Source of the DNA: an uncultured Alphaproteobacteria bacterium
Lineage (GTDB): Bacteria > Pseudomonadota > Alphaproteobacteria > RF32 > CAG-239
Reading direction: 5' to 3'
Assembly: GCA_944390915.1 (NCBI GenBank)
Contig: CALXRS010000012.1
Span: 1-59,190, forward strand
Length of the DNA stretch: 59,190 nt
Positions 1-59,190 of this stretch are shown piece after piece; position 1 is the first letter of the stretch; each line of letters starts with the position of its first letter. A model generated the notes under the pieces. It was given only the letters and a program-made list of their open reading frames with translations. It was not told where the DNA came from and searched no databases. The position numbers and the translations under genes were made by a program.

Positions 1-361
1 GTCTGACAGCCTTGGTGTGATAAAAAGTTGCCCCGTTGGTAAAATCTTCCAGCTCGCCGGCCATGGCTCGCGCCGCCAATCGCAGACAGCCGGCAAAAAC
101 CTCGTTGCCGGCATCAATCTTATCAAGCAGCGTCCGGTTCGGATCGTTTTTGTTCCAACAGGAAAACTGCTTTGGTTTTAAGCAGGTTTCGGCAATGGAG
201 GGAATTTTCACACCATATTTTTCCCGATAACCGGTAAACCATTTTCTGGCGCGAAAACGGTTCATAATCACACAGGCAACCGCTTCCATCCCTTCCGCAC
301 CCTCCCCTCTGGCCTCACCGTAAATGGTTTTAGCCATAATCTCAAAATCGTAATCCGTCAT
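1..361 (-). CDS. SleB-type cell-wall hydrolase (phage endolysin), truncated by window edge
   Basis: The first 120 codons are present and the 3' end lies outside the window. Translation from ATG at 361 gives the N-terminal pattern of the SleB/Hydrolase_2 family: IYGEARGEG, then GMEAVACVIMNR, then QFSCW. In that family the first Glu is the likely catalytic acid of a peptidoglycan hydrolase. The start overlaps the stop of the holin-like gene (ATGA), so the two are probably translationally coupled. Its place at the end of the late operon fits an endolysin. No signal peptide is seen, which agrees with release through a holin. Confidence 0.85.
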   Translation of the reverse strand, partial: MTDYDFEIMAKTIYGEARGEGAEGMEAVACVIMNRFRARKWFTGYREKYGVKIPSIAETCLKPKQFSCWNKNDPNRTLLDKIDAGNEVFAGCLRLAARAMAGELEDFTNGATFYHTKAVR

Positions 362-624
362 CGCTTTCTCCCTCCCGCCTGTTGATGTCTGTCTTCTTCC
401 CGCTCTTCCAAAATCAGCTCCAGCCGGACTTTGACCTCGGTCAAAATCTGGTTGTTTTTCTCCAAAGACTTGTTGATGGCGTCAAACTTCGTTAAAGCGT
501 TAAGCGAATCCCGCTCCAGATTGGCGACCTTTTGCTCCATCACCCCTTGCCATTTGCCGAAGCGGATAAAGTTAAAAAACACCCCGCACAACGCCAGAAT
601 AACGCCGATTGCTTCCCAGTTCAT
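358..624 (-). CDS. Small membrane/coiled-coil protein, probable holin or lysis accessory
   Basis: This 88-residue protein has one membrane segment at about residues 4–21 (IGVILALCGVFFNFI), then a charged helical tail with coiled-coil character and a basic C-terminus. I chose ATG 624 because GGAGA lies nine bases upstream; the longer frame to 732 would read through two intrinsic terminators. It overlaps the endolysin start by four bases. A one-TM protein next to an endolysin is typical of class III holins or spanin-like accessory proteins. The function is inferred from position and topology only. Confidence 0.65.
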   Translation of the reverse strand: MNWEAIGVILALCGVFFNFIRFGKWQGVMEQKVANLERDSLNALTKFDAINKSLEKNNQILTEVKVRLELILEEREEDRHQQAGGRKR

Positions 625-639
625 GCCTGTTTCTCCAAC

Positions 640-672
640 AAAAAAAGCCCTGACACCCGAACGGGTGCAAGG
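640..672 (-). terminator. Intrinsic terminator in the lysis-gene leader (proximal)
   Basis: Read leftwards, a GC-rich stem (AGCC..CACCC / GGGTG..GGGCT) around a GTTC loop is followed directly by seven T. It lies only about 16 bases upstream of the holin-like start, so transcription into the lysis genes must pass it. Confidence 0.75.
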
Positions 673-697
673 CTTGACCAAATATGCTTTTTGTTTT

Positions 698-730
698 ATA
701 AAAGAAAAGTCCGTTGCGCGAACAACGGAC
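698..730 (-). terminator. Intrinsic terminator in the lysis-gene leader (distal)
   Basis: Read leftwards, the perfect 8-bp stem GTCCGTTG/CAACGGAC around TTCGCG is followed by TTTTCTTTTAT. It is the second terminator-like hairpin between the candidate promoter at 786–814 and the lysis genes. Confidence 0.7.
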
Positions 731-785
731 AAATTCTTTAACCAGAAAGGGGTTAAACCCTAACTTTAACCACTTTACGAGTTAA

Positions 786-814
786 AGATAACCTATTTTA
801 CATAAAATGTCAAT
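786..814 (-). promoter_or_regulatory. Candidate promoter for the lysis-leader transcript
   Basis: On the minus strand a consensus −35 TTGACA (809–814) is followed after 17 bases by TTATCT (786–791). It sits in the 335-bp gap between the tail-fibre chaperone and the holin-like gene and would start RNA near 778, reading into the two tandem hairpins. Confidence 0.45.
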
Positions 815-925
815 AGGTTCAGGTTTTTCCCCTTTCATTTTACGAAAGGAAAAAATTATGAGAATAAAAATTATTCTGATAATTCGGAAAATCCGATTTT
901 TCCTGTCCATAAAACGATAGGAAAG

Positions 926-951
926 CAAAGGGCGGAGAACTCCGCCCTTTG
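926..951 (-). terminator. Terminator-like perfect hairpin after the tail genes
   Basis: A perfect 12-bp inverted repeat (CAAAGGGCGGAG/CTCCGCCCTTTG with an AA loop) starts nine bases past the chaperone stop. The following T-tract is weak (CTTTCC), so termination may be partial. Confidence 0.6.
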
Positions 952-959
952 TCCGTCTT

Positions 960-1514
960 TTACACCCCTTTCCATTCCTCAAAGCTTTTTGCCGGCATGG
1001 CGGGAAAATCCGCCGACGCCGGGTAGTCCCGCAAATATTGCCGATAGGCGGCATATTCCGCCCGCTCTTCTTCCGTTGCCGGAAAATCGGAAATCATATA
1101 TTTGTCGGAATCGGCCAGCAGGCTGTTGCGCTGCATCCGCGCTTCCGCCTCTTTTTCTTCGGCCGGACGGTCGACAACCTCGCCGTCGCGGATGACTTTT
1201 TCGCCCGTTTCAAGCGCGGCAATCGTCTCGTCGGTCAAAACAGTGTCACCCTCCCGGCTGCCGATATAATCCACCGTAAACCGGCCGCGAGCGGCGTTCA
1301 CCGCCTCTTTGCCCCGATTGTCGTCAACCAGCTGCCAGCCGTCGGCAAAAACAATCGCTTTGCCCTCAACCGCCGCCGGCGGCTCGTCCAAAACGGCGTT
1401 GGCGGGGATAAGATAAACTTCCTTCCCCTGCTTTTTGGTTTCCAAAGGGTCTAAAAGCGCGTCTTCCGCGCCGATATATTCTTTCGTGTCATGTTCATAA
1501 CAATAAACTTTCAT
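960..1514 (-). CDS. Phage tail-fibre assembly chaperone-like protein
   Basis: This 184-residue protein has a C-terminal half of the type found in phage tail assembly chaperones: RNSLLADSDKYM, a run of acidic residues, then AAYRQYLRDYP near residue 160. The N-terminus MKVYCYEHDTKEYIG resembles the first strand of tail-fibre assembly proteins. It follows the 627-residue fibre gene directly (nine-base gap), as such chaperones do, and has a good AGGAG site before ATG 1514. The likely role is to help fold or assemble the adjacent fibre; it is not expected in the virion. Confidence 0.7.
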   Translation of the reverse strand: MKVYCYEHDTKEYIGAEDALLDPLETKKQGKEVYLIPANAVLDEPPAAVEGKAIVFADGWQLVDDNRGKEAVNAARGRFTVDYIGSREGDTVLTDETIAALETGEKVIRDGEVVDRPAEEKEAEARMQRNSLLADSDKYMISDFPATEEERAEYAAYRQYLRDYPASADFPAMPAKSFEEWKGV

Positions 1515-1523
1515 GGTCTTCTC

Positions 1524-3407
1524 CTAATATTTTATACACCACTTCACGGCGTTGTTGCGCGGGGTAACATGAGAACTGTCGCCGTAAAGCCCGTTTGAAT
1601 TGGCCGCACTAAACTTCAGATGGGTGGTATTTGCAATTCCGTCGCCACCATAAGTTTCACCGCCGGACGTATAGTTCGAACCCTTAAAACATCCCGAGCT
1701 GCTTAATTGGGTGCCGACACCGGTTGCATTCCATTGTCCGGTGATATTCGGCAGTCCCTCCGCCTGCCTTGTGCCGATGGCAGACGAGGTGCCGGAGAGA
1801 TAGCCGCGCAGGAAGTCGCCCTGATAATCGGGCAGCTTGAAAGTCGTCGAGCCGTCGCCGGCGCCGAAAGTCGTGCCGATGGCGGCAAACAAATCGGCAT
1901 AAGTCGTTCGGGAGACGGTTGCCCCGTTGCACACCAGCCAGCCATCGGGCGGCGTATTTCCCGGCCAGGCGGCAATGAACCCTGCCGGCAGGCGGGCGGC
2001 AACCGTATCGACCTCATCCCGCAAGGCTTCAATATCCTGCTTAAACTCCGCGTAATCGACGGCATGAAAAGCCTGATTCAGGGAAAATTCCTTTGTGACG
2101 ACGGTGCTCGTTATATACGCACAATTGCCGGCCTCAACGTAGCCCGCCGCCGCACCGCCGTTGGTGTTGCTCTCGGCATCATACAGACTGCCGGAATATG
2201 ATGCTGCCGAAAGTGAACTGCCGTTTAACAAAATCACGGAATCAACGTTTTCGTCCATCTCGTAAGTTAAAGGCGTCGTTACCGTAAAAGCCGTGTTATT
2301 TAAGCGGCCGTCGGCCTTTCGGCCGTTCGGCACAAGTCCTTTAACCCCCGGCAATACAAATATCGTATTGCCGATAAAACCGCCGCCGCCGAAAGCTATC
2401 ACAGAGATGCTCGTAACAAGTAGTCCGTTCATATAAATCAGCGGAAAACTGCAGGACCCGCTCCACGCTTCGCCGTCATATCGTTTGATGACGTTGTTTG
2501 CCGTATCAAACCAGATATCGTCTACATCCGGCGAAGACGGTTGTAAAGTTGAAGAAGTGGCCTTTTGGGCCGTATAGACGTTGCCCGCATCGTCGGCATA
2601 GGCATAATGCGGGATAAAAAGAAGCGCTCCGGAAAAATCGGCCGTTTTTTCGGAAGCAAAGGTAATAACCGTGCCGTCCGGCTTGTAGGCTTTGGTGCCG
2701 GCGGCAAAAATGACGTTGTTGCCCGACATGCGCCACGAAATCTGCGGAACCTCCGTCAGACAGTTGCTGATGTTGGTCATATTGACAGCGCCGTCGGTCA
2801 ACGAGGCCGCGTTTTCCGCCCAATATTTGGCGCTGCCTTCGGGACGCTCTGTCAGTACGCCCACCGCCCAGCTTTCCGCAATCTCGGCCGAACCGGACGC
2901 TGCGGCAGCCGAACTCAAAGCTTCCGCCGCCGAACCGGAAGCCGCCGTCTCCGAATTTGCGGCAGCGGTAGCGGAATCCGCAGCTGCCGCAGCGGATTCC
3001 GTAATTACGGTTGTTTTGTCCGCGGCATTTTCATTAAACGCCGCTGTTAATTCCTCGCCGTAATCATCAAGAGAACTTTTGACAGTGGTATCGACATAAT
3101 TGTTTAACTCCGTCTTAATCTCTTCCTGCAAAAAAGCGTCCAAATCGTTTTCGGCAGATTTTTCGGCGGCGGCAATATCGTCAACGCCGGCCTCCGCCGC
3201 CGTGGCAATCGCCGCTTTCCGATCGTTGACATAAACGGCAAAATCCGGCTTGACGACGTTTTCGACATATTGTTTTATATCTTCCTCGCCCGATTTAACG
3301 TAAATCAGCGGAACATTAAACTCCAGTTGGATCTCGTCCTGAAAAAGAACCTCCAGAGAAGAAGATTTTTCCGTATCGACATCCAACACAACATTTTCTT
3401 TTATCAT
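1524..3407 (-). CDS. Tail fibre with Ala/Ser-rich stalk and C-terminal tail-collar domain
   Basis: This protein has 627 residues. After an N-terminal attachment region, about residues 120–185 form a low-complexity Ala/Ser/Glu segment (repeats such as AAADSATAAANS), typical of trimeric fibre stalks. Residues from about 480 form a tail-collar domain: AGFIAAWPG, DGWLVCNGATVSR, YADLFAAIGTTFG and LPDYQGDFLRGY. The protein ends in KWCIKY. It is the largest and most distal fibre gene, so it is the best candidate for the receptor-binding tip. The start at 3407 has GAGGTG upstream. A second collar protein lies at 3772–4515. Confidence 0.85.
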   Translation of the reverse strand: MIKENVVLDVDTEKSSSLEVLFQDEIQLEFNVPLIYVKSGEEDIKQYVENVVKPDFAVYVNDRKAAIATAAEAGVDDIAAAEKSAENDLDAFLQEEIKTELNNYVDTTVKSSLDDYGEELTAAFNENAADKTTVITESAAAAADSATAAANSETAASGSAAEALSSAAAASGSAEIAESWAVGVLTERPEGSAKYWAENAASLTDGAVNMTNISNCLTEVPQISWRMSGNNVIFAAGTKAYKPDGTVITFASEKTADFSGALLFIPHYAYADDAGNVYTAQKATSSTLQPSSPDVDDIWFDTANNVIKRYDGEAWSGSCSFPLIYMNGLLVTSISVIAFGGGGFIGNTIFVLPGVKGLVPNGRKADGRLNNTAFTVTTPLTYEMDENVDSVILLNGSSLSAASYSGSLYDAESNTNGGAAAGYVEAGNCAYITSTVVTKEFSLNQAFHAVDYAEFKQDIEALRDEVDTVAARLPAGFIAAWPGNTPPDGWLVCNGATVSRTTYADLFAAIGTTFGAGDGSTTFKLPDYQGDFLRGYLSGTSSAIGTRQAEGLPNITGQWNATGVGTQLSSSGCFKGSNYTSGGETYGGDGIANTTHLKFSAANSNGLYGDSSHVTPRNNAVKWCIKY

Positions 3408-3411
3408 TTTT

Positions 3412-3768
3412 TCACCTCGTTACTTGTTCGGTAATGCGAAAAAAGCCTACCCGGTTAATATCCTGCGGAAAAATCGTATGCACGTCGCCCTGATCGGTCG
3501 TTACCTGAATATCGGTCGCATAGTCGCCGACGGCAAGCTCTGTATCCGCCGGTTTCAGCTCTATCCTTGCCTTGCCGGCGGCAGCATCGACAATTTCTCC
3601 TTCTTTGGTAAACTTCAGTTCTTTTTTGTTTTCGTCAAAAACCGACATTTTAACGCTCCAACCTTCAATATCCAGCGTCTTGCCGCGACCGTTTCGAAAT
3701 TGCAGCAAAATGTCGAAACTGTCTCCCTGACGGACGACAATTCCGTTTTGTGTGACGTATCCTGCCAT
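3412..3768 (-). CDS. Small β-rich phage baseplate/fibre adaptor protein
   Basis: This 118-residue protein is rich in predicted β-strands and has no membrane segment. The pattern VVRQGDSFDILLQFRNG...GWSVKMSVFD...ATDIQVTT resembles the N-terminal β-sandwich of BppU-like baseplate proteins, which anchor receptor-binding proteins. It is wedged between the two collar-domain proteins with gaps of only four bases on one side and three on the other, so it is probably co-translated with them. The adaptor role is an inference from fold-like pattern and position. Confidence 0.55.
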   Translation of the reverse strand: MAGYVTQNGIVVRQGDSFDILLQFRNGRGKTLDIEGWSVKMSVFDENKKELKFTKEGEIVDAAAGKARIELKPADTELAVGDYATDIQVTTDQGDVHTIFPQDINRVGFFRITEQVTR

Positions 3769-3771
3769 GGT

Positions 3772-4515
3772 TTAATCCTCCTTAACCTTGATAAAATAAT
3801 TGAGCGCAATGTTTTTCATGCGTGTTTCACCGCCCGTGCGACCGGAAGCGCCGCTGGTTGTATAGGTCGTATCCGCGGAGGTTGTCGTAACCGGCAACTG
3901 CGAACCATGTCCCTGGGCGCTGTCTTTGGCGGCATTGACGACAACCGTATGGGTATGGCTCTGCATCTGGTCGGCCTGATAGCTGCCGAAAGCGCGTCCG
4001 CTATCATACCCGCGTCCGTTGTCATAACCGCGCACCGCCACGCCGCGACAATCGGGAATATTAAACGTGGTCACGCCGTTGCCGTCGCCGAACGTTTCCC
4101 CGATGGCCGCGAACAGATCGGCGTATTCTTCGCGCGACAATTCCCGCCCGTTGCATATCATCCATTTTCCATGGTCAGCCTGCAGGGCGGAACATTTGAT
4201 ATCGCCCACCATCAGCGAACCGTTGATGGTTTCCGTTATCTCGCTTTTCAAATTATCAACCGCCTCGGTCATCTGCCCGCGGTTGACGGCGTCGCCGTCG
4301 TCGGTTGCATTCTGCACTTTGGTCAGCTTAAAACCGCCGGCGTTGAAGTTTCCTTTCATCGGCACAATGCCGCTGCGCAAAAAACACTGGTTGAACCCGT
4401 CGGCAAAGTTGTCGTCCTCTTCGTCGTGATGATCGGTCACTATGTCGATGTCGTCAATTCTGTCCTGTTCCCAGTTGTGAAGCCGGGTAAAATTTCCCTG
4501 TGAATCAAAAGGCAT
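3772..4515 (-). CDS. Phage tail-collar domain protein (second copy)
   Basis: The N-terminus of this 247-residue protein carries a fibre-anchor motif (MKGNFNAGGFKLTKVQNATDDGDAVNRGQ region, about residues 50–80). A tail-collar domain follows (about 105–155: KWMICNGRELSREEYADLFAAIG, VTTFNIPDCRGVAVRGYD). The end is Thr/Ser/Gly-rich with HTHTV, which suggests metal or trimer contacts as in short tail fibres. Its collar core closely resembles that of the fibre at 1524–3407, so the two are probably paralogues. AAGGAGG precedes ATG 4515. Confidence 0.8.
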   Translation of the reverse strand: MPFDSQGNFTRLHNWEQDRIDDIDIVTDHHDEEDDNFADGFNQCFLRSGIVPMKGNFNAGGFKLTKVQNATDDGDAVNRGQMTEAVDNLKSEITETINGSLMVGDIKCSALQADHGKWMICNGRELSREEYADLFAAIGETFGDGNGVTTFNIPDCRGVAVRGYDNGRGYDSGRAFGSYQADQMQSHTHTVVVNAAKDSAQGHGSQLPVTTTSADTTYTTSGASGRTGGETRMKNIALNYFIKVKED

Positions 4516-4532
4516 TTTTTCCTCCTTAATAT

Positions 4533-4565
4533 AAAAAAAGAACCCGGAACAAAAAACCGGGTTCT
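4533..4565 (-). terminator. Intrinsic terminator after the S74 tail gene
   Basis: Leftward reading gives AGAACCCGG, a short loop, CCGGGTTCT and seven T. It separates the S74 gene from the collar/fibre set, although the fibre gene's Shine–Dalgarno follows at once. Confidence 0.75.
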
Positions 4566-4584
4566 CATATTGTTAATTATGCTT

Positions 4585-5484
4585 TCAAAGCTGTTTTTGA
4601 GCGGCAAGCGCATAATTGACGCGCAAATAGCCGTCTTCGCCTTCGGCCACGGCCTCCGGACAAACGTCGCGCACTTCCTGCGCGATCAGACCTATCTGCG
4701 TCGTCGGCGAACCGATATAGTTGAAGCGGTAAACCGTCAGCCCGTTGTCGAGCCTGCCGACCGGCACGATATTTTCTTTCAAGCGCAGATCGCTCGCGGC
4801 AAAAAGCGGCGCCACGGTGGCAGCCAGCGAGGCCGCATCACCAAGCGACATGCCGTCGTTTTTTCGGCTGTAAGTCTGTTCTTTGGAAACCTGATCGGAA
4901 GTCTGACTAAGCGCGTCAAACTTTTCTTTTTCCGCCTGATATCCGCTGACGCTGTTTTGCAATATCTGCAAAATTTCGCTTAACGAAAGCTGGCGGGCAT
5001 TGTTGGTAAAACTGCCTGCCGTAACGCTGTCCTGCAAACTGTTGGAAAAAGCGTTCTGTCCCTGAATGACACTTTCGTACGCCGCGTTGTTCAAGGCGTC
5101 ATACTGAGCATCCTGCAACGAATTCATGGCATTTTGATAAGCGCGGCTGCCAACCGATAATCCCTGATTCTGCAAGCGGGTATTAAGGTCTGCCGTATCT
5201 GCGGCAAACTGCTCGTTCAAGCGACCCGCCGCCTGATTGTAAATCGCGTTTTCCATTCGCTGACGCGCCGCATCCGAACCGTCTACGTTATAAACGTAGT
5301 CGGGCAGCTGCGAGGACAGTCCGTAGGCCGTATCGGCTATGTTTTTATAAGTATTGTCAACGGTCGAAGTATCGAGCCCGTCGAGATATTTGGCAAAATC
5401 GCGGGCAGCCGCCTGTGCCTGCGGATTGACCACCGTCGTGGTGCCGCCGCCGGAAGAAGAGCTGCCGCCAAAACTGCTAGACAT
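4585..5484 (-). CDS. Tail protein with C-terminal S74 intramolecular chaperone domain
   Basis: This protein has 299 residues from ATG 5484, with AAGGAG seven bases upstream; this start is preferred to the longer frame. A Ser/Gly-rich start is followed by a long helical region (about 20–215) with many Gln, Asn and Ala. The last 70 residues begin SDLRLKENIVPVG and contain GLIAQEVRDVCPEAV, the signature of the S74/endosialidase chaperone domain that folds trimeric tail proteins and then cuts itself off. The domain is short here and ends in AAQKQL, so cleavage activity is uncertain. The helical part may be an ejection or tail-tube component. Confidence 0.75.
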   Translation of the reverse strand: MSSSFGGSSSSGGGTTTVVNPQAQAAARDFAKYLDGLDTSTVDNTYKNIADTAYGLSSQLPDYVYNVDGSDAARQRMENAIYNQAAGRLNEQFAADTADLNTRLQNQGLSVGSRAYQNAMNSLQDAQYDALNNAAYESVIQGQNAFSNSLQDSVTAGSFTNNARQLSLSEILQILQNSVSGYQAEKEKFDALSQTSDQVSKEQTYSRKNDGMSLGDAASLAATVAPLFAASDLRLKENIVPVGRLDNGLTVYRFNYIGSPTTQIGLIAQEVRDVCPEAVAEGEDGYLRVNYALAAQKQL

Positions 5485-5929
5485 GTTTTTTCTCCTTAAA
5501 ATAGTTACACTCATTTTTCAATAGGCCGAGAACATAAACGTCCCGACCGTTTTCCCGATATTGCCGCAATTTTCCCTCCCGGCGAAAACCGACGCCTTCC
5601 GCCAGTTTCAACGAGCGCCGGTTGTTTGTGTCAATCAGCGCGTTAATCCGCCGGCAATGCCAAAAATCAAAAGCAAAACCGAAAACTGTTTGCAGCACCC
5701 GCCGCGAGCACCAGCGTTTGTCATCCGTCCAAATACTTATCCAGACATCGTGCCCGGGGCGCAAATCGGAAAATACGACGCCCCCGCGCAGACGACCGCC
5801 GATCAGAAAACCGAGGCAGCCGGCAACGCGACCGGCGGTTGCTTCCATTTGCAGACGACGGCAGACGAAATCGGCCGCCCTGCCGTCGTCGTCAAAAATA
5901 ATTTTACAAAATTCCGCTTCCCTGCTCAT
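5477..5929 (-). CDS. Phage-encoded GNAT-family acetyltransferase
   Basis: This 150-residue protein has the RimJ/RimL-like pattern: a β-strand with GCLGFLIGG, then INALIDTNNRRSLKLAEGVGFRREGKLRQY, which is the acetyl-CoA and substrate-binding half of GNAT enzymes (NxxSxxlxekxGF). It lies in the tail module between the hub protein and the S74 protein and overlaps both genes slightly. GNAT enzymes in this place are a known cargo of some phages; the substrate is unknown and could be a virion or host protein. Confidence 0.7.
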   Translation of the reverse strand: MSREAEFCKIIFDDDGRAADFVCRRLQMEATAGRVAGCLGFLIGGRLRGGVVFSDLRPGHDVWISIWTDDKRWCSRRVLQTVFGFAFDFWHCRRINALIDTNNRRSLKLAEGVGFRREGKLRQYRENGRDVYVLGLLKNECNYFKEKKHV

Positions 5930-7481
5930 AGCGCACTCCCGTATTGTGCCATTCGATCAGGTTGCCGCGAGTCTTGGTCTTAAACACCACCGAACACTTA
6001 AAACCGCTGGCGCTGCAACAAATCCAACGGCTGAAAATCCGTCCTTTGAGGGTTGCCCATTTGGTTCCCGTCGGCTGCGCCAGACTGCTCCATTTGGTTT
6101 TAACGCCGGCGTCTGCCCATTTGGTCAGACCGAAATCGCCGATATTTTCCAGATAAGCCTGCTCGCGGTCGTCAAAATCGACATTGACGTAAATATTGAG
6201 CGCAAAAACGGTCGAACTCTTTATGCGCGGGTTAATCATCTGGATTTTCTTCAGGTTTCCGCTTCCGAAAGCCGAAAAAGCCTGATGAACGTTTCCCAGA
6301 ATATGGAGCCCGTTGTCCGAATAGCCTTCGTCAAACAGATAAACGCCCGAAGCCGAACCGAAATAAAGCCGCCCGTTCAACAACCCCCAGCAGAGCGAGC
6401 GCACGCCCGTAAACCGGCACCAGGCGCCCGAGGAAAGGTTGACCACATGCTGTTCGAACTGTTCGCGCACGGGCACGTTAAACAGGGCGTAGCCTCCGCG
6501 CGGATAGATAATCCCCTGCCAGCCGAAAAGAGATTTGTTGTCTTTTATCCTCTGCAAAACCAACCCGCGGATTTTGTCGCTGTAGGCGCGGTTTGTCGTC
6601 CCTCCCTGCGCCAACGGCATAACCTGCGACAACGGAATATACCCTTCTTCGGAAATCATCACCACGTCGCCCTGATATTGCAGCACTGCCCGATTGCCCA
6701 CCGGCCGGCTGACATAATATTTGCCTTTCAGGCTCCAGTCGTCGGCGTTGCTCGGATCGGAACCGGCATAAACCAGCACCTCGCCTTCGGAAGTAATAAA
6801 CAGCGTCAAATCGTCAATACCCTGCCCGCCGTCCTGCGTCCAACAGGCCACCGCCTGCAAATATCCGCCGCGGCTGACCAGAGCCGACAGGTCAAATTCA
6901 AAAAGCGTGCCCTGCACCTCGCCGGCATTTTCGGAATACCAGCATTTTAACGAATTGTGTTCGACAAAAAACAGCCTTTGTTTGGAAACGCAAACATTTA
7001 TCAGTTTTTCCGCCGTCAACCCGTCGCCGGTAAAAGCGGCCTCTTCCCATTCCCATTCGCCGTCGTCGTTTTGACGATAGGTCAGAGGCGTATCATAACC
7101 GTTGCAGGCAATTATCCGATCCTTAAACTGCACATATTGCCAGTTGTTGTACAAACAGCCGCTGAAAACCTCGCTGACTGCCGCCGACGAGGAAACATCC
7201 CAGATTTTGCCGTTGCCGCAGGCAAACAGACGGTCGCCGGTCGCATGGTGAAACTCCATCAGCGTTTCTATTTTGATGTTGTCGTCTTCGTCGTTCAAGG
7301 CGTGGGTGCGATAACCGCCCCGCAGGCATACTTTGGTTTCGGCCGGATAATAATTGTCCATGACAATGGCGTCCGTTTCGCTCATCATATCCAAACCGTC
7401 GCGAACGTTCAGCCCGCCGACGGGCGCCGGCAGGGTATAGTTTCCCGACCGGCCTTTTCTGTTAATTGTCCGTTTTGGCAT
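5904..7481 (-). CDS. Large tail-hub / packaged-DNA stabilisation-like protein
   Basis: This 525-residue, mostly β protein begins with a basic tail, then LPAPVGGLNVRDGLDMMSETDAIVMDNYYP. That opening is seen in the tail proteins of many short-tailed phages that close the portal channel (P22 gp10-like or tubular B-like). Repeated blades with FKDRIIACNG, GRLYFGSASGVYLFDEGY and similar strands suggest a β-propeller. It follows the two head–tail joining genes in transcription order, which matches P22-type maps. The exact family needs a profile search. Confidence 0.6.
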   Translation of the reverse strand: MPKRTINRKGRSGNYTLPAPVGGLNVRDGLDMMSETDAIVMDNYYPAETKVCLRGGYRTHALNDEDDNIKIETLMEFHHATGDRLFACGNGKIWDVSSSAAVSEVFSGCLYNNWQYVQFKDRIIACNGYDTPLTYRQNDDGEWEWEEAAFTGDGLTAEKLINVCVSKQRLFFVEHNSLKCWYSENAGEVQGTLFEFDLSALVSRGGYLQAVACWTQDGGQGIDDLTLFITSEGEVLVYAGSDPSNADDWSLKGKYYVSRPVGNRAVLQYQGDVVMISEEGYIPLSQVMPLAQGGTTNRAYSDKIRGLVLQRIKDNKSLFGWQGIIYPRGGYALFNVPVREQFEQHVVNLSSGAWCRFTGVRSLCWGLLNGRLYFGSASGVYLFDEGYSDNGLHILGNVHQAFSAFGSGNLKKIQMINPRIKSSTVFALNIYVNVDFDDREQAYLENIGDFGLTKWADAGVKTKWSSLAQPTGTKWATLKGRIFSRWICCSASGFKCSVVFKTKTRGNLIEWHNTGVRYEQGSGIL

Positions 7482-8175
7482 GGATAATCACCCCCGTATC
7501 GTTGGCTTCGCCGCACCGACCGGCGGCAAGGCAGATATCTCTGGTCGCCAGTGTTTCCGCAAAGCGTTTGCGGCATTCTTTTTCATATTCCGCATATTCT
7601 TCTTCGTAATTTTGACCGTTGCGCGCCTGCAGACGCCAGCGGATGGCAAGTTTTACCAGATATTCGTCAAACACGGGGATATCGGTATCGGCCGAAAGCT
7701 CGCTTTTTTCGGTCAGCGTTTTGCCGTCATAGGCCACCGCCGACGAACGATATTGAAACACGATTTTCAGCCCCCCGGGCGGCGGCGTAAGAAAACGGAA
7801 CATCGAATTTTGAATCTTGAACTTTATTTTGCCGCCGGCGGCGGAAAGATATTTGTCCCGCTGCCATTGTTCCGGCGTAACGGCGCCGATGACTTTTTCC
7901 GCGCTGTCGCGAATATAGACGGTGTTGTTCAACAGACGGTAAAAATCGGGACAGAAAAACGCCGTCGGATAATCGCATTTACCCTCTGCCGTCCGCAATT
8001 CTCCGTCTTTTATCAACTCCTGCCAATCGCCGTAACGCAACAGTCCGTTTAAGGCGTCGCCCGCAATGCTTAAAAAAATTTTTTCGTTTTGCCCGGGGTT
8101 GTTAAACAGGGTTGTCGGCTCCTGCACGCAGGCGGCCGCCGCCACATCCCGGCATATCCGTAAAATATCCTTCAT
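7462..8175 (-). CDS. Head–tail adaptor (gp4/tubular A-like) protein
   Basis: The protein has 237 residues from ATG 8175, chosen because AAGGAAG lies just upstream and the longer frame has no site. The helical start (MKDILRICRDVAAAACVQEP) and the LLRYGDWQELIKDG, YPTAFFCPDFYRLLNNTVY and FDEYLVKLAIRWRL segments resemble the helical adaptor that binds under the portal in P22-like and T7-like phages. It sits between the capsid region and the hub protein and overlaps both neighbours. The assignment rests mainly on position and pattern. Confidence 0.55.
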   Translation of the reverse strand: MKDILRICRDVAAAACVQEPTTLFNNPGQNEKIFLSIAGDALNGLLRYGDWQELIKDGELRTAEGKCDYPTAFFCPDFYRLLNNTVYIRDSAEKVIGAVTPEQWQRDKYLSAAGGKIKFKIQNSMFRFLTPPPGGLKIVFQYRSSAVAYDGKTLTEKSELSADTDIPVFDEYLVKLAIRWRLQARNGQNYEEEYAEYEKECRKRFAETLATRDICLAAGRCGEANDTGVIIHAKTDN

Positions 8176-8744
8176 TTTTTCTTCCTTTCTCTTCTGGTTT
8201 TGCCGGTCGCTGCCGCCGCTTGTTTCAAAGCGGCGTTTTCTTCCTCCAGATAACTGATTTTTGCCCGATATTCTTCTTCCTTTTGCTGCCATTCCTGCAG
8301 CAGCCTGTTATTTTTGGCCTGCCGCAAAAAACTTTCGGCCAGATGCTTTTCCTTTTCGACCCCGAGCTGGCAGGCCTTGTCGTCCGCCAGTTCCGCCAAC
8401 GCTTCCACCGTAAAAATTCCCCGGATTTTCAAACTCTCCACTTCCGCCCGATCCAAAAAGGCAAACTGCTCCAGAGGCGTGCCCTCGGGCGCCTGTTTTT
8501 TGGCCATCCGGTAGCGGGCGTATTCGGCGGGAAAGCGGCGTATTTTTTCCGCCGTCGCCGGCTGGTCATAAACCTCCGAGGTGTTGTCCTTAATCCTTAT
8601 TTCGCAAAAACAGGTCAGACGAAACTTCGGCAGTCCGTTGGCGTCAATTTCTCCGGTTTTGACAACCCGGTCATAAAAACGGGCGGCCACGCCGTCTTCG
8701 CTGCAGCTGTCCGTCGCAATTTTATTGAACATTGCAAAATCCAT
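8172..8744 (-). CDS. Phage protein of unknown function, coiled-coil C-terminus
   Basis: This protein has 190 residues from ATG 8744 with AAGGAG upstream. The N-terminal 80 residues contain strands with a conserved-looking CFCEIRIKDN segment. The middle carries PEGTPLEQFAFLDRAEVESLKIRGIFTVEALAEL, a helix-hairpin-helix-like piece often seen in phage virion proteins next to capsids. Residues 140–190 are a Lys/Glu/Gln-rich coiled coil ending in RRERKKK. It is conserved in place in similar phages in my experience, but no role can be assigned from sequence alone. Confidence 0.5.
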   Translation of the reverse strand: MDFAMFNKIATDSCSEDGVAARFYDRVVKTGEIDANGLPKFRLTCFCEIRIKDNTSEVYDQPATAEKIRRFPAEYARYRMAKKQAPEGTPLEQFAFLDRAEVESLKIRGIFTVEALAELADDKACQLGVEKEKHLAESFLRQAKNNRLLQEWQQKEEEYRAKISYLEEENAALKQAAAATGKTRRERKKK

Positions 8745-8767
8745 TGTTTTCTCCTTTGCGCCCAAAA

Positions 8768-8798
8768 TGCGGAAAGCCCGGAAACCCGGGCTCTCCGC
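8768..8798 (-). terminator. Intrinsic terminator downstream of the capsid gene
   Basis: Read leftwards, GCGGAGAGCCCGGG, TTT and CCGGGCTTTCCGC form a strong stem followed by ATTTTGG. It follows the capsid stop by about 20 bases and would set a high capsid-to-tail transcript ratio. Confidence 0.7.
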
Positions 8799-8819
8799 AA
8801 AAGCAAATGCTGGTTGTTT

Positions 8820-9815
8820 TTATTTGTCGTCGTCTTCGGACAGATTTTCCGTCTTATCAATCAACACGCCCTGCAAAGCCGCGTTGGACATGGTCATGTT
8901 GCCCGCCCAACCGACAATTTTGTAGATGGCATCCTGGTTGACGGCCAGTCTTTCGCCGCCGATGACTTTCATATCGCGATCCTTGTGGCTGCGCAGATAA
9001 ATGTAGTTCGTGTTCAGGAAATACATTTTTCCTTCCGGACAACTCCCGCCCTGTCCGCCGTCAAAGACGACATCGGCGCCCTTGTAGCGCAGAGAGGTAA
9101 ATCCGGCTTCGGCCAGTTTCGGCTCGGTATAGCGCTGCATGGCGACAAGCGACTGCTCAAACAGCGAGTACATCGCGTTGCCGGCAATAATCAGATCCGG
9201 CTTGTCGGAACCGCGGCACAGGGAAAGATACATCTTGTCCATGGCCGGACGCAGAGTTTCCGCCGTAAAAGCCGTGGCGGCGGTTACCGACTGGTTGCGC
9301 CAGAATTCGTTGCCCGAGGCAGAGCGGTCAATGCCGCCGACGGTGCCGGTCGACGGCGCGTCGGCCACCAACAGCGCCAATCCGCCGATGGCTTTGCCGC
9401 CCGAGGCGGTGCCGTCGCCGTAAACGGCTTCCGACATCTTGTTGCTCATTGTTTTTTTGGCGTTTTCTATCCGTTTTTCAAACAAATCGAGCATCTGATA
9501 TTTGCCGGAGTTTTTCAGTCTGTCCTCGCCCGAAATGGCCACCGGCACGGCGCACAGCTTCATGCTGTATTCCGCGGCGGTAAACAGCTGCTTGGGCGTG
9601 TAGGTAATGGAATCGTATCCCGAATACCAGCTCATGTCGCCTTCGCCGTATTCCAGCTCTTCAAGAATTTTTGAGCCGCCGTAAATATAGCGGTTGTGCC
9701 CCTTTTCGCGCAGACGCGCAAGCAGAGCGTTGTTTTTGGAAACGGCATCGGCAATCTCGCCGCTGCGGCTTTCCAAAGTGGAGGTAAAAATATCGGTATA
9801 ATCTTTATTTGCCAT
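8820..9815 (-). CDS. Major capsid protein (HK97 fold)
   Basis: This protein has 331 residues from ATG 9815; AAGGA lies eight bases upstream, better than the ATG two codons earlier. The protein has the layout of capsid proteins of P22-like short-tailed phages. An N-terminal helix is followed by GGSKILEELEYGEGDMSWYSGYDSI (an E-loop-like region), AAEYSMKLCAVPVAISGEDRL, a spine helix RIENAKKTMSNKMSEAVYGDG, and a P-domain with YKGADVVFDGGQGG. It lies between the putative scaffold and a terminator, as expected for the most highly expressed virion gene. Confidence 0.8.
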   Translation of the reverse strand: MANKDYTDIFTSTLESRSGEIADAVSKNNALLARLREKGHNRYIYGGSKILEELEYGEGDMSWYSGYDSITYTPKQLFTAAEYSMKLCAVPVAISGEDRLKNSGKYQMLDLFEKRIENAKKTMSNKMSEAVYGDGTASGGKAIGGLALLVADAPSTGTVGGIDRSASGNEFWRNQSVTAATAFTAETLRPAMDKMYLSLCRGSDKPDLIIAGNAMYSLFEQSLVAMQRYTEPKLAEAGFTSLRYKGADVVFDGGQGGSCPEGKMYFLNTNYIYLRSHKDRDMKVIGGERLAVNQDAIYKIVGWAGNMTMSNAALQGVLIDKTENLSEDDDK

Positions 9816-9873
9816 TTTCATATTCCTTCATAAAAAAAGATTTTATTTTGCTGTTTTTGCACAATAATTTCGG

Positions 9874-10560
9874 CTAGTCTTCCAGCTCGGCAAATTTCCG
9901 TTCCAGAATCTGCCTGGTCGTCAGCTTGCTCAGATCCTCGGCAAGCGGCGCTTTTCCCTTTGGCGAAAAACCGGCCTCTTTTGCCTTGCGAACGGCGGCG
10001 GCGTCTTCCGCGGCCGCAGCATATCGCCGTTCGCCCGCCGCCACGCGCTCGTTCAGACGCTGCAGTTCTCTGCTCAAAAGCCCGATTTTCAACTCGCAAA
10101 GTTCCACCCCTTTATCCGCCTTTTCGGCCAAAACCGACGGCAGTCCGTAAGCCCGCGCCAAAAAACGAAGCGTATATTCGGGGTTGCTGTCGAGCATTTC
10201 TTCCGCAAAAATCAGCTTTTCCAGCCATTCTTTGGCGGTTTTGAAACCATGACGGCAGCCTTTTTCGGCAAAAGCCGCATCCAGAAAATGCTTCATCGAC
10301 AATTCTTCGTTTAAGCGGGAAAACGCAGCCGCGGCTTCGTTCTCGCGCTTATGCATATAGCGTCTGAGCGCAAACGGCAGGGTTTTGAAAATTTCCCCGA
10401 ATTCTTTCTGATAAGCGGAAGGGGCAAGCAGATATTCGTCTGCCGCCCCTTCTTCGATTTCGGCTGCCGGCGCAAAAGGCTTGTCGTTTGCCTCGGCCTC
10501 AGCCTGTTCGTATTTTGCAAACTGTTCCTCAAGGAACCGTCTGGTATCACTTTTTTGCAT
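9874..10560 (-). CDS. Probable scaffold / head-assembly protein
   Basis: This 228-residue protein is almost entirely helical and highly charged, rich in Glu, Ala, Lys and Arg. It ends in a basic and acidic tail (LTTRQILERKFAELED). It lies between portal and major capsid, where short-tailed phages place the scaffold. Ala/Glu-rich helices, low complexity and the absence of any enzyme motif fit a scaffold that is removed during DNA packaging. The start overlaps the preceding gene by 14 bases, which implies coupled translation. Confidence 0.5.
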   Translation of the reverse strand: MQKSDTRRFLEEQFAKYEQAEAEANDKPFAPAAEIEEGAADEYLLAPSAYQKEFGEIFKTLPFALRRYMHKRENEAAAAFSRLNEELSMKHFLDAAFAEKGCRHGFKTAKEWLEKLIFAEEMLDSNPEYTLRFLARAYGLPSVLAEKADKGVELCELKIGLLSRELQRLNERVAAGERRYAAAAEDAAAVRKAKEAGFSPKGKAPLAEDLSKLTTRQILERKFAELED

Positions 10561-10783
10561 GCCATATACTCCTTTTGTAATTATGTATAAATTCGGCCCA
10601 GAGCTCTTTGCGCTCCGTCCGTTCTCTGTTAAGACGCGCTTTTTTTACAAAGTCGTCCGAATAATCTCCCGCAAACGCCAGGCCGCTTTTTCTCAAAAAA
10701 CGGTCGACATCCTGTTTGCAGGAGGCTTTTGAACCGTCGGGAAGAACAATTTCTTCCGTCCACCGGCGGTTAAAATAGGTCAT
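10547..10783 (-). CDS. Small phage protein of unknown function
   Basis: The 78-residue protein starts MTYFNRRWTEEIVLPDGSK and has a Cys at residue 22 and a Lys/Arg-rich C-terminal helix. Its start overlaps the end of the portal gene (ATGA-type, four bases) and its end overlaps the scaffold candidate. This tight packing supports it being real. No family is recognised. It could be a head-assembly accessory. Confidence 0.55.
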   Translation of the reverse strand: MTYFNRRWTEEIVLPDGSKASCKQDVDRFLRKSGLAFAGDYSDDFVKKARLNRERTERKELWAEFIHNYKRSIWHAKK

Positions 10784-12618
10784 TTGCCGGCCTCCTTTAT
10801 TGCCTGCTGCCGCAGTTTTTGCATCTGCAGCATCGTATCGGTCGCAAACTTGCTTTTTTCCAAATCCACCCGCTGCTGTTCCAACTGCATTTTTTGTTCT
10901 AGCTCACGTTTTTTGAGCGCGTTTTTCTCGCGTTCCAGTTCAACCGCGGGGTTTTCTCCGGGTTGCGCCCGAGCGGCTGCTTCCGCCTTTCGGGCTTCGT
11001 TTTCTTCCTGTTTTTTCAAAAAATCTTCCACATCGGCAAACACTTTTTCCATCACATTCTCAAAAATCCGCCCGCGCGGCAGCGTGTCGACCACCGCAGT
11101 CATCATCATTTTGTAAAGCGGCAGCAAAAGCGGTTGCCGGCTGACGGTGGTTAAAGCCGCGGTTACCATTTCGTTTATGATTTTAACGGCTTCCATGGTT
11201 TTGGCGCTTTCCTCCTCACGGTTAAAAATGCTTTCCGTTTCCACGGTAAACAACATGCCGCGGAGCTTTTCCGTTTTCAGAAGCCGCACCGCCGCCAACA
11301 CACTCTGCTCGTCCTGTCGCTTTTCGGCGGGCAGAAAAGAAGCCAGCCGGCCGGCATCGAACATTTCGCAGATAATTTCCGCCTTTATCCGCAACAAATC
11401 GCGGATAAAACGCTGCATATCGTTTTGCCGATCCTGATTGCGCAGCGTGCCGAAGTTTGTTTTTTTGGTAACGGCCGTCGCCGTTTCCGCCGCGTTTGAC
11501 GAACCGCGCATAATGTCGCTGACGCCGGTTACGTCAAAAATGCTGGCGATAACGTCCTGCCGCCGCTCTGCCAACTGCTCCAGCGCCAAAACATACTGCT
11601 CGATGGGGGCAAAATCGATAATGCCGCGGATGCCGCCGCTTTCACGCAGTTTCACAAAATCGCTGACCGCCACCAGGGTGACGTCCTTGTCCAGAATTTC
11701 CGCCAGTTCGGGAAAAGAGTTGTCATAGGCGCCGCTTACCTTCAATGCCTGAATGGTCAGCCGCATCCGCGAATTTATGCCGTTCAGTTCGTTTAGCATT
11801 TCCTTTATCATGCAATAGTCCGGCACGGGGATGATGCTGTTGTTGGTCATGGTGGCAAAAATCGGTTTCGGACAAGGGAAAAAGCCGTTGATATGCAAAA
11901 CATTTTTCTGTTTTTTCAAAAAACGTTCCGGCACCGCCGGCGACAGCCACAAAATTTCTTCGCCGGCTTTGTCCCACACTTCGTAAACGCAGACATCGCG
12001 ACGCGCATCCGCAAATGCCGCCGGCAGATCTTCGCCGAATTCCGCCGCCAGTTCTTCCCGGTCCATATAGATTTTGCGCGCCACCCACGAAACTTCTTCC
12101 CACACGCCGACACGGTCGGTATCGGCCAGAAAGCAACGCGGATCCAAATAGACGGATTCCACCTTTTCACCGGTTTTAACCGCCGTTTGCCCGTCCGGTG
12201 CCGACGTCTCGCCCCGCATTTCTATCTCCGGCTTATATTGCTCCCAGACAATACCCGCGCCGGAAATCAGAAAATCGTTGCGCGCATATTTGATAACGCT
12301 GTCAAAATCGAACTGTTCCATATTCCAAGCCAGAGCGTTTTCCAGCATTTCACAGGCCAGTTTTTCCGTTCGGCCGGCGTTTTTGTCCGTGCGCTCAATG
12401 TAAAATTTCGGCTGTTTGAAATACAAAAACGGCTTTAAGGTTTCCACCGTCGACCAGAAAATATTATATTTTCCGCTGCGGCTGCCTTTGCTGTCCTTAT
12501 AAAAATCCCGCGTTTCATCCACCAGATCATAATATTTGGCATAAGCCTTTTCCGCGGCGGCAAGTTTTTTCAGCCAGCCTTCCGCGGCCGGGCGTTCGTC
12601 TCTGTTTTCGTCAGTCAT
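10780..12618 (-). CDS. Portal protein (P22-like)
   Basis: This 612-residue protein has the helical wing pattern of P22-type portals: AYAKYYDLVDETRDFYKDSKGSRSGKYNIFWSTVETLKPFLYFKQPKFYIERTD near residues 25–80. It continues with DFLISGAGIVWEQYKP (about 110) and the stem region FAPIEQYVLALEQLAERRQDVIASIFDVTGVSDIMRGSSNAAETATA (about 345–390). The last 100 residues form a Glu/Gln/Lys coiled coil like the P22 barrel. Length and order after the terminase genes agree. It forms the dodecameric channel for DNA entry and exit. Confidence 0.85.
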   Translation of the reverse strand: MTDENRDERPAAEGWLKKLAAAEKAYAKYYDLVDETRDFYKDSKGSRSGKYNIFWSTVETLKPFLYFKQPKFYIERTDKNAGRTEKLACEMLENALAWNMEQFDFDSVIKYARNDFLISGAGIVWEQYKPEIEMRGETSAPDGQTAVKTGEKVESVYLDPRCFLADTDRVGVWEEVSWVARKIYMDREELAAEFGEDLPAAFADARRDVCVYEVWDKAGEEILWLSPAVPERFLKKQKNVLHINGFFPCPKPIFATMTNNSIIPVPDYCMIKEMLNELNGINSRMRLTIQALKVSGAYDNSFPELAEILDKDVTLVAVSDFVKLRESGGIRGIIDFAPIEQYVLALEQLAERRQDVIASIFDVTGVSDIMRGSSNAAETATAVTKKTNFGTLRNQDRQNDMQRFIRDLLRIKAEIICEMFDAGRLASFLPAEKRQDEQSVLAAVRLLKTEKLRGMLFTVETESIFNREEESAKTMEAVKIINEMVTAALTTVSRQPLLLPLYKMMMTAVVDTLPRGRIFENVMEKVFADVEDFLKKQEENEARKAEAAARAQPGENPAVELEREKNALKKRELEQKMQLEQQRVDLEKSKFATDTMLQMQKLRQQAIKEAGK

Positions 12619-12865
12619 CGTTCATCACTCCCAAAATGCTGCTTTCGCGCACAACCACCAGATTCTTTTCCGGCGTTTCCAGCTCGTCAAAAACATGAAA
12701 CAAAACTTTGTCGCCGGGTTTGACGGCACTCACCTTTTCACCGACGCTTTCCACGACGCCGACGGTGCGCGGTTCTTCGATATCCGCCGGCAAAATAATG
12801 CCCGGCGCTTCTTCGGGCGGCGCCAACCGGATAAAAATCCGATCGGCAATGGCTTTCATTTTCAT
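12611..12865 (-). CDS. Phage-encoded GroES-like co-chaperonin
   Basis: This 84-residue protein matches the Cpn10 pattern along its whole length: a start with MKAIADRIFIRL, a short mobile loop with the hydrophobic GIILP (about residues 22–26), RTVGVVESVGEKVSAVKPGDKVLFHVFD, and an end LVVVRESSILGVM. GroES proteins cap GroEL; the GIIL segment is where GroEL is bound. It lies between terL and portal and overlaps the portal start by eight bases. T4 gp31 is a known phage GroES substitute used for capsid folding. ATG 12859 is an almost equal alternative start. Two codons do not change the call. Confidence 0.85.
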   Translation of the reverse strand: MKMKAIADRIFIRLAPPEEAPGIILPADIEEPRTVGVVESVGEKVSAVKPGDKVLFHVFDELETPEKNLVVVRESSILGVMNDD

Positions 12866-12898
12866 TCCTTTTTCCTTTCAAAAAAACGTTGATACAAA

Positions 12899-12932
12899 AA
12901 AACCGTCCCGATTATTCAACGGACGGTCACTT
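12899..12932 (-). terminator. Intrinsic terminator before the phage GroES gene
   Basis: Leftward reading gives ACCGTCC, a 12-base loop, GGGACGGT and seven T. It overlaps the stop codon of the 39-codon ORF at 12927 and lies 34 bases upstream of the GroES gene. Confidence 0.7.
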
Positions 12933-13046
12933 TTCGTTGCGGTCGGCGGCAATTTCGCCGACGGCAGTCGGCACGACGACGGACAGTTTGCCGCAAACGG
13001 GATTCAGCCTGCGGGCAAATTGTTCAAAATCGCGCCACGCCGGCAT
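12927..13046 (-). CDS. Putative 39-residue phage ORF
   Basis: ATG 13046 begins MPAWRDFEQFARRLNPVCGK and ends at TGA 12927, exactly at the foot of the terminator. A GGAG lies nine bases before the start. No family is known. The fit of stop codon and terminator is the main support. It could be chance. Confidence 0.35.
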   Translation of the reverse strand: MPAWRDFEQFARRLNPVCGKLSVVVPTAVGEIAADRNEK

Positions 13047-13153
13047 TTTGGCAGGCTCCGGGTTACAGGGGCGCTTTCACTCTTCTTACAAAAAATTTGA
13101 ACAGGTGTTTATAAAGAAGTTTTCCCCGACGGGGAAAGCGTCAAACGGCGTCT

Positions 13154-14479
13154 TTACCAGCCGCCGCCGCTGCTTTTCTTTGCCAGCGCAAACATTTCTT
13201 CCACCGGCACTTTGCCGTTGCCGTACAACCGCGGCACCCCGTAGTCATAAACCGGCTCGGCAAAAGTGAGCGCCAACGCGTCGGCCTTGTCCGGCGAACG
13301 CCCCAGACGCTTTTTGATATCTTCCTTGTCTTCCAGCTGCAACCGGCCGCGCCCGTCAAATTTTTTGTTGACCGCCGTCAGTTCGTCAAATAAATCTTCG
13401 TCCGCCGGCAGTTCGGGCAGCGGCAATTCGGTAAGCCAGCGGTTGATTTTGTCCCACATTTCCGCCCGCCGGTTAAAATAGCGATCCGCCTGCAAGGCCT
13501 TTTCGCCGAAATAGACGCCGCGGATAACCTCGCCGACCCCCCTGTCTTTCAGAATATCGTAAACGCCGGCACCCTGCCCGCCGATATCCATAAACAACCG
13601 CACCGGTCGCTTCTCGCCGATGATGTTGGTGGCAATGTTGGCCACTTCCACGTTGCTTTTGCCGGCATAGCTCTCAAACCCCATAACCAGACGCCCTTTG
13701 CGAAAACAAAACACCGTTTTGTCGTCGCCGAAGCGGGCAATATCAAGCCCCACAATCAGCGGCGACGTGGTGGAAGCTATCTTCGGCGTAAAAGCCTGCC
13801 GCACCGCCGCGGCGCCGATAAGCCGCTCGGCTCCCTGAGCAAGCGGCGCCCCCAGCCACACATGCCGATATTTTTCCATATTCTCGCGGCGGCATTTTTC
13901 CGCCAGCAGACGCATTTCTTCGGGACAAAAAGGATTGTCGCAATAGTTCACCCGCCTGATCCAGGTGCGTCTGTCCGGATTGGCGGCCACCGCCGTCCAA
14001 ATCGGATCGTTTTCAAAAAGCCGGTTCATGGAAATCCATATTTCCGAACCGTCTTTGCGGATGGTCGGTTCAAGGATTTCCCAGCTTTTTTTGCTGATGG
14101 TCTGCGCTTCTTCTATCCAGGCGATGTCCACGCCTTCAAGCGATTTTATTTTTTGACTGTCCTGCTCGCGCAGCCCCTTGAAGATAAACCGCGTGCCGGT
14201 CAGACGGTTGTCAATCCGATCTTCCGCAACCCTGTAGTCGGAAAGCCCGTAAAAAGAAATACGGTCGCTCAACAACTTGTGCACGGAATCTTTTATCGAA
14301 TCCTGAATTTCCCGCAAACAGGCAATCAGCAGCTTTTTTTGCCGCCCGAGCAGCAACAGGCTGTCGGCAAAAGCATAGGACTTTCCGCCGGCGCGCCCGC
14401 CGTAGCAAAGTTTTATCCGATATTTTTGCGTCATCAGCGGCGCAAATATTTCAGGAATTTTCGCAATCACTTTCTTCAT
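13154..14479 (-). CDS. terL: Terminase large subunit
   Basis: This protein has 441 residues from ATG 14479, preceded by GGAGG; the longer frame upstream lies inside terS. It is the motor and nuclease that packages DNA through the portal. The ATPase half shows Walker A GGRAGGKS (27–34), Walker B VDIAWIEEAQ (about 117–126) and the coupling WISMN. The nuclease half shows IVGLDIARFGDD, LFMDIGGQGAGVYDIL and the late ADALALTFA with the acidic residues of the RNase H-like site. Length is normal for the headful (P22/Sf6-like) group. It overlaps terS by 29 bases. Confidence 0.93.
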   Translation of the reverse strand: MKKVIAKIPEIFAPLMTQKYRIKLCYGGRAGGKSYAFADSLLLLGRQKKLLIACLREIQDSIKDSVHKLLSDRISFYGLSDYRVAEDRIDNRLTGTRFIFKGLREQDSQKIKSLEGVDIAWIEEAQTISKKSWEILEPTIRKDGSEIWISMNRLFENDPIWTAVAANPDRRTWIRRVNYCDNPFCPEEMRLLAEKCRRENMEKYRHVWLGAPLAQGAERLIGAAAVRQAFTPKIASTTSPLIVGLDIARFGDDKTVFCFRKGRLVMGFESYAGKSNVEVANIATNIIGEKRPVRLFMDIGGQGAGVYDILKDRGVGEVIRGVYFGEKALQADRYFNRRAEMWDKINRWLTELPLPELPADEDLFDELTAVNKKFDGRGRLQLEDKEDIKKRLGRSPDKADALALTFAEPVYDYGVPRLYGNGKVPVEEMFALAKKSSGGGW

Positions 14480-14987
14480 TTTCTTCCTCCCCGTTTTCTT
14501 CCGCTTCTTCTTTTTCGCCGTTTTCCGGCGGCGCAAACGGTTGTCGGTTTTCCCCGTTTTTGACGAAGCGCACCAGCACCTGCCGCGGTTCGTCGCCGGC
14601 GCGCCCGCGGGCGTCGCTTTTTTCCACCCAGCCGTGGTTGGCCTTGAGCGCGGAAATGGACATCGACGAATTGTAAAAACCAAGTCCGGCAGCGTTCATC
14701 AGCCATTCTTCCTGATAAAGCTCCGCTTTCAGATATGCTTCGGCAAACTCCGGATATTTTTCGCGCCAACGGGCAAGAGAACCGACCGCCACCCCGATTT
14801 CGTCGGCAAAGCGCACGAATGTCGGGCACGGCGCCGGCACTTTTTCAATCACCTCTTCGCTTTTGTCGCTTTTTTTGCTGAACACAACCCGTGTTTCGGT
14901 ATAATAAAGAGGAGCGTTCTTAAACCACGCCACCAGCCTGGCCGCATAATCGGCACAATATTTGTCTTTTTTCGCTTTCTGTCGCAT
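14451..14987 (-). CDS. terS: Terminase small subunit
   Basis: This 178-residue protein has a central part resembling gp3-type DNA-packaging proteins: PTFVRFADEIGVAVGSLARWREKYPEFAEAYLKAELYQEEWLMNAAGLGFYNSSMSISALKANHGWVEK (about 55–125). It contains a helix-turn-helix-like segment for pac recognition. The C-terminus is a long Glu-rich tail, a common feature that contacts TerL. It is the first gene of the leftward late operon and overlaps terL. Confidence 0.85.
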   Translation of the reverse strand: MRQKAKKDKYCADYAARLVAWFKNAPLYYTETRVVFSKKSDKSEEVIEKVPAPCPTFVRFADEIGVAVGSLARWREKYPEFAEAYLKAELYQEEWLMNAAGLGFYNSSMSISALKANHGWVEKSDARGRAGDEPRQVLVRFVKNGENRQPFAPPENGEKEEAEENGEEENEESDCENS

Positions 14988-15046
14988 TTTCTCCCGCCGT
15001 GTTTAATGTTGCCGCACGGCAAAACAGTCCGTTGCAAACGGATACA

Positions 15047-15086
15047 AAAAAACCGCCGTTCCATAAAGACGGAAAGGCGGTTTTTT
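15047..15086. terminator. Bidirectional terminator upstream of terS
   Basis: AAAAAAACCGCC ... GGCGGTTTTTT around a TTCCATAAAGACGGAA region can fold and end in T on either strand. It lies about 60 bases before the terS start, so late transcripts starting further right must read through it. Confidence 0.65.
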
Positions 15087-15136
15087 AACTCCCCCTGAAA
15101 TGCTTATGCTCCATGACGGCGGATATTCACAACATC

Positions 15137-15219
15137 CTGCCCGCGATACCTCGTCACACGATATTTTGTCACATAACATTCTGCCCGCGACATCCGGCCG
15201 CAAAACGCCCTGCCCGCGA
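15137..15219. repeat. Three short direct repeats CTGCCCGCGA
   Basis: Exact ten-base copies start at 15137, 15181 and 15210 (spacings 44 and 29). They are set among repeated ACAACATCC and GTCAC words. The spacing is too irregular for CRISPR and the copies are not in a supported reading frame. Confidence 0.6.
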
Positions 15220-15573
15220 CACAACATCCTGTCACGAAACATCTCATCACGCGAGGTTTCGTTACGTCATCTCTGCCACTTTTGGCGCAAAAACAAAACG
15301 AACAAATTTTGCCGATAAATATATTGAACAAAAAAGGATGATTGCGCAAAGTACACAATCACCCATTATGGAAATTTTCATAGCACAAAATGTCACAACC
15401 TGCAACATATTTTCTCATCGCCTGTGGATAACTTTTATTGTTTTATTAAAAAACAATACATTAAACAGCACAAAAATAACATCTGTACATATCCGGCGAA
15501 CAACGACCGAGACTTGAAAATAAAAAATTCTCAAACAAAAGTCCGCGCCAAACGCATCGTTTGCGGAACATAA

Positions 15574-15608
15574 CAAAAACAGGCAATACTTATTGCCTGT
15601 TTTTGTAA
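15574..15608. terminator. Perfect palindromic terminator
   Basis: ACAAAAACAGGCAATA, CT, TATTGCCTGTTTTTGT is a perfect 34-base palindrome with a T-run on both strands. It follows the 15650–15961 gene and would also stop rightward transcripts. Confidence 0.8.
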
Positions 15609-15649
15609 AAGAGATAACCGCCTGTCAAATTTTTCAGTTTTGCCATGCA

Positions 15650-15961
15650 TCACAGAACAATCATTTTATGGTTAAATATTTCCTTGTGCATGGCTTCTTG
15701 ATGAAGATTTATCAAATACTCGGCGCATTTCTCATAATTTTCAATAATATTGACGGCCAACAACGTTTCCTTGCTGACCGTTTCATAACGGTTAAGCAAA
15801 GCCTCGATTCCGCATAGCAAATTATATGTTCCGACAGCAGCCGGCGTTCCCAACACCGAATGTTCCATAATATTGAGCAAATTGCGAAAATCTTTCCGCA
15901 GCTGTTCCGGATACTGATATTTATCTGAAATATTAGCTTGCTGATATTTTTCAATGTTCAT
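15650..15961 (-). CDS. Hypothetical 103-residue helical protein (prophage)
   Basis: The protein starts MNIEKYQQANISDKYQYPEQLRKDFRNLLNIMEHSV and is mostly helical, without membrane segments or enzyme motifs. AAGGTT precedes the ATG and a perfect terminator follows the stop, which supports expression. It lies between the late region and the early/repressor region. The function is unknown. Confidence 0.55.
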   Translation of the reverse strand: MNIEKYQQANISDKYQYPEQLRKDFRNLLNIMEHSVLGTPAAVGTYNLLCGIEALLNRYETVSKETLLAVNIIENYEKCAEYLINLHQEAMHKEIFNHKMIVL

Positions 15962-16084
15962 AACCTTAGTCCTTTACATCTGAAATTGAATCAAAGATAG
16001 TTTAATACACAACCAATATTTTTAATAATATTTTATTACAAATAATAACATATTTTTTTCAGATCGTCATAAATTTAATATTCT

Positions 16085-16570
16085 TTACACAGCCCAATAG
16101 TGGCGAAGCAGCCTGTCTAACCCCCGACACAAATCGCAACGTTTGGCATAATTGGCTTCCGCCCTTGTTCTCTTAGGCATGTTTTCGAGCCAATCAGGCT
16201 CTTTGTTTTCCAAACATACGGCTTTCACCACCGGCCAAAATTCCGCGGGAATCTGTTTGACAGCGGCAAAATACGACTCTCTTGCCCGGCAGATTGTCTC
16301 CAAATCACCGGCTCCGCGGCCGACAACGTCAACCCTTTCGCGAAAATCGGAAGCCGAAACGGACATAAATCGAGACATTTCATAATCTTTCTGCAACCTT
16401 TTTGCCGCTCGCAACCGATCCTCAACCGAAAATTTCGGATCACCGAACTCCAGCCACCCGCGCGCCGCATATTTCTCCAAAAGCGTCATTTTATAAATTT
16501 TTCCGTTGTGCCGAACATAGCCGCGGCGGCAACATTCCTGTTTATCAATATATTCTTCGTCCTGATCCAT
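16085..16570 (-). CDS. Prophage DUF6456-like protein, divergent from the repressor
   Basis: This 161-residue protein has a C-terminal 110 residues (EDRLRAAKRLQKDYEMSRF ... RVDVVGRGAGDLETICRARESYFAAVKQIPAEFWPVVKAVCLENK ... CRGLDRLLRHYW). These resemble the helical DUF6456 domain common in Alphaproteobacteria and their phages, where it is linked to DNA-binding regulators. Its start faces the repressor across four palindromes, so it is probably the first lytic-phase (Cro-side) gene. A role in late-gene activation is a guess. The domain name should be confirmed by a profile search. Confidence 0.5.
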   Translation of the reverse strand: MDQDEEYIDKQECCRRGYVRHNGKIYKMTLLEKYAARGWLEFGDPKFSVEDRLRAAKRLQKDYEMSRFMSVSASDFRERVDVVGRGAGDLETICRARESYFAAVKQIPAEFWPVVKAVCLENKEPDWLENMPKRTRAEANYAKRCDLCRGLDRLLRHYWAV

Positions 16571-16596
16571 GTATTGGCCTCCGTTAGCTTATTTTT

Positions 16597-16691
16597 TACA
16601 TTATCTGCAATTTTTATATACATATAATGTAATACAAGTCAATACTTTTTTTGTAATTTACAAAATGTTTTTTTTATTACATAATATGTAA
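16597..16691. promoter_or_regulatory. Divergent promoter region with four palindromic operator candidates
   Basis: Between the divergent genes lie TACATTATCTGCA (16597–16609, imperfect), TACATATAATGTA (16619–16631), TTTGTAATTTACAAA (16650–16664, perfect) and TTACATAATATGTAA (16677–16691, perfect). Three share TACAT/ATGTA half-sites. The last lies immediately before the repressor ribosome site. This is the pattern of phage repressor operators. Confidence 0.6.
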
Positions 16692-16712
16692 TGCATGCAG
16701 GAGGAAATGACG

Positions 16713-17393
16713 ATGACAAACAAACAAACAAATAACAAATGGACCTGGCTCAAAGACTATATGCAAAAAAACAACATCTCTCAGGGCGATGTGGCCGAAG
16801 CCCTGAAATGGCAGAAAACAAGAGTTTCCGAACTCTTGTGCGGCAAACGCGATTTTCCCGTCAACAAGGTTTTTCCCGCCGCTCAATTTTTCAACCTTGA
16901 CCTTGAAGAACTTACCAAATACAACTCCGGCTATACACGCGAAATACCTTCCACCGACGGCAAAAAGCCCCTCTCGCGCGCAGAAAACAATCTTTCCGTC
17001 ATCGATATTGTCCGCCCCTCAATCAACAACAAGGGAATATTTTACGAAATTGTAGGCAAGCAAATGATAAGTACCGATATTTTCAATATGTTTTGCTTGT
17101 CCGCCCCCGAAAACATCAAAGCGCTGATTGCCGCGGGCGATGCCATGCAACCGACCATCGGCGACGGCGATCTTGTCTGGGCGGACGTCTCCGTCACCTC
17201 CCCCGATGCGGACGGATTATATCTTTTTGCCCTTGAAGGAGAAATTTTTATCAAACGATTGCAATTGGACAATTTTAACCGTACAGCTCTGATAATATCC
17301 GATAATACCCTTTATCCGCCCATTCGCGTCAACCATCCCGAAAAACTCAAAACCATCGGAAAAATAGTTTCCGTCACCAAACCTTGCCGCTAA
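16713..17393 (+). CDS. Prophage repressor: XRE-type HTH plus LexA/S24-like domain with Ser→Ala
   Basis: This protein has 226 residues from ATG 16713; AGGAGG sits eight bases upstream, so the earlier ATGs at 16695 and 16707 are less likely. Residues 5–60 form an HTH (LKDYMQKNNISQGDVAEALKWQKTRVSELL). Residues 125–226 follow the S24/LexA fold: AAGDAMQPTIGDGDLVWADV, then GEIFIKRL. The usual catalytic Ser in GDSM is Ala144 here (GCC), while the partner Lys181 is kept. Self-cleavage should therefore be absent. It is transcribed away from the lytic side and is followed by a strong terminator. Confidence 0.85.
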   Translation: MTNKQTNNKWTWLKDYMQKNNISQGDVAEALKWQKTRVSELLCGKRDFPVNKVFPAAQFFNLDLEELTKYNSGYTREIPSTDGKKPLSRAENNLSVIDIVRPSINNKGIFYEIVGKQMISTDIFNMFCLSAPENIKALIAAGDAMQPTIGDGDLVWADVSVTSPDADGLYLFALEGEIFIKRLQLDNFNRTALIISDNTLYPPIRVNHPEKLKTIGKIVSVTKPCR

Positions 17394-17403
17394 AGTCGCA
17401 ATT

Positions 17404-17472
17404 TTTGCAGCGGCATTTTGCCGCCCCTGCAAAAACACCCCGATCGAAAAAACTCGACCGGGGTGTTTTTTT
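17404..17472 (+). terminator. Double hairpin terminator after the repressor
   Basis: A first hairpin (TTTGCAGCGGC/GCCGCCCCTGCAAA) is followed by CACCCCG..TCGA / TCGA..CGGGGTG with seven T. This ends repressor transcription before the convergent pheT and marks the likely prophage–host border region. Confidence 0.8.
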
Positions 17473-17513
17473 CAAGCGAGCTTCAAAAGCGCCCGTCATA
17501 CATCAGCCGGATA

Positions 17514-19901
17514 TCAGCTGCGCAAAACGGCGTCCGTTTTTTTACCGACTTCCGCAATCACTTTTTTCATGATGGCGTCAATTTCCGCATCGGTAAAGGT
17601 TTTTTCCTGCGGTTGGAAAGTCAACCCCAAAGCCACGGATTTTTTGCCTTCCGGCAGACTGCCGCCCTCAAAAACGTCAAAGACGCGCACGTCGACAATA
17701 TGTTCTTTGTCCGCGTTTTTGGCCGCGGCGACAATGCTTGCCGCCGGCACATCCTTTGCCGCCACAAAAGCCAGATCCTTATCCACCGACTGGAACGGAG
17801 AAAGCGCCAGCTTTTTCTTCGATTTTCCGGCAGTTGCCCGCGGCAACGGAATATTGTCCAGATAAACCTCAAACGCCACGACCCGACCTTTCAGATCAAA
17901 AGCTTTCAACACGGCCGGATGCAGCTCGCCGAAACAGGCCAGCACGTTTTTGCCCAAACGCAGCACGCCGCTGCGGCCAGGGTGATAATAGGCCGGCGCA
18001 TCGGTGGTCACCTGTGCGCTGTCCCAGGGGCCGTTGGCTGCGGCAATAGCAGCCAGAGCATCGGCTTTGGCGTCAAAAACATCATAGGCGCGCCCGTTTT
18101 CCAACCAGTGTTTTTTGGCTGTTGAGCCATAGCGCACGCCGGCGGCCACTTCCTTTTGCTCACCCGGACGACAGCCGTAAAACTCCGGCCCCGTTTCAAA
18201 CAGACAAACCCCGTCTGCACCGCGGACAACGTTGTTTTTTACGCCCAAAAGCAGGTTTGGCAGCAGTGACGGCCGCATCTCGTCCAGCTCGGCGGCAATC
18301 GGGTTCAGCAGCGGCAGCGGCTGACCGCCCTTGCGGAAATACGCCGCCAGCGTGGAATCCGTAAAACTCCAGGTAACACTTTCAAACATTCCCCGATTGG
18401 CCAGCTCATGGCGCACGGTAACCACCCGCCGCTGCGCCGGCGTCAGGGTCTGTTTGGGGAATTCGTCGGCCGGCATCGACAGGGCGGGGATTTTGTCCAG
18501 CCCCACCATGCGCACCACTTCTTCCACCAGATCGGCCTCGCATTCGATATCGCCCCGCCAGGTCGGCGAAACCGCCCGCAGGCCGTTTTCTTCCCTGCTC
18601 ACCTCAAAGCCGAGCGCCGTCAGGATACGGGTGATTTCTTCTGCGGAAACATCAAGCCCCGCCAGAGTTTTCACTCTTTCCGGACGCAGGGTAACCGGCT
18701 CGGAACGGTAGTTTTCTTCGCCGCAAACCACAATTTCCGAAGCCTCTCCGCCGCAAATTTCCAAAATCAACGCTGTAGCGTAGTCCGACCCCAAAACATT
18801 GGAATTTGGATCTACCCAGCGCTCGTAACGATAGCGGGAATCCGATTCGATCTGAAAATGCCGGCCGGTGCGGGCAATACATTCCGGCGCAAAATAGGCG
18901 CTTTCCAACAACACGTCGGTTGTTTCCGGCAGGCAGCCCTTGCCGATGCCGCCCATCACGCCGCCGAGGCACTCCACCCCGTCGTCGTCGCAAATGCCCA
19001 GGCTTTGGCCGTCCAGAGAATATTCCTTACCTTCGAGAGAAACAAATTTTTCGCCCTCTTCGGCCATGCGGATAACCAGATCGCCTTTCAGCTTACCGGC
19101 GTCAAACACGTGCAGCGGCCGCGCCAGATCAAAATTGATATAGTTGGTTATGTCCACCAGCGGCGAAATGCTGTGCAGTCCGATGGCCGCCAGCCGGTCT
19201 TTCATCCATTTCGGCGTTTCCGCCCGATTGTTCACGCCGCGGATATAGCGGCCGGTATAAACCGGACAGGCCTTTTTGTCTTCCACCCGAATGTTTATCG
19301 GGCTCTTGAACGTGCCGGCGGTTTTCTTAACCTCAAGCGGTTTCAGACGACCGAGCCCGGCCGCCGCCAGATCGCGCGCAACCCCACGCACACCAAGACA
19401 TTCTGCCCGATTCGGGGTAATCGAAATTTCAAACACCGGATCAATGTCCAGCACCTCTGCCGCCGGCAACCCCACGGGCGTGTCCGCGGCAAGCGAAATA
19501 ATCCCCGTATGGTCGTCGCCGATGCCGAGTTCTTTTTCCGAGCAAAGCATGCCGAAACTTTCCACCCCGCGGATTTTGCCGACCGTCAATTTTTCGTTGT
19601 AGCAGGGAATGACCGCGCCGACCGGGGCAAAAATGCCGATCGTGCCGGCGTGAACGTTCGGCGCGCCGCAGACAACCTGCAAAACCTCTTTGCCGGTATT
19701 GACTCTAAGCAGATGCAGATGGTCGGAATCCGGATGCATGACGCATTCGTCAACCTTTGCGGTAACAAAGCCCGCAAGCCCCGCCGCCGGATTAAAAACT
19801 TCTTCCACTTCCAGCCCGATGCGCGTTAACGTTTCCGCTATCTCGTCAACGGAGGCCTCCGTTGCCAAATGTTCCTTTAACCATGATAACGTAAATTTCA
19901 T
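17514..19901 (-). CDS. pheT: Phenylalanyl-tRNA synthetase, beta subunit
   Basis: This 795-residue protein is full length for the bacterial beta chain. It starts MKFTLSWLKEHL, then has a tRNA-binding (OB) domain (about 40–150: DECVMHPDSDHLHLLRVNTG, VVCGAPNVHAG). The B3/B4 editing region has ITPNRAECLGVRGVARDLAA. The B5 and core domains follow, and the C-terminal ferredoxin-like anticodon-binding domain ends with FQSVDKDLAFV...FDVFEGGSLPEGKKSVALGLTFQ. It overlaps pheS by four bases, so the alpha2beta2 enzyme is co-translated. This is an essential host gene next to the prophage end. Confidence 0.97.
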   Translation of the reverse strand: MKFTLSWLKEHLATEASVDEIAETLTRIGLEVEEVFNPAAGLAGFVTAKVDECVMHPDSDHLHLLRVNTGKEVLQVVCGAPNVHAGTIGIFAPVGAVIPCYNEKLTVGKIRGVESFGMLCSEKELGIGDDHTGIISLAADTPVGLPAAEVLDIDPVFEISITPNRAECLGVRGVARDLAAAGLGRLKPLEVKKTAGTFKSPINIRVEDKKACPVYTGRYIRGVNNRAETPKWMKDRLAAIGLHSISPLVDITNYINFDLARPLHVFDAGKLKGDLVIRMAEEGEKFVSLEGKEYSLDGQSLGICDDDGVECLGGVMGGIGKGCLPETTDVLLESAYFAPECIARTGRHFQIESDSRYRYERWVDPNSNVLGSDYATALILEICGGEASEIVVCGEENYRSEPVTLRPERVKTLAGLDVSAEEITRILTALGFEVSREENGLRAVSPTWRGDIECEADLVEEVVRMVGLDKIPALSMPADEFPKQTLTPAQRRVVTVRHELANRGMFESVTWSFTDSTLAAYFRKGGQPLPLLNPIAAELDEMRPSLLPNLLLGVKNNVVRGADGVCLFETGPEFYGCRPGEQKEVAAGVRYGSTAKKHWLENGRAYDVFDAKADALAAIAAANGPWDSAQVTTDAPAYYHPGRSGVLRLGKNVLACFGELHPAVLKAFDLKGRVVAFEVYLDNIPLPRATAGKSKKKLALSPFQSVDKDLAFVAAKDVPAASIVAAAKNADKEHIVDVRVFDVFEGGSLPEGKKSVALGLTFQPQEKTFTDAEIDAIMKKVIAEVGKKTDAVLRS

Positions 19902-21001
19902 CTTGCCAACCCTCCGTTGTTGCTCAAACCGCCGGTCATCGACGATTCGTCCAAAGGCACAAAGCCGTAATGTTTCAGCCAGCGCAAATCCGACTCAAAA
20001 AACGTGCGCAAATCCGGAATGCCGTATTTCAGCATTGCCAGCCGGTCAAGCCCCACTCCGAAGGCAAACCCCTGATACTCGTCCGGGTCAATGCCGCCGG
20101 CGGCCAAAACTCTCGGATGAACCATGCCGCAGCCCAAAATCTCCAGCCAGTCGTTGCCCTCGCCTATCTTCAGCTCGTCCTTGCCTTTTTTGCAGCCGAT
20201 GTCCATCTCCGCCGAAGGCTCCGTAAACGGAAAATAAGACGGCCGATAGCGCACTTTGATGTTGTCCACCTCAAAAAACGCGCGCACAAAATCATAGAGG
20301 CAGCCTTTCAAATGTGCCATGGTGGTGGTTTTGTCGATCACCAGTCCTTCCGCCTGATGAAACATCGGCGTATGCGTGGCGTCATAGTCGCTGCGGTAGG
20401 TGCGCCCCGGCGCAATAATGCGAATCGGCGGACGCTTTTTTTCCATGGTGCGAATCTGCACCGGAGAGGTGTGGGTGCGAACCACAAAACTGTCGTCAAA
20501 ATCCGCGCTGTCCGGGTTGGCCATGTAAAACGTGTCCTGCATCTGCCGCGCCGGATGGTTGGCCGGCATGTTGAGCGCGTTAAAATTGTGGAACTGGTCT
20601 TCAATGTCCGGCCCTTCGGCAACCTCAAAACCCATCTCGCCGAATATGGCCACCACTTCTTCATAAATCTTTGAAACCGGATGGATACGCCCCTGTGTTT
20701 CCGGCCGCACCGGCAGCGTAACATCGACGCGTTCGGTGGCCAGACGGCGGTTCAGCTCTTCCGCTTCCAGCTCCTTTTTGCGGGCGTCAACGGCCTGTTC
20801 CACCGCCGATTTCAACAAATTCAAACTTTTGCCGGCGGCAATTTTTTCTTCTGTCGGCAGGGCGCCGAGTCCCTTCATTTTTTCGGTAATGCAGCCTTTT
20901 TTACCGAGCGCGGCCACCCGCGCTTCGTCCAGCGCTTTCAGATCCCGCGCCGCGGCAATGCCCTGCAGCAGTTGTTCCTGCAAATCTTCCAAATTTTCCA
21001 T
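19898..21001 (-). CDS. pheS: Phenylalanyl-tRNA synthetase, alpha subunit
   Basis: This protein has 367 residues from ATG 21001 with GAGGGGAAA upstream; the longer frame would read through a terminator hairpin. The N-terminal coiled coil (1–95) binds tRNA. The class II catalytic core has motif 2-like FHQAEGLVIDK and motif 3 GFAFGVGLDRLAMLKYGIPDLR, with the Phe-binding GCGMVHPRVL. It charges tRNA-Phe together with PheT. The C-terminus has an extra tail of about 20 residues after the usual end (LDESSMTGGLSNNGGLAR). Confidence 0.97.
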   Translation of the reverse strand: MENLEDLQEQLLQGIAAARDLKALDEARVAALGKKGCITEKMKGLGALPTEEKIAAGKSLNLLKSAVEQAVDARKKELEAEELNRRLATERVDVTLPVRPETQGRIHPVSKIYEEVVAIFGEMGFEVAEGPDIEDQFHNFNALNMPANHPARQMQDTFYMANPDSADFDDSFVVRTHTSPVQIRTMEKKRPPIRIIAPGRTYRSDYDATHTPMFHQAEGLVIDKTTTMAHLKGCLYDFVRAFFEVDNIKVRYRPSYFPFTEPSAEMDIGCKKGKDELKIGEGNDWLEILGCGMVHPRVLAAGGIDPDEYQGFAFGVGLDRLAMLKYGIPDLRTFFESDLRWLKHYGFVPLDESSMTGGLSNNGGLAR

Positions 21002-21015
21002 TACTTTCCCCTCGT

Positions 21016-21062
21016 ACAAACAAAAAGAGCCTGTCCCGAATGCTCGAGGCAGACTCTTTTTG
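21016..21062 (-). terminator. Hairpin with T-run between rplT and pheS (terminator or attenuator)
   Basis: Leftward: AAAAAGAGTCTG ... CAGGCTCTTTTT, stem about 11–12 bp, ending in five T just before the pheS ribosome site. It could reduce read-through from the ribosomal genes or serve as an attenuator for pheST. A Phe-rich leader peptide is not visible. Confidence 0.7.
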
Positions 21063-21082
21063 CTGTTTTGCATTAATAAAAA

Positions 21083-21439
21083 TTACTTCAAAGCGTCCTT
21101 AGCCTCAGCGACCAGCTTGGCGAATGCCTCGGGCTCTTTTAATGCAATATCGGCCAGAACTTTACGATCGAGCTCAATGCCGGCTTTGCCGAGCCCGTTC
21201 ATAAATCGGGAATATGTCATTTCGTTGAGTCTTGCGGCGGCGCTGATGCGCTGAATCCACAGCGAACGGAAGTTTCTCTTCTTTGCTCTTCTGTCGCGGT
21301 AGGCATATTGCAAAGCCTTTTCGACTTTTTCAACTGCTACTCTGAATACGTTTTTGGAACGACCGCGATATCCCTTTGCCATGGCAAAGATTTTTTTGTG
21401 GCGGGCACGGGCCGTTACACCTCTTTTAACACGAGACAT
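21083..21439 (-). CDS. rplT: Ribosomal protein L20
   Basis: This 118-residue protein matches L20 throughout: [73 protein letters not shown]. It is an early assembly protein of the 50S subunit. The gene follows rpmI by 12 bases and precedes pheST, the usual order, but infC is not upstream here. In many bacteria L20 represses its own operon, though no L20-binding leader was identified. Confidence 0.97.
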
Positions 21440-21451
21440 CTGTATATCCTC

Positions 21452-21649
21452 CTACAAATAAGGTAAAAACTGTTTGACGATCTGAACGTCGCACTCGGCC
21501 ACGAGAGTCGTGCCGCGGGCTTGTCTTTTCATCTTCTGTGTTTTGCAGAAGAGACAGTGTCTCTTTTTGGCGAAGTTTCTTTTCAACTTGCCGGTGCCGG
21601 TAACGCCGAAGCGTTTTTTGACCGAACTTTTGGTTTTCAATTTTGGCAT
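21452..21649 (-). CDS. rpmI: Ribosomal protein L35
   Basis: This protein has 65 residues from ATG 21649 with AAGGAAAG upstream. MPKLKTKSSVKKRFGVTGTGKLKR and the basic remainder are diagnostic of L35. It is the first gene of the rpmI–rplT–pheS–pheT operon and is driven by the promoter at 21732–21760. Confidence 0.97.
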   Translation of the reverse strand: MPKLKTKSSVKKRFGVTGTGKLKRNFAKKRHCLFCKTQKMKRQARGTTLVAECDVQIVKQFLPYL

Positions 21650-21731
21650 TTTCTTTCCTTTCAGAATTTCTTTCCGGCGCAAAGGCATGCCTTTTAGCCC
21701 GTACGCCCGTTTTATAAAAAAAATCGCTTTG

Positions 21732-21760
21732 CTTATACAACAACTGTCCGCTTTTGGCAA
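21732..21760 (-). promoter_or_regulatory. Promoter of rpmI operon: TTGCCA-N17-TATAAG
   Basis: On the minus strand −35 TTGCCA (21755–21760) and −10 TATAAG (21732–21737) are 17 bases apart. RNA would start near 21725, giving a leader of about 75 bases. The hexamers and spacing are identical to those in the invertible element at 47593–47621, which supports both calls. Confidence 0.75.
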
Positions 21761-21800
21761 GCCTTTTTTCATCCTGTTTTTCGCCGCGGCGCAATTTTTA

Positions 21801-21829
21801 TTGCTTTTTTTGGCGCTTGCGGCTATAAA
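21801..21829 (+). promoter_or_regulatory. Promoter of lolC/E–lolD: TTGCTT-N17-TATAAA
   Basis: −35 TTGCTT (21801–21806), 17-base spacer and −10 TATAAA (21824–21829) give a start near 21836, about 18 bases before the gene's ATG at 21854 with its GGGAG site. Confidence 0.65.
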
Positions 21830-21853
21830 TTTTGGCAGCTATGGGAGAAAAAA

Positions 21854-23101
21854 ATGATTTTTAACCGTTTTGAAAGGCTCGTCGCCCGCCGCTATCTCCG
21901 CGCCAAGCGCAAAGAAGGGTTCATTTCCGTCATTACCGGCTTTGCCTTTACCGGCATTGCGCTCGGCGTGGCCACGCTCATCATCGTCATGTCGGTGATG
22001 AACGGTTTTCGCTCGGAACTGCTGACGCGCATTTTGGGCATCAACGGTCACATCAACATCGTGGCCGCCGGCGGCATGCCCTTTGACAACTATCGCGCCG
22101 CCACCGACGAAATCAAAAGTTTCGACAATGTGGCCAACGCTTTCCCGCTGATTGAAAAACAGCTGCTCGTTTCTTCCGGTCAGGCGGCGGAAGGCGCCAT
22201 GCTGCGCGGCCTCGACAAAGAAGACATTCTGCATAAAGACGCCCTGCGCAAAGGCATGGAAAACGCCAATCTGGATCAATTTTCCGGCAACGTTGTCATC
22301 ATCGGCTATCGTCTGGCCTTAAAAATGGGGCTCGTTCCCGGCGACGAAATCACGCTTATCTCCCCGAACGGCAAAATCACCGCTTTCGGCACCGTGCCGC
22401 GGATGAAATCCTATCGCATTGTCGGCACGTTTGATTTCGGCATGTACGAATACGATTCCAACTTTATCTTCATGCCGCTTGCAACCGCGCAGACTTTCTT
22501 CGGCATGAAAGACGCCGTAACCAACATCGACGTCACCTTAAAAGACGAAAACCGGCTGGAAGAAACCCGCGAAGCCATTGCCAAAAGCATCGACCCGGCG
22601 GTCTACATTTTCGACTGGCGGCAGTCGAACTCGGCCTTTTTCAACGCCATTGACGTGGAACGCAACGTTATGTTTCTTATTTTGACGCTGATTATTCTGG
22701 TGGCGGCGTTTAACATCATCACCGGGCTTATCATGCTGGTCAAGGACAAAGGGCGCGACATTGCCGTTTTGCGCACGATGGGCGCAACCAAAGGCATGAT
22801 TATGCGCATCTTCTTCATGGACGGCGCGTTCATCGGTTTTGTCGGCACCGCGCTCGGGCTTGTGCTCGGCATTTTGTTCTGCGACAACATTGAAACCATC
22901 CGCCAGTTTTTGCAAAACCTGTCGGGACGCGATCTTTTTTCGGCGGAAATATATTTTCTTTCGCAGCTGCCGGCAAAAGTGGACGCCGTCGAAGTAACCT
23001 TTATCACCCTCACCGCTCTGCTGCTGTCTTTTCTGGCCACCATCTACCCGGCCTACAGAGCGGCCAAAATGGATCCCGTGGAGGCTTTGCGCTATGAATA
23101 A
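21854..23101 (+). CDS. Lipoprotein-releasing ABC transporter permease (LolC/LolE family)
   Basis: This 415-residue protein starts with MIFNRFERLVARRYLRAKRKEGFISVITGFAFTGIALGVATLIIVMSVMNGFRSEL, the typical LolC/E start with the first membrane helix. A periplasmic domain follows (about 45–265). Three further helices lie at about 275, 320 and 380, ending DPVEALRYE. It extracts lipoproteins from the inner membrane for LolA. Only one permease gene is present, so it probably works as a homodimer, which is usual outside the gamma group. Its end overlaps lolD by eight bases. Confidence 0.92.
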   Translation: MIFNRFERLVARRYLRAKRKEGFISVITGFAFTGIALGVATLIIVMSVMNGFRSELLTRILGINGHINIVAAGGMPFDNYRAATDEIKSFDNVANAFPLIEKQLLVSSGQAAEGAMLRGLDKEDILHKDALRKGMENANLDQFSGNVVIIGYRLALKMGLVPGDEITLISPNGKITAFGTVPRMKSYRIVGTFDFGMYEYDSNFIFMPLATAQTFFGMKDAVTNIDVTLKDENRLEETREAIAKSIDPAVYIFDWRQSNSAFFNAIDVERNVMFLILTLIILVAAFNIITGLIMLVKDKGRDIAVLRTMGATKGMIMRIFFMDGAFIGFVGTALGLVLGILFCDNIETIRQFLQNLSGRDLFSAEIYFLSQLPAKVDAVEVTFITLTALLLSFLATIYPAYRAAKMDPVEALRYE

Positions 23102-23822
23102 CGAACAAACGACCGCCGTGCTCGAATTACAAAACATCCGCAAAAATTTCAAACAGGGCGGCCAAAAGCTGGAAGTGCTCACCGGCGTGGAACTGACCGT
23201 CGGCAGCGGAGAAATCGTTGCCTTAACGGGGCCTTCCGGCTCGGGCAAATCGACTTTGCTGCAAATAGCCGGATTGCTGGAAACGCCGACGGAAGGCGCC
23301 GTTCTTCTTGCCGGACAAAACTGCGCCAAACTCGGCGACGGCCTGCGCACGGCCCTAAGACGCGACTACCTTGGTTTTGTCTACCAATATCACAACCTGC
23401 TGCCCGACTTTTCCGCGCTGGAAAACGTGATGCTGCCGCAGCTGATTGCCGGTCGCAACAAAAAAGAGGCTCGCGCAAGAGCCGAATGGCTGCTTGAACG
23501 GATGGAACTTGCCGACAGAATGAAACACCGGCCGGCGGAAATGTCCGGCGGCGAACAGCAGCGCACAGCCATCGCGCGGGCTTTGGCCAATGCGCCGAAA
23601 CTGCTCTTAGCGGACGAACCGACCGGCAACCTCGACCCGAAAACCTCGGACGTCGTTTTTGCCGAACTGCTGGCCATTGTCCGCGAAACCGGGCTTTCGG
23701 CCTTAATTGCCACCCACAATATGGAACTGGCCGGAGCCATGGATCGCAAAGTCCGATTGGAAGACGGCAAACTCGTCAACACCGGCATTTCCGGACTTAT
23801 CTCGGGACAGAATTTCTACTGA
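23094..23822 (+). CDS. lolD: Lipoprotein-releasing ABC transporter ATPase
   Basis: This 242-residue protein has Walker A GPSGSGKST (46–54), Q-loop FVYQYHNLLPDFSALENVMLP, signature MSGGEQQRTAIARAL, Walker B LLLADEPTGNLD and H-loop ATHNMEL. The sequence around the Q-loop is that of LolD/MacB-type ATPases. It powers the permease encoded just upstream. The overlap of the two genes supports co-translation. Confidence 0.93.
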   Translation: MNNEQTTAVLELQNIRKNFKQGGQKLEVLTGVELTVGSGEIVALTGPSGSGKSTLLQIAGLLETPTEGAVLLAGQNCAKLGDGLRTALRRDYLGFVYQYHNLLPDFSALENVMLPQLIAGRNKKEARARAEWLLERMELADRMKHRPAEMSGGEQQRTAIARALANAPKLLLADEPTGNLDPKTSDVVFAELLAIVRETGLSALIATHNMELAGAMDRKVRLEDGKLVNTGISGLISGQNFY

Positions 23823-23895
23823 CCGCAGGCAAAACATCTTCGTCCGCCTTCCGCAGAGTATTTTTCGGGCAAAATAAAAACGCGCCGACATAAAT

Positions 23896-23924
23896 TTGCT
23901 TGCATAAATTATTTTATTTATTAA
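23896..23924 (+). promoter_or_regulatory. Candidate promoter of the autotransporter gene
   Basis: TTGCTT (23896–23901), 17 bases, TATTAA (23919–23924) in an AT-rich stretch. The start would fall near 23931, about 26 bases before the ATG. The −10 is weak. Confidence 0.4.
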
Positions 23925-23956
23925 TATGTAAGGCAAATAAAACTAAGGGGGGATTA

Positions 23957-26900
23957 ATGGCTATGCGGATATCTTTTTCCAAAGCTCTTTCTTTGACCAC
24001 GGCTCTGTCACTCGTATCGGCCTCGGCTGCCGAAGCTTATCTGGCGCCGCTCAGTTTTAACGAAATGTATGCTTATGCCTCTCAGGGCAACCTGACGGTC
24101 ATCAACAACGCCATCTTGCGCGGAATGAACGTCAATACCATCAATGCCGACGGCGATACGGGCATTTGCGTTGCCATCCGCCGCAACGACCATTTGGCCT
24201 ACAATACGTTCAAACGCGCCGGCGCCCGCCTGCAGCCGCCCTGCATTGACAACATCAATCCCCGTCAATATCGCCAGTTTATGGCGGAACAAGAATCTTT
24301 TGAGGCCGCCTATATGGCCGACGACGACAATACCATGTGGTGGTGGATAGGCGGCGCCGCGGTTGCCGGCGGCGTAGCGCTGGCCGCGGGCGGCGGCGGT
24401 GGCGGCGGCGGTAGCGACGCTCCGGCTCCCGCTCCCGAAGATCCCGAATTTCACAGCAACCGCGGGCTGGGATACATTGTCGGCACGAGCGAACCTTCCG
24501 AACCGGAAACCCTGCCCTACTCCTCCATAATCGTTTCCGCGCAAAACGAAATTACCAAAGTCAACCGCGAAGCTCTGACTTTGTCCAATAATGCGAACAT
24601 GTGGGTCGCCAATCCCGACTTCACCTATGACACCGTACCGCTGGCCGATCTGGTCAATTTTGACGCAGACATAAATTCTTACACAAAATATTTGCAAGTC
24701 GGCATGTTTGCCTATAACAATTCGGAAGTTATCAACGACACCGAACAGACCATTACGCTCGGCAACGGCACGATAGGCCTTGACGCCATCCTCGACAGCT
24801 CCGCCTCCAATCTCGGCACCATTCAGATCGAAGCGCAGAACGCCGCTATCGGCATGATTGCCGGCGACTATTCTTCGGCCGGCAACAACGGCACCATTGC
24901 CATGACTTTTTCCGGCAAAGATACGTCAAATTCGCTTATCGGCATGTATGCCGACACCAACGCCGAAATTATCAACAACGGCACCATCAGCAGCGGCGGC
25001 GACACGGTTTTCGGCAAAGTAACCGGCATGCAGACACGGCTTACCAATTATTACGCGGATTTTGTAAACACCGCCGAAAACAACGGCAATATTGAGCTGA
25101 CGGCTTCGGGCAACGACGCCGGCGCCATGAGTTTGTGGGGCATGAGCAGCTGGCTGGACAAAGCCTTTATCGACGGCAGCAAATCTGTCGAAAATCTGGA
25201 TAAGGCCAATCTGGTCAACAACGGAACAATTAATCTGACTTACAGTTTGCAGCCTGCCGAAGAAGAAGAAGGCGAAGAAGGAGAAGCGGGCGCCGCTCTG
25301 AGCAACCCGATTACGCTTTCTGCGGGCAACGGCGGCATTGTCGGCATGCATGCCGACGCCAACACCTCGGCCGTCAACAGCGGCAACATCTCGCTGACCG
25401 TAACCGGAGATGCCGGCGAAACGCTGGCCGCGGGCATGCAGGCCGTGCGCGGCGGCAACCTGACGAACGGCGGCGACATTACCGTTTCCGCCGAAGGTTC
25501 GGCCTACGGCATGTTTGCCATTACCGGCAGCAACGGCGGTGAAAATTTTGCTTCCGTACAAAGCACGCTCATCAACCGCGGCGACATCACCGTTACCGCG
25601 GGTGACACGGGTTACGGCATTTATTCCGCCGTCAACGGCGATATTACCCATGACGGAAATATTGTCATCAACGGTTCGGGCTACGGCATCTTCAAACAGA
25701 GCGGCAATGTCAACGGCAACGGCACGATTACGATTACCGGCACCGGAGAAACCGGCAGTTACGGCATTTATGCCGAAAGCGCTGCGGAAAACGGCCATAA
25801 GATAACCAACTCGGCCGTCATTTCCATGACTTTTGCCCCCGACGAAGAAGAATCCGGCGGCGAAGAAGAAGATCAGCCGACCCTGCCCTCAAACTACGGC
25901 ATTTACGGAAACGGCGTTGACATTGACAACAGCGGGGAAATCACCATCACCCAGAAAAACGAAAAATATCATACCCTGTACGGCATATATGCCAACAAAG
26001 CCGACATTACCAACAGCGCCACTGTGACCCTGAACGGCGCGGGCAGCGCTCTGCTAGCCTACGGCAACATCATCAACAGCGGTGATATCAACATGTACGG
26101 CAACGGTTACGGCGCCGAAGCCCGAAACGGCAATCTGACCAACAGCGGCGTTATCAACATGTACACGAGCGGCACCGGTCTGTTTGTGACCGGCGGCAAC
26201 CTGACCAACAACGCGGCCGTAAACCTGTTCGGCAACGGTCAGGGTATTTATGCTTCCGGCGGCAACCTGATCAACAATGTCGGCGGCAACATTAAGATAG
26301 TCGCCGACAACGGAGGTTCCGTATCCGGACTGGTCTTAAACGGCAACGGTTATCAGCTGCGCAATTACGCTTCCGTCGTCTTTACCGGCGATACGCAAAT
26401 AACCGCCAAAGCCACGGGTATTGCCGCAAACGGCAACGCCGTTACCAATTCCGGCAACATCACCCTTGGCAGCGAAGACATAACTTTTACCAACGCCTAC
26501 GGCATCACCGGAACGGGCGGCATAACCAATACCGGCAGCATTTCTCTGTTCGGCACCGGTTACGGCATCCGCGGAGAAGGCAACATCGACAACGGCGGCC
26601 TCATTACCATGCATGCCGAACTTGACAATACGCCGGTATACGGCATCTACGGCGAAAACACAGGAATTATCAACAACCGCGCGCAAATTAACGTTTTGTC
26701 CGGAAAGAGCGTTAACGCCGCGGCCGTTACCGGCATTTACGGCACGGGCATCCAAATCATTAACGACGGCGACATCCGCATCGGCGACACCGACAATCTG
26801 TTTAACAGCGCCACCGGCATTATGATTGCCGATAACAATCTCAGCAACAGCGGCAACATCCGTATTTACGGCTCCGGGGCGGCGTTGAAGGGAGAAAACG

Positions 26901-29900
26901 CCAATATCACCAACGAAACCGGCGGCAGCGTTACCGTGGTAACGAACGGCGCGGCGGACAGTTACGGCATTTATCTTTCCGGCAACGGCACATTGACCAA
27001 CCACGCGGCGGTAAAAATCAACCGCTCCGATTCTTATGCCGACGGCAGCAAAATGAGCGTTTTGTTTGCCGACAACGCGGATATCGTCAACACCGGCAGT
27101 TTGGAACTCGGTGCCAACAACGAAAACATCAACGGCAACGGCATTGAGGCTTCCCGCGGTGACGTTAACAATCAGGGCACAATTACCGTTTACGGCGACG
27201 GCAACGGTATTATGGTCGAAAACGGCTCAATCACCAACAATGCTTCCGTCTCCGTTTACGGTACCGGCAGCGGGCTTAACGTTTCCGGCGGCAACATCGT
27301 GAACGATTCGGGCGGCACCATATATATCCATACCGACGGCGGCGCCGATGCCTACGGCATTTATGCCTCGGGCAACCCAAACCTTAACATAACCAACAAC
27401 GCCGCCATTTCGCTTATTCGCGCCAATCCGTACAGTCAGGCCGCCTCTACGGGCAACTACGGCATCTGGACGGACAATGCGACCATCAGCAATTCCGGCG
27501 ACATTTCCATGGGCAGCTCCACCGACACCCTCGGTAACATCTACGGCCTCTATGCCTCGGCCGACGGCAACATCAAAAACAGCGGCGTTATCACTCTTTA
27601 CAGCGCGGGCACGGCCATTTACGCCACCAACGGCACGGTCAACAACATCAGCACCAGCGGACTGTTGTCCATCCGCTCCGACGGCAGCACGGACAGTTAC
27701 GGAATTTTTGTTGCCGCAAGTGACAACGATCAACAGATAAGCAACGAAAACCGTATTCTGATTACCGCAGCTAATGCCAGCGTATCCTCGCAAACCAACA
27801 TCGGCATTATGGCCAACAATGTCAACAACTCCGGCACCATCCAAATCGGCGACACTTCTCAGGAAATAAGCAATGCCTACGCCATTAAGAGCTGGCGCAT
27901 TAACAACAGCGGCGTCATCCGCCTGTACGGATCGGAAACCATAGGATTGTTTGCAAACAAAAAGGATTCCTATGTCGACAACAGCGCTTCCATTGACCTT
28001 TACGGCAACGATACGAAAGGCATTTATCAAGAAGAGGTAGGTTCCATCGAAAACAGCGGCGCCATCACTCTTACGGGAGACTTCGTCTCCGGCATTTATA
28101 GCCAAAACAACGCCAGTCTGACCAATTCGGGCGTTATCACCATCAACGGAGAAACGGGATACGGCATTAATGTTGCCGGCGGAACGCTTCTGAACGAAAA
28201 TCTGATCGACATTAACGGCAACGACGGTCACGGCATTTTTGCCAACAACGTAACCAATCTGACCAACAACGGTGATATCGTAACCGACGGCACAGACGGT
28301 ATCGGCCTGTTGATGACCGGCAGTTCGAGCGGCACGAATTACGGCCAGATTACCGTTAACAGCGAAGGAAGCACCGCCGTAAAACTGACGCTAACCTCGT
28401 CCTTAACCAATTGGGGGAAAATTTTTGTCAACGAAGCAAACAGTTATGGCTTTTCTTTAAGCAATGATGCAAGCTTGACCAATTATGCCGAAATCAGCGT
28501 CGGCGCCGACAACGGTTACGGCATCTATTCCACCGGCAACGGCGCCATTACCAACTACGGCAAAATCGACGTCGAAGGAGAAACGATATACGGCATCTAT
28601 TCCGCCGGCAATAACAGTTCGTTGAAAAACAAAGGCAATATCGAAATTACCGGCTCCCAAAGCAGCGGAATTTACTTTTCAGGCACGCAGATAATGACCA
28701 ACGACGGCGACATTACCGTTGACGGCAACAACTCTTACGGCATATATTCGCAGACAAAGGGACAGGTCATTAACAACGGCGACATTAAAATCGGCGGCTC
28801 GTCCGTTTCCGGCATATACGGCAGCGATCAAACCCTCCGTATTCTCAATTACGGCGCCATTGTCGTCAACGGCGCCGACAGCTACGGTATTAACACCGAC
28901 GGCGGTAAAGCTTTTTTTAACGAAGGCAACATCACCGTCACCGGCGCCAACAGTTGGGGCATATACTCTAAAAACAACATCACAAACGGCGCCTACAATG
29001 CCGGCACCATCACCATGAACAGTGATGACAGCTACGGCATTGCCGTCACGGGCGGTACCGTTGAAAACAAAGGTGACATCATCATGAAAGGCAACAATTC
29101 GACGGCCATCGACGCCAATGACGTCACCGAGTTGACCAGCAGCGGTGACATTACCGTCAACGGTACCGAAAGTTACGGCATTCATGGCAATATTGACCGT
29201 CTGACCAACACAGGCGCCGTTACCGTTAACGGTACCAACAGCTATGGCATCAGCTACGCCTCAAACGGAACCGTTATCAACAGCGGCCTCATTACCGTCA
29301 ACGGCACAGAAAGCCGCGGCATTAATATTACGAGCGGCACCCTTGAAAACTCGGGAGAGATCATCACCAAAGGAAGTGACACAGTCGCCATCTACGCACG
29401 AGGTGTCAACAGTATGACCAATAACGGCAATATTACCGTCAACGGCCTCGACAGCTACGGAATTAACGTTATAGGCGGAACCGCTCATAACACGGGCGAC
29501 ATCATCGTGAAAAGCTCAAACTCGAGAGCTATCTTTGCAGACAGCGTCGATCTGACCAACGACGGTACCATTACCGTGGACGGCACCAGCAGCTACGGTA
29601 TTCTGATCAATTTCAACACCAATCTGACCAACAACGGCACCATTACCGTCAACGGCACAGAAAGCCGCGGTATCCAAGCCTTGGGCGGAAGCATTGATAA
29701 CAAGAACACCATTACCGTCAACGCGACCAACGGCTTTGGCATTTATGCCACGGGGGCAACAAAAGTAACCAATACCGGTGTCATTGACATGAATGCGACC
29801 GATTCGACCAAGCTGTCGGCCGCCATCTATGCCACCGACACGGCCACCGTGACCAACGACGGCGAGCTCTACATTTCGGGCAGTGACAATACCAACACCT

Positions 29901-31306
29901 ACGCCCTTTATGCCGATGGCAACAGCGAGATTATCAACAATGCCGACATTCATGTGGACGGCATCCCCTTTGCGAGCAACGTTATCGGCGGTTCGGGCAG
30001 CATTACCAACAACGGCTCCATCAGAGCGGACAACCAGACGATAAACCTGACGTCAAACATGAAATTCGGCGCCAAGGCTCTCTTTGCCGCCAAAGAAATT
30101 ACCGGTACGGCAACCGCAGCGGCAACCGTCGTTCAAAACAACAACAGCGATGTCGTTGTGCTGGAAGACAACTTCCGCGGCAACACCGACAACCTAACCG
30201 TTGTTTCCGAGTCGTACCTGTTTGACGCGGCGTACGACGGCAAAAAGACCACCCTCACCCGGAAAGATTTTGCCGAAGTGGAGCAAAACGCCTCTTTGGC
30301 CGCTTATCTGGAAGAAAATTACACCGCCGGCAACAATACGGAATTGTACAATAATCTGAAAGAAGCAACCGACGGCAAAGAGTTGGCCGGTAAACTGAAC
30401 GGCGCCACCGGCCGCGATTTTGTGCCGGCGCTGGCCGCGCAAAGCCTGTCATTGATGAAAGATCTGCACCGGCAGACCAACAACGCCTGGCTTGCGGCCG
30501 ACAACGACGAGCGCCTGTTGGCCGGCGTCAGCTATTACGACCGCCAAAACGCCTATGGACGGGGAATCAGCGACAGCGACGACAGCGCCGTTTCGTTCTA
30601 CGGCCTGTTCAGAAACACCGACAATGACATTTGGCAATACGGCTTCGGTCTGAGTTTCACCAAATTCGACGGCAAATTTGACAACGACGCCACCCGCGAC
30701 GAAGTTATTGCCGAACTGATGCTGCCGATGGCTCTTACGACCGAAAGCTTTGACCTGCTCGGCACCATATACGGCGGTTACGGCTACGGCGACTATAAAC
30801 GCCATGCGGCGGACAACCGTTACAAAGGCGATATCAAAAACTACTATTACGGCGTTGTCAACGAACTGCGCGGCAAAATCGACAGCGGGCTTTTCGGCAT
30901 CGTTTTGCAGCCGGTGGCAGAATTTAACGTCAACGGCGTATATCAGCGGGGCATTGACGACGGCGCCCTTGAAATCCGCCACGGCAACAGCCTCTCCGTT
31001 GAAAGCGGGCTCGGTCTGTTTGCCGAAAAGACATTTGTTCTGGACGACCAAAACAGCCTGCGTTTCCGCGTCGGCGGCGCTTGGTATCACGAATTTAACG
31101 ACGACTACGCGACCGTTAAGGCACGAATTGCCGGCATGGACGGCATGTTTGCCCTCGATCCGCTGGAAACGGAAAAAGACCGCGGTCTGATAAGCGCCGC
31201 CGGCGAATATAAATACGGCGCCTTCGCCCTTTACGGCGAAACCGCCTATGACACGGGCAACGGCGGCAACTGGATGTTCAACGCCGGCCTGAAATATGCT
31301 TTCTAA
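23957..31306 (+). CDS. Giant autotransporter: signal peptide, ankyrin-like head, glycine linker, β-helix passenger, C-terminal barrel
   Basis: This protein has 2449 residues from ATG 23957 (AAGGGGGG upstream). A signal peptide ends near ASAAEA (22–27). Residues about 30–100 look ankyrin-like (NEMYAYASQGNLTVINNAILRGMNVN...DGDTGICVAIRRND). A Trp-led hydrophobic segment and a run of eight Gly lie at about 126–155. Residues about 170–2060 are degenerate 20–25-residue repeats such as NNGNITVNGTESYGIY, as in parallel β-helices. A barrel of about 275 residues (from about 2175) ends in KYAF, with terminal Phe. This is a type Va surface protein, probably an adhesin. Acidic Glu-rich loops occur near residues 435 and 635. 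Confidence 0.9.
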   Translation: MAMRISFSKALSLTTALSLVSASAAEAYLAPLSFNEMYAYASQGNLTVINNAILRGMNVNTINADGDTGICVAIRRNDHLAYNTFKRAGARLQPPCIDNINPRQYRQFMAEQESFEAAYMADDDNTMWWWIGGAAVAGGVALAAGGGGGGGGSDAPAPAPEDPEFHSNRGLGYIVGTSEPSEPETLPYSSIIVSAQNEITKVNREALTLSNNANMWVANPDFTYDTVPLADLVNFDADINSYTKYLQVGMFAYNNSEVINDTEQTITLGNGTIGLDAILDSSASNLGTIQIEAQNAAIGMIAGDYSSAGNNGTIAMTFSGKDTSNSLIGMYADTNAEIINNGTISSGGDTVFGKVTGMQTRLTNYYADFVNTAENNGNIELTASGNDAGAMSLWGMSSWLDKAFIDGSKSVENLDKANLVNNGTINLTYSLQPAEEEEGEEGEAGAALSNPITLSAGNGGIVGMHADANTSAVNSGNISLTVTGDAGETLAAGMQAVRGGNLTNGGDITVSAEGSAYGMFAITGSNGGENFASVQSTLINRGDITVTAGDTGYGIYSAVNGDITHDGNIVINGSGYGIFKQSGNVNGNGTITITGTGETGSYGIYAESAAENGHKITNSAVISMTFAPDEEESGGEEEDQPTLPSNYGIYGNGVDIDNSGEITITQKNEKYHTLYGIYANKADITNSATVTLNGAGSALLAYGNIINSGDINMYGNGYGAEARNGNLTNSGVINMYTSGTGLFVTGGNLTNNAAVNLFGNGQGIYASGGNLINNVGGNIKIVADNGGSVSGLVLNGNGYQLRNYASVVFTGDTQITAKATGIAANGNAVTNSGNITLGSEDITFTNAYGITGTGGITNTGSISLFGTGYGIRGEGNIDNGGLITMHAELDNTPVYGIYGENTGIINNRAQINVLSGKSVNAAAVTGIYGTGIQIINDGDIRIGDTDNLFNSATGIMIADNNLSNSGNIRIYGSGAALKGENANITNETGGSVTVVTNGAADSYGIYLSGNGTLTNHAAVKINRSDSYADGSKMSVLFADNADIVNTGSLELGANNENINGNGIEASRGDVNNQGTITVYGDGNGIMVENGSITNNASVSVYGTGSGLNVSGGNIVNDSGGTIYIHTDGGADAYGIYASGNPNLNITNNAAISLIRANPYSQAASTGNYGIWTDNATISNSGDISMGSSTDTLGNIYGLYASADGNIKNSGVITLYSAGTAIYATNGTVNNISTSGLLSIRSDGSTDSYGIFVAASDNDQQISNENRILITAANASVSSQTNIGIMANNVNNSGTIQIGDTSQEISNAYAIKSWRINNSGVIRLYGSETIGLFANKKDSYVDNSASIDLYGNDTKGIYQEEVGSIENSGAITLTGDFVSGIYSQNNASLTNSGVITINGETGYGINVAGGTLLNENLIDINGNDGHGIFANNVTNLTNNGDIVTDGTDGIGLLMTGSSSGTNYGQITVNSEGSTAVKLTLTSSLTNWGKIFVNEANSYGFSLSNDASLTNYAEISVGADNGYGIYSTGNGAITNYGKIDVEGETIYGIYSAGNNSSLKNKGNIEITGSQSSGIYFSGTQIMTNDGDITVDGNNSYGIYSQTKGQVINNGDIKIGGSSVSGIYGSDQTLRILNYGAIVVNGADSYGINTDGGKAFFNEGNITVTGANSWGIYSKNNITNGAYNAGTITMNSDDSYGIAVTGGTVENKGDIIMKGNNSTAIDANDVTELTSSGDITVNGTESYGIHGNIDRLTNTGAVTVNGTNSYGISYASNGTVINSGLITVNGTESRGINITSGTLENSGEIITKGSDTVAIYARGVNSMTNNGNITVNGLDSYGINVIGGTAHNTGDIIVKSSNSRAIFADSVDLTNDGTITVDGTSSYGILINFNTNLTNNGTITVNGTESRGIQALGGSIDNKNTITVNATNGFGIYATGATKVTNTGVIDMNATDSTKLSAAIYATDTATVTNDGELYISGSDNTNTYALYADGNSEIINNADIHVDGIPFASNVIGGSGSITNNGSIRADNQTINLTSNMKFGAKALFAAKEITGTATAAATVVQNNNSDVVVLEDNFRGNTDNLTVVSESYLFDAAYDGKKTTLTRKDFAEVEQNASLAAYLEENYTAGNNTELYNNLKEATDGKELAGKLNGATGRDFVPALAAQSLSLMKDLHRQTNNAWLAADNDERLLAGVSYYDRQNAYGRGISDSDDSAVSFYGLFRNTDNDIWQYGFGLSFTKFDGKFDNDATRDEVIAELMLPMALTTESFDLLGTIYGGYGYGDYKRHAADNRYKGDIKNYYYGVVNELRGKIDSGLFGIVLQPVAEFNVNGVYQRGIDDGALEIRHGNSLSVESGLGLFAEKTFVLDDQNSLRFRVGGAWYHEFNDDYATVKARIAGMDGMFALDPLETEKDRGLISAAGEYKYGAFALYGETAYDTGNGGNWMFNAGLKYAF
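28680..29720 (+). repeat. Near-identical repeat tract inside the autotransporter passenger
   Basis: The word ATTACCGT(C/T)AACGG recurs with regular spacing, and a longer unit encoding ITVNGTESRGI occurs at about 29291 and 29641 with almost no base change. Such DNA-level similarity is much higher than in the first half of the passenger, which suggests recent internal duplication. Confidence 0.7.
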
Positions 31307-31324
31307 ACAAAGGAGAACCACGAT

Positions 31325-31699
31325 ATGACCAAAATCTTATTGCTGTTGTTTGCCATCGGCGCGCTGGCTATGCCGGCCACGGCCGACGCCAAATACAACC
31401 CGCCGCCGGAAAAACGCGCAACCCAAGCCCAAAAAATAGCCATCGGCGAAATCAACCGGCTTGATATCGACGGCGACGGCAAGCTTTCGCCCGAAGAATT
31501 CGGCGCCAAAGTTAACAGCTACACCCGCACCGAAGAAAAAAACGCCCGCCGCGCGCGCAAAAAAGGTATTTACCAGTCGCCGGAAACGCAATTTGCCAAT
31601 GCTGACAAAGACGGCGACGGCTTTCTTTCGTTCGGCGAACTTTCGGCTTATATCGCCGAATATCAAAAGCTCGACAAAGGACGCGCCCGCTATTATTAA
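31325..31699 (+). CDS. Secreted EF-hand protein
   Basis: This 124-residue protein has a signal peptide of about 22 residues (LLLLFAIGALAMPATADA). Two EF-hand loops follow: DIDGDGKLSPEEF (about 47–59) and DKDGDGFLSFGEL (about 98–110), each with Asp at positions 1, 3 and 5 and Glu at 12. It should bind calcium in the periplasm or outside the cell. It starts 18 bases after the autotransporter stop with an AGGAG site, so both are probably in one transcript that ends at the hairpin at 31722. A functional link to the autotransporter is possible but not shown. Confidence 0.85.
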   Translation: MTKILLLLFAIGALAMPATADAKYNPPPEKRATQAQKIAIGEINRLDIDGDGKLSPEEFGAKVNSYTRTEEKNARRARKKGIYQSPETQFANADKDGDGFLSFGELSAYIAEYQKLDKGRARYY

Positions 31700-31721
31700 A
31701 GCGCCGTTCTTATACCAAACA

Positions 31722-31752
31722 AAAATGCCGGTTTTTTCACCGGCATTTTTGT
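31722..31752. terminator. Bidirectional terminator
   Basis: AAAAATGCCGGT, TTTTTC, ACCGGCATTTTT serves the EF-hand gene on the plus strand and the phosphatase gene on the minus strand. Confidence 0.85.
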
Positions 31753-31757
31753 TTGGG

Positions 31758-32312
31758 TTATATTTCCGCTTCAAAAAACTCGCAATTTTCAAATCGTCGC
31801 GATTCTTTGAAAAAATGATAATAAAGATTATACATCAATGCCCCGTGACTGACCACGCCGACAACCGGCACCGTCGCCGCTGCGGCAATGGCCTGCAACG
31901 CCTGCAGCCCTCTTGCGGTCGATTGGCGGATACTTTCGCCCCCGGGCAGGGAAACGTCGAACCGCCGCGGGTTGTCAACATCATTGATAACTGCCAGCAA
32001 ATCAGCATATTGACGGTGTATGTCTTCGGACAGTTTTCCTTCCGCCTCGCCGAAATGCACCTCCTCCAGTCCGGGCACGCTTTTTGCCGGCAGCGGACAT
32101 CCTGTTTTTCGGACAATGATTTCCGCCGTCTGCCGGGCGCGCAGCATAGAGGAACAATATATAATCGGCAAATGACAGGCTTTAAGCCTTTCGCCGCAAG
32201 CGGCTGCCTGTGCGCGGCCGGTGTCGTTTAAGGGCAAATCCACCCCCGCGCCTTGCACTATTCCTCTCAGATTGCCGTCGGTTTGCCCGTGGCGGATAAT
32301 GATAAATTTCAA
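31758..32312 (-). CDS. Histidine phosphatase family protein (phosphoglycerate-mutase-like)
   Basis: This protein has 184 residues from a TTG start at 32312, chosen because GGGAGG lies seven bases upstream and KFIIIRHGQTDGN follows directly. RHG is the phosphohistidine motif; later SSMLRARQTAEII, LEEVHFGEAEG and VSHGALM supply the other catalytic residues. It could be an alpha-ribazole phosphatase/CobC-like or broad phosphatase; no cobalamin gene is nearby to decide. It is followed by a terminator and preceded in the same direction by the GT2 gene (13-base gap). Confidence 0.85.
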   Translation of the reverse strand: MKFIIIRHGQTDGNLRGIVQGAGVDLPLNDTGRAQAAACGERLKACHLPIIYCSSMLRARQTAEIIVRKTGCPLPAKSVPGLEEVHFGEAEGKLSEDIHRQYADLLAVINDVDNPRRFDVSLPGGESIRQSTARGLQALQAIAAAATVPVVGVVSHGALMYNLYYHFFKESRRFENCEFFEAEI

Positions 32313-32325
32313 AATTTTTCCTCCC

Positions 32326-33318
32326 TTATACCAAAAATCTTGCCGCCCGATCATGATGCGCAAAAAACAGACGACAGGCCAAAGCCTTCCTCATCCCCAG
32401 CAGATTCGGTTTGAGCGCGCCGCTTCTGTAAAAACCGGCGGCAAAGGCGCGCGCGTCTTCCAACCGGCGGGCGCGATCTTCCCCTTTTATTTTGCGCAGA
32501 GGCTGCGAAACGAGCGACTTGAAAATAAAGCGCGACAAATAAAAATCGAGCCGCCCTCGCAAAACCCTGTCCATATTCGGCAAAGCGGCAAAAAAACGCT
32601 CCATCTCCGCTGCCGCCCGAGCATGCGAACGGACATATTTTTCGGTAATGCCCTGCCTGGAAACGGCGTCTTCATTCTGGCGGTAATAGAGCAGATGCCT
32701 GTCCGATACGGCAATGTTTTTCACCGTCAGCAACGCTTTTAGGGTAAACACCGTATCTTCCGCCGGCTGCACGCCGACCGGAAACTCAATCCCCTGTATC
32801 GCGCCGCGGCGGTAGAGCTTGTTCCAGATATAAATCGGCTCGCCCTTATAGTCGCGGAAAAAATATTCCATCGGTCGGGGGTAAAAAACGGCGGCGTCGG
32901 CAACCGCTTTGGCATCGTATTTTTCGGCCTTGTCGTCGCCGGCAAAGTCGTCCGGCACAAAAGTGATTTGAAACATGGCCACGTCCGCCGCATGTTTTTC
33001 GGCCGTTTGAAAAAGAATCTCCATTGCCTGCGGATGGAGCATATCGTCCTGATCCAAAAACGCGACATAAGGCGCCGACGCTTCGCTCAGACCGCGGTTG
33101 CGAGCATCCGAAACACCGCCGTTTTCTTTGTTTATCAGGCGGAATCTGGCATCTTTGCGGCAATATTCGGCAGCAATTTCCGCCGTATCGTCGGTTGAGC
33201 CGTCGTTGACCAGCAGCACCTCCATCGGGGCAAAGGTTTGCCCGAGAACGGAATCAAGACAGGCGCGCAAATGGCGCCGCGCATTGTAAAGGGGGATAAT
33301 CAGAGATATTTCCGGCAA
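32326..33318 (-). CDS. Family 2 glycosyltransferase
   Basis: This 330-residue protein has an N-terminal GT-A fold: ISLIIPLYNARRHLRACLDSVLGQTF, VLLVNDGSTDDTAEIA (nucleotide-sugar site), NGGVSDARNRGLSEASAPYVAFLDQDDMLH with the metal-binding DQDD. The C-terminal half has the pattern seen in capsule/LPS transferases (YRRGAIQGIEFPVG, EDTVFT). No membrane helix is evident, so it probably acts at the cytoplasmic face in surface polysaccharide synthesis. The sugar is unknown. Confidence 0.88.
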   Translation of the reverse strand: MPEISLIIPLYNARRHLRACLDSVLGQTFAPMEVLLVNDGSTDDTAEIAAEYCRKDARFRLINKENGGVSDARNRGLSEASAPYVAFLDQDDMLHPQAMEILFQTAEKHAADVAMFQITFVPDDFAGDDKAEKYDAKAVADAAVFYPRPMEYFFRDYKGEPIYIWNKLYRRGAIQGIEFPVGVQPAEDTVFTLKALLTVKNIAVSDRHLLYYRQNEDAVSRQGITEKYVRSHARAAAEMERFFAALPNMDRVLRGRLDFYLSRFIFKSLVSQPLRKIKGEDRARRLEDARAFAAGFYRSGALKPNLLGMRKALACRLFFAHHDRAARFLV

Positions 33319-33400
33319 TTTTTTCTCCGTAAGACATAACCAAAGACAATTATTCTACTATCATTTACACGGGCTTCGGGCAACTGTTATTTTTTATAAA

Positions 33401-33429
33401 TTGACATCTTTTGCAAAGCAAAGGATAAT
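33401..33429 (+). promoter_or_regulatory. Promoter of ogt: TTGACA-N17-GATAAT
   Basis: Full −35 consensus (33401–33406), 17-base spacer, −10 GATAAT (33424–33429), start near 33436 and ATG at 33462. It is one of the best sigma-70-type promoters in the window. Confidence 0.7.
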
Positions 33430-33461
33430 AAGGAAAGATAAAGTTTTTTTGGGAGTGTTTG

Positions 33462-33914
33462 ATGGCAAACGGCCGCTGTTTTTCTTCACCCGTCGGATTT
33501 TTCACCATTTACGAACAAAACGGCGCGCTCGTCCGCCTAGCTTTCGGCAAGGAAAACGAAAGCGGTTCCTCGCCGCTGCTGGCGGCTGCCGTCCGTGAAC
33601 TGGAAGAATATTTTGCCGGCGTCCGACAGGTTTTTGATTTGCCGCTGGCGCCAAAGGGAACCGTTTTTCAGCAACGGGTCTGGCACGCTCTGCAACAGAT
33701 CCCTTACGGTCAAACCGCAAGTTACAAACAGCTGGCCGCAGCCGTCGGCAATCCGCTTGCCTGCCGCGCGGTCGGCGGCGCCAACAACAAAAACCCGCTG
33801 CCGATTTTTATTCCCTGCCATCGGGTCATCGGCACCGACGGCAAAATGGTCGGCTACGCCGGCGGCCTGAAAATCAAACAATTTTTGCTGGAGCTCGAAC
33901 AAAAATGCCGCTGA
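33462..33914 (+). CDS. ogt: Methylated-DNA–protein-cysteine methyltransferase
   Basis: This protein has 150 residues from ATG 33462 (GGAG upstream). The C-terminal domain has FQQRVWHALQQIPYGQTASY, then RAVGGANNKNPLPIFIPCHRVIG with the alkyl-acceptor Cys119 in PCHRV. It removes O6-alkyl groups from guanine in one turnover. Its end overlaps the following membrane protein by ten bases. Confidence 0.93.
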   Translation: MANGRCFSSPVGFFTIYEQNGALVRLAFGKENESGSSPLLAAAVRELEEYFAGVRQVFDLPLAPKGTVFQQRVWHALQQIPYGQTASYKQLAAAVGNPLACRAVGGANNKNPLPIFIPCHRVIGTDGKMVGYAGGLKIKQFLLELEQKCR

Positions 33915-34333
33915 TTGCTTTGTTGCTGTTTTTTATGGCTGTTGTTTACATCATCGACCGGAGGATTTTTCTCGGTCTGCTGTATGTCGCGCTCAATCTG
34001 TGGCTGCCGGTTCTGTTTCTGGCTTCGGCCGAAGCCCTGACTTCCGACATCAGGCTGCTGCCGTGGTCAGATCCGGCCGGCACGCCGGACACGGTTCTGG
34101 TGTATCTGCTTTTGCTGTCGTCGGCATCGGCGTTGCTGCAATTTTTCCTCTGTCGGGAACTGGGCTTTTCCCGCCGGGCGGTTTTCCTTCCGCTTGCCGG
34201 AGCGGCCGCCGTCGGCGTCGTTCTTTTTGCCCCGCCGGCAACAACGGTCAAAATTGCCGCCGGCGTTTTGATATTGCTGTTGCTTGGCGTGCAAATCGTC
34301 CTTTTTGCCCTGAATTTGAAAAAAATTTTCTGA
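33905..34333 (+). CDS. Small four-helix membrane protein of unknown function
   Basis: This 142-residue protein has hydrophobic segments at about 3–20, 28–48, 62–82, 92–108 and 113–135, with short loops, so four or five helices. It overlaps ogt by ten bases and ends four bases before the convergent polymerase gene. No family recognised. The ribosome site is inside ogt (GAGCTCG region) and weak, so translation probably depends on ogt. Confidence 0.6.
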   Translation: MPLIALLLFFMAVVYIIDRRIFLGLLYVALNLWLPVLFLASAEALTSDIRLLPWSDPAGTPDTVLVYLLLLSSASALLQFFLCRELGFSRRAVFLPLAGAAAVGVVLFAPPATTVKIAAGVLILLLLGVQIVLFALNLKKIF

Positions 34334-34337
34334 CAAC

Positions 34338-35495
34338 CTACGACCAGCCGTTCTTCAAAATATTTTTGCCGAATTTTTCTTCCAGCTCGTCCCAGGCGGC
34401 GGAAAGCGGACTGCTTTTGAATTCCATCGGCGTGAAAAGCTCCCCCTGATAATTGTTTTTGGCCACCAGTCCGGAAAGAATAATCCCGCTGCTGCGGTAG
34501 AGAACGCCCGGACGATAGATGTTGTCAAGCAGCGGCATCACCGAACGGGCAATCTCAAATTCGGCATCGGCCGCGGCCGGCAGGCGGCACTTGTCGCCGA
34601 CCACCGCAAAATCCCTGGTTCTCAGCATCAGCCCGGCAACGGTGCAAAAACACCCGTCTTTGCGCATTCGTCGGCAGGCTTCGTGCAGATGCAGCCTGAG
34701 TTGCGAACGGATAACGCCGATATCCGCCGTAAACGAGGGCAGCACGGAAGTGGCCTGCACCGACTGCGGCAACGGCGGCTCCGTCACCAGCCGGCGCATG
34801 TAATGACCGAGCAGCTCATATTTTATGTCGAGCCCGACAATCCCCATCTGTTTGCGGATAACCGCATCCGGCCGCCTCACAAAATCGAGCGCGGTAAATA
34901 CGCCGGCACGGGTCATCCTCACGGAATGGCTGCGACCGATGCCGCTGACTTCGCCGATGTCCGTTTGCCGCAAAACATCTTCCACCGTGTCGAGGCTGAT
35001 TTGAAAAACGCCGCCCGTGTTTTTGGCCTTGTCGCTGGCGAGCTTGGCAAGCAGTTTGGAGGGCGCCAGCCCGATTGAAACGGGAATTTTCGTTTCGCGC
35101 AAAATCTTTTCCCTGAGGCGAACGGCAAGCGTAAAATAATCGGTTTTATAAACCTTATCGAGCGAGGTAAGATCGGCATAAGCTTCGTCGACGGACACCA
35201 CCTCCACTTCCGGGGCAACCTGCCGCAAACAGGCCATCACTTTTGCCGAAAAGGCGCGGTAAAGGTCGTGATCGGCGGTAACATATATTGCCGAGGGAAA
35301 ATCTTTTTTGGCCATAAACAACGGCATACCCATTTTCACCCCCAGCTTTTTGGCCTCGCGCGAGCGGGAAACGACACAGCCGTTGCCGCCCGTCACCACA
35401 CACACGGGCTTGCCGCAAAGCTCGGAATCGCGCGCCTGTTCACAGCTGACAAAAAAACTGTCGCAATCGACCAGCGCAATAACATGCTCTTTCAT
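34338..35495 (-). CDS. Y-family DNA polymerase (UmuC/DinB-like), SOS-controlled
   Basis: This protein has 385 residues from ATG 35495. LVDCDSFFVSCEQ (about 9–21) and SVDEAYADL (about 104–112) hold the catalytic acids. IPVSIGLAPSKLLAKLASDKAK is the palm/thumb part, and VSGIGRSHSVRMTRAG is the HhH region. The C-terminal little-finger domain includes SSGIILSGL, which is closer to UmuC than to DinB. No umuD-like gene is adjacent. A GTTC-N7-GTTC box at 35572–35586 predicts LexA control. Confidence 0.88.
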   Translation of the reverse strand: MKEHVIALVDCDSFFVSCEQARDSELCGKPVCVVTGGNGCVVSRSREAKKLGVKMGMPLFMAKKDFPSAIYVTADHDLYRAFSAKVMACLRQVAPEVEVVSVDEAYADLTSLDKVYKTDYFTLAVRLREKILRETKIPVSIGLAPSKLLAKLASDKAKNTGGVFQISLDTVEDVLRQTDIGEVSGIGRSHSVRMTRAGVFTALDFVRRPDAVIRKQMGIVGLDIKYELLGHYMRRLVTEPPLPQSVQATSVLPSFTADIGVIRSQLRLHLHEACRRMRKDGCFCTVAGLMLRTRDFAVVGDKCRLPAAADAEFEIARSVMPLLDNIYRPGVLYRSSGIILSGLVAKNNYQGELFTPMEFKSSPLSAAWDELEEKFGKNILKNGWS

Positions 35496-35571
35496 CACCC
35501 AACCTTCTCTGCCTTTTTGTTTGCCTTCGGCCACCGTTTGCCTCTTTGCCGCCCTCCGGCACACTCGTTTT

Positions 35572-35586
35572 GTTCTTGTTTTGTTC
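35572..35586 (-). promoter_or_regulatory. LexA (SOS) box upstream of the Y-family polymerase
   Basis: GTTCTTGTTTTGTTC matches the alphaproteobacterial LexA consensus GTTC-N7-GTTC exactly. It lies 77 bases before the polymerase ATG. No other exact match was noticed near gene starts in the window. Confidence 0.75.
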
Positions 35587-35668
35587 TACATCATCAAACC
35601 CTTCCTGTCAACCCGATACGTTTATCGGTTTTGAAAACGGCAACGGAGAGGCTCCGTTTTCATACGCA

Positions 35669-35702
35669 AAAGCCCCGACACGAAGAGCCGGAGCTTTTTT
35701 TA
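35669..35702. terminator. Terminator between the outer-membrane and polymerase genes
   Basis: AAAAGC(C)CCG, loop, CGG(A)GCTTTTTTT forms a hairpin with T-runs both ways. It ends the outer-membrane barrel transcript on the minus strand. Confidence 0.7.
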
Positions 35703-35730
35703 TCAAAGAGGGAATAAACGTCGGTAAAAA

Positions 35731-36288
35731 TCAGAATGTGTATCTGATACCGGCGGTTACCTCCATCAGATTATCCAGATGCTTGGCGCCGATAAAGCTG
35801 TAGCGACCGACAACACGAGCAGCAAAATGTTCGGTGAAGTCGTATTGCGCACCGATACCGACGCGGTAGCCCATTCTCTGCTTATCGTCGCTGCCCTGAT
35901 GATATTTGACTTTCATGTTATAGTTGGCCAAACCGAGCGAGCCGAGCAGATTGAAACCGTCGCAGCCGAGCGGCAGATAACCGTAGGCGTCAAGACCGTA
36001 GGCATAGAACTTGGTCTTGATGTGGTCGATGGTGCCGTTATGGGACTTTACTTCCGCCGACTGCTGGAAAAAGGCTTCCAAACTGGCATAAGGCGAAATC
36101 CACGTACCGACGCTGACCATGCCGGAATTGTAGCTCTTTTTGGGCTCAAGAACCAAATCTTTATAATCGGCATGGGAATAAACATAGTCCAAACCGATGT
36201 AGGGTCTGAATTCCTTTGCCACGTCCATGGCGTTGGCGCTGACGGAAAACAAGCAGGCAACCCCTGCCAGCAGTAATGTTTTTTTCAT
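35731..36288 (-). CDS. Outer-membrane β-barrel protein (OmpA-like eight-strand type)
   Basis: The 185-residue protein has a signal peptide MKKTLLLAGVACLFSVSANA (1–20). It then alternates aromatic strands (YIGLDYVYSHADYKDL, SVGTWISPYASLEAFFQ, RVGIGAQYDFTEHFAARVVGRYSF) and ends in RYTF with terminal Phe, the usual BAM signal. Length fits an eight-strand barrel with no OmpA peptidoglycan domain. An AT-rich upstream region separates it from the divergent udg gene. The role is structural or adhesive, not known. Confidence 0.85.
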   Translation of the reverse strand: MKKTLLLAGVACLFSVSANAMDVAKEFRPYIGLDYVYSHADYKDLVLEPKKSYNSGMVSVGTWISPYASLEAFFQQSAEVKSHNGTIDHIKTKFYAYGLDAYGYLPLGCDGFNLLGSLGLANYNMKVKYHQGSDDKQRMGYRVGIGAQYDFTEHFAARVVGRYSFIGAKHLDNLMEVTAGIRYTF

Positions 36289-36472
36289 ATTATAAACTCC
36301 ATTTATAAACAGATTTTGTTAAAATTATTTATTTAGTCTGTCGTAAATATTACAGTTTGCCATAATATTAACAAACGTTGATGTAACTACTGTTTGGAAA
36401 AATTAAAGAGTGCTTTTCCAAAAAAATGTGCTAAATTAACAAAATAAAATTTAAGAATTTAGGAAATTTAAG

Positions 36473-37102
36473 ATGTTATGTCCTGAAAAAAATTGCGCGC
36501 TATGCCCGAGACTTGTTGCTTTCCGAAAAGAAAACCAACAAAAATTTCCAACCTTTTACAACGCGCCGGTTCCCTCTTTCGGCCCGCTTTCGGCAAAACT
36601 TCTGGTGCTCGGCATGGCTCCCGGCCTTAAAGGCGCAAACCAAACGGGACGACCGTTTACCAACGACTACGCCGGCGACCTGCTCTACCCCGTCCTCAAA
36701 CAGTTCGGACTGGCAAAAGGCAGCTACGGACGACGCGCGGACGACGGTTTTGAACTGATTGATACCAGAGTGACCAACGCCGTGCGCTGCGTGCCCCCGC
36801 AAAACAAGGTGATTGCGGCGGAGGCATCGGCCTGCCGACCTTTTTTGCTGGCGGAGCTGAACGCGTTGAGCGAGCTCAAAGCGGTGCTGGCGTTGGGCTC
36901 TGTGGCGCACAACGCCCTATTGGCGGCGCTCGGATGCAAACAGTCGGCATACAAATTTGCCCATTGCGCCAGGCATGTTCTGGACAACGGGCTGGTGCTT
37001 GTCGACTCCTACCACACTTCGCGCTATAACGTAAACACCGGCGTGCTGACCGAAGAAATGTTTGCCGCCGCCGTCCGTCTGATCAAAAAAGAAACGGAGT
37101 AA
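36473..37102 (+). CDS. Uracil-DNA glycosylase, family 5-like (UdgB)
   Basis: This 209-residue protein has Cys residues in CPEKNCALCPRL at the N-terminus, plus RCVPPQNK and SACRPF further on. These could supply the four ligands of the iron–sulfur cluster typical of family 4/5 enzymes. Motif A is GMAPGLKGANQTGRPFTNDYAG (about 47–68), with Asn56 rather than Asp or Glu, which fits UdgB-type enzymes. Motif B is DSYHTSRYNVN. It removes uracil, and possibly other deaminated bases, from DNA. It is followed by the TPR–methyltransferase with a six-base gap. Confidence 0.85.
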   Translation: MLCPEKNCALCPRLVAFRKENQQKFPTFYNAPVPSFGPLSAKLLVLGMAPGLKGANQTGRPFTNDYAGDLLYPVLKQFGLAKGSYGRRADDGFELIDTRVTNAVRCVPPQNKVIAAEASACRPFLLAELNALSELKAVLALGSVAHNALLAALGCKQSAYKFAHCARHVLDNGLVLVDSYHTSRYNVNTGVLTEEMFAAAVRLIKKETE

Positions 37103-37108
37103 AAACCG

Positions 37109-38842
37109 ATGTCCTACGATTTGCTGCTGCAACAGGGATTAAAACTGCACAACGCCGGCCGGCTCGATGAAGCCGCCGGACTCTACAGGCAGGTTTTGGA
37201 AACCGCTCCCGATCATCCGGTCGTGCTCAACCTGCTCGGACTGATTGCCCAGCAAAAAGGCTTTCACACCGAAGCCATCGATTTTTTTTCAAAAGCCGTG
37301 GCGCAAAACCCGCAATCGGCGGAATATTATTTCAACCTCGCCTGGTCGGAAGAGCGCGCAGGCCTGCCGGCGGAAGCGGAAAAAGCCTATCTGCAGGCCT
37401 TAAAACTGCAACCGGGAATAAAAGAAGCGCACAACGCGCTCGGCAATATTTATCTGGCCGAAGGCAACCCGGTTGAGGCGTGCAGACAATACGAAACGGC
37501 CGCGGCACTCGACCCGGCGTATGCCGAACCGCGCGCCAACATGGCGCGGGCAAAAGAAGACGCCGCCGCCCTCGCCGCTTTGGAAAAACAATATCCGACG
37601 GACGCCGTTGTTCCTTATTATCTGGCGCTTGTTCTGCGGCGGCAGGGAAAAACGACGGAAGCTCTGGCCGCCGCCAGACGGGCGGAAAAACTTTTGCCCG
37701 ACGAGGAAACCTTGCTGCTGTGCGGCGAACTTTGCCTTGCCGCCGACACTTCGGCCGCAACGGATTATTTCCGCCGCGCGCTCGCGCTGAACCCAAAATC
37801 GGTTACCGCGCTCATCAATCTGGCCAATGTCGAAACCGATGCCGGCAAAGCCGAAGCCATGTATAAAAAAGCTCTGGATCTCGAACCCGACAACATCGAG
37901 GCGCATATCAACCACGCCGAACTGCTCTACCGCGAAGGACGCGCCGCCGAAGCGCTGGAAGAATATCGGCAGGCGGTTATCCTCGATCCGAAACGGGCGG
38001 AAACAAGCAACAATCTGGGCATTATCGAAAAAGACTGCGGCGAATACGAAGAAGCTTTGGGGCTGTTTTTCAACGCCCTCGTCAAACAGCCGAACCGGCG
38101 GGAATATGCCGTTAATGCGGCGGAAACGCTGACGCTTTTGTTTGCCAAAGACAGGGACAAAGCGCGTAAAATAGCTGCCAACTGGCAAAAACAGATGCCC
38201 GACAACGTTTTTGCCTGCCGCTTAAACGAAATTTTGAACGGCGCCGACAGCGGTCGCGGCGAAGCTTATGCACGCGAACTTTTCAACCAGTTTGCCGAAA
38301 ATTATGAAAAAGTCATGGCCGGACTGGATTATGCCTTGCCGCAGAAAATTGCCGACCTGCTCGGAAAACCCGCCGGCACGATTATTGAACTCGGCTGCGG
38401 CACGGGACTGACCGGCGCGGTCTTAAAGAACGAAAACAACCGGCTCATCGGCGTCGACATTTCGCCGGCCATGCTTGACAAAGCCCGCGAGAAAGGCATT
38501 TATGAACAGCTTATCGAAGCCGATATCGGCGAATATTGCCGTCGTTTGCCGGCCGCCGATTTGGTGGTGGCGGCGGACGTTTTCGGTTATATCGGCGATT
38601 TGGAGCCGATTGTTGCCGGCGTTTTTCCGCGCAAATTCTGTTTTTCCGTCGCCCTTTGCACGAGCGACAAAAATTTTGAACTGACAACGAGCGGACGCTA
38701 TCGGCACAACCCGCGCTATGTAAAAAAACTTTTGCAAAAAGCGGGCTATCCGGTTATTCTTGAACACGAATGCGAGCTGCGCCGCGAAAACGGACAGCCG
38801 GTTCAGGGAATGATTTTTACGGCGGAGAATAAAACAACGTGA
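37109..38842 (+). CDS. TPR-repeat protein with C-terminal SAM-dependent methyltransferase
   Basis: This 577-residue protein has about ten TPR motifs in residues 1–390 (for example AGRLDEAAGLYRQVLETAPDHPVVLNLLGLIAQQKG and YKKALDLEPDNIEAHINHAELLYREGRAAEALEEY). From about 425 it has a class I methyltransferase: TIIELGCGTGLTGAVL (motif I), GVDISPAMLDKAREKG and DLVVAADVFGYIGDL. TPR–methyltransferase fusions occur in Alphaproteobacteria; some act on glycans or lipids, but the substrate cannot be read here. It overlaps the RNHCP gene by four bases. Confidence 0.85.
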   Translation: MSYDLLLQQGLKLHNAGRLDEAAGLYRQVLETAPDHPVVLNLLGLIAQQKGFHTEAIDFFSKAVAQNPQSAEYYFNLAWSEERAGLPAEAEKAYLQALKLQPGIKEAHNALGNIYLAEGNPVEACRQYETAAALDPAYAEPRANMARAKEDAAALAALEKQYPTDAVVPYYLALVLRRQGKTTEALAAARRAEKLLPDEETLLLCGELCLAADTSAATDYFRRALALNPKSVTALINLANVETDAGKAEAMYKKALDLEPDNIEAHINHAELLYREGRAAEALEEYRQAVILDPKRAETSNNLGIIEKDCGEYEEALGLFFNALVKQPNRREYAVNAAETLTLLFAKDRDKARKIAANWQKQMPDNVFACRLNEILNGADSGRGEAYARELFNQFAENYEKVMAGLDYALPQKIADLLGKPAGTIIELGCGTGLTGAVLKNENNRLIGVDISPAMLDKAREKGIYEQLIEADIGEYCRRLPAADLVVAADVFGYIGDLEPIVAGVFPRKFCFSVALCTSDKNFELTTSGRYRHNPRYVKKLLQKAGYPVILEHECELRRENGQPVQGMIFTAENKTT

Positions 38843-39162
38843 GCAGAAAAGAAGAAAATACGGGTTTTGTCTGCAGCCACTGCGGGCGGGAGGTGCTGCC
38901 GTTGATCGACGGCAGCTATCGCAACCACTGCCCTTTCTGCCTGTATTCGCTGCATGTGGACAACCTCCCCGGCGACCGCGCCTGCGACTGCGGCGGACTG
39001 ATGGAGCCCGTCGGCATGGAACGCAAAGCCGGCAAAGGGTGGCAAATTATTCATCGCTGCCAAAAATGCGGCTGCGAAAAACGCAACAAAATCAGCGAAG
39101 ACCCCCGCCAACCGGATGACATCAACGCCATCACCGCGCTGATGCGCCGCGCCGCCCGCTGA
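38839..39162 (+). CDS. RNHCP-domain zinc-ribbon protein
   Basis: This protein has 107 residues from GTG 38839, which overlaps the upstream stop (GTGA). It has FVCSHCGREV, then SYRNHCPFCLYSLHVD, the motif that names the RNHCP family, then ACDCGG and HRCQKCGCEKRNK. Four CxxC-type pairs suggest one or two bound zinc ions. The family is widespread and of unknown role, thought to bind nucleic acid. A C-terminal helix rich in Asp, Asn and Arg follows. Confidence 0.88.
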   Translation: MSRKEENTGFVCSHCGREVLPLIDGSYRNHCPFCLYSLHVDNLPGDRACDCGGLMEPVGMERKAGKGWQIIHRCQKCGCEKRNKISEDPRQPDDINAITALMRRAAR

Positions 39163-39246
39163 CATTTTGCCGGCGACGGGGGTTTTTCGGCTGCCAAAAA
39201 GGACTATATAAAATAACAACCGACAGTATATAGGGAGAATTTGCCG

Positions 39247-39846
39247 ATGAAAAAAGATTTAGCCGAACTGTTTGCCGAAAGACGCTCCGTTTATCACCTC
39301 GGAAACAAAACGCCTATAACGGAAAGACAAATCACGGAGCTTGTCGCCCATGCCCTGAAACATTGTCCGACCGCTTTTAATTCGCAATCCGCGCGGTTGG
39401 TGGTGCTTTACGGTGAATATTATCAAAAACTGTGGGATATCGTGCTGACCGAACTGAGCAAAGTGGTTGCCGACGACAAAATGCCGGCAACAATCGAAAA
39501 AATTCGCGGTTTTGCGGCCGGCGCAGGCACCGTTCTCTTTTTTGAAGACCAAAACACCATCGAAAGTCTGCAAAAGAAATTTCCTCTTTATGCGGAAAAT
39601 TTCCCGAAATGGTCGCTTGAGGCAAACGGCATGCTGCAATACATGATTTGGCTGGCTCTGTGCGAAGCGGGACTCGGCGCATCGCTGCAACATTACAATC
39701 CGCTGATAGACGACGAAGTCAAACTCGTTTTCGACCTTCCCGGACATTGGCAGCTTCTGGCGCAGATGCCGTTCGGCAGCATTGAACAACCGGCGGAGGA
39801 AAAAAGCTTTTTGCCAATAGAGGAAAGACTCAAGGTTTTCGGATAA
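39247..39846 (+). CDS. Nitroreductase family protein
   Basis: This protein has 199 residues from ATG 39247 (GGGAGA eight bases upstream). FAERRSVYHLGNKTPITERQI near the start, CPTAFNSQSARLVVL (about 38–52), GTVLFFEDQ, and the late WLALCEAGLGASLQHYNPLID fit FMN-binding oxidoreductases of the nitroreductase fold. The usual RRSxR FMN motif is RRSVY here, as in the HI1542/YdgI-like branch with 'fatty-acid repression' type members. It probably reduces quinones or nitro compounds with NAD(P)H. Confidence 0.85.
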   Translation: MKKDLAELFAERRSVYHLGNKTPITERQITELVAHALKHCPTAFNSQSARLVVLYGEYYQKLWDIVLTELSKVVADDKMPATIEKIRGFAAGAGTVLFFEDQNTIESLQKKFPLYAENFPKWSLEANGMLQYMIWLALCEAGLGASLQHYNPLIDDEVKLVFDLPGHWQLLAQMPFGSIEQPAEEKSFLPIEERLKVFG

Positions 39847-40163
39847 TATTAAACCACAAAAGGTAATATAGGATAAACAAGTTCTTATAAAATATAAAAT
39901 AACCTTTTGTTATGACTCAAAAGAGGTTGATTATCCGTCAAGGACAGAACAAGAGGAGTATACGTTTCAGAAATTTTGAAAACGACCGCTTGCGCGTGCT
40001 GATTTTGCGTGCTTTGGATTTTGCGTGCTTAACTTATTTTAACTTCTGGGCTCTGATTATGATACTTTTTTACTCCCTGTTCCATACTTTGACGATGGGC
40101 CAATTCGCCCCCCTGCTTGCGCGTCCCTTTCTCCCCTCAAGGGAGAGGAAGGTGATTACAAGG

Positions 40164-40188
40164 AACCCCGCGTCTAACGCGGGGTTTT
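40164..40188 (+). terminator. Intrinsic terminator (rightward)
   Basis: AACCCCGCG, TCTAA, CGCGGGG and TTTT form a compact perfect stem. It could end the nitroreductase transcript or a short RNA from the stretch before it. Confidence 0.75.
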
Positions 40189-40196
40189 CAGTGTAC

Positions 40197-40222
40197 AAAA
40201 AAAGCCCGATTGATTGTCGGGC
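40197..40222 (-). terminator. Intrinsic terminator (leftward) of the merR fragment
   Basis: Leftward GCCCGA, CAATCAA, TCGGGC and seven T directly follow the stop of the partial merR-like gene at 40229, so it is a relic of that gene's own end. Confidence 0.75.
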
Positions 40223-40228
40223 AGAATT

Positions 40229-40318
40229 TTATTTTTGTTTCAACGCCTTGTCCAATTCATTGCGAATTTCCGCAAGTTCGCCGGCAATTGCTGCCGGACT
40301 GTCTTCGGCAGCTGTTGC
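40229..40318 (-). pseudogene. 3'-terminal fragment of a second MerR-like regulator gene
   Basis: The minus strand reads ATAAEDSPAAIAGELAEI, then RNELDKALKQK and stop. The intact MerR at 42423–42794 ends [22 protein letters not shown], so this is the tail of a paralogue. Upstream of about 40318 the similarity ends where the DUF2157-like sequence begins in the other direction. The HTH part is missing. The fragment keeps its own terminator. Confidence 0.75.
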
Positions 40319-41036
40319 CCGCGCCGACGGTAAACAGCAGAAAACTTACTTTGAAATCGGACTGTTTGCTTTGTTCTGGCTTACGGGAGCTTCAATCGGA
40401 CTCATTGCGCAAGTTCTGCAAACCAACGGCTCTCTGACTGACGGGATGTTATTGTGGGCTTTGTTTTCCTTACCGTTGCTTTCCCTTTCCGGCAAAAAAC
40501 TGCTGCCGCTGATATGGCTGCCGCTGCTTATATTTTCTTTGTGCTTACGGGAAGATTTTTGGCGCTATTATACATCTGCCATCGACTGGATTTATACCCA
40601 TCTGTCTTCTTCTCCTGCCGTTGTCGGCGGATTACTCATCGCTTTTTACACTCTGCTGGCGACAACCGGCGGCCTGCTTAATATTTTGAGCAAGCGCCGT
40701 TTTCCCGTATTTGCCGTCTGGCGCGGCTATGCCGAAGTTCTCGCCTATCTTTCCGCCTTTTGGCTTCCGGTCGTAGAGTTTTCCTTTGCAACCTTTGCCG
40801 TCGGTGTGATTTTCTTTACTCTGGCCACCGCATTTTATTATCGCTCCCGACAGGCTAAAATGCTCAATTTTAACATTACGATGATAGGCATCACCTTTCT
40901 TAACGCCGCCTGTCAACTGTTTGGCAGTCTGCTTGCCACCGGTCTTGTTTTTCTTGCGGCGGGCATATTTTTGCTGACAGGTGTTTTCGTATGCCGCCAT
41001 ATAAACAAACTTTTTTCGAGAGGCAAAAATGAATAA
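40319..41036 (+). pseudogene. DUF2157 membrane protein, N-terminally truncated
   Basis: From about 40320 the frame reads KTYFEIGLFALFWLTGASIGLIAQVLQTNG ... LLWALFSLPLLSL, the middle of the DUF2157 family, and continues through about eight hydrophobic helices to FVCRHINKLFSRGKNE. The cytoplasmic N-terminal part and the first helices are absent and replaced by the merR fragment. The open frame extends to 39912 by chance. Partner gene GDYxxLxY follows with an eight-base overlap. The remaining part might still be translated from an internal start, but no good ribosome site is seen. Confidence 0.7.
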
Positions 41037-41571
41037 ACACATCCGTCTGCTCTTAATTGCCGCGCCGTTTTTTCTGCTTGCTCTGATGACAACAACCATC
41101 CTCTGGCAGCGCTTCCGCCTGCCGGAAGTTACCTTGCGCATTGCCGGCTACGATCCGCGGGACTTACTGTCCGGACATTACATAGCATACACTATCGATT
41201 GGGAAAACACGGATTGCTCGCAATTTACCAACAACCGTTGCCCGCAAGATGAGTTTTTTCAAAGCAGCATCGACGGCCTATGGGACAACTACCACCGTTT
41301 TTACATTCCCGAAAAGGATGCAAAATTGCTTGATTCCCTCTTTCGGCGGGCTTCAGACAACCTTGTTTTTGAAATTGTTTACGGTTACGCGCCAAACTTT
41401 CGCCCGCAAATCAAACGACTGCTGATTAACGGCCGGAACTGGGACGAATATCTGGCAGAAAAAACAAGCACAACGGAACCCGAGGCAAAAGACAAGTCTG
41501 TTGATGTTACACAACAAAATGCGGAGAGCACACGTTCTCCCTCCACAAATAAAACCACAAACGGAAAATAA
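41029..41571 (+). CDS. GDYxxLxY-domain membrane-anchored protein
   Basis: This 180-residue protein has one N-terminal membrane helix (LLLIAAPFFLLALMTTTILW). It then carries LRIAGYDPRDLLSGHYIAYTIDW, the motif that defines this family (GYDPRDLLRGHYL in most members). The rest should be periplasmic. The C-terminal 45 residues are Thr/Ser/Glu-rich and disordered. The family is normally encoded with DUF2157 as a two-gene unit; here the DUF2157 partner is truncated, so function of the pair is doubtful. Confidence 0.8.
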   Translation: MNKHIRLLLIAAPFFLLALMTTTILWQRFRLPEVTLRIAGYDPRDLLSGHYIAYTIDWENTDCSQFTNNRCPQDEFFQSSIDGLWDNYHRFYIPEKDAKLLDSLFRRASDNLVFEIVYGYAPNFRPQIKRLLINGRNWDEYLAEKTSTTEPEAKDKSVDVTQQNAESTRSPSTNKTTNGK

Positions 41572-41590
41572 TTTCTTTCAACAGATAAAA

Positions 41591-41625
41591 AACGACAGAG
41601 CAATATTTTCAACTCTGTCGTTTTT
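41591..41625. terminator. Bidirectional terminator
   Basis: AACGACAGAG, a 12-base loop and CTCTGTCGTTTTT lie between two converging genes and can act on both. Confidence 0.8.
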
Positions 41626-41653
41626 CGCACATGAAAATTTCAAAATGGAAATT

Positions 41654-42349
41654 TTATTTATATTTTTTTGCAGAATTCTTTTTCCGCGTAACTGCATTCC
41701 AACATCTGCGGCAACACTGCTTCCAGGTATATCCGTAACCGGAAATCATCTTATTAAAAACCGGCGGATTTATAAGCCAGTCCATGACCGGATCGGGATG
41801 CGTCAAATATTCTATTTCGACAATATCCAGCGTCGGCGTTTTACAGACAAATTCAAAACCTTTTCTCTTGGTGTCAAAATGCATGTATAAGAGTTTGATT
41901 TTCTTTGACGGATACAATTTCCGCAAGCGTGAAAGCAAACTTTCCAACTCTGTCGAAGAAAGAGAAAACTTCCTGTTGTTGGCAACAAATAAAATGCTTT
42001 TGGCTTTGCCTATCATCTTGAGCAAACGGGAAATCCGCCGTTGATACTTCCGATTAACGGCCTCAAAATCCCGTGACGGTTCTTCATGCACAAAATCATG
42101 ATAAAACATGATGCCGTTCGGCATGGCAAAGCGATGAAAATGGCTTCCGGCCGGACAGGGAAGCGGCTCCAGCCGTTCTAACGTCAGAAAATCTCTGAAA
42201 TTATCTTCCAGCATTCGGCAGGCTACAAGCGGATTAATTACCAACCAGTCAAAGGGGAGACTTTCATCCTGAAGTCCGCAGTTCCGCAAATGCCAACTGG
42301 TTGCGCAATTGCTGCCCAGCGGAATGATTGCATCAAATCTCTCTTTCAT
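41654..42349 (-). CDS. DUF1796-type putative papain-like cysteine peptidase
   Basis: The N-terminus of this 231-residue protein, IIPLGSNCATSWHLRNCGLQDESLPFDWLV, is the signature of DUF1796 proteins. It contains the proposed catalytic Cys (about 15) and the PFDW motif. Later HFHRFAMPNGIMFYHDFVHE supplies candidate His residues. These proteins often sit in surface-polysaccharide regions, and their activity is unproven. The C-terminus is very basic (WNAVTRKKNSAKKYK). There is no signal peptide, so it should be cytoplasmic. Confidence 0.75.
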   Translation of the reverse strand: MKERFDAIIPLGSNCATSWHLRNCGLQDESLPFDWLVINPLVACRMLEDNFRDFLTLERLEPLPCPAGSHFHRFAMPNGIMFYHDFVHEEPSRDFEAVNRKYQRRISRLLKMIGKAKSILFVANNRKFSLSSTELESLLSRLRKLYPSKKIKLLYMHFDTKRKGFEFVCKTPTLDIVEIEYLTHPDPVMDWLINPPVFNKMISGYGYTWKQCCRRCWNAVTRKKNSAKKYK

Positions 42350-42387
42350 GTACTTGTCCTTCGTTTCTCTGACAAAGGCGGCAACAT

Positions 42388-42412
42388 CCGCTGCAAAACA
42401 GCGGATGTGAAA
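42388..42412 (-). terminator. Perfect hairpin downstream of merR without a T-tract
   Basis: ACATCCGCTG, CAAAA, CAGCGGATGT is a perfect ten-base stem 11 bases past the MerR stop. No T-run follows on the minus strand, so it may protect the 3' end rather than terminate. Confidence 0.5.
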
Positions 42413-42422
42413 ATGGTCTGTT

Positions 42423-42794
42423 TTATTTCAATGCGTCGCTTAGTTCGTTTCGAATATTCGTCAATTCATCCGCTATTGCCGCCGGGCTGTCTTTATCAGC
42501 CGGCACCGCAAAAAAATCATCCTGCACGGCCTCGCCTATCAGCCGCTTCATGCTCTTGTTTTTCATTTCCTTTTGCGCGCCTTCAATCGTCAGCCTCTTA
42601 ACATACAACAAATTTTGGATATGTTTCAGCAAAAGCACATCATCCGGTCTATAATAACGGCGTCCGTTTCTTTTCATCGGGCTGATTTGCGGAAACTTTG
42701 TTTCCCAAAAACGCAGCACATGAGTGGCAACACCGAGTTCCTCGGCAACTTCGGATATGGAACGAAAAGCGGCTTTGGACTTGTTGACGGGCAT
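42423..42794 (-). CDS. MerR-family regulator next to ihfA
   Basis: This 123-residue protein has a winged HTH in residues 10–80: [64 protein letters not shown]. There is no Cys-rich metal site, and the C-terminal tail is short and helical. The order ihfA–merR is conserved in many Alphaproteobacteria, where this regulator has no assigned ligand. It begins five bases after ihfA, in the same transcript. The tail of a paralogue survives at 40229–40318. Confidence 0.88.
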
Positions 42795-42798
42795 TTTC

Positions 42799-43089
42799 TT
42801 ATTTCTTATGGTTAATGGCTTTGCGCATGGCCTGCGAAGGCTTAAACGAAATCACGCGACGCGGGGAAATCTCTGCTTCCACACCGGTTTTGGGGTTGCG
42901 TCCCACGCGCGGTTTTTTGTCCCGCAGAGAAAAAGTTCCGAAAGAAGAAAGTTTAACATCGTTTCCGGCTGCCAAATCCTCGCATATTTCTTTCAAAATC
43001 ATATCGAAGATTTTTCCCGAATCCTTACGGGTTAAACCGACTTCCTGAAAAAGATTTTCGGCAACTTCCGATCTTGTCAATGTATCCAT
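42799..43089 (-). CDS. ihfA: Integration host factor, alpha subunit
   Basis: This 96-residue protein has the HU/IHF fold: [66 protein letters not shown]. The β-arm has the RNP(K)TG tip that inserts Pro between base pairs. The sequence from [24 protein letters not shown] onwards is IhfA rather than HU. It bends DNA at specific sites. The gene lies downstream of fabH, as is usual in Alphaproteobacteria. Confidence 0.92.
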
Positions 43090-43174
43090 TTTATCTCCCT
43101 CATATTTATAACATCCGGCGCTCAGTATAACACAAAATACTTCGGCGCCAACATATAATTAGCTTATCTACAAC

Positions 43175-44155
43175 CTAAACACGGATGATCATGCCGCCCC
43201 AGGTAAAACCTGCGCCCATGGCGCTGACGGCCACCACGTCGCCTTTTTTGATTTTGCCGGCGGCAAACGCCTCGGCCAAAGCCAGCGGAATGGAGGCCGC
43301 CGACGTATTACCGTGATGATCGACGGTAACAATCACTTTGTCCATATCAATCTCGAGCTTTTTGGCGACCGAATCGATAATCCGCAAATTTGCCTGATGC
43401 GGCACGTACCAATCGACATCGGCAACCTCAAGTCCAGCGATTTTCAGACTTTCTTCCACCCCCTGCACCAGGCTGGGAATGGCAATTTTGAACACTTCCT
43501 TGCCGTCCATATGGATAAAGCCCGCTTTCTGGTTCAAAGAAACGCCGCTGTCGGAGCACAGATGATCAAACTGACTGCCGTCGGCGTAAATTTTGGTTGC
43601 CAAAACGCCGGTATCGTCTTTTGTTCCGGCGCATTCGGCCGCGCGGAATATAGCCGCGCCGGCGCCGTCGCCGAACAAAACGCAGGTGTTGCGATCCGTC
43701 CAGTCGGTAATTTTGGAAAGCGTTTCCGCGCCTATCACCAAGGCGGTTTTAACCTGTCCCAAGCGTATCATGTTGTCGGCAATCTGGCTGGCATAGACAA
43801 ACCCCGAACAGGCGGCGTTGACGTCCATGGCCGGCGTGCCCGGAAGCAACCCCAGCTTTTTGGAAAGCTTTGCCGCCGTCGCCGGAAAAGTCGTGTCTCC
43901 GGTAACAGTCGCAACGATAATAAAATCGATTTCTTCGTTTTTGATGCCGGCATTTTTGATAGCCATTACGGCGGCGTCATAAGACAAGTCGGAAGTCAGC
44001 TCGTCTTTTTCGGCAATATGACGGCTTCTGATACCCGTGCGGGTGCTGATCCACTCGTCGCTAGTTTCCACCATTTTTGACAAATCGTCATTAGTCAGCA
44101 CTTTGGCAGGGAGCTTATATCCGGTACCAATTAATTGAGAGCGAATAACCGTCAT
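43175..44155 (-). CDS. fabH: Beta-ketoacyl-ACP synthase III
   Basis: This 326-residue protein is full length. The active site is Cys116 in VNAACSGF, His in VPHQANLRI (about 245–250) and Asn in HHGNTSAASIP (about 275–280). It starts type II fatty-acid synthesis by joining acetyl-CoA and malonyl-ACP. The start overlaps plsX by four bases. The substrate-length preference cannot be told. Confidence 0.96.
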   Translation of the reverse strand: MTVIRSQLIGTGYKLPAKVLTNDDLSKMVETSDEWISTRTGIRSRHIAEKDELTSDLSYDAAVMAIKNAGIKNEEIDFIIVATVTGDTTFPATAAKLSKKLGLLPGTPAMDVNAACSGFVYASQIADNMIRLGQVKTALVIGAETLSKITDWTDRNTCVLFGDGAGAAIFRAAECAGTKDDTGVLATKIYADGSQFDHLCSDSGVSLNQKAGFIHMDGKEVFKIAIPSLVQGVEESLKIAGLEVADVDWYVPHQANLRIIDSVAKKLEIDMDKVIVTVDHHGNTSAASIPLALAEAFAAGKIKKGDVVAVSAMGAGFTWGGMIIRV

Positions 44156-45207
44156 ACGTAATATCCTTCGTAAATACTTTCCTGATTAATTTCATCCAAA
44201 TCGATTTTTTCGATTTCGTTTCTGATGGTTGCCACAAAGTTCTGGCGCACCAGTTTGGCGGCGTTGTCAAGCGCGACGGAATAGCCCAAAGCGTCCGTGC
44301 CGCCATGGCTTTTAACCGTCAGCCCATTCAGGCCGATCAACATGGCGCCGTTGTAGAGTCTGGGATCCATGGCTTTTTTAATTTTATAGATCACGCCGAA
44401 CATAAACGGCAGTCCGAGCTTTGCCAAAAGCGAACGCTTGATGGCTTTTTTCATCAGCCGCACCACAAGTTTTGCCGTCCCTTCGGTCGTTTTCAAGGCC
44501 ACATTGCCCGTAAAACCGTCGGCCACGATTACGTCGGCCGCCCCGTTTGCGATTTCGTGCGGTTCAATGTAGCCGGTATAATTAATGTCTGTCTGCGAGT
44601 TGCGCAAAAGCTTTGAAGCCCGGCGGATTTCCTCCTTGCCTTTCATGGCTTCCGCGCCGATGTTAAGCAGCGCCACTTTCGGGTGTTCCAAATCCAGCGC
44701 GTGTTTGGCAAAAACGTTTCCCATAATGGCAAATTCCGCCAGATTGACGGCATCGCACTCCGTATTGGCGCCGAGATCGAGCATCACGTAACGACCGTTG
44801 ATATGCGGCATAATGCTCACAATCGCCGGCCGGTGGATTTTCTGCATCGTTTTCAGGACCATTTTGGAAATGGCCATCAATGCTCCGGTATTGCCGGCGG
44901 AAACGATTGCCTGAGCACGCCCCGAACGCACCGCGTCTATTGCCATATACATGCTGGTATTGCGGTTGCGGATGACCTGCGAAGGCTTGTCTTCGTTTTT
45001 GACCCACTCTTCCGTGTGGCATATTTTGCACACTTTTGCCAGTCTCGGATATTGTTTCATCAACGGGGCGATTTTAGCCTCGTCGCCAAACAGCAGAAAC
45101 CGCACGTCCGGGTTCTTTTTGGCGGCAAGGTTCACCCCTTCAATGACGACTCGGGGGGAATTATCTCCCCCCATTGCGTCAACAGATATAACCAGATTAT
45201 CAGACAA
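44152..45207 (-). CDS. plsX: Phosphate acyltransferase PlsX
   Basis: The 351-residue protein has the family start ISVDAMGGDNSPRVVIEGV (about 7–25) and later SAGNTGALMAISKMVLKTM, MLDLGANTECDA, and GFTGNVALKTTEGTAKL. It makes acyl-phosphate from acyl-ACP for phospholipid synthesis. It lies between rpmF and fabH in the standard order and overlaps fabH. Confidence 0.96.
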   Translation of the reverse strand: MSDNLVISVDAMGGDNSPRVVIEGVNLAAKKNPDVRFLLFGDEAKIAPLMKQYPRLAKVCKICHTEEWVKNEDKPSQVIRNRNTSMYMAIDAVRSGRAQAIVSAGNTGALMAISKMVLKTMQKIHRPAIVSIMPHINGRYVMLDLGANTECDAVNLAEFAIMGNVFAKHALDLEHPKVALLNIGAEAMKGKEEIRRASKLLRNSQTDINYTGYIEPHEIANGAADVIVADGFTGNVALKTTEGTAKLVVRLMKKAIKRSLLAKLGLPFMFGVIYKIKKAMDPRLYNGAMLIGLNGLTVKSHGGTDALGYSVALDNAAKLVRQNFVATIRNEIEKIDLDEINQESIYEGYYV

Positions 45208-45241
45208 AAGCTTGCTCCATCCAGTTTATGACAGATAAGGC

Positions 45242-45427
45242 TTATTCGGCCGGTTTTTTAGCGACAACTTCGCGTTTGTCATACTGTCCGCATGCCGGGC
45301 AGACATGGTGAGGTCTTTTCAATTCGCCGCAGTTCGGGCATTCGTGGTAGGCATTAGCTCCCAGAGCATCGTGCGAACGGCGCATATCGCGGCGCGATTT
45401 TGAAGTTTTATGTTTTGGTGTTGCCAT
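45242..45427 (-). CDS. rpmF: Ribosomal protein L32
   Basis: This 61-residue protein starts [22 protein letters not shown] and carries the zinc ribbon [18 protein letters not shown], both diagnostic of L32. It keeps four Cys, so it is the zinc-binding form. It precedes plsX with a 34-base gap. Confidence 0.96.
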
Positions 45428-45579
45428 TTTCTTATTCTTTTCAAAAAAACATTGTTAACACAAAAAATTTCAGGAAAAGCAATACTACAATTTTTTTGAA
45501 ATTGCAACATTTTTTGCACTGTTCCCGAAACAGTTTACCGTCTTTTACTCAAAAAAAATTCATTTGGCAAGCATATTTT

Positions 45580-46098
45580 TTATTTCTTGAGTTTGGCGAG
45601 CGCCGCAAACGGATTATTTGCGGGTTTTTCTTCTTCGTCAAACTCCGGTTCAAAGCAAAAAACCTCCCCCGGCTTGCGCGGATAATCGTCCAGTTTCAGG
45701 GCAATCTGCTCAATCACGATGTCTCCTAAGTCAATTTGCCCGCCGATAACCACGTCGGGCAATTCCGTCGTCCAGTCTTCGGCTTCTTCCCGCTGACTGT
45801 CGTATGTCGCCGCCGTATCATAACAAAGGGAAAAGTCAAAATCGTAACTTTCGTCAAAAAGTTCCAGCGAAACCACGCTTTCAAGCTTTAAGGCCGCAAA
45901 TACATGGCCGCTCACATCCAGCCGGTGGTCGGTGTGCGCATATTTTAACCGGATATCGGCTTTTACCGCCGCCACTTCCGGAACTTTCAGCACTTCCGCC
46001 AGCATCTTGCAGTCTTTTAATGTCGCTTCCAGATGATAATGCTGCTCGCTTTGCGGCAGATCGTCAATTTTCAACGGCCGCGAAAAATTTTTTTGCAT
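45580..46098 (-). CDS. DUF177 (YceD) family protein
   Basis: This protein has 172 residues from ATG 46098. The motif EDWTTELPDVVIGGQIDLGDIVIEQIALKLDDYPRKPGE is the conserved core of the family, with the EQIAL segment. It lies upstream of rpmF, as in most bacteria, and divergent from bamE, as in Alphaproteobacteria. It is linked to 23S rRNA processing in other organisms. The first 60 residues are less conserved. The usual double Cys pair is absent. Confidence 0.88.
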   Translation of the reverse strand: MQKNFSRPLKIDDLPQSEQHYHLEATLKDCKMLAEVLKVPEVAAVKADIRLKYAHTDHRLDVSGHVFAALKLESVVSLELFDESYDFDFSLCYDTAATYDSQREEAEDWTTELPDVVIGGQIDLGDIVIEQIALKLDDYPRKPGEVFCFEPEFDEEEKPANNPFAALAKLKK

Positions 46099-46160
46099 AA
46101 ATTTATTCCTCGTGCTATATAAGTTAAAATTGCAATTTATAATGATGAGGATATGCTGCA

Positions 46161-46619
46161 ATGTCAACCGGCAAAATGCTTTTTTTGGGCGTCGCCCTGC
46201 TTGGGCTTTCCGCCTGCGCTAAAGACACGTTTATCACCCACACCGGCAACATGCCTTCCGCCGAAAAGGTGGAACAGCTGAAAAACGGCATGACCAGAAA
46301 CGAGGTGCGCAACCTGCTCGGTTCGCCGTCCTCGGTGGTCACGCTCGACCGCGACACCTGGATTTATATGTCGTCGGAAATCGAGCAGATTGCCTTTATG
46401 CGTCCGGAAGAAATCGACCGGCAGCTGTTGGTGGTCAAATTCAACACGGACGGGAAAGTTGCAAACATTGAGCATCTGGATCAGTCCGAAGGCAAACAAC
46501 TTGCCGTCAGCGAACAAAAAACCAACGCCCCCGAACAGGAGCAGGGCTTTTTCCGCAAATATTTCGGCGGCGTCGGCCAAATCAGCCCGTTCGGCAGCAG
46601 CGGCAATATCGACGAATAA
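46161..46619 (+). CDS. bamE: Outer-membrane assembly lipoprotein BamE
   Basis: This 152-residue lipoprotein has a signal peptide ending LLGLSAC with lipobox Cys19. Next is VEQLKNGMTRNEVRNLLGSPSSVVTLDRDTWIYMSS, the SmpA/OmlA fold with the motif (R/N)xLLGsP. It is part of the β-barrel assembly complex and would be released by the LolCDE system encoded at 21.9–23.8 kb. Its tail is Gln/Gly-rich and probably disordered. Confidence 0.9.
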   Translation: MSTGKMLFLGVALLGLSACAKDTFITHTGNMPSAEKVEQLKNGMTRNEVRNLLGSPSSVVTLDRDTWIYMSSEIEQIAFMRPEEIDRQLLVVKFNTDGKVANIEHLDQSEGKQLAVSEQKTNAPEQEQGFFRKYFGGVGQISPFGSSGNIDE

Positions 46620-46906
46620 CCACTCCGACGACCATATTTTTGTCCCTGCCCTCACGCGGCACGACAGTTTTTGACGTAAGCGTGTTTTATAAAAACCTCA
46701 TAACCGTTGCGGTGCCAAACTTCTCCTTCACTTACCTTACAAAACAACCCGGCGCCGCAGCGGTTATCTTTTTTCCTTATAAATACACCTTTCTCCCGAC
46801 GGTAAAACTTTGTATTTTCCTTGTCGGATGCTGCAAGTCGCGGCAAAAATTTTCGGGTATTCTTAAAACATTTATTTTTTATACAACTTTAACGAACGGA
46901 AAAAGT
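46620..46906. other. 287-bp gap between bamE and the invertase
   Basis: No gene is supported, although an open frame runs in phase with the invertase. It holds a long imperfect inverted repeat (46701–46716 and 46751–46766) followed by six T, which is probably the bamE terminator with a large loop. Near the invertase start lies AACGAACGG (46891–46899), resembling part of the recombination core at 47512–47521. A clear promoter for the invertase was not found. Confidence 0.5.
46701..46774 (+). terminator. Probable terminator with a 34-base loop after bamE
   Basis: TAACCGTTGCGGTGCC pairs with GGCGCCGCAGCGGTTA (14 of 16 Watson–Crick, two G·U) and is followed by TCTTTTTT. The loop is unusually large, so another role such as a second recombination or protein-binding site is not excluded. 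Confidence 0.5.
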
Positions 46907-47512
46907 ATGATATACGGATATATTCGCGTAAGCACCGATAAGCAGACTGCTGAAAACCAGCGGTTTGAAATCAAAAAATTCTGCAAAGGCCAAAAGATAA
47001 AAACCGACCGCTGGATTGAAGAAACCATCAGCGGCGCCAAAGATTTTGAAAAAAGAAAACTCGGGTTCCTAATTAAGAACCTGAAAAAGAGAGATCTTAT
47101 CATTTGTACGGAAATTTCCCGCCTTGGGCGCAATCTTTTTCAGATTATGCAGATTCTAAACCTGTGCATGCAAAAGGAGGCAAAAATTTGGACAATAAAA
47201 GACAACTACCAGCTGGGCGCCGATCTGCAAAGCAAGGTTTTGGCCTTTGCTTTTGCCTTAGCGGCGGAAATTGAACGCAGCCTTATCAGCGAAAGAACCC
47301 GAGAAGCCCTGGAGCGGCTCAAGGCCGACGGCCGAAAACTCGGACGCCGGTTCGGCTGCAAAAACAAAAAACATATTTTGGACGGCAGGGAGCCGGAGAT
47401 TCTCCGCCTCTATGAAAACGGCATGCCGAAAACCCGGATTGCCCGCATGTTCGGCGTAAGCATCAGGACGATTTACAATTTTATTGTCGCGGCCAAACAT
47501 GGGAAAATCTAA
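46907..47512 (+). CDS. Mpi-type serine DNA invertase
   Basis: This protein has 201 residues from ATG 46907; the longer frame is not preferred because the family begins MIYGYIRVS. Ser9 in YIRVSTDKQTAENQ is the nucleophile; SRLGRNLFQIMQIL and the long E-helix FALAAEIERSLISERTREALERLKADGRKLGRRFG follow. The C-terminal HTH is EILRLYENGMPKTRIARMFGVSIRTIYNFI. The overall pattern is that of the master invertase Mpi group known from Bacteroides and other gut bacteria. Its last codons lie in the left inverted repeat of the element it should invert. No Fis or enhancer site is seen. Confidence 0.9.
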   Translation: MIYGYIRVSTDKQTAENQRFEIKKFCKGQKIKTDRWIEETISGAKDFEKRKLGFLIKNLKKRDLIICTEISRLGRNLFQIMQILNLCMQKEAKIWTIKDNYQLGADLQSKVLAFAFALAAEIERSLISERTREALERLKADGRKLGRRFGCKNKKHILDGREPEILRLYENGMPKTRIARMFGVSIRTIYNFIVAAKHGKI

Positions 47513-47528
47513 CGAACGTTTGTTTTAC
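47502..47528 (+). repeat. Left inverted repeat (IRL) of the invertible element
   Basis: This 27-bp repeat begins GGAAAATCTAACGAACGTTT and is identical to the reverse complement of 47621–47647. It contains the invertase stop codon (47510–47512), so the protein end is the same in both orientations because the repeat itself is preserved. Confidence 0.95.
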
Positions 47529-47592
47529 CGACTATTTTGCCGGTTGTTTCATCAATCAGATCACCTTGTTTTTCCGGTGCTTACAAATTTTA

Positions 47593-47621
47593 TTGCCAAA
47601 AGTGATATCCTAAAGTATAAG
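47593..47621 (+). promoter_or_regulatory. Promoter inside the invertible segment: TTGCCA-N17-TATAAG
   Basis: Five of six bases match consensus in each hexamer, with the optimal 17-base spacing. It is identical in hexamers and spacing to the rpmI operon promoter (21732–21760). In the present orientation it faces the wecE-like gene. Confidence 0.85.
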
Positions 47622-47647
47622 TAAAACAAACGTTCGTTAGATTTTCC
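47621..47647 (-). repeat. Right inverted repeat (IRR) of the invertible element
   Basis: The 27-bp repeat begins GTAAAACAAACGTTCGTTAG on the plus strand. Its first base is the last base of the −10 hexamer. The flanking bases on both sides differ from IRL, so 27 bp is the exact limit of identity. Confidence 0.95.
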
Positions 47648-47712
47648 ATCCCGTCGACGGAGCGGAATGCGACGGACGCAAGAAACGTTTTGTTTTGCTG
47701 TCGGAGAAAAAA

Positions 47713-48843
47713 ATGATATGCTTTAACAAACCGGCGCATACCGCCCGAACGACGGAATATATTGCCGATGTTTTTCGCGAGGCTCATGCTTCGGGCGACG
47801 GGAAATATACCCGTTTATGCCATCAATATTTTAAGGACATGCTCAAATGCCGGCAGGCGCTTTTGGTGCATTCCGGCACCGCGGCGCTGGAAATGGCCGC
47901 CATGCTGGCTGAACTCAAACCCGGCGACGAAGTAATCATGCCTTCATACACTTTTTGCTCCACGGCCAACGCTTTCGTCTTACAAGGAGCCGTGCCCGTT
48001 TTTGTTGACATCCGCGAAGACACGCTCAATATTGACGAAAACAAAATCGAGGCGGCCATTACCGACAAAACCCGGGCAATCGTTCCCGTACATTATGCCG
48101 GCGTGGCCTGCGAAATGGACACCATCAAAGACATTGCCCGCAGACACAATCTGCTGGTTATTGAAGATGCGGCACAGGCTTTTGATTCCTTTTACAAAGG
48201 AAAGCCGCTCGGCTGTATCGGCGATATGGGCTGTTTCAGTTTTCATGAGACAAAAAACATTATGTCCGGCGAGGGCGGGCTCTTCGTAACCGACAACGAA
48301 GAACTGGCCGAACGGGCGGAAATCGTGCGCGAAAAAGGAACCAACCGCAGCAAATTTTTCCGCGGTCAGGTCGACAAATACACCTGGGTGGACAAAGGCT
48401 CTTCCTATTTGCCGAGCGACATTGTCGGCGCCTATCTGTATTCTGTTTTGGAGATTGCCGACAACATTCAGAACAGGCGCAAAAAAATATGGGAAAAATA
48501 TTATCTTGCTTTTGCCGAAGCGGAACAAAGCGGCAAAGTCCGCCGGCCGATAATTCCCAATGAGTGCACCAACAATGCCCATATGTTCTATCTGTTGTGC
48601 CGATCTCTCGAAGAACGCAGCGCCTTTATCGCCCGACTGCGGGAAAACGGCATTTACGCGCCTTTTCACTATATTCCGCTTCACTCTTCGCCGGCGGGGA
48701 AAAAATTCTGCCGCACGGCTTCGCCGATGACGGTAACGGATAAAGTTTCCGATTGTTTGGTACGGCTGCCTCTGTTTTATGATCTAAGCGCCGAGCAACA
48801 GGACTATGTTATTGAAAAATCTATTGAATTCTGGAAAGAATAA
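47713..48843 (+). CDS. wecE: WecE/RffA-like sugar-nucleotide 4-aminotransferase
   Basis: This protein has 376 residues from ATG 47713 (GGAGA five bases upstream). It matches E. coli WecE closely: GDEVIMPSYTFCSTANAFVLQGAVPVFVDIR, VPVHYAGVACEMDTI, GCFSFHETKN with the PLP-binding Lys181, EIVREKGTNRSKFFRGQVDKYTWVDKGSSYL and NAHMFYLL. The known reaction adds an amino group to dTDP-4-keto-6-deoxy-glucose to give dTDP-Fuc4N, with Glu as donor. It is the first gene after the invertible promoter and overlaps the next gene by one base (TAATG). Confidence 0.9.
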   Translation: MICFNKPAHTARTTEYIADVFREAHASGDGKYTRLCHQYFKDMLKCRQALLVHSGTAALEMAAMLAELKPGDEVIMPSYTFCSTANAFVLQGAVPVFVDIREDTLNIDENKIEAAITDKTRAIVPVHYAGVACEMDTIKDIARRHNLLVIEDAAQAFDSFYKGKPLGCIGDMGCFSFHETKNIMSGEGGLFVTDNEELAERAEIVREKGTNRSKFFRGQVDKYTWVDKGSSYLPSDIVGAYLYSVLEIADNIQNRRKKIWEKYYLAFAEAEQSGKVRRPIIPNECTNNAHMFYLLCRSLEERSAFIARLRENGIYAPFHYIPLHSSPAGKKFCRTASPMTVTDKVSDCLVRLPLFYDLSAEQQDYVIEKSIEFWKE

Positions 48844-50198
48844 TGTTTTTTACCGGTTGGAAAAATAATAAATTTCAAATACTTGGCATTTCTCTTGCAA
48901 AAATAAAAGCCAAGGGTGACAAACTGAGCTTTTATTTGTTCGGAATTTTTCCGTATCGAAAAAAAGACCGCCTGGCCAACGTTGTTTGCCGTCTGAAAGA
49001 CAACAAAGATTTTGACGTTTCCGCCTTCGACCGGGAACTGGAAACTTTTGTTCCGGCAAAAAACGAAAGAAAACCGCAAACACCCGACAAACGCAAAGTC
49101 GCTTATATTGCCTCGGCCTTATACACCAACGGCGGCCATACAAAATGCCTTTGTTCGCTGGCAAAATCTTTGGCCGACGTTTATACGGAAAAAGTATTTT
49201 TAAGCCGGATCAACTCCTCCGCGCCTTCAGTTATCCGGGAAATCAAGCAATATGCCGAAGTCGGCGGGACGGAATACAATCTTTGGCGGGCTCGTTTTTT
49301 GGCTCGCAAACTGGCCGCGCAGATTGCGGATTTTAATCCGCGGGCGCTGATGGTTTACATCCACCCGAACGACGTTATCGGCACCATGGCGCTGGCGCTT
49401 ATAAAAAAAACAACAAATATAAAGATTGTTTATTTCAACCACGCTTCGCATTTTCCCGCTCTCGGAATGAGCTTTGCCGATGTTATTCTTGAAGGAATGC
49501 CGTCCACAAAAAAAATAACCGAAGAAAAGAGACATTTCCACAATTGTCGGATTGTCGGCCTGCAGTCGCGCGCCAAAGACGAAACCGTTTATTATTCCCC
49601 GGCGGACAAAAAGAAGGAGCGGGAAAAACTGGGCGTTTGTCCGGACGAATATCTCACCATGAGCGGCGGCACCAGCTATAAATTTTTTGACGACGACGGA
49701 TCGGCCTATTTTGCCATGATAAAAAATCTGTTGCTCAAGGAACCGAAACTGAAACATATTGTCGTGACCGAACTCTCGCCGACGCAGAAAAAAATCGTCA
49801 AAAATATTTTTGCGGAAGAAACTCAGGCGGAAAAACGCCTGCTTTTTGCGGCGCCGCGTCCCGATTTTGACCTTTTGTTTCAATGCGCGGATGTTTTTAT
49901 CGACAGTTTTCCCGTATCTTCGGCCTTAACTCAAATAGATTTGATGCGCAACCAGGTTGCATCCGTCGTCAAGATAAACCGCGAGCGGCCGGAGTTTTCG
50001 TTTCACGAATATCAAATGCCCGACTATCCGTATATGTTTGACAACGCCGAAGATATGGAAAAGGCCGTTTCGGAATTGCTGCACAACGAAAACAAACGCC
50101 GAAAAATTATTGCCGAAAATTATGACTACTGGCTAAAAACGTATGAAAGCAACATTGTTAAGAAAAAATATATCAACATTATCGAAGAAAATGATTGA
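48843..50198 (+). CDS. GT-B fold glycosyltransferase-like protein
   Basis: This 451-residue protein has an N-terminal half with KVAYIASALYTNGGHTKCLCSLAKSL (about 82–107), a Rossmann start with a Gly-rich loop typical of GT-B enzymes. Then come YIHPNDVIGTMALALI and VYFNHASHFPALGMSFADVILEG. The C-terminal half has ELSPTQKKIVK, RLLFAAPRPDFDLLFQCADVFIDSFPVSSALTQIDLM, like the donor-binding part of family 1/4 or 41-type transferases. No membrane helix. It probably transfers the amino-sugar made by the neighbouring enzymes. It is coupled to both neighbours by overlaps. Confidence 0.75.
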   Translation: MFFTGWKNNKFQILGISLAKIKAKGDKLSFYLFGIFPYRKKDRLANVVCRLKDNKDFDVSAFDRELETFVPAKNERKPQTPDKRKVAYIASALYTNGGHTKCLCSLAKSLADVYTEKVFLSRINSSAPSVIREIKQYAEVGGTEYNLWRARFLARKLAAQIADFNPRALMVYIHPNDVIGTMALALIKKTTNIKIVYFNHASHFPALGMSFADVILEGMPSTKKITEEKRHFHNCRIVGLQSRAKDETVYYSPADKKKEREKLGVCPDEYLTMSGGTSYKFFDDDGSAYFAMIKNLLLKEPKLKHIVVTELSPTQKKIVKNIFAEETQAEKRLLFAAPRPDFDLLFQCADVFIDSFPVSSALTQIDLMRNQVASVVKINRERPEFSFHEYQMPDYPYMFDNAEDMEKAVSELLHNENKRRKIIAENYDYWLKTYESNIVKKKYINIIEEND

Positions 50199-50787
50199 AA
50201 AGCGACAAATAAAAAACGAACTTATTCCCTTTGCCGAAATTGACGACGATTTGCAGATGCAAACGCGCGAATGGCGAAATTCGCCCGAAGTGGCCGAATA
50301 TTTCAAAATTCCCCATATTTCCGTCGAAACCCACAAAAAATGGCTGGCCGGAATGAAAACCGAACACCCCGACCATATTGCCTTTCTGCTTCGGAGCAAC
50401 GGACAAAACGCGGGCGTAACCTATTTTCATTCACTTGATCGACAAAACGCCCGGGGCGACTGGGGCATCTACGTTTATCCGCCGGAATTTCGCCACCGCG
50501 GAATCGGTCATTTTGCCCTTACCGCCTGTATCAATTATGCCCAAGACAAATTAAAACTTGAGGAACTTTTCCTTGACGTCATGGAAAACAACTCGGCCGC
50601 CGTTCGCCTGTATGAAAGCATGGGTTTCGTGCCGACCGGCGAAAAAGACGGACGTTTTTTGCGCTACCGACTGAAACTGAACCCGCTTTCCGCCTCGACG
50701 GAAAAAAAGAAAACAAGCTCTCGAACAGAGAGCAGACGGGACACACCGCCGGTCATTTTTTCTCGTACCAGTCAGCCGGCCGGATAA
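50191..50787 (+). CDS. WecD/PseH-like GNAT N-acetyltransferase for an amino-sugar nucleotide
   Basis: This protein has 198 residues from ATG 50191, which overlaps the transferase stop by eight bases. The GNAT core includes QTREWRNSPEVAEYFKIPHISVETHKKWLAGM, the PseH-like opening. GDWGIYVYPPEFRHRGIGHFALTACINYAQ is the acetyl-CoA loop, RHRGIG, and MENNSAAVRLYESMGFVPTGE closes it. It should acetylate the 4-amino sugar made by the WecE-like enzyme. The last 35 residues (after RYRLKLNP) are basic, lack the fold, and run into the terminator and 3' end of the converging WYL gene. Confidence 0.85.
   Translation: MIEKRQIKNELIPFAEIDDDLQMQTREWRNSPEVAEYFKIPHISVETHKKWLAGMKTEHPDHIAFLLRSNGQNAGVTYFHSLDRQNARGDWGIYVYPPEFRHRGIGHFALTACINYAQDKLKLEELFLDVMENNSAAVRLYESMGFVPTGEKDGRFLRYRLKLNPLSASTEKKKTSSRTESRRDTPPVIFSRTSQPAG
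50702..50733 (-). terminator. Terminator of the WYL gene, inside the GNAT coding region
   Basis: Leftward GCTCTC, TGTTC, GAGAGC, then TTGTTTTCTTTTTTT. It lies in the last 90 bases of the GNAT gene on the other strand. Confidence 0.75.
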
Positions 50788-51712
50788 CCCGGACATACTT
50801 TCCCCAGGTGTAGAGATGCCAGTCCATCTCCACCCGCCCGCCGGCCTTAAAACAAACCGTCAGACTGCCGTCGGCGTTGCGGCGCGTCTTTTGCGTCGGA
50901 TGAAAAACATACTGTGCCGCCTCGTCGGCCACTTCTTTGTCAAACAGCCATTCCACTTCAAAGGGCTGTTCGTGCCAGGCGCCGAAGGATTGCTCGGCGT
51001 ATTTTTGCAGGCTGAAACCGGCAACCGGCGCAAAGGGCTCGTCCAGAACTTCCGCTCGGACAATGTTTGCCAGAATAAAATTGTGCACCTCATCGCCATA
51101 AAAACCGTCGCTGTGGCGCGCCGCCAGATAATGGTTGCGCTCGCCGTAAAGAAAACCGTACGGATCAATGACATTGGTGCTTTTTTTGCCGCTCGTCTTG
51201 TTGACATAAACGATTTTTACTCTTTTGCAGGCCAAAATCGCCTGTCTTAACGCGCCGATAACCTCGGGGCTGATTTTCAACTTCGGCCCCGGCCGGCAGA
51301 TAAAACCTTCCGCCTCCAACAGGGCTTCGCTGTCGGTTTCTATCCGCCGGTAAACATCCGGTTTGACGGAGGCTCTTATTTTGGCGGCAACGCTTTCCAG
51401 CAAAGTTTTTTTGTCGTCCATCCGGCGTTCGGCAAAAAGCGCGACGGCCGTTTCCAGCGCGGAAAGTTCCTCGGCCGTAAACTGGATAAAATCTTTCAAC
51501 GTCCCTTGCGGAATATACCAGTGCTTCACATTATTTTCGCCGACGATTTCTTCCGTTTGCGGAAAACGGGTAACAATCAGGTCGCGCATGCGTTCGGCCG
51601 TCCGCCGCGAAACATTGAAACGACGGGCAATATCGGCAAGCGACACACCCTCGCGGGTAGACTGCATCCAGATTGCCAGATCGAGCAGATCATAAGTTTT
51701 TTCGTAAGCCAT
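50753..51712 (-). CDS. HTH–WYL domain transcription regulator
   Basis: This protein has 319 residues from ATG 51712 (GGAG upstream). A DeoR-type HTH lies at residues 8–50 (YDLLDLAIWMQSTREGVSLADIARRFNVSRRTAERMRDLI). A WYL domain starts near 150: KRVKIVYVNKTSGKKSTNVIDPYGFLYGERNHYLAARHSDG, with the GFLY/R and HYLAA elements for ligand binding. The C-terminal WCX part ends HLYTWGKYVRVIRPADW. WYL regulators control DNA repair and defence genes in many bacteria. It follows the AAA+ gene by 77 bases in the same direction, so it may control that operon. Confidence 0.88.
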   Translation of the reverse strand: MAYEKTYDLLDLAIWMQSTREGVSLADIARRFNVSRRTAERMRDLIVTRFPQTEEIVGENNVKHWYIPQGTLKDFIQFTAEELSALETAVALFAERRMDDKKTLLESVAAKIRASVKPDVYRRIETDSEALLEAEGFICRPGPKLKISPEVIGALRQAILACKRVKIVYVNKTSGKKSTNVIDPYGFLYGERNHYLAARHSDGFYGDEVHNFILANIVRAEVLDEPFAPVAGFSLQKYAEQSFGAWHEQPFEVEWLFDKEVADEAAQYVFHPTQKTRRNADGSLTVCFKAGGRVEMDWHLYTWGKYVRVIRPADWYEKK

Positions 51713-51789
51713 TTTTTTCTCCGGTTTCTCTTTGCCGCTCATTATGGCATTTATCGCGGGGCTTTGGCAAAACATTTTTTCTTTTGCCC

Positions 51790-53805
51790 TCAGACAAAAC
51801 CTATTTTACGCTTGACGGGGATTCTGTTTTTCCGTTCGTTTTCCAGCATTTTCAGCAGTTCTTCCCGATTTTGCGCCAACCCGAGAATGGTTGCCTTTTG
51901 CTTAACGACGACAAAATCTCCCGGTGCCAGCCGGTCGAGGCGTTCAAGGGGCACGTCTTCCATATCAAAAAAATGCTTAAAAGCCAACGCGCTTTGCTGA
52001 GGCGTCAGATAGTCGTATGCCACCTTAAAGGTAAAACGGCGCAGGCAAGCCTCGTCCAAAAATTCCATCAGATTGGTCGTGCAGACAAAGGGATAAGGAT
52101 AGCTTTCCATCTGCGTCAGCATTTCGTTGACCTTGGTCACCTCCCACGAATGGTCGGCGCTCTGTCTGGACGACAAAAAGCTGTCCGCTTCGTCAAAAAC
52201 AAGCACCGCCCTGTTTTCGCGGCCTTCGGCAAAAGCTTCCGCAATATTGGCCTCGGAGCCGCCCACCCACATGGAAAGCAGATCGGAACATCTTTTTTTG
52301 AGCACGGGCATTTCCAGCTTTTCCGCCAGATATTCGGCATAGGCCGACTTGCCCGTACCCGATGCGCCGTACAAACACAGCGAAAAATTACGCTGCGGCA
52401 GCCCGGCGATTCTCTCCGCCAAAAGCTGCAGGTCGGTATCGGTATTTAACAGCTGCGGATTAAAGGCGACGGCGTTTTTCTTTTTTTCCGCCGATTGGCG
52501 CCCGTTGTTAAAGGCTTTTTCCAGCGACGACAAACTCCGGTGCACGTCGTCCAACCCGCCGCCGGCAAGCTTGGCCGATTTTACGGCCGTAACGATGAAC
52601 GACGGCGAAAGCCTGTAGCGACCGGCAAACTCCGCCGCCGTTTGCCGATCGGCGGGCAGATTATATTCGCGCAGACTGCGCTGCCACATGTTTGTGCGCA
52701 CCTGCAAATCCGGCCGGCGGAAATGGACGGCATGGGTAAAACGCCGCAGATAGGCTCTGTCCGTGTCGGCTATTGAGTTGACAATCCATATGGCGGGGGT
52801 TCGGTTGTTTTCAAGCAGGCGGTTCACATAGAGCTTGTCGTTTTTTTCTTTGTTTTTGAAAAAGGGGAGCGAACTTTCCAGAAAATCGTCGGCCTCGTCC
52901 ACCAGAAGACAGCTGTTGCGGTCGCTTTCCAGCAGAGAAAAGGCAAGTTCGAGGCTTTCTTTCCGGCTGTTGTCCTTTTCCCCGTTTTCGCCGACGGCAT
53001 ACAGGTTGGCTCCGGCGCGGACGGCAAGCGCCTTGGCAAATTCGGTTTTGCCGGTTCCCGGTTCGCCGTAAAACAGCAGATTGACGCCTTTTATTTTAGC
53101 GGCGGCCGCTTTTTGCAAAATTTTGGCGCAATAATCCCTTTCCGGCAGATAACTGAAATCTTCCCAATCGAGGGTTGCCGACTGCGGACGACCGAGCAGA
53201 AAATCTTTGACGTCGGCCGGTGTACGCAGGTTTTGCGACAGCAGCTTGCCGGCAAGGTCGGAAGCGGAAATGTCGCCGTTATATTCCGTTTCCGCCAACC
53301 CCAGCTTTTTTAAGCGCGAATTATGGTCAATCAGGCTTTCCGTTTTTGCCCGCCCGAAATTCAAGAAAAAAGCCAGATTGTCTTTCAGTTTGTTGTTGCG
53401 CCCGCAAACTATGCGGTTAAAATCGTCAAAATCCTCATCCAGCTTAATCCGGGTCAACACGCCCAGCACTTCTTTTTCGGCCGGCGACAAGCGGAGCAGC
53501 GCTGCCACGTTTTCCAGCCGTTTTTCAAACACCCCCGGCCGGCAGCGACGGCGCAGTTTCTTTTGCAGCTTTTGCAAATAGGCCTCGCCGCGCAACAGAC
53601 CTTCCCTTTTGTTGCGGCGGAAGACGGTTTCCGCGTCGGCGCCTTCTTCTTCCTCTTTTTGTGTCAGCAAATCGGCGGAAAAAAGTCGATAGCCGAAACC
53701 GCCGTGCCAATCCACGATACGAGCCAGATTGTCGCGCAAAAAACGACGGTCGGACATGGCATTTGCCAGATAAGTCAGCATTTTGTATTTTTCATAAGTT
53801 TCCAT
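51790..53805 (-). CDS. Double AAA+ ATPase
   Basis: This protein has 671 residues from ATG 53805. Its N-terminal part, about 220 residues, is helical and not recognised. The first AAA+ module has GEPGTGKTEFAKAL (about 246) with CLLVDEADDFLE; the second has GASGTGKSAYAEYLAEKL (about 480) with AVLVFDEADSFLSSRQ. Both keep Walker A and B. The layout resembles CDC48/YjoB-like proteins with a WYL partner gene, and the pair occurs in many genomes. Function is unknown; a remodelling ATPase or a stress/defence role is possible. No protease or nuclease domain is present. Confidence 0.8.
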   Translation of the reverse strand: METYEKYKMLTYLANAMSDRRFLRDNLARIVDWHGGFGYRLFSADLLTQKEEEEGADAETVFRRNKREGLLRGEAYLQKLQKKLRRRCRPGVFEKRLENVAALLRLSPAEKEVLGVLTRIKLDEDFDDFNRIVCGRNNKLKDNLAFFLNFGRAKTESLIDHNSRLKKLGLAETEYNGDISASDLAGKLLSQNLRTPADVKDFLLGRPQSATLDWEDFSYLPERDYCAKILQKAAAAKIKGVNLLFYGEPGTGKTEFAKALAVRAGANLYAVGENGEKDNSRKESLELAFSLLESDRNSCLLVDEADDFLESSLPFFKNKEKNDKLYVNRLLENNRTPAIWIVNSIADTDRAYLRRFTHAVHFRRPDLQVRTNMWQRSLREYNLPADRQTAAEFAGRYRLSPSFIVTAVKSAKLAGGGLDDVHRSLSSLEKAFNNGRQSAEKKKNAVAFNPQLLNTDTDLQLLAERIAGLPQRNFSLCLYGASGTGKSAYAEYLAEKLEMPVLKKRCSDLLSMWVGGSEANIAEAFAEGRENRAVLVFDEADSFLSSRQSADHSWEVTKVNEMLTQMESYPYPFVCTTNLMEFLDEACLRRFTFKVAYDYLTPQQSALAFKHFFDMEDVPLERLDRLAPGDFVVVKQKATILGLAQNREELLKMLENERKNRIPVKRKIGFV

Positions 53806-53856
53806 CGCCTCAAACTCCCTTATTTTTCGTTCTGAGAGTTTTATAGCATCTGAAAA

Positions 53857-53871
53857 CGACAAAATTTGTCG
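53857..53871. promoter_or_regulatory. Palindromic operator candidate for the AAA+–WYL operon
   Basis: CGACAAAATTTGTCG is a perfect palindrome around a central A, and a further half-site TTGTCG lies at 53878–53883. It sits just upstream of a TATAAA −10-like hexamer at about 53840–53845 on the minus strand, the right place for the WYL protein to act. Confidence 0.5.
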
Positions 53872-53918
53872 CATACCTTGTCGCACGCGCACATATTTTT
53901 TTTAAGAACGGCTGATTT

Positions 53919-54380
53919 TTATTTACAGACGTCAACCCAGCCTTTGGCGGCGGAGTAGCGTTCCAGCTCGGACAAAGAAAGCTCGATTGCGCTGTTGGCG
54001 CTGCCGCAGGCGGGAAAAACGGGGTTAAAACGCTTAAGCGAATCATCAAGATAGACCTCCACGCCGTCATTGACGGCAAAAGGACAAACGCCGCCCGCCG
54101 GATGCCCCGTCCGCGTTTCCGTTTCCTCGCGCGGCAGCATTTTTGCCTTGGCACGGAAACAGGCCTTGTATTTGGCATTATCTATACGGGCATCGCCGGC
54201 GGCCACAATCAAAATCACATTTTCGCCCGCCGCAAACGCCAGCGTTTTGGCAATCCGCCCCGGTTCACAATGCAGAGCAGCGGCAGCCAGCTCAACGGTT
54301 GCGCTCGATTGGGCAAACTCCATCACCCTGTCCTGCATACCGCAGGCAGCAAAATATGCGCGCACTTTTTCTACCGACAT
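53919..54380 (-). CDS. YbaK/EbsC-type aminoacyl-tRNA deacylase
   Basis: This 153-residue protein has the family fold: SSATVELAAAALHCEPGRIAKTLAFAAGENVILIVAAGDARIDNAKYK (with the key Lys in IAKTL), then TGHPAGGVCPFAVNDGVEVYLDDSLKRF and the conserved GGVxPFG-like segment as GGVCPF. It hydrolyses mischarged tRNA, for example Cys- or Ala-tRNA-Pro, in trans. It is transcribed alone, apart from the divergent DUF2339 gene. Confidence 0.88.
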   Translation of the reverse strand: MSVEKVRAYFAACGMQDRVMEFAQSSATVELAAAALHCEPGRIAKTLAFAAGENVILIVAAGDARIDNAKYKACFRAKAKMLPREETETRTGHPAGGVCPFAVNDGVEVYLDDSLKRFNPVFPACGSANSAIELSLSELERYSAAKGWVDVCK

Positions 54381-54506
54381 TATTTTCTCCTTTTTCTGAC
54401 CAAAACCATCTTAACCACAGCTGACGCCTTGTGGCAACAATAAAACTTGTTTTCAGAAGCAAATTCTTCTATCCTGACAGAGGCATTAAAAATTCGGAGA
54501 ACAGTC

Positions 54507-56984
54507 ATGGAAGGGATCGCCATTATTGCTTTGTTCTTTTTGTATATGTGCGTCAAAACGGACATCAAGCGGCTGGAGTGGAAAATCGACCGGCTGGAAA
54601 ACAAAAGAAAAAACGATGACGATGCCGTCCAGACAGTTGCCGCCGCAGCAACAGACGTTGATACGGCCGGCATCGCACCAGCATCTCTTTCTGCCGACGT
54701 TCTTAAAGAAACGCCCGCCGACGCTTCCGCACGGGAAGAAAACAAAACGCCGGCCAATGTACCCGCCGCTGTGTTAAAAGAAAAAAAGAGCGCCTTTTCC
54801 GGTCAGAGCCTGACCGTCTGGATCGCCGGTTTTGCCGCCGTCCTCGGCTTTTTCTACTTTGTCCGCTATTCCATTGAACAGGGGCTGCTGACCCCCGCCG
54901 CGCGGCTGACAATTACGGCTTTGTGCGGCATTGCCCTAACCTTTGGCGGCGTTTTTATCCGCACCCGAAAAAGCTCCGACAACAGCAAAAAAATCGGCGA
55001 GGCTTTTATCGGTATCGGACTGGCCGCGCTTTACTTTGCCGCTTACGCGCTGTCGGGAATTTACCGGCTTGCACCGGAAAGCCTTTCTTTCGGCCTGATG
55101 TGCCTGATTACGGCGGCAGGCATTGCGCTGACCCTGCTTACCAACTGCAACTCCGGCATTGTTCTGGCACTCATCGGCGGTTTTCTGACCCCGGCGTTGA
55201 AAACGGACGGCGGCAGCACCGTCGTTTTGGCCTCCTATCTGTTTGTGCTGACCTCTACCCTGCTCTGTATCAGCCGCCGCACCGGCAGTTTTTTCCTTTC
55301 GCTGCTTACTTTCTGCGGCTGCGGATTTTGGCTACTGTTTGCCCTTTTAACCAATTTCAGCTCCGCAGACAGCATCGTTTTCTTCGTTCTTATGGCGGCG
55401 GTTAATCTGGCAAGCGGTTACATTTTCTCCGGCAACAATGAAGAGCAGAAAAATCTGCGGCAGATTCCGCTTTTGTTTGCCGTCATCTTCACTTTCCTGA
55501 TGCTGCTTAAAACCGATTTTGACTTTCAGGAATGGAGCATTATTGCCGTCATGCTGTGCGGTTTAACCGCTCTTTGCCTGTTCCGCCGGCAGGAACATGT
55601 TTATCTTTTGACGGCGGCCGACATCGCCGTTTTCGTTCTGCTCGGATACTGGCATATGAGTGGCGGCGACGCCTGTCTGTTTTGGGCTGTCTTTGCCGCT
55701 ATTGCCCTGGTGCCTTTATATGTTGCCGGCTGGGTGCGCCCGTACAGGGCTTTTTTGCTGTTGCCGGCATCACTGGCGCCGTTCATTTCGCTGGCGGCCT
55801 ATCCCGTTTATGCCGCCGATGTTCCGGTTGCCTATGTTTCAATAATCGCCGCCGCGGCTTTTGCCCTGCAGATCCTGCGGCTGAACCTGCGGCAGCAGGA
55901 CAACCGCAACCTTGCGGGATATCTTGTTTTGTCGGCGACGACACTGGCGGCAATCGCCCTGCTCCGGCTGCTTGATAACGACGACATGACGCCGGTTGTG
56001 GCGACAACCGTCCTGCTTATTTTCGGCGTTTTGCGCGACCGTTTTGCCATCGGCCGCCTAAACGGCGGTCTGCTTGCCGGCGCCCTGCTGTTTTTTGTTT
56101 GCGAATACGACGAACTTACCGACGCCTGCCGGCAGCTGTTTTTAGGCACGCTTGATTCCGTTCGCCTTCATCCGGAATCTCTTCAATATTATTTATGCCG
56201 TTTTGTCTTTCCCGCCGCGGCCTTTACCGTGCTGGCCTTTGCCGGCAGGGGGCTTGTCCGTTTCGGTGCCGCGGCCGTAGCTTTTCTGCTCGGCTGTTTC
56301 GGTTTGTTTTCTCTTTTTATGCTGTCACAAATCACTCCGGGCGAACAATGGTACGTCGTGGCCGATTTTACCGACAATATCCTGCTGACCGCCCTGCTGC
56401 TGTGCGCGGCGCTGCCATACGCCCTCAACCGACAAAAGACATTCGGCGCCGCCGTTTTTGCCGTCGGCCTCTGGCGACTGTTTTTTGACGGTCTGGCCAA
56501 CTCGCCGATATTTAACGGCATTCCCGTTGACGCGGCGGACATTCTTCTGGCCTACGGCGTGCCTTTTATCATCTTTGCCGTCTGCGCCGTTGCCCCAAAA
56601 GGCATTCACAAAAACAAATTTGCCCTTGCCGCCGCGGTAATGTCTTTTGTTCTGGTTTCCGCCCTCCTGACATACGGCCTGTACGGCAAACTGTACCTCC
56701 GGTCCATTTCCTTTGACGACGGCGGCATTTTTGCCTATTCCGCCCTCTGGCTTGTCCTCGGCGGTATATGGCTGGCTTTGGGCTTTTATGACCGCGTGCT
56801 GGTCAAGCCGGCTTTTGCGCTCATCTATCTGGTGGTGGGCAAAGTCTTTTTATACGACGTTTCGTCGCTTGAAGATGTCTGGCGGATTGCCGCCCTGTTT
56901 GGACTGGCCGGTTCGCTTTTTGCCATCAGCTACGGATATAACCGCTGGTTTGCTCCGACCAAAGAAAATTCATCTGCCGGCTGA
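54507..56984 (+). CDS. DUF2339 polytopic membrane protein
   Basis: This protein has 825 residues from ATG 54507 (GGAGA upstream). A first helix and a coiled coil (KTDIKRLEWKIDRLENKRK) are followed by a Thr/Ala/Glu-rich linker (about 40–95). More than 20 hydrophobic helices then run to the end, with the DUF2339 pattern SLTVWIAGFAAVLGFFYFVRYSIEQGLLTPAARLTITALCGIALTFGGVFIR. The family has no known function, and members reach 800–1000 residues. It lies alone between terminators. Confidence 0.88.
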   Translation: MEGIAIIALFFLYMCVKTDIKRLEWKIDRLENKRKNDDDAVQTVAAAATDVDTAGIAPASLSADVLKETPADASAREENKTPANVPAAVLKEKKSAFSGQSLTVWIAGFAAVLGFFYFVRYSIEQGLLTPAARLTITALCGIALTFGGVFIRTRKSSDNSKKIGEAFIGIGLAALYFAAYALSGIYRLAPESLSFGLMCLITAAGIALTLLTNCNSGIVLALIGGFLTPALKTDGGSTVVLASYLFVLTSTLLCISRRTGSFFLSLLTFCGCGFWLLFALLTNFSSADSIVFFVLMAAVNLASGYIFSGNNEEQKNLRQIPLLFAVIFTFLMLLKTDFDFQEWSIIAVMLCGLTALCLFRRQEHVYLLTAADIAVFVLLGYWHMSGGDACLFWAVFAAIALVPLYVAGWVRPYRAFLLLPASLAPFISLAAYPVYAADVPVAYVSIIAAAAFALQILRLNLRQQDNRNLAGYLVLSATTLAAIALLRLLDNDDMTPVVATTVLLIFGVLRDRFAIGRLNGGLLAGALLFFVCEYDELTDACRQLFLGTLDSVRLHPESLQYYLCRFVFPAAAFTVLAFAGRGLVRFGAAAVAFLLGCFGLFSLFMLSQITPGEQWYVVADFTDNILLTALLLCAALPYALNRQKTFGAAVFAVGLWRLFFDGLANSPIFNGIPVDAADILLAYGVPFIIFAVCAVAPKGIHKNKFALAAAVMSFVLVSALLTYGLYGKLYLRSISFDDGGIFAYSALWLVLGGIWLALGFYDRVLVKPAFALIYLVVGKVFLYDVSSLEDVWRIAALFGLAGSLFAISYGYNRWFAPTKENSSAG

Positions 56985-57039
56985 ACGCCGCGCAAACGCC
57001 GAATTTCCGCCTCCAGACGGTCGATGTCGTCGGCGCAAG

Positions 57040-57083
57040 CGGATAAAAGAAAAGGCCGCCCTTTGACGGACGGCTTTTCCCGT
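57040..57083. terminator. Bidirectional terminator between converging genes
   Basis: AAAAGGCCGCCC, TTTGAC, GGACGGCTTTTCCC forms a stem for DUF2339 on the plus strand and for the flavodoxin-like gene on the minus strand. Confidence 0.75.
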
Positions 57084-57099
57084 ACGGAGAAAATCGGAC

Positions 57100-57642
57100 T
57101 TATGCGATGGCGCACCCCATCTCATAAGCCTCATCCATGGCCGGTGAAGATTTGATGTCGCCTGCCTGCCAGGCGCCGGTGCCGTAAACGACGCCTTTTT
57201 CGCGCGCGCCGTCCAGACAGTCTTCGGTAAAGCCGCGGAAACCCTCCAGCGTTTTTTCCATATTGGCGCGGTTGTCGTCGGCCGCCGCCACGATGAAATA
57301 GAAATCCTTGTTGCGGATTTCCTCATACCGGGGAACGGTGCGGTCAATCAGGGTTTTCATCTGCCCGTTCATGGTATAGAAATAGACCGGCGTTGCCATC
57401 ACGATAACATCGGCTTCCACCATTTTGTTCAAAATTTCTTCCATATCGTCTTTCTGCACGCAGCGATGCGTGGCGTTGCAAACGCCGCAGCCCCGGCAGT
57501 AGCCGATTTTTCTGGAGTTGAGGAATATTTTTTCCACCTCGTTGCCGGCATCCCGCGCGCCTTCCGCAAAACGATCGCACAAAGTATCGGAATTTCCGCC
57601 CTTGCGGAAACTTGCCGACAAAATCAATACCTTTTTGCTCAT
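57100..57642 (-). CDS. Flavodoxin-like NAD(P)H-dependent FMN reductase family protein
   Basis: This 180-residue protein begins with KKVLILSASFRKGGNSDTLCDRFAEGA, the FMN phosphate loop. Then comes YCRGCGVCNATHRCVQKDDM, a Cys-rich loop of the iron–sulfur-flavoprotein type, and DVIVMATPVYFYTMNGQMKTLIDR, the flavin-binding strand and loop. Four Cys in CRGCGVC...C could bind a cluster, but the spacing is only partly that of known members. It is probably a cytoplasmic oxidoreductase; the substrate is unknown. Confidence 0.85.
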   Translation of the reverse strand: MSKKVLILSASFRKGGNSDTLCDRFAEGARDAGNEVEKIFLNSRKIGYCRGCGVCNATHRCVQKDDMEEILNKMVEADVIVMATPVYFYTMNGQMKTLIDRTVPRYEEIRNKDFYFIVAAADDNRANMEKTLEGFRGFTEDCLDGAREKGVVYGTGAWQAGDIKSSPAMDEAYEMGCAIA

Positions 57643-57835
57643 TTTTCTCTCCTCTCACATTTCCTTATCGGTTCATATTTTCCTGTTGCGGAAACGGCAA
57701 AACATGCCGCCTCCGGTCTTTCATGGATAAAATTACAATTTAGAGTACGCTCCAAGTCAAGTTATTTTAATCAAAATACACCAAGCATTAACCATCTCCG
57801 TGCTACGATTTATAAAAAATCAGGGAGTTCAAACC

Positions 57836-58333
57836 ATGAGAAAAACGCCGCGCAAACCTCTGTTTGCCCTTTTCTATTACGACCGCCGCAAACTGCGCCT
57901 GCTGTTTTTAGCAAACCTTGCCGGGCTCGCTCTGGTCATTGTATTCGGGCATGCTCTGTTTGCGCCGTTTCTGCCGGCCGGGCTGTTTGCGGTTCTTTTG
58001 TGTTTTTGCAGCCTGCTTGCCGCGGCCTATGTCCACTTTTTTCCGCAGAAGCTGGCAATTGTTACCGATGAAGACATCCGCCTCGACCGTTGCCATCCGT
58101 TGAAATGGAAAAATATCGCCGCCGCCGAAGAAACGGTCGTCGGACCTTTCCGTCGGCGGATTATCATCTTGAAACCGACTGCCGATTTCGGCTGCCGGCT
58201 GACCTTCATGCAACATGTCTGCCGGCATTTGCGCTTTACCGCTTTTTCCGTTCCGCTCTATGCCATGACCGACCGGGACGGACAAAAAATAAAAGAGATA
58301 ATTGCCGAACGCACAACCTATACCCCGCTCTGA
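57836..58333 (+). CDS. Small membrane protein with two helices and a soluble tail
   Basis: This protein has 165 residues from ATG 57836 (GGGAG upstream). Two hydrophobic helices lie at about 20–38 and 42–62. The following 100 residues (KLAIVTDEDIRLDRCHPLKWKNIAAAEETVVGPFRRRIIILKP) look like a PH-like β domain of the kind seen in STM3941-type proteins. It is probably an inner-membrane protein of unknown role, followed by the LemA-like gene 160 bases later. Confidence 0.6.
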   Translation: MRKTPRKPLFALFYYDRRKLRLLFLANLAGLALVIVFGHALFAPFLPAGLFAVLLCFCSLLAAAYVHFFPQKLAIVTDEDIRLDRCHPLKWKNIAAAEETVVGPFRRRIIILKPTADFGCRLTFMQHVCRHLRFTAFSVPLYAMTDRDGQKIKEIIAERTTYTPL

Positions 58334-58493
58334 ACAATAATGTTTTTTTCGGCAACCGCGGTAATTTTCAAAATTTTTGTTCAAATTTAACCGCAGACAA
58401 AGCTGCCGATAAACGCCATAAAAAAATTGTCTTTTTACATACGGGCGGTTATTATGCTTTCAAAGCAACCGACTTTTGAAGGAGAAAAGTCTG

Positions 58494-59000
58494 ATGATGA
58501 CCGCCGCTGCCGTTTTTATCGTTCTGCTTGTCGGCTATGTTTTTTTCTACAACCAGCTTGCCCGGCTGGATGCCCTTGCCGTCCGCGCCTGGAATAAACT
58601 GAACAACTGTTTTGCGCGCCGGCGCGAACTTTCCGGCCGGATAACGGACTATTTGCAAACGCGCGGTCTTCCGACCGAAAATCTTCTGTCCCCCGCCGAA
58701 AACGACTTTGCCGACGATGTCCGTCGCCGACAGGAATACGAAATTGCTTTAAGCGATAAGATGCAAACTTTGCTGACCCGGGCGGAAAAACAACTTACCG
58801 ACGACGGCGCTTTCCGTCAAATGCAAAAAGACTGGGCAACCGCCGAAGACGATCTGCAAAACGCCCGTCGGCGGTATAATGCCGCCGTACGCGATTACAA
58901 CGTGGCGCTGCATACTTTTCCTTCCTGCTTTGTCGGCAAAAGCATTAAGGCCAAAGAAAAAATCTTTTTTAAGACGGGAGACGGCACAAACGAAAGATAA
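58494..59000 (+). CDS. LemA-family protein
   Basis: This protein has 168 residues from ATG 58494 (AAGGAG nine bases upstream). One N-terminal membrane helix (AAAVFIVLLVGYVFFYNQL) is followed by a helical bundle. YNQLARLDALAVRAWNKLNNCFARRRELSGRITDYLQ is close to the LemA start NxLVxLrnxVxxAWxdIDvqLkRRhDLIPNLV. RRRYNAAVRDYNVALHTFPSCFVG matches the family's RxxYNxAvxdYNtxixxFPsxxfA. LemA proteins are membrane anchored and of unclear function, often with a GGDEF or TPM-domain partner, which is not present here. Confidence 0.85.
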   Translation: MMTAAAVFIVLLVGYVFFYNQLARLDALAVRAWNKLNNCFARRRELSGRITDYLQTRGLPTENLLSPAENDFADDVRRRQEYEIALSDKMQTLLTRAEKQLTDDGAFRQMQKDWATAEDDLQNARRRYNAAVRDYNVALHTFPSCFVGKSIKAKEKIFFKTGDGTNER

Positions 59001-59117
59001 ACGGCGGATGATAATCTGCTCTGACGCACCGGATATTTTTTGGCGCGCGGAATGTTACGGATTTTCGTACGGATATAATGCCTGCGCTCGATTCTGCAAA
59101 TTGTTCAGGTGCAAAAA

Positions 59118-59148
59118 AAGGAACCCGCCGGCCTAGCCGGCGGTTCTG
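59118..59148 (-). terminator. Terminator of the gene cut at the right edge
   Basis: Leftward AACCGCCGGC, TA, GGCCGGCGGGTT, CC and seven T, directly after the stop codon at 59151–59153. Confidence 0.75.
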
Positions 59149-59150
59149 CC

Positions 59151-59190
59151 TTAACGCCTGTAAGGCTCAAAGTACCAGCAAACGCCTTAA
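59151..59190 (-). CDS. C-terminal end of a leftward gene, cut by the window edge
   Basis: The minus strand reads GVCWYFEPYRR followed by TAA at 59151–59153, and a strong terminator begins at once. Only about 12 codons are in the window, so the product cannot be named. The reading frame is chosen because the stop lies exactly before the terminator. Confidence 0.45.

Follow-up and report, generated by a model that had tools for sequence, protein, structure and literature searches.

Organization of the locus

A short stretch of DNA lies between a DNA invertase gene and a putative glycan operon in the genome of an uncultured alphaproteobacterium, and raises the question of whether it is a promoter that is turned around in place and, if so, by which enzyme. 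The window denotes here the whole stretch of DNA that was analysed (59,190 nucleotides), and coordinates without a contig name refer to it (Table 1). We are highly confident that the locus is a phase-variation switch, in which an Mpi-type invertase flips a 92-bp promoter segment controlling the glycan operon.

Table 1. Features of the switch, of its neighbouring genes and of two further inverted pairs on contigs C31 and C6 of the same genome.
Feature	Location	Strand	Remark
Mpi-family serine DNA invertase, 201 aa	46907..47512	+	stop codon within left repeat
Left inverted repeat	47502..47528	+	two half-sites around central AA (47515-47516); pattern match without mismatch
Invertible spacer without gene	47529..47620		92 bp
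-35 element TTGCCA	47593..47598	+	invertible promoter (predicted); TTGCAA in L044 and L096
-10 element TATAAG	47616..47621	+	abuts right repeat
Right inverted repeat	47621..47647	-	central TT (47633-47634)
WecE-type dTDP-4-amino-4,6-dideoxy sugar transaminase	47713..48843	+	first operon gene; PRK11706 587.8 bits, cut-off 375
451-aa protein, family unassigned	48843..50198	+	beside WecE-type gene in all relatives read
GNAT N-acetyltransferase (PseH-like)	50191..50787	+	TIGR03585 95.7 bits, cut-off 93.1
Second inverted pair	C31:1385-1550		precedes DUF1796 gene
Third inverted pair	C6:34198-34352		precedes 2130-aa autotransporter

The invertase comprises a Resolvase domain and a helix-turn-helix (HTH_7/HTH_23), and its nearest solved structures are those of DNA-invertases and Tn3/gamma-delta resolvases. 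It matches NF009949 ('master DNA invertase Mpi family', PRK13413) with 280.5 bits, above the cut-off of 272, which bears out the first-pass annotation of the gene as an Mpi-type serine invertase. The catalytic residues R7, S9, R72 and R75 are present and are invariant across 28 relatives. The genome harbors six Resolvase-domain genes, including three of Mpi type (in the window and on contigs C2 and C1) and three others. No inverted repeat was found adjoining the C2 and C1 Mpi-type invertases. The C1 invertase (L015:5622-6212; G000 C1:73621) adjoins restriction-modification-like genes, and a three-mismatch site is localized 68 bp upstream of it (C1:73528-73553), for which an inverted partner was not found.

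The first-pass annotation had described perfect 27-bp inverted repeats bounding 92 bp, and the two arms are indeed complementary at 27 of 27 positions. Shuffled versions of the region reach a maximum of 10 paired bases, and no further exact 27-bp inverted pair with a spacing of ≤500 bp occurs in the 59 kb window, so the earlier view that a chance origin is negligible holds. The invertase stop (TAA, 47510-47512) was correctly placed inside the left repeat, and the spacer is empty of genes, as had been claimed. Since the arms are identical, inversion would leave the invertase reading frame with the same 3' end. Each repeat is a near-palindrome of 12+2+12 architecture, GAAAATCTAACG AA CGTTTGTTTTAC. 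Both arms contain the core AAACGTTCGTT, in agreement with ARACGTTCGTN, the Mpi site of Bacteroides fragilis as quoted in PMC8375218. The symmetry of the site, together with what holds for other serine recombinases, points to the two central bases as the probable crossover.

The operon begins 65 bp past the right repeat; invertase, switch and presumptive target are thus directly adjacent, as first proposed. The transaminase also matches TIGR02379 (542.4 bits, cut-off 434.85). The starts of the second and third glycan genes overlap the preceding gene, an operon-like arrangement. The second gene product has no match in Pfam, NCBIfam or PDB. Its gene and that of the transaminase also form a pair in eight other genomes (L103-L110), where no Mpi-type repeat was found near the pair in the short stretches read. 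Control of this pair by a switch thus seems to have been acquired here.

The predicted promoter

The segment had been said to carry a good promoter, a claim that stands for the presence of a conserved promoter and fails for its quality taken alone. The two elements are separated by 17 bp and score 8.4, by themselves no better than shuffles (95th percentile 8.7), and a stock consensus promoter scan did not include them among its calls. Of 27 switches, 7 carry a promoter of the form TTGNNN-16/18-TATAAR whose -10 element abuts an arm, where 0.23 would be expected and 1000 shuffles reach at most 2; TATAA hexamers near arms alone show a weak excess (7 versus 3.67). The predicted promoter is therefore credible because it is conserved in the switches of relatives, not because of its own score.

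Among switches beside invertases, the conserved promoter points toward the operon in the window and in L036, and toward the invertase in L032, L035, L040 and L044. The assemblies thus sample both orientations, corresponding to the putative ON and OFF states. The Bacteroides -7 box TAnnTTTG was not found in the spacer, which has a TTG/TATAAG promoter instead, and the element is for this reason not classed as a Bacteroides PS promoter. No terminator was called on the + strand between the invertase and the operon, so the OFF state may be leaky.

Invertase loci in related genomes

Within the family, 109 of 152 genomes contain a relative of the invertase at E ≤ 1e-40; matches over the family cut-off are present in 11 of 385 genomes drawn evenly from the whole class. 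In 16 of 29 relatives' loci, including two doubtful ones (L043, L053), an inverted repeat that exceeds all 20 shuffles of its region follows the invertase stop at a distance of no more than about 350 bp. Most of these repeats carry a ACGNACGT-like core. Of the loci of the two closest named relatives, L027 ends shortly past the site and L028 inside the invertase gene; together they display one conserved left site. Polysaccharide genes usually follow the repeats, and the ten downstream genes that were scanned comprise six family-2 glycosyltransferases, two nucleotidyltransferases, one epimerase and one GNAT. A surface protein takes the place of the glycan genes in L073 and L074, and L075-L077 lack a glycan operon in the same direction as the invertase.

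Further switches in the genome

We performed a search of the whole genome with the pattern GNAAAWNWAACGNNCGTTWNWTTTNC, an inventory by pattern only that would miss switches with other sites. Without mismatch, the pattern occurs at six sites, all of them in three inverted pairs; the reversed pattern, as a control, gave five matches at ≤3 mismatches and none at ≤1. Among viral contigs, an exact search for the site gave no match. The window, C31 and C6 elements have their arms in common and differ in their interiors. The protein behind the C31 switch (L012:583-1344, minus strand) is a DUF1796 protein (putative papain-like peptidase), and another such protein is encoded in the window (41657-42349, minus strand). 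The 2130-aa protein behind the C6 switch has an autotransporter beta-domain (100.1 bits) in its last 300 residues.

Two related genomes, G018 (97% complete) and G046 (100%), each contain one Resolvase-domain gene at E ≤ 1e-8, in a survey confined to genes with this domain. G018 harbors five inverted site pairs, in part with imperfect arms, and G046 two, one of which lies on a contig other than that of the invertase and has the same promoter. The enzymes are 70% (G018) and 66% (G046) identical to the window invertase, and the sites are closely related. A single Resolvase-domain gene together with five or two switches indicates that this type of invertase probably also acts in trans. By analogy, the window enzyme, one of three Mpi-type candidates here, probably serves the C31 and C6 switches too. 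Some central dinucleotides in L092 and L093 (G018) and in L098 (G054) are self-complementary (AT, TA, GC) and would leave the direction of rejoining unfixed on their own.

The segment might also be flipped by another recombinase, either the C2 or C1 Mpi-type enzyme or a larger serine recombinase, with the neighbouring invertase being incidental. The genome offers candidates for this role, with its three Mpi-type and six Resolvase-domain genes, but about half of the loci read in relatives again have repeats next to the invertase, neither the C2 nor the C1 gene adjoins a repeat, and both single-recombinase genomes carry related sites along with close relatives of the window enzyme. We thus regard this alternative as improbable, and retain the neighbouring invertase as the probable enzyme of the switch.

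Inversion between genomes

Comparison of related loci revealed homologous segments that are inverted with breakpoints at the repeats, which supports the earlier identification of the structure as that of a phase switch. The flanks of L050 (G098) and L054 (G100) are collinear, with 100% identity over the first 37 bp and 86% behind, whereas the arm-to-arm stretch 25-207 aligns reversed with 89.6% identity. In-silico inversion raises the identity of L050 to L054 from 246/351 to 296/331 and that of L050 to L056 from 212/363 to 231/344; L054 and L056 agree as assembled. Between L048 (G084) and L049 (G054), 213 bp are inverted beside a flank of 95% identity. The boundaries in the first 265 bp past the invertase of this pair are complex, which suggests three sites and nested inversions, not one simple pair. 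The L044 element of G046 gives a modest signal against the window element (78 in reverse, 59 as is, null maximum 74), and carries the window promoter in reverse as TTGCAA-17-TATAAG. By these comparisons, the window copy probably inverts as well.

These inversions also bear on static readings of the repeats. Lying where a gene ends, the long complementary arms could form a hairpin in the transcript, as a terminator or attenuator, or could be an autoregulatory operator of the invertase, and recombinases can double as repressors. Yet a hairpin would enclose a 92-nt loop, there is no T-run and no + strand terminator call, and neither a hairpin nor an operator accounts for homologous segments that lie in opposite orientation in different relatives and break at the arms; a static segment is thus very unlikely. 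A MITE-like non-autonomous insertion with terminal inverted repeats, to which the small size and perfect repeats of the element would be suited, is barely conceivable given that the three elements of the genome have only arms in common and not the interior, that the flanks show no target-site duplication, and that relatives keep this location downstream of the invertase.

Proposed mechanism

In the switch that we propose, the Mpi-type invertase would bind both inverted 27-bp sites and pair them, cut at the central dinucleotide, rotate and rejoin the ends, and thereby turn the 92-bp segment around. The assembled orientation would be ON, with the promoter directed rightward and predicted to transcribe the transaminase-unknown-acetyltransferase operon. 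The operon product might be an N-acetylated 4-amino-4,6-dideoxy sugar that would be attached to a surface glycan. In the inverted, OFF orientation, the promoter is predicted to run into the invertase gene from its 3' end, in antisense. The same enzyme would probably flip the switches ahead of the 2130-aa autotransporter (C6) and the DUF1796 gene (C31).

Comparison with known systems

The fim switch of Escherichia coli comprises a promoter segment beside a recombinase gene, is inverted by tyrosine recombinases and controls fimbriae. A flipped promoter would run back into the recombinase gene in both systems, whereas the switch described here has a serine invertase and glycan genes. Hin/Gin-type DNA invertases act on sites of the 26-bp type with a central dinucleotide, and a recombinational enhancer bound by Fis is characteristic of them. 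They are small serine recombinases like the window enzyme, as its nearest solved structures reflect, but here the invertase gene lies outside the segment and belongs to a different family model.

By the tests made, the system is a member of the Mpi family of invertible-promoter systems and thus of a known kind. In B. fragilis, the master invertase Mpi is linked to capsule promoters (Coyne et al. 2003, as cited in PMC8375218 and PMC4747536). The two systems share the NF009949 family, the core site and a small promoter-bearing segment ahead of surface-polysaccharide genes, and probably also several switches per recombinase; the three switches here come with three Mpi-type genes. They differ in the host, alphaproteobacterial here, in the promoter, sigma-70-like with the -10 element abutting the repeat in place of the Bacteroides -7 box (PMC4747536), in the placement of one switch directly 3' of the invertase gene, and in number, with three switches found here and 13 regions in B. 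fragilis. The order of recombinase gene, promoter and polysaccharide operon is that of B. fragilis Tsr19/BF2766, a tyrosine recombinase that inverts a distant promoter as well as one lying just 3' of its gene and ahead of a polysaccharide operon (PMC4747536).

The host class appears to be new for Mpi-type invertible-promoter systems. In one survey, none of 4 Alphaproteobacteria showed inversion signatures (PMC5903667), and no description of such a switch in this class was found among the papers searched, though the Jiang 2019 catalogue may mention Alphaproteobacteria. If our reading is correct, surface sugars are varied in uncultured members of this alphaproteobacterial family by the enzyme family that Bacteroides uses, acting at nearly the same DNA site. 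The common enzyme family and site would then point to horizontal transfer, or to hosts, phages or immunity exerting the same selection on both groups; one relative originates from roe-deer rumen.

Resolvase-like paralogues and degenerate sites

Resolvase-like paralogues are found by Mpi-type invertases in several relatives (L067:7311-7886, minus strand; L069:2920-3504, L070:2887-3477 and L072:2985-3749, plus strand; and others), where they either open the switched operon or diverge from the invertase gene. The cleanly read copies have lost R7 and both RLGR arginines, and mostly the serine as well, whereas 28 of 28 Mpi-type relatives keep these residues. Judging from these substitutions, the paralogues are catalytically dead copies, which perhaps act as regulators. 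A search for them gave matches in 40 of 152 family genomes, the weakest matches being the Mpi-type genes themselves. We tentatively raise, as an extension that we consider doubtful, a self-regulating module in which the antisense OFF promoter would damp flipping, the dead invertase copies of many relatives would exert feedback on the operon or on inversion itself, and phase variation of surface glycans, with control built in, would extend across this family of small-genome Alphaproteobacteria.

Two degenerate site-like sequences were also observed in the window, GCAAGAAACGTTTTGTTTTGC between the right repeat and the operon (47680-47701) and AACTTTAACGAACG directly 5' of the invertase start (46885-46898). 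They are possibly decayed or regulatory sites.
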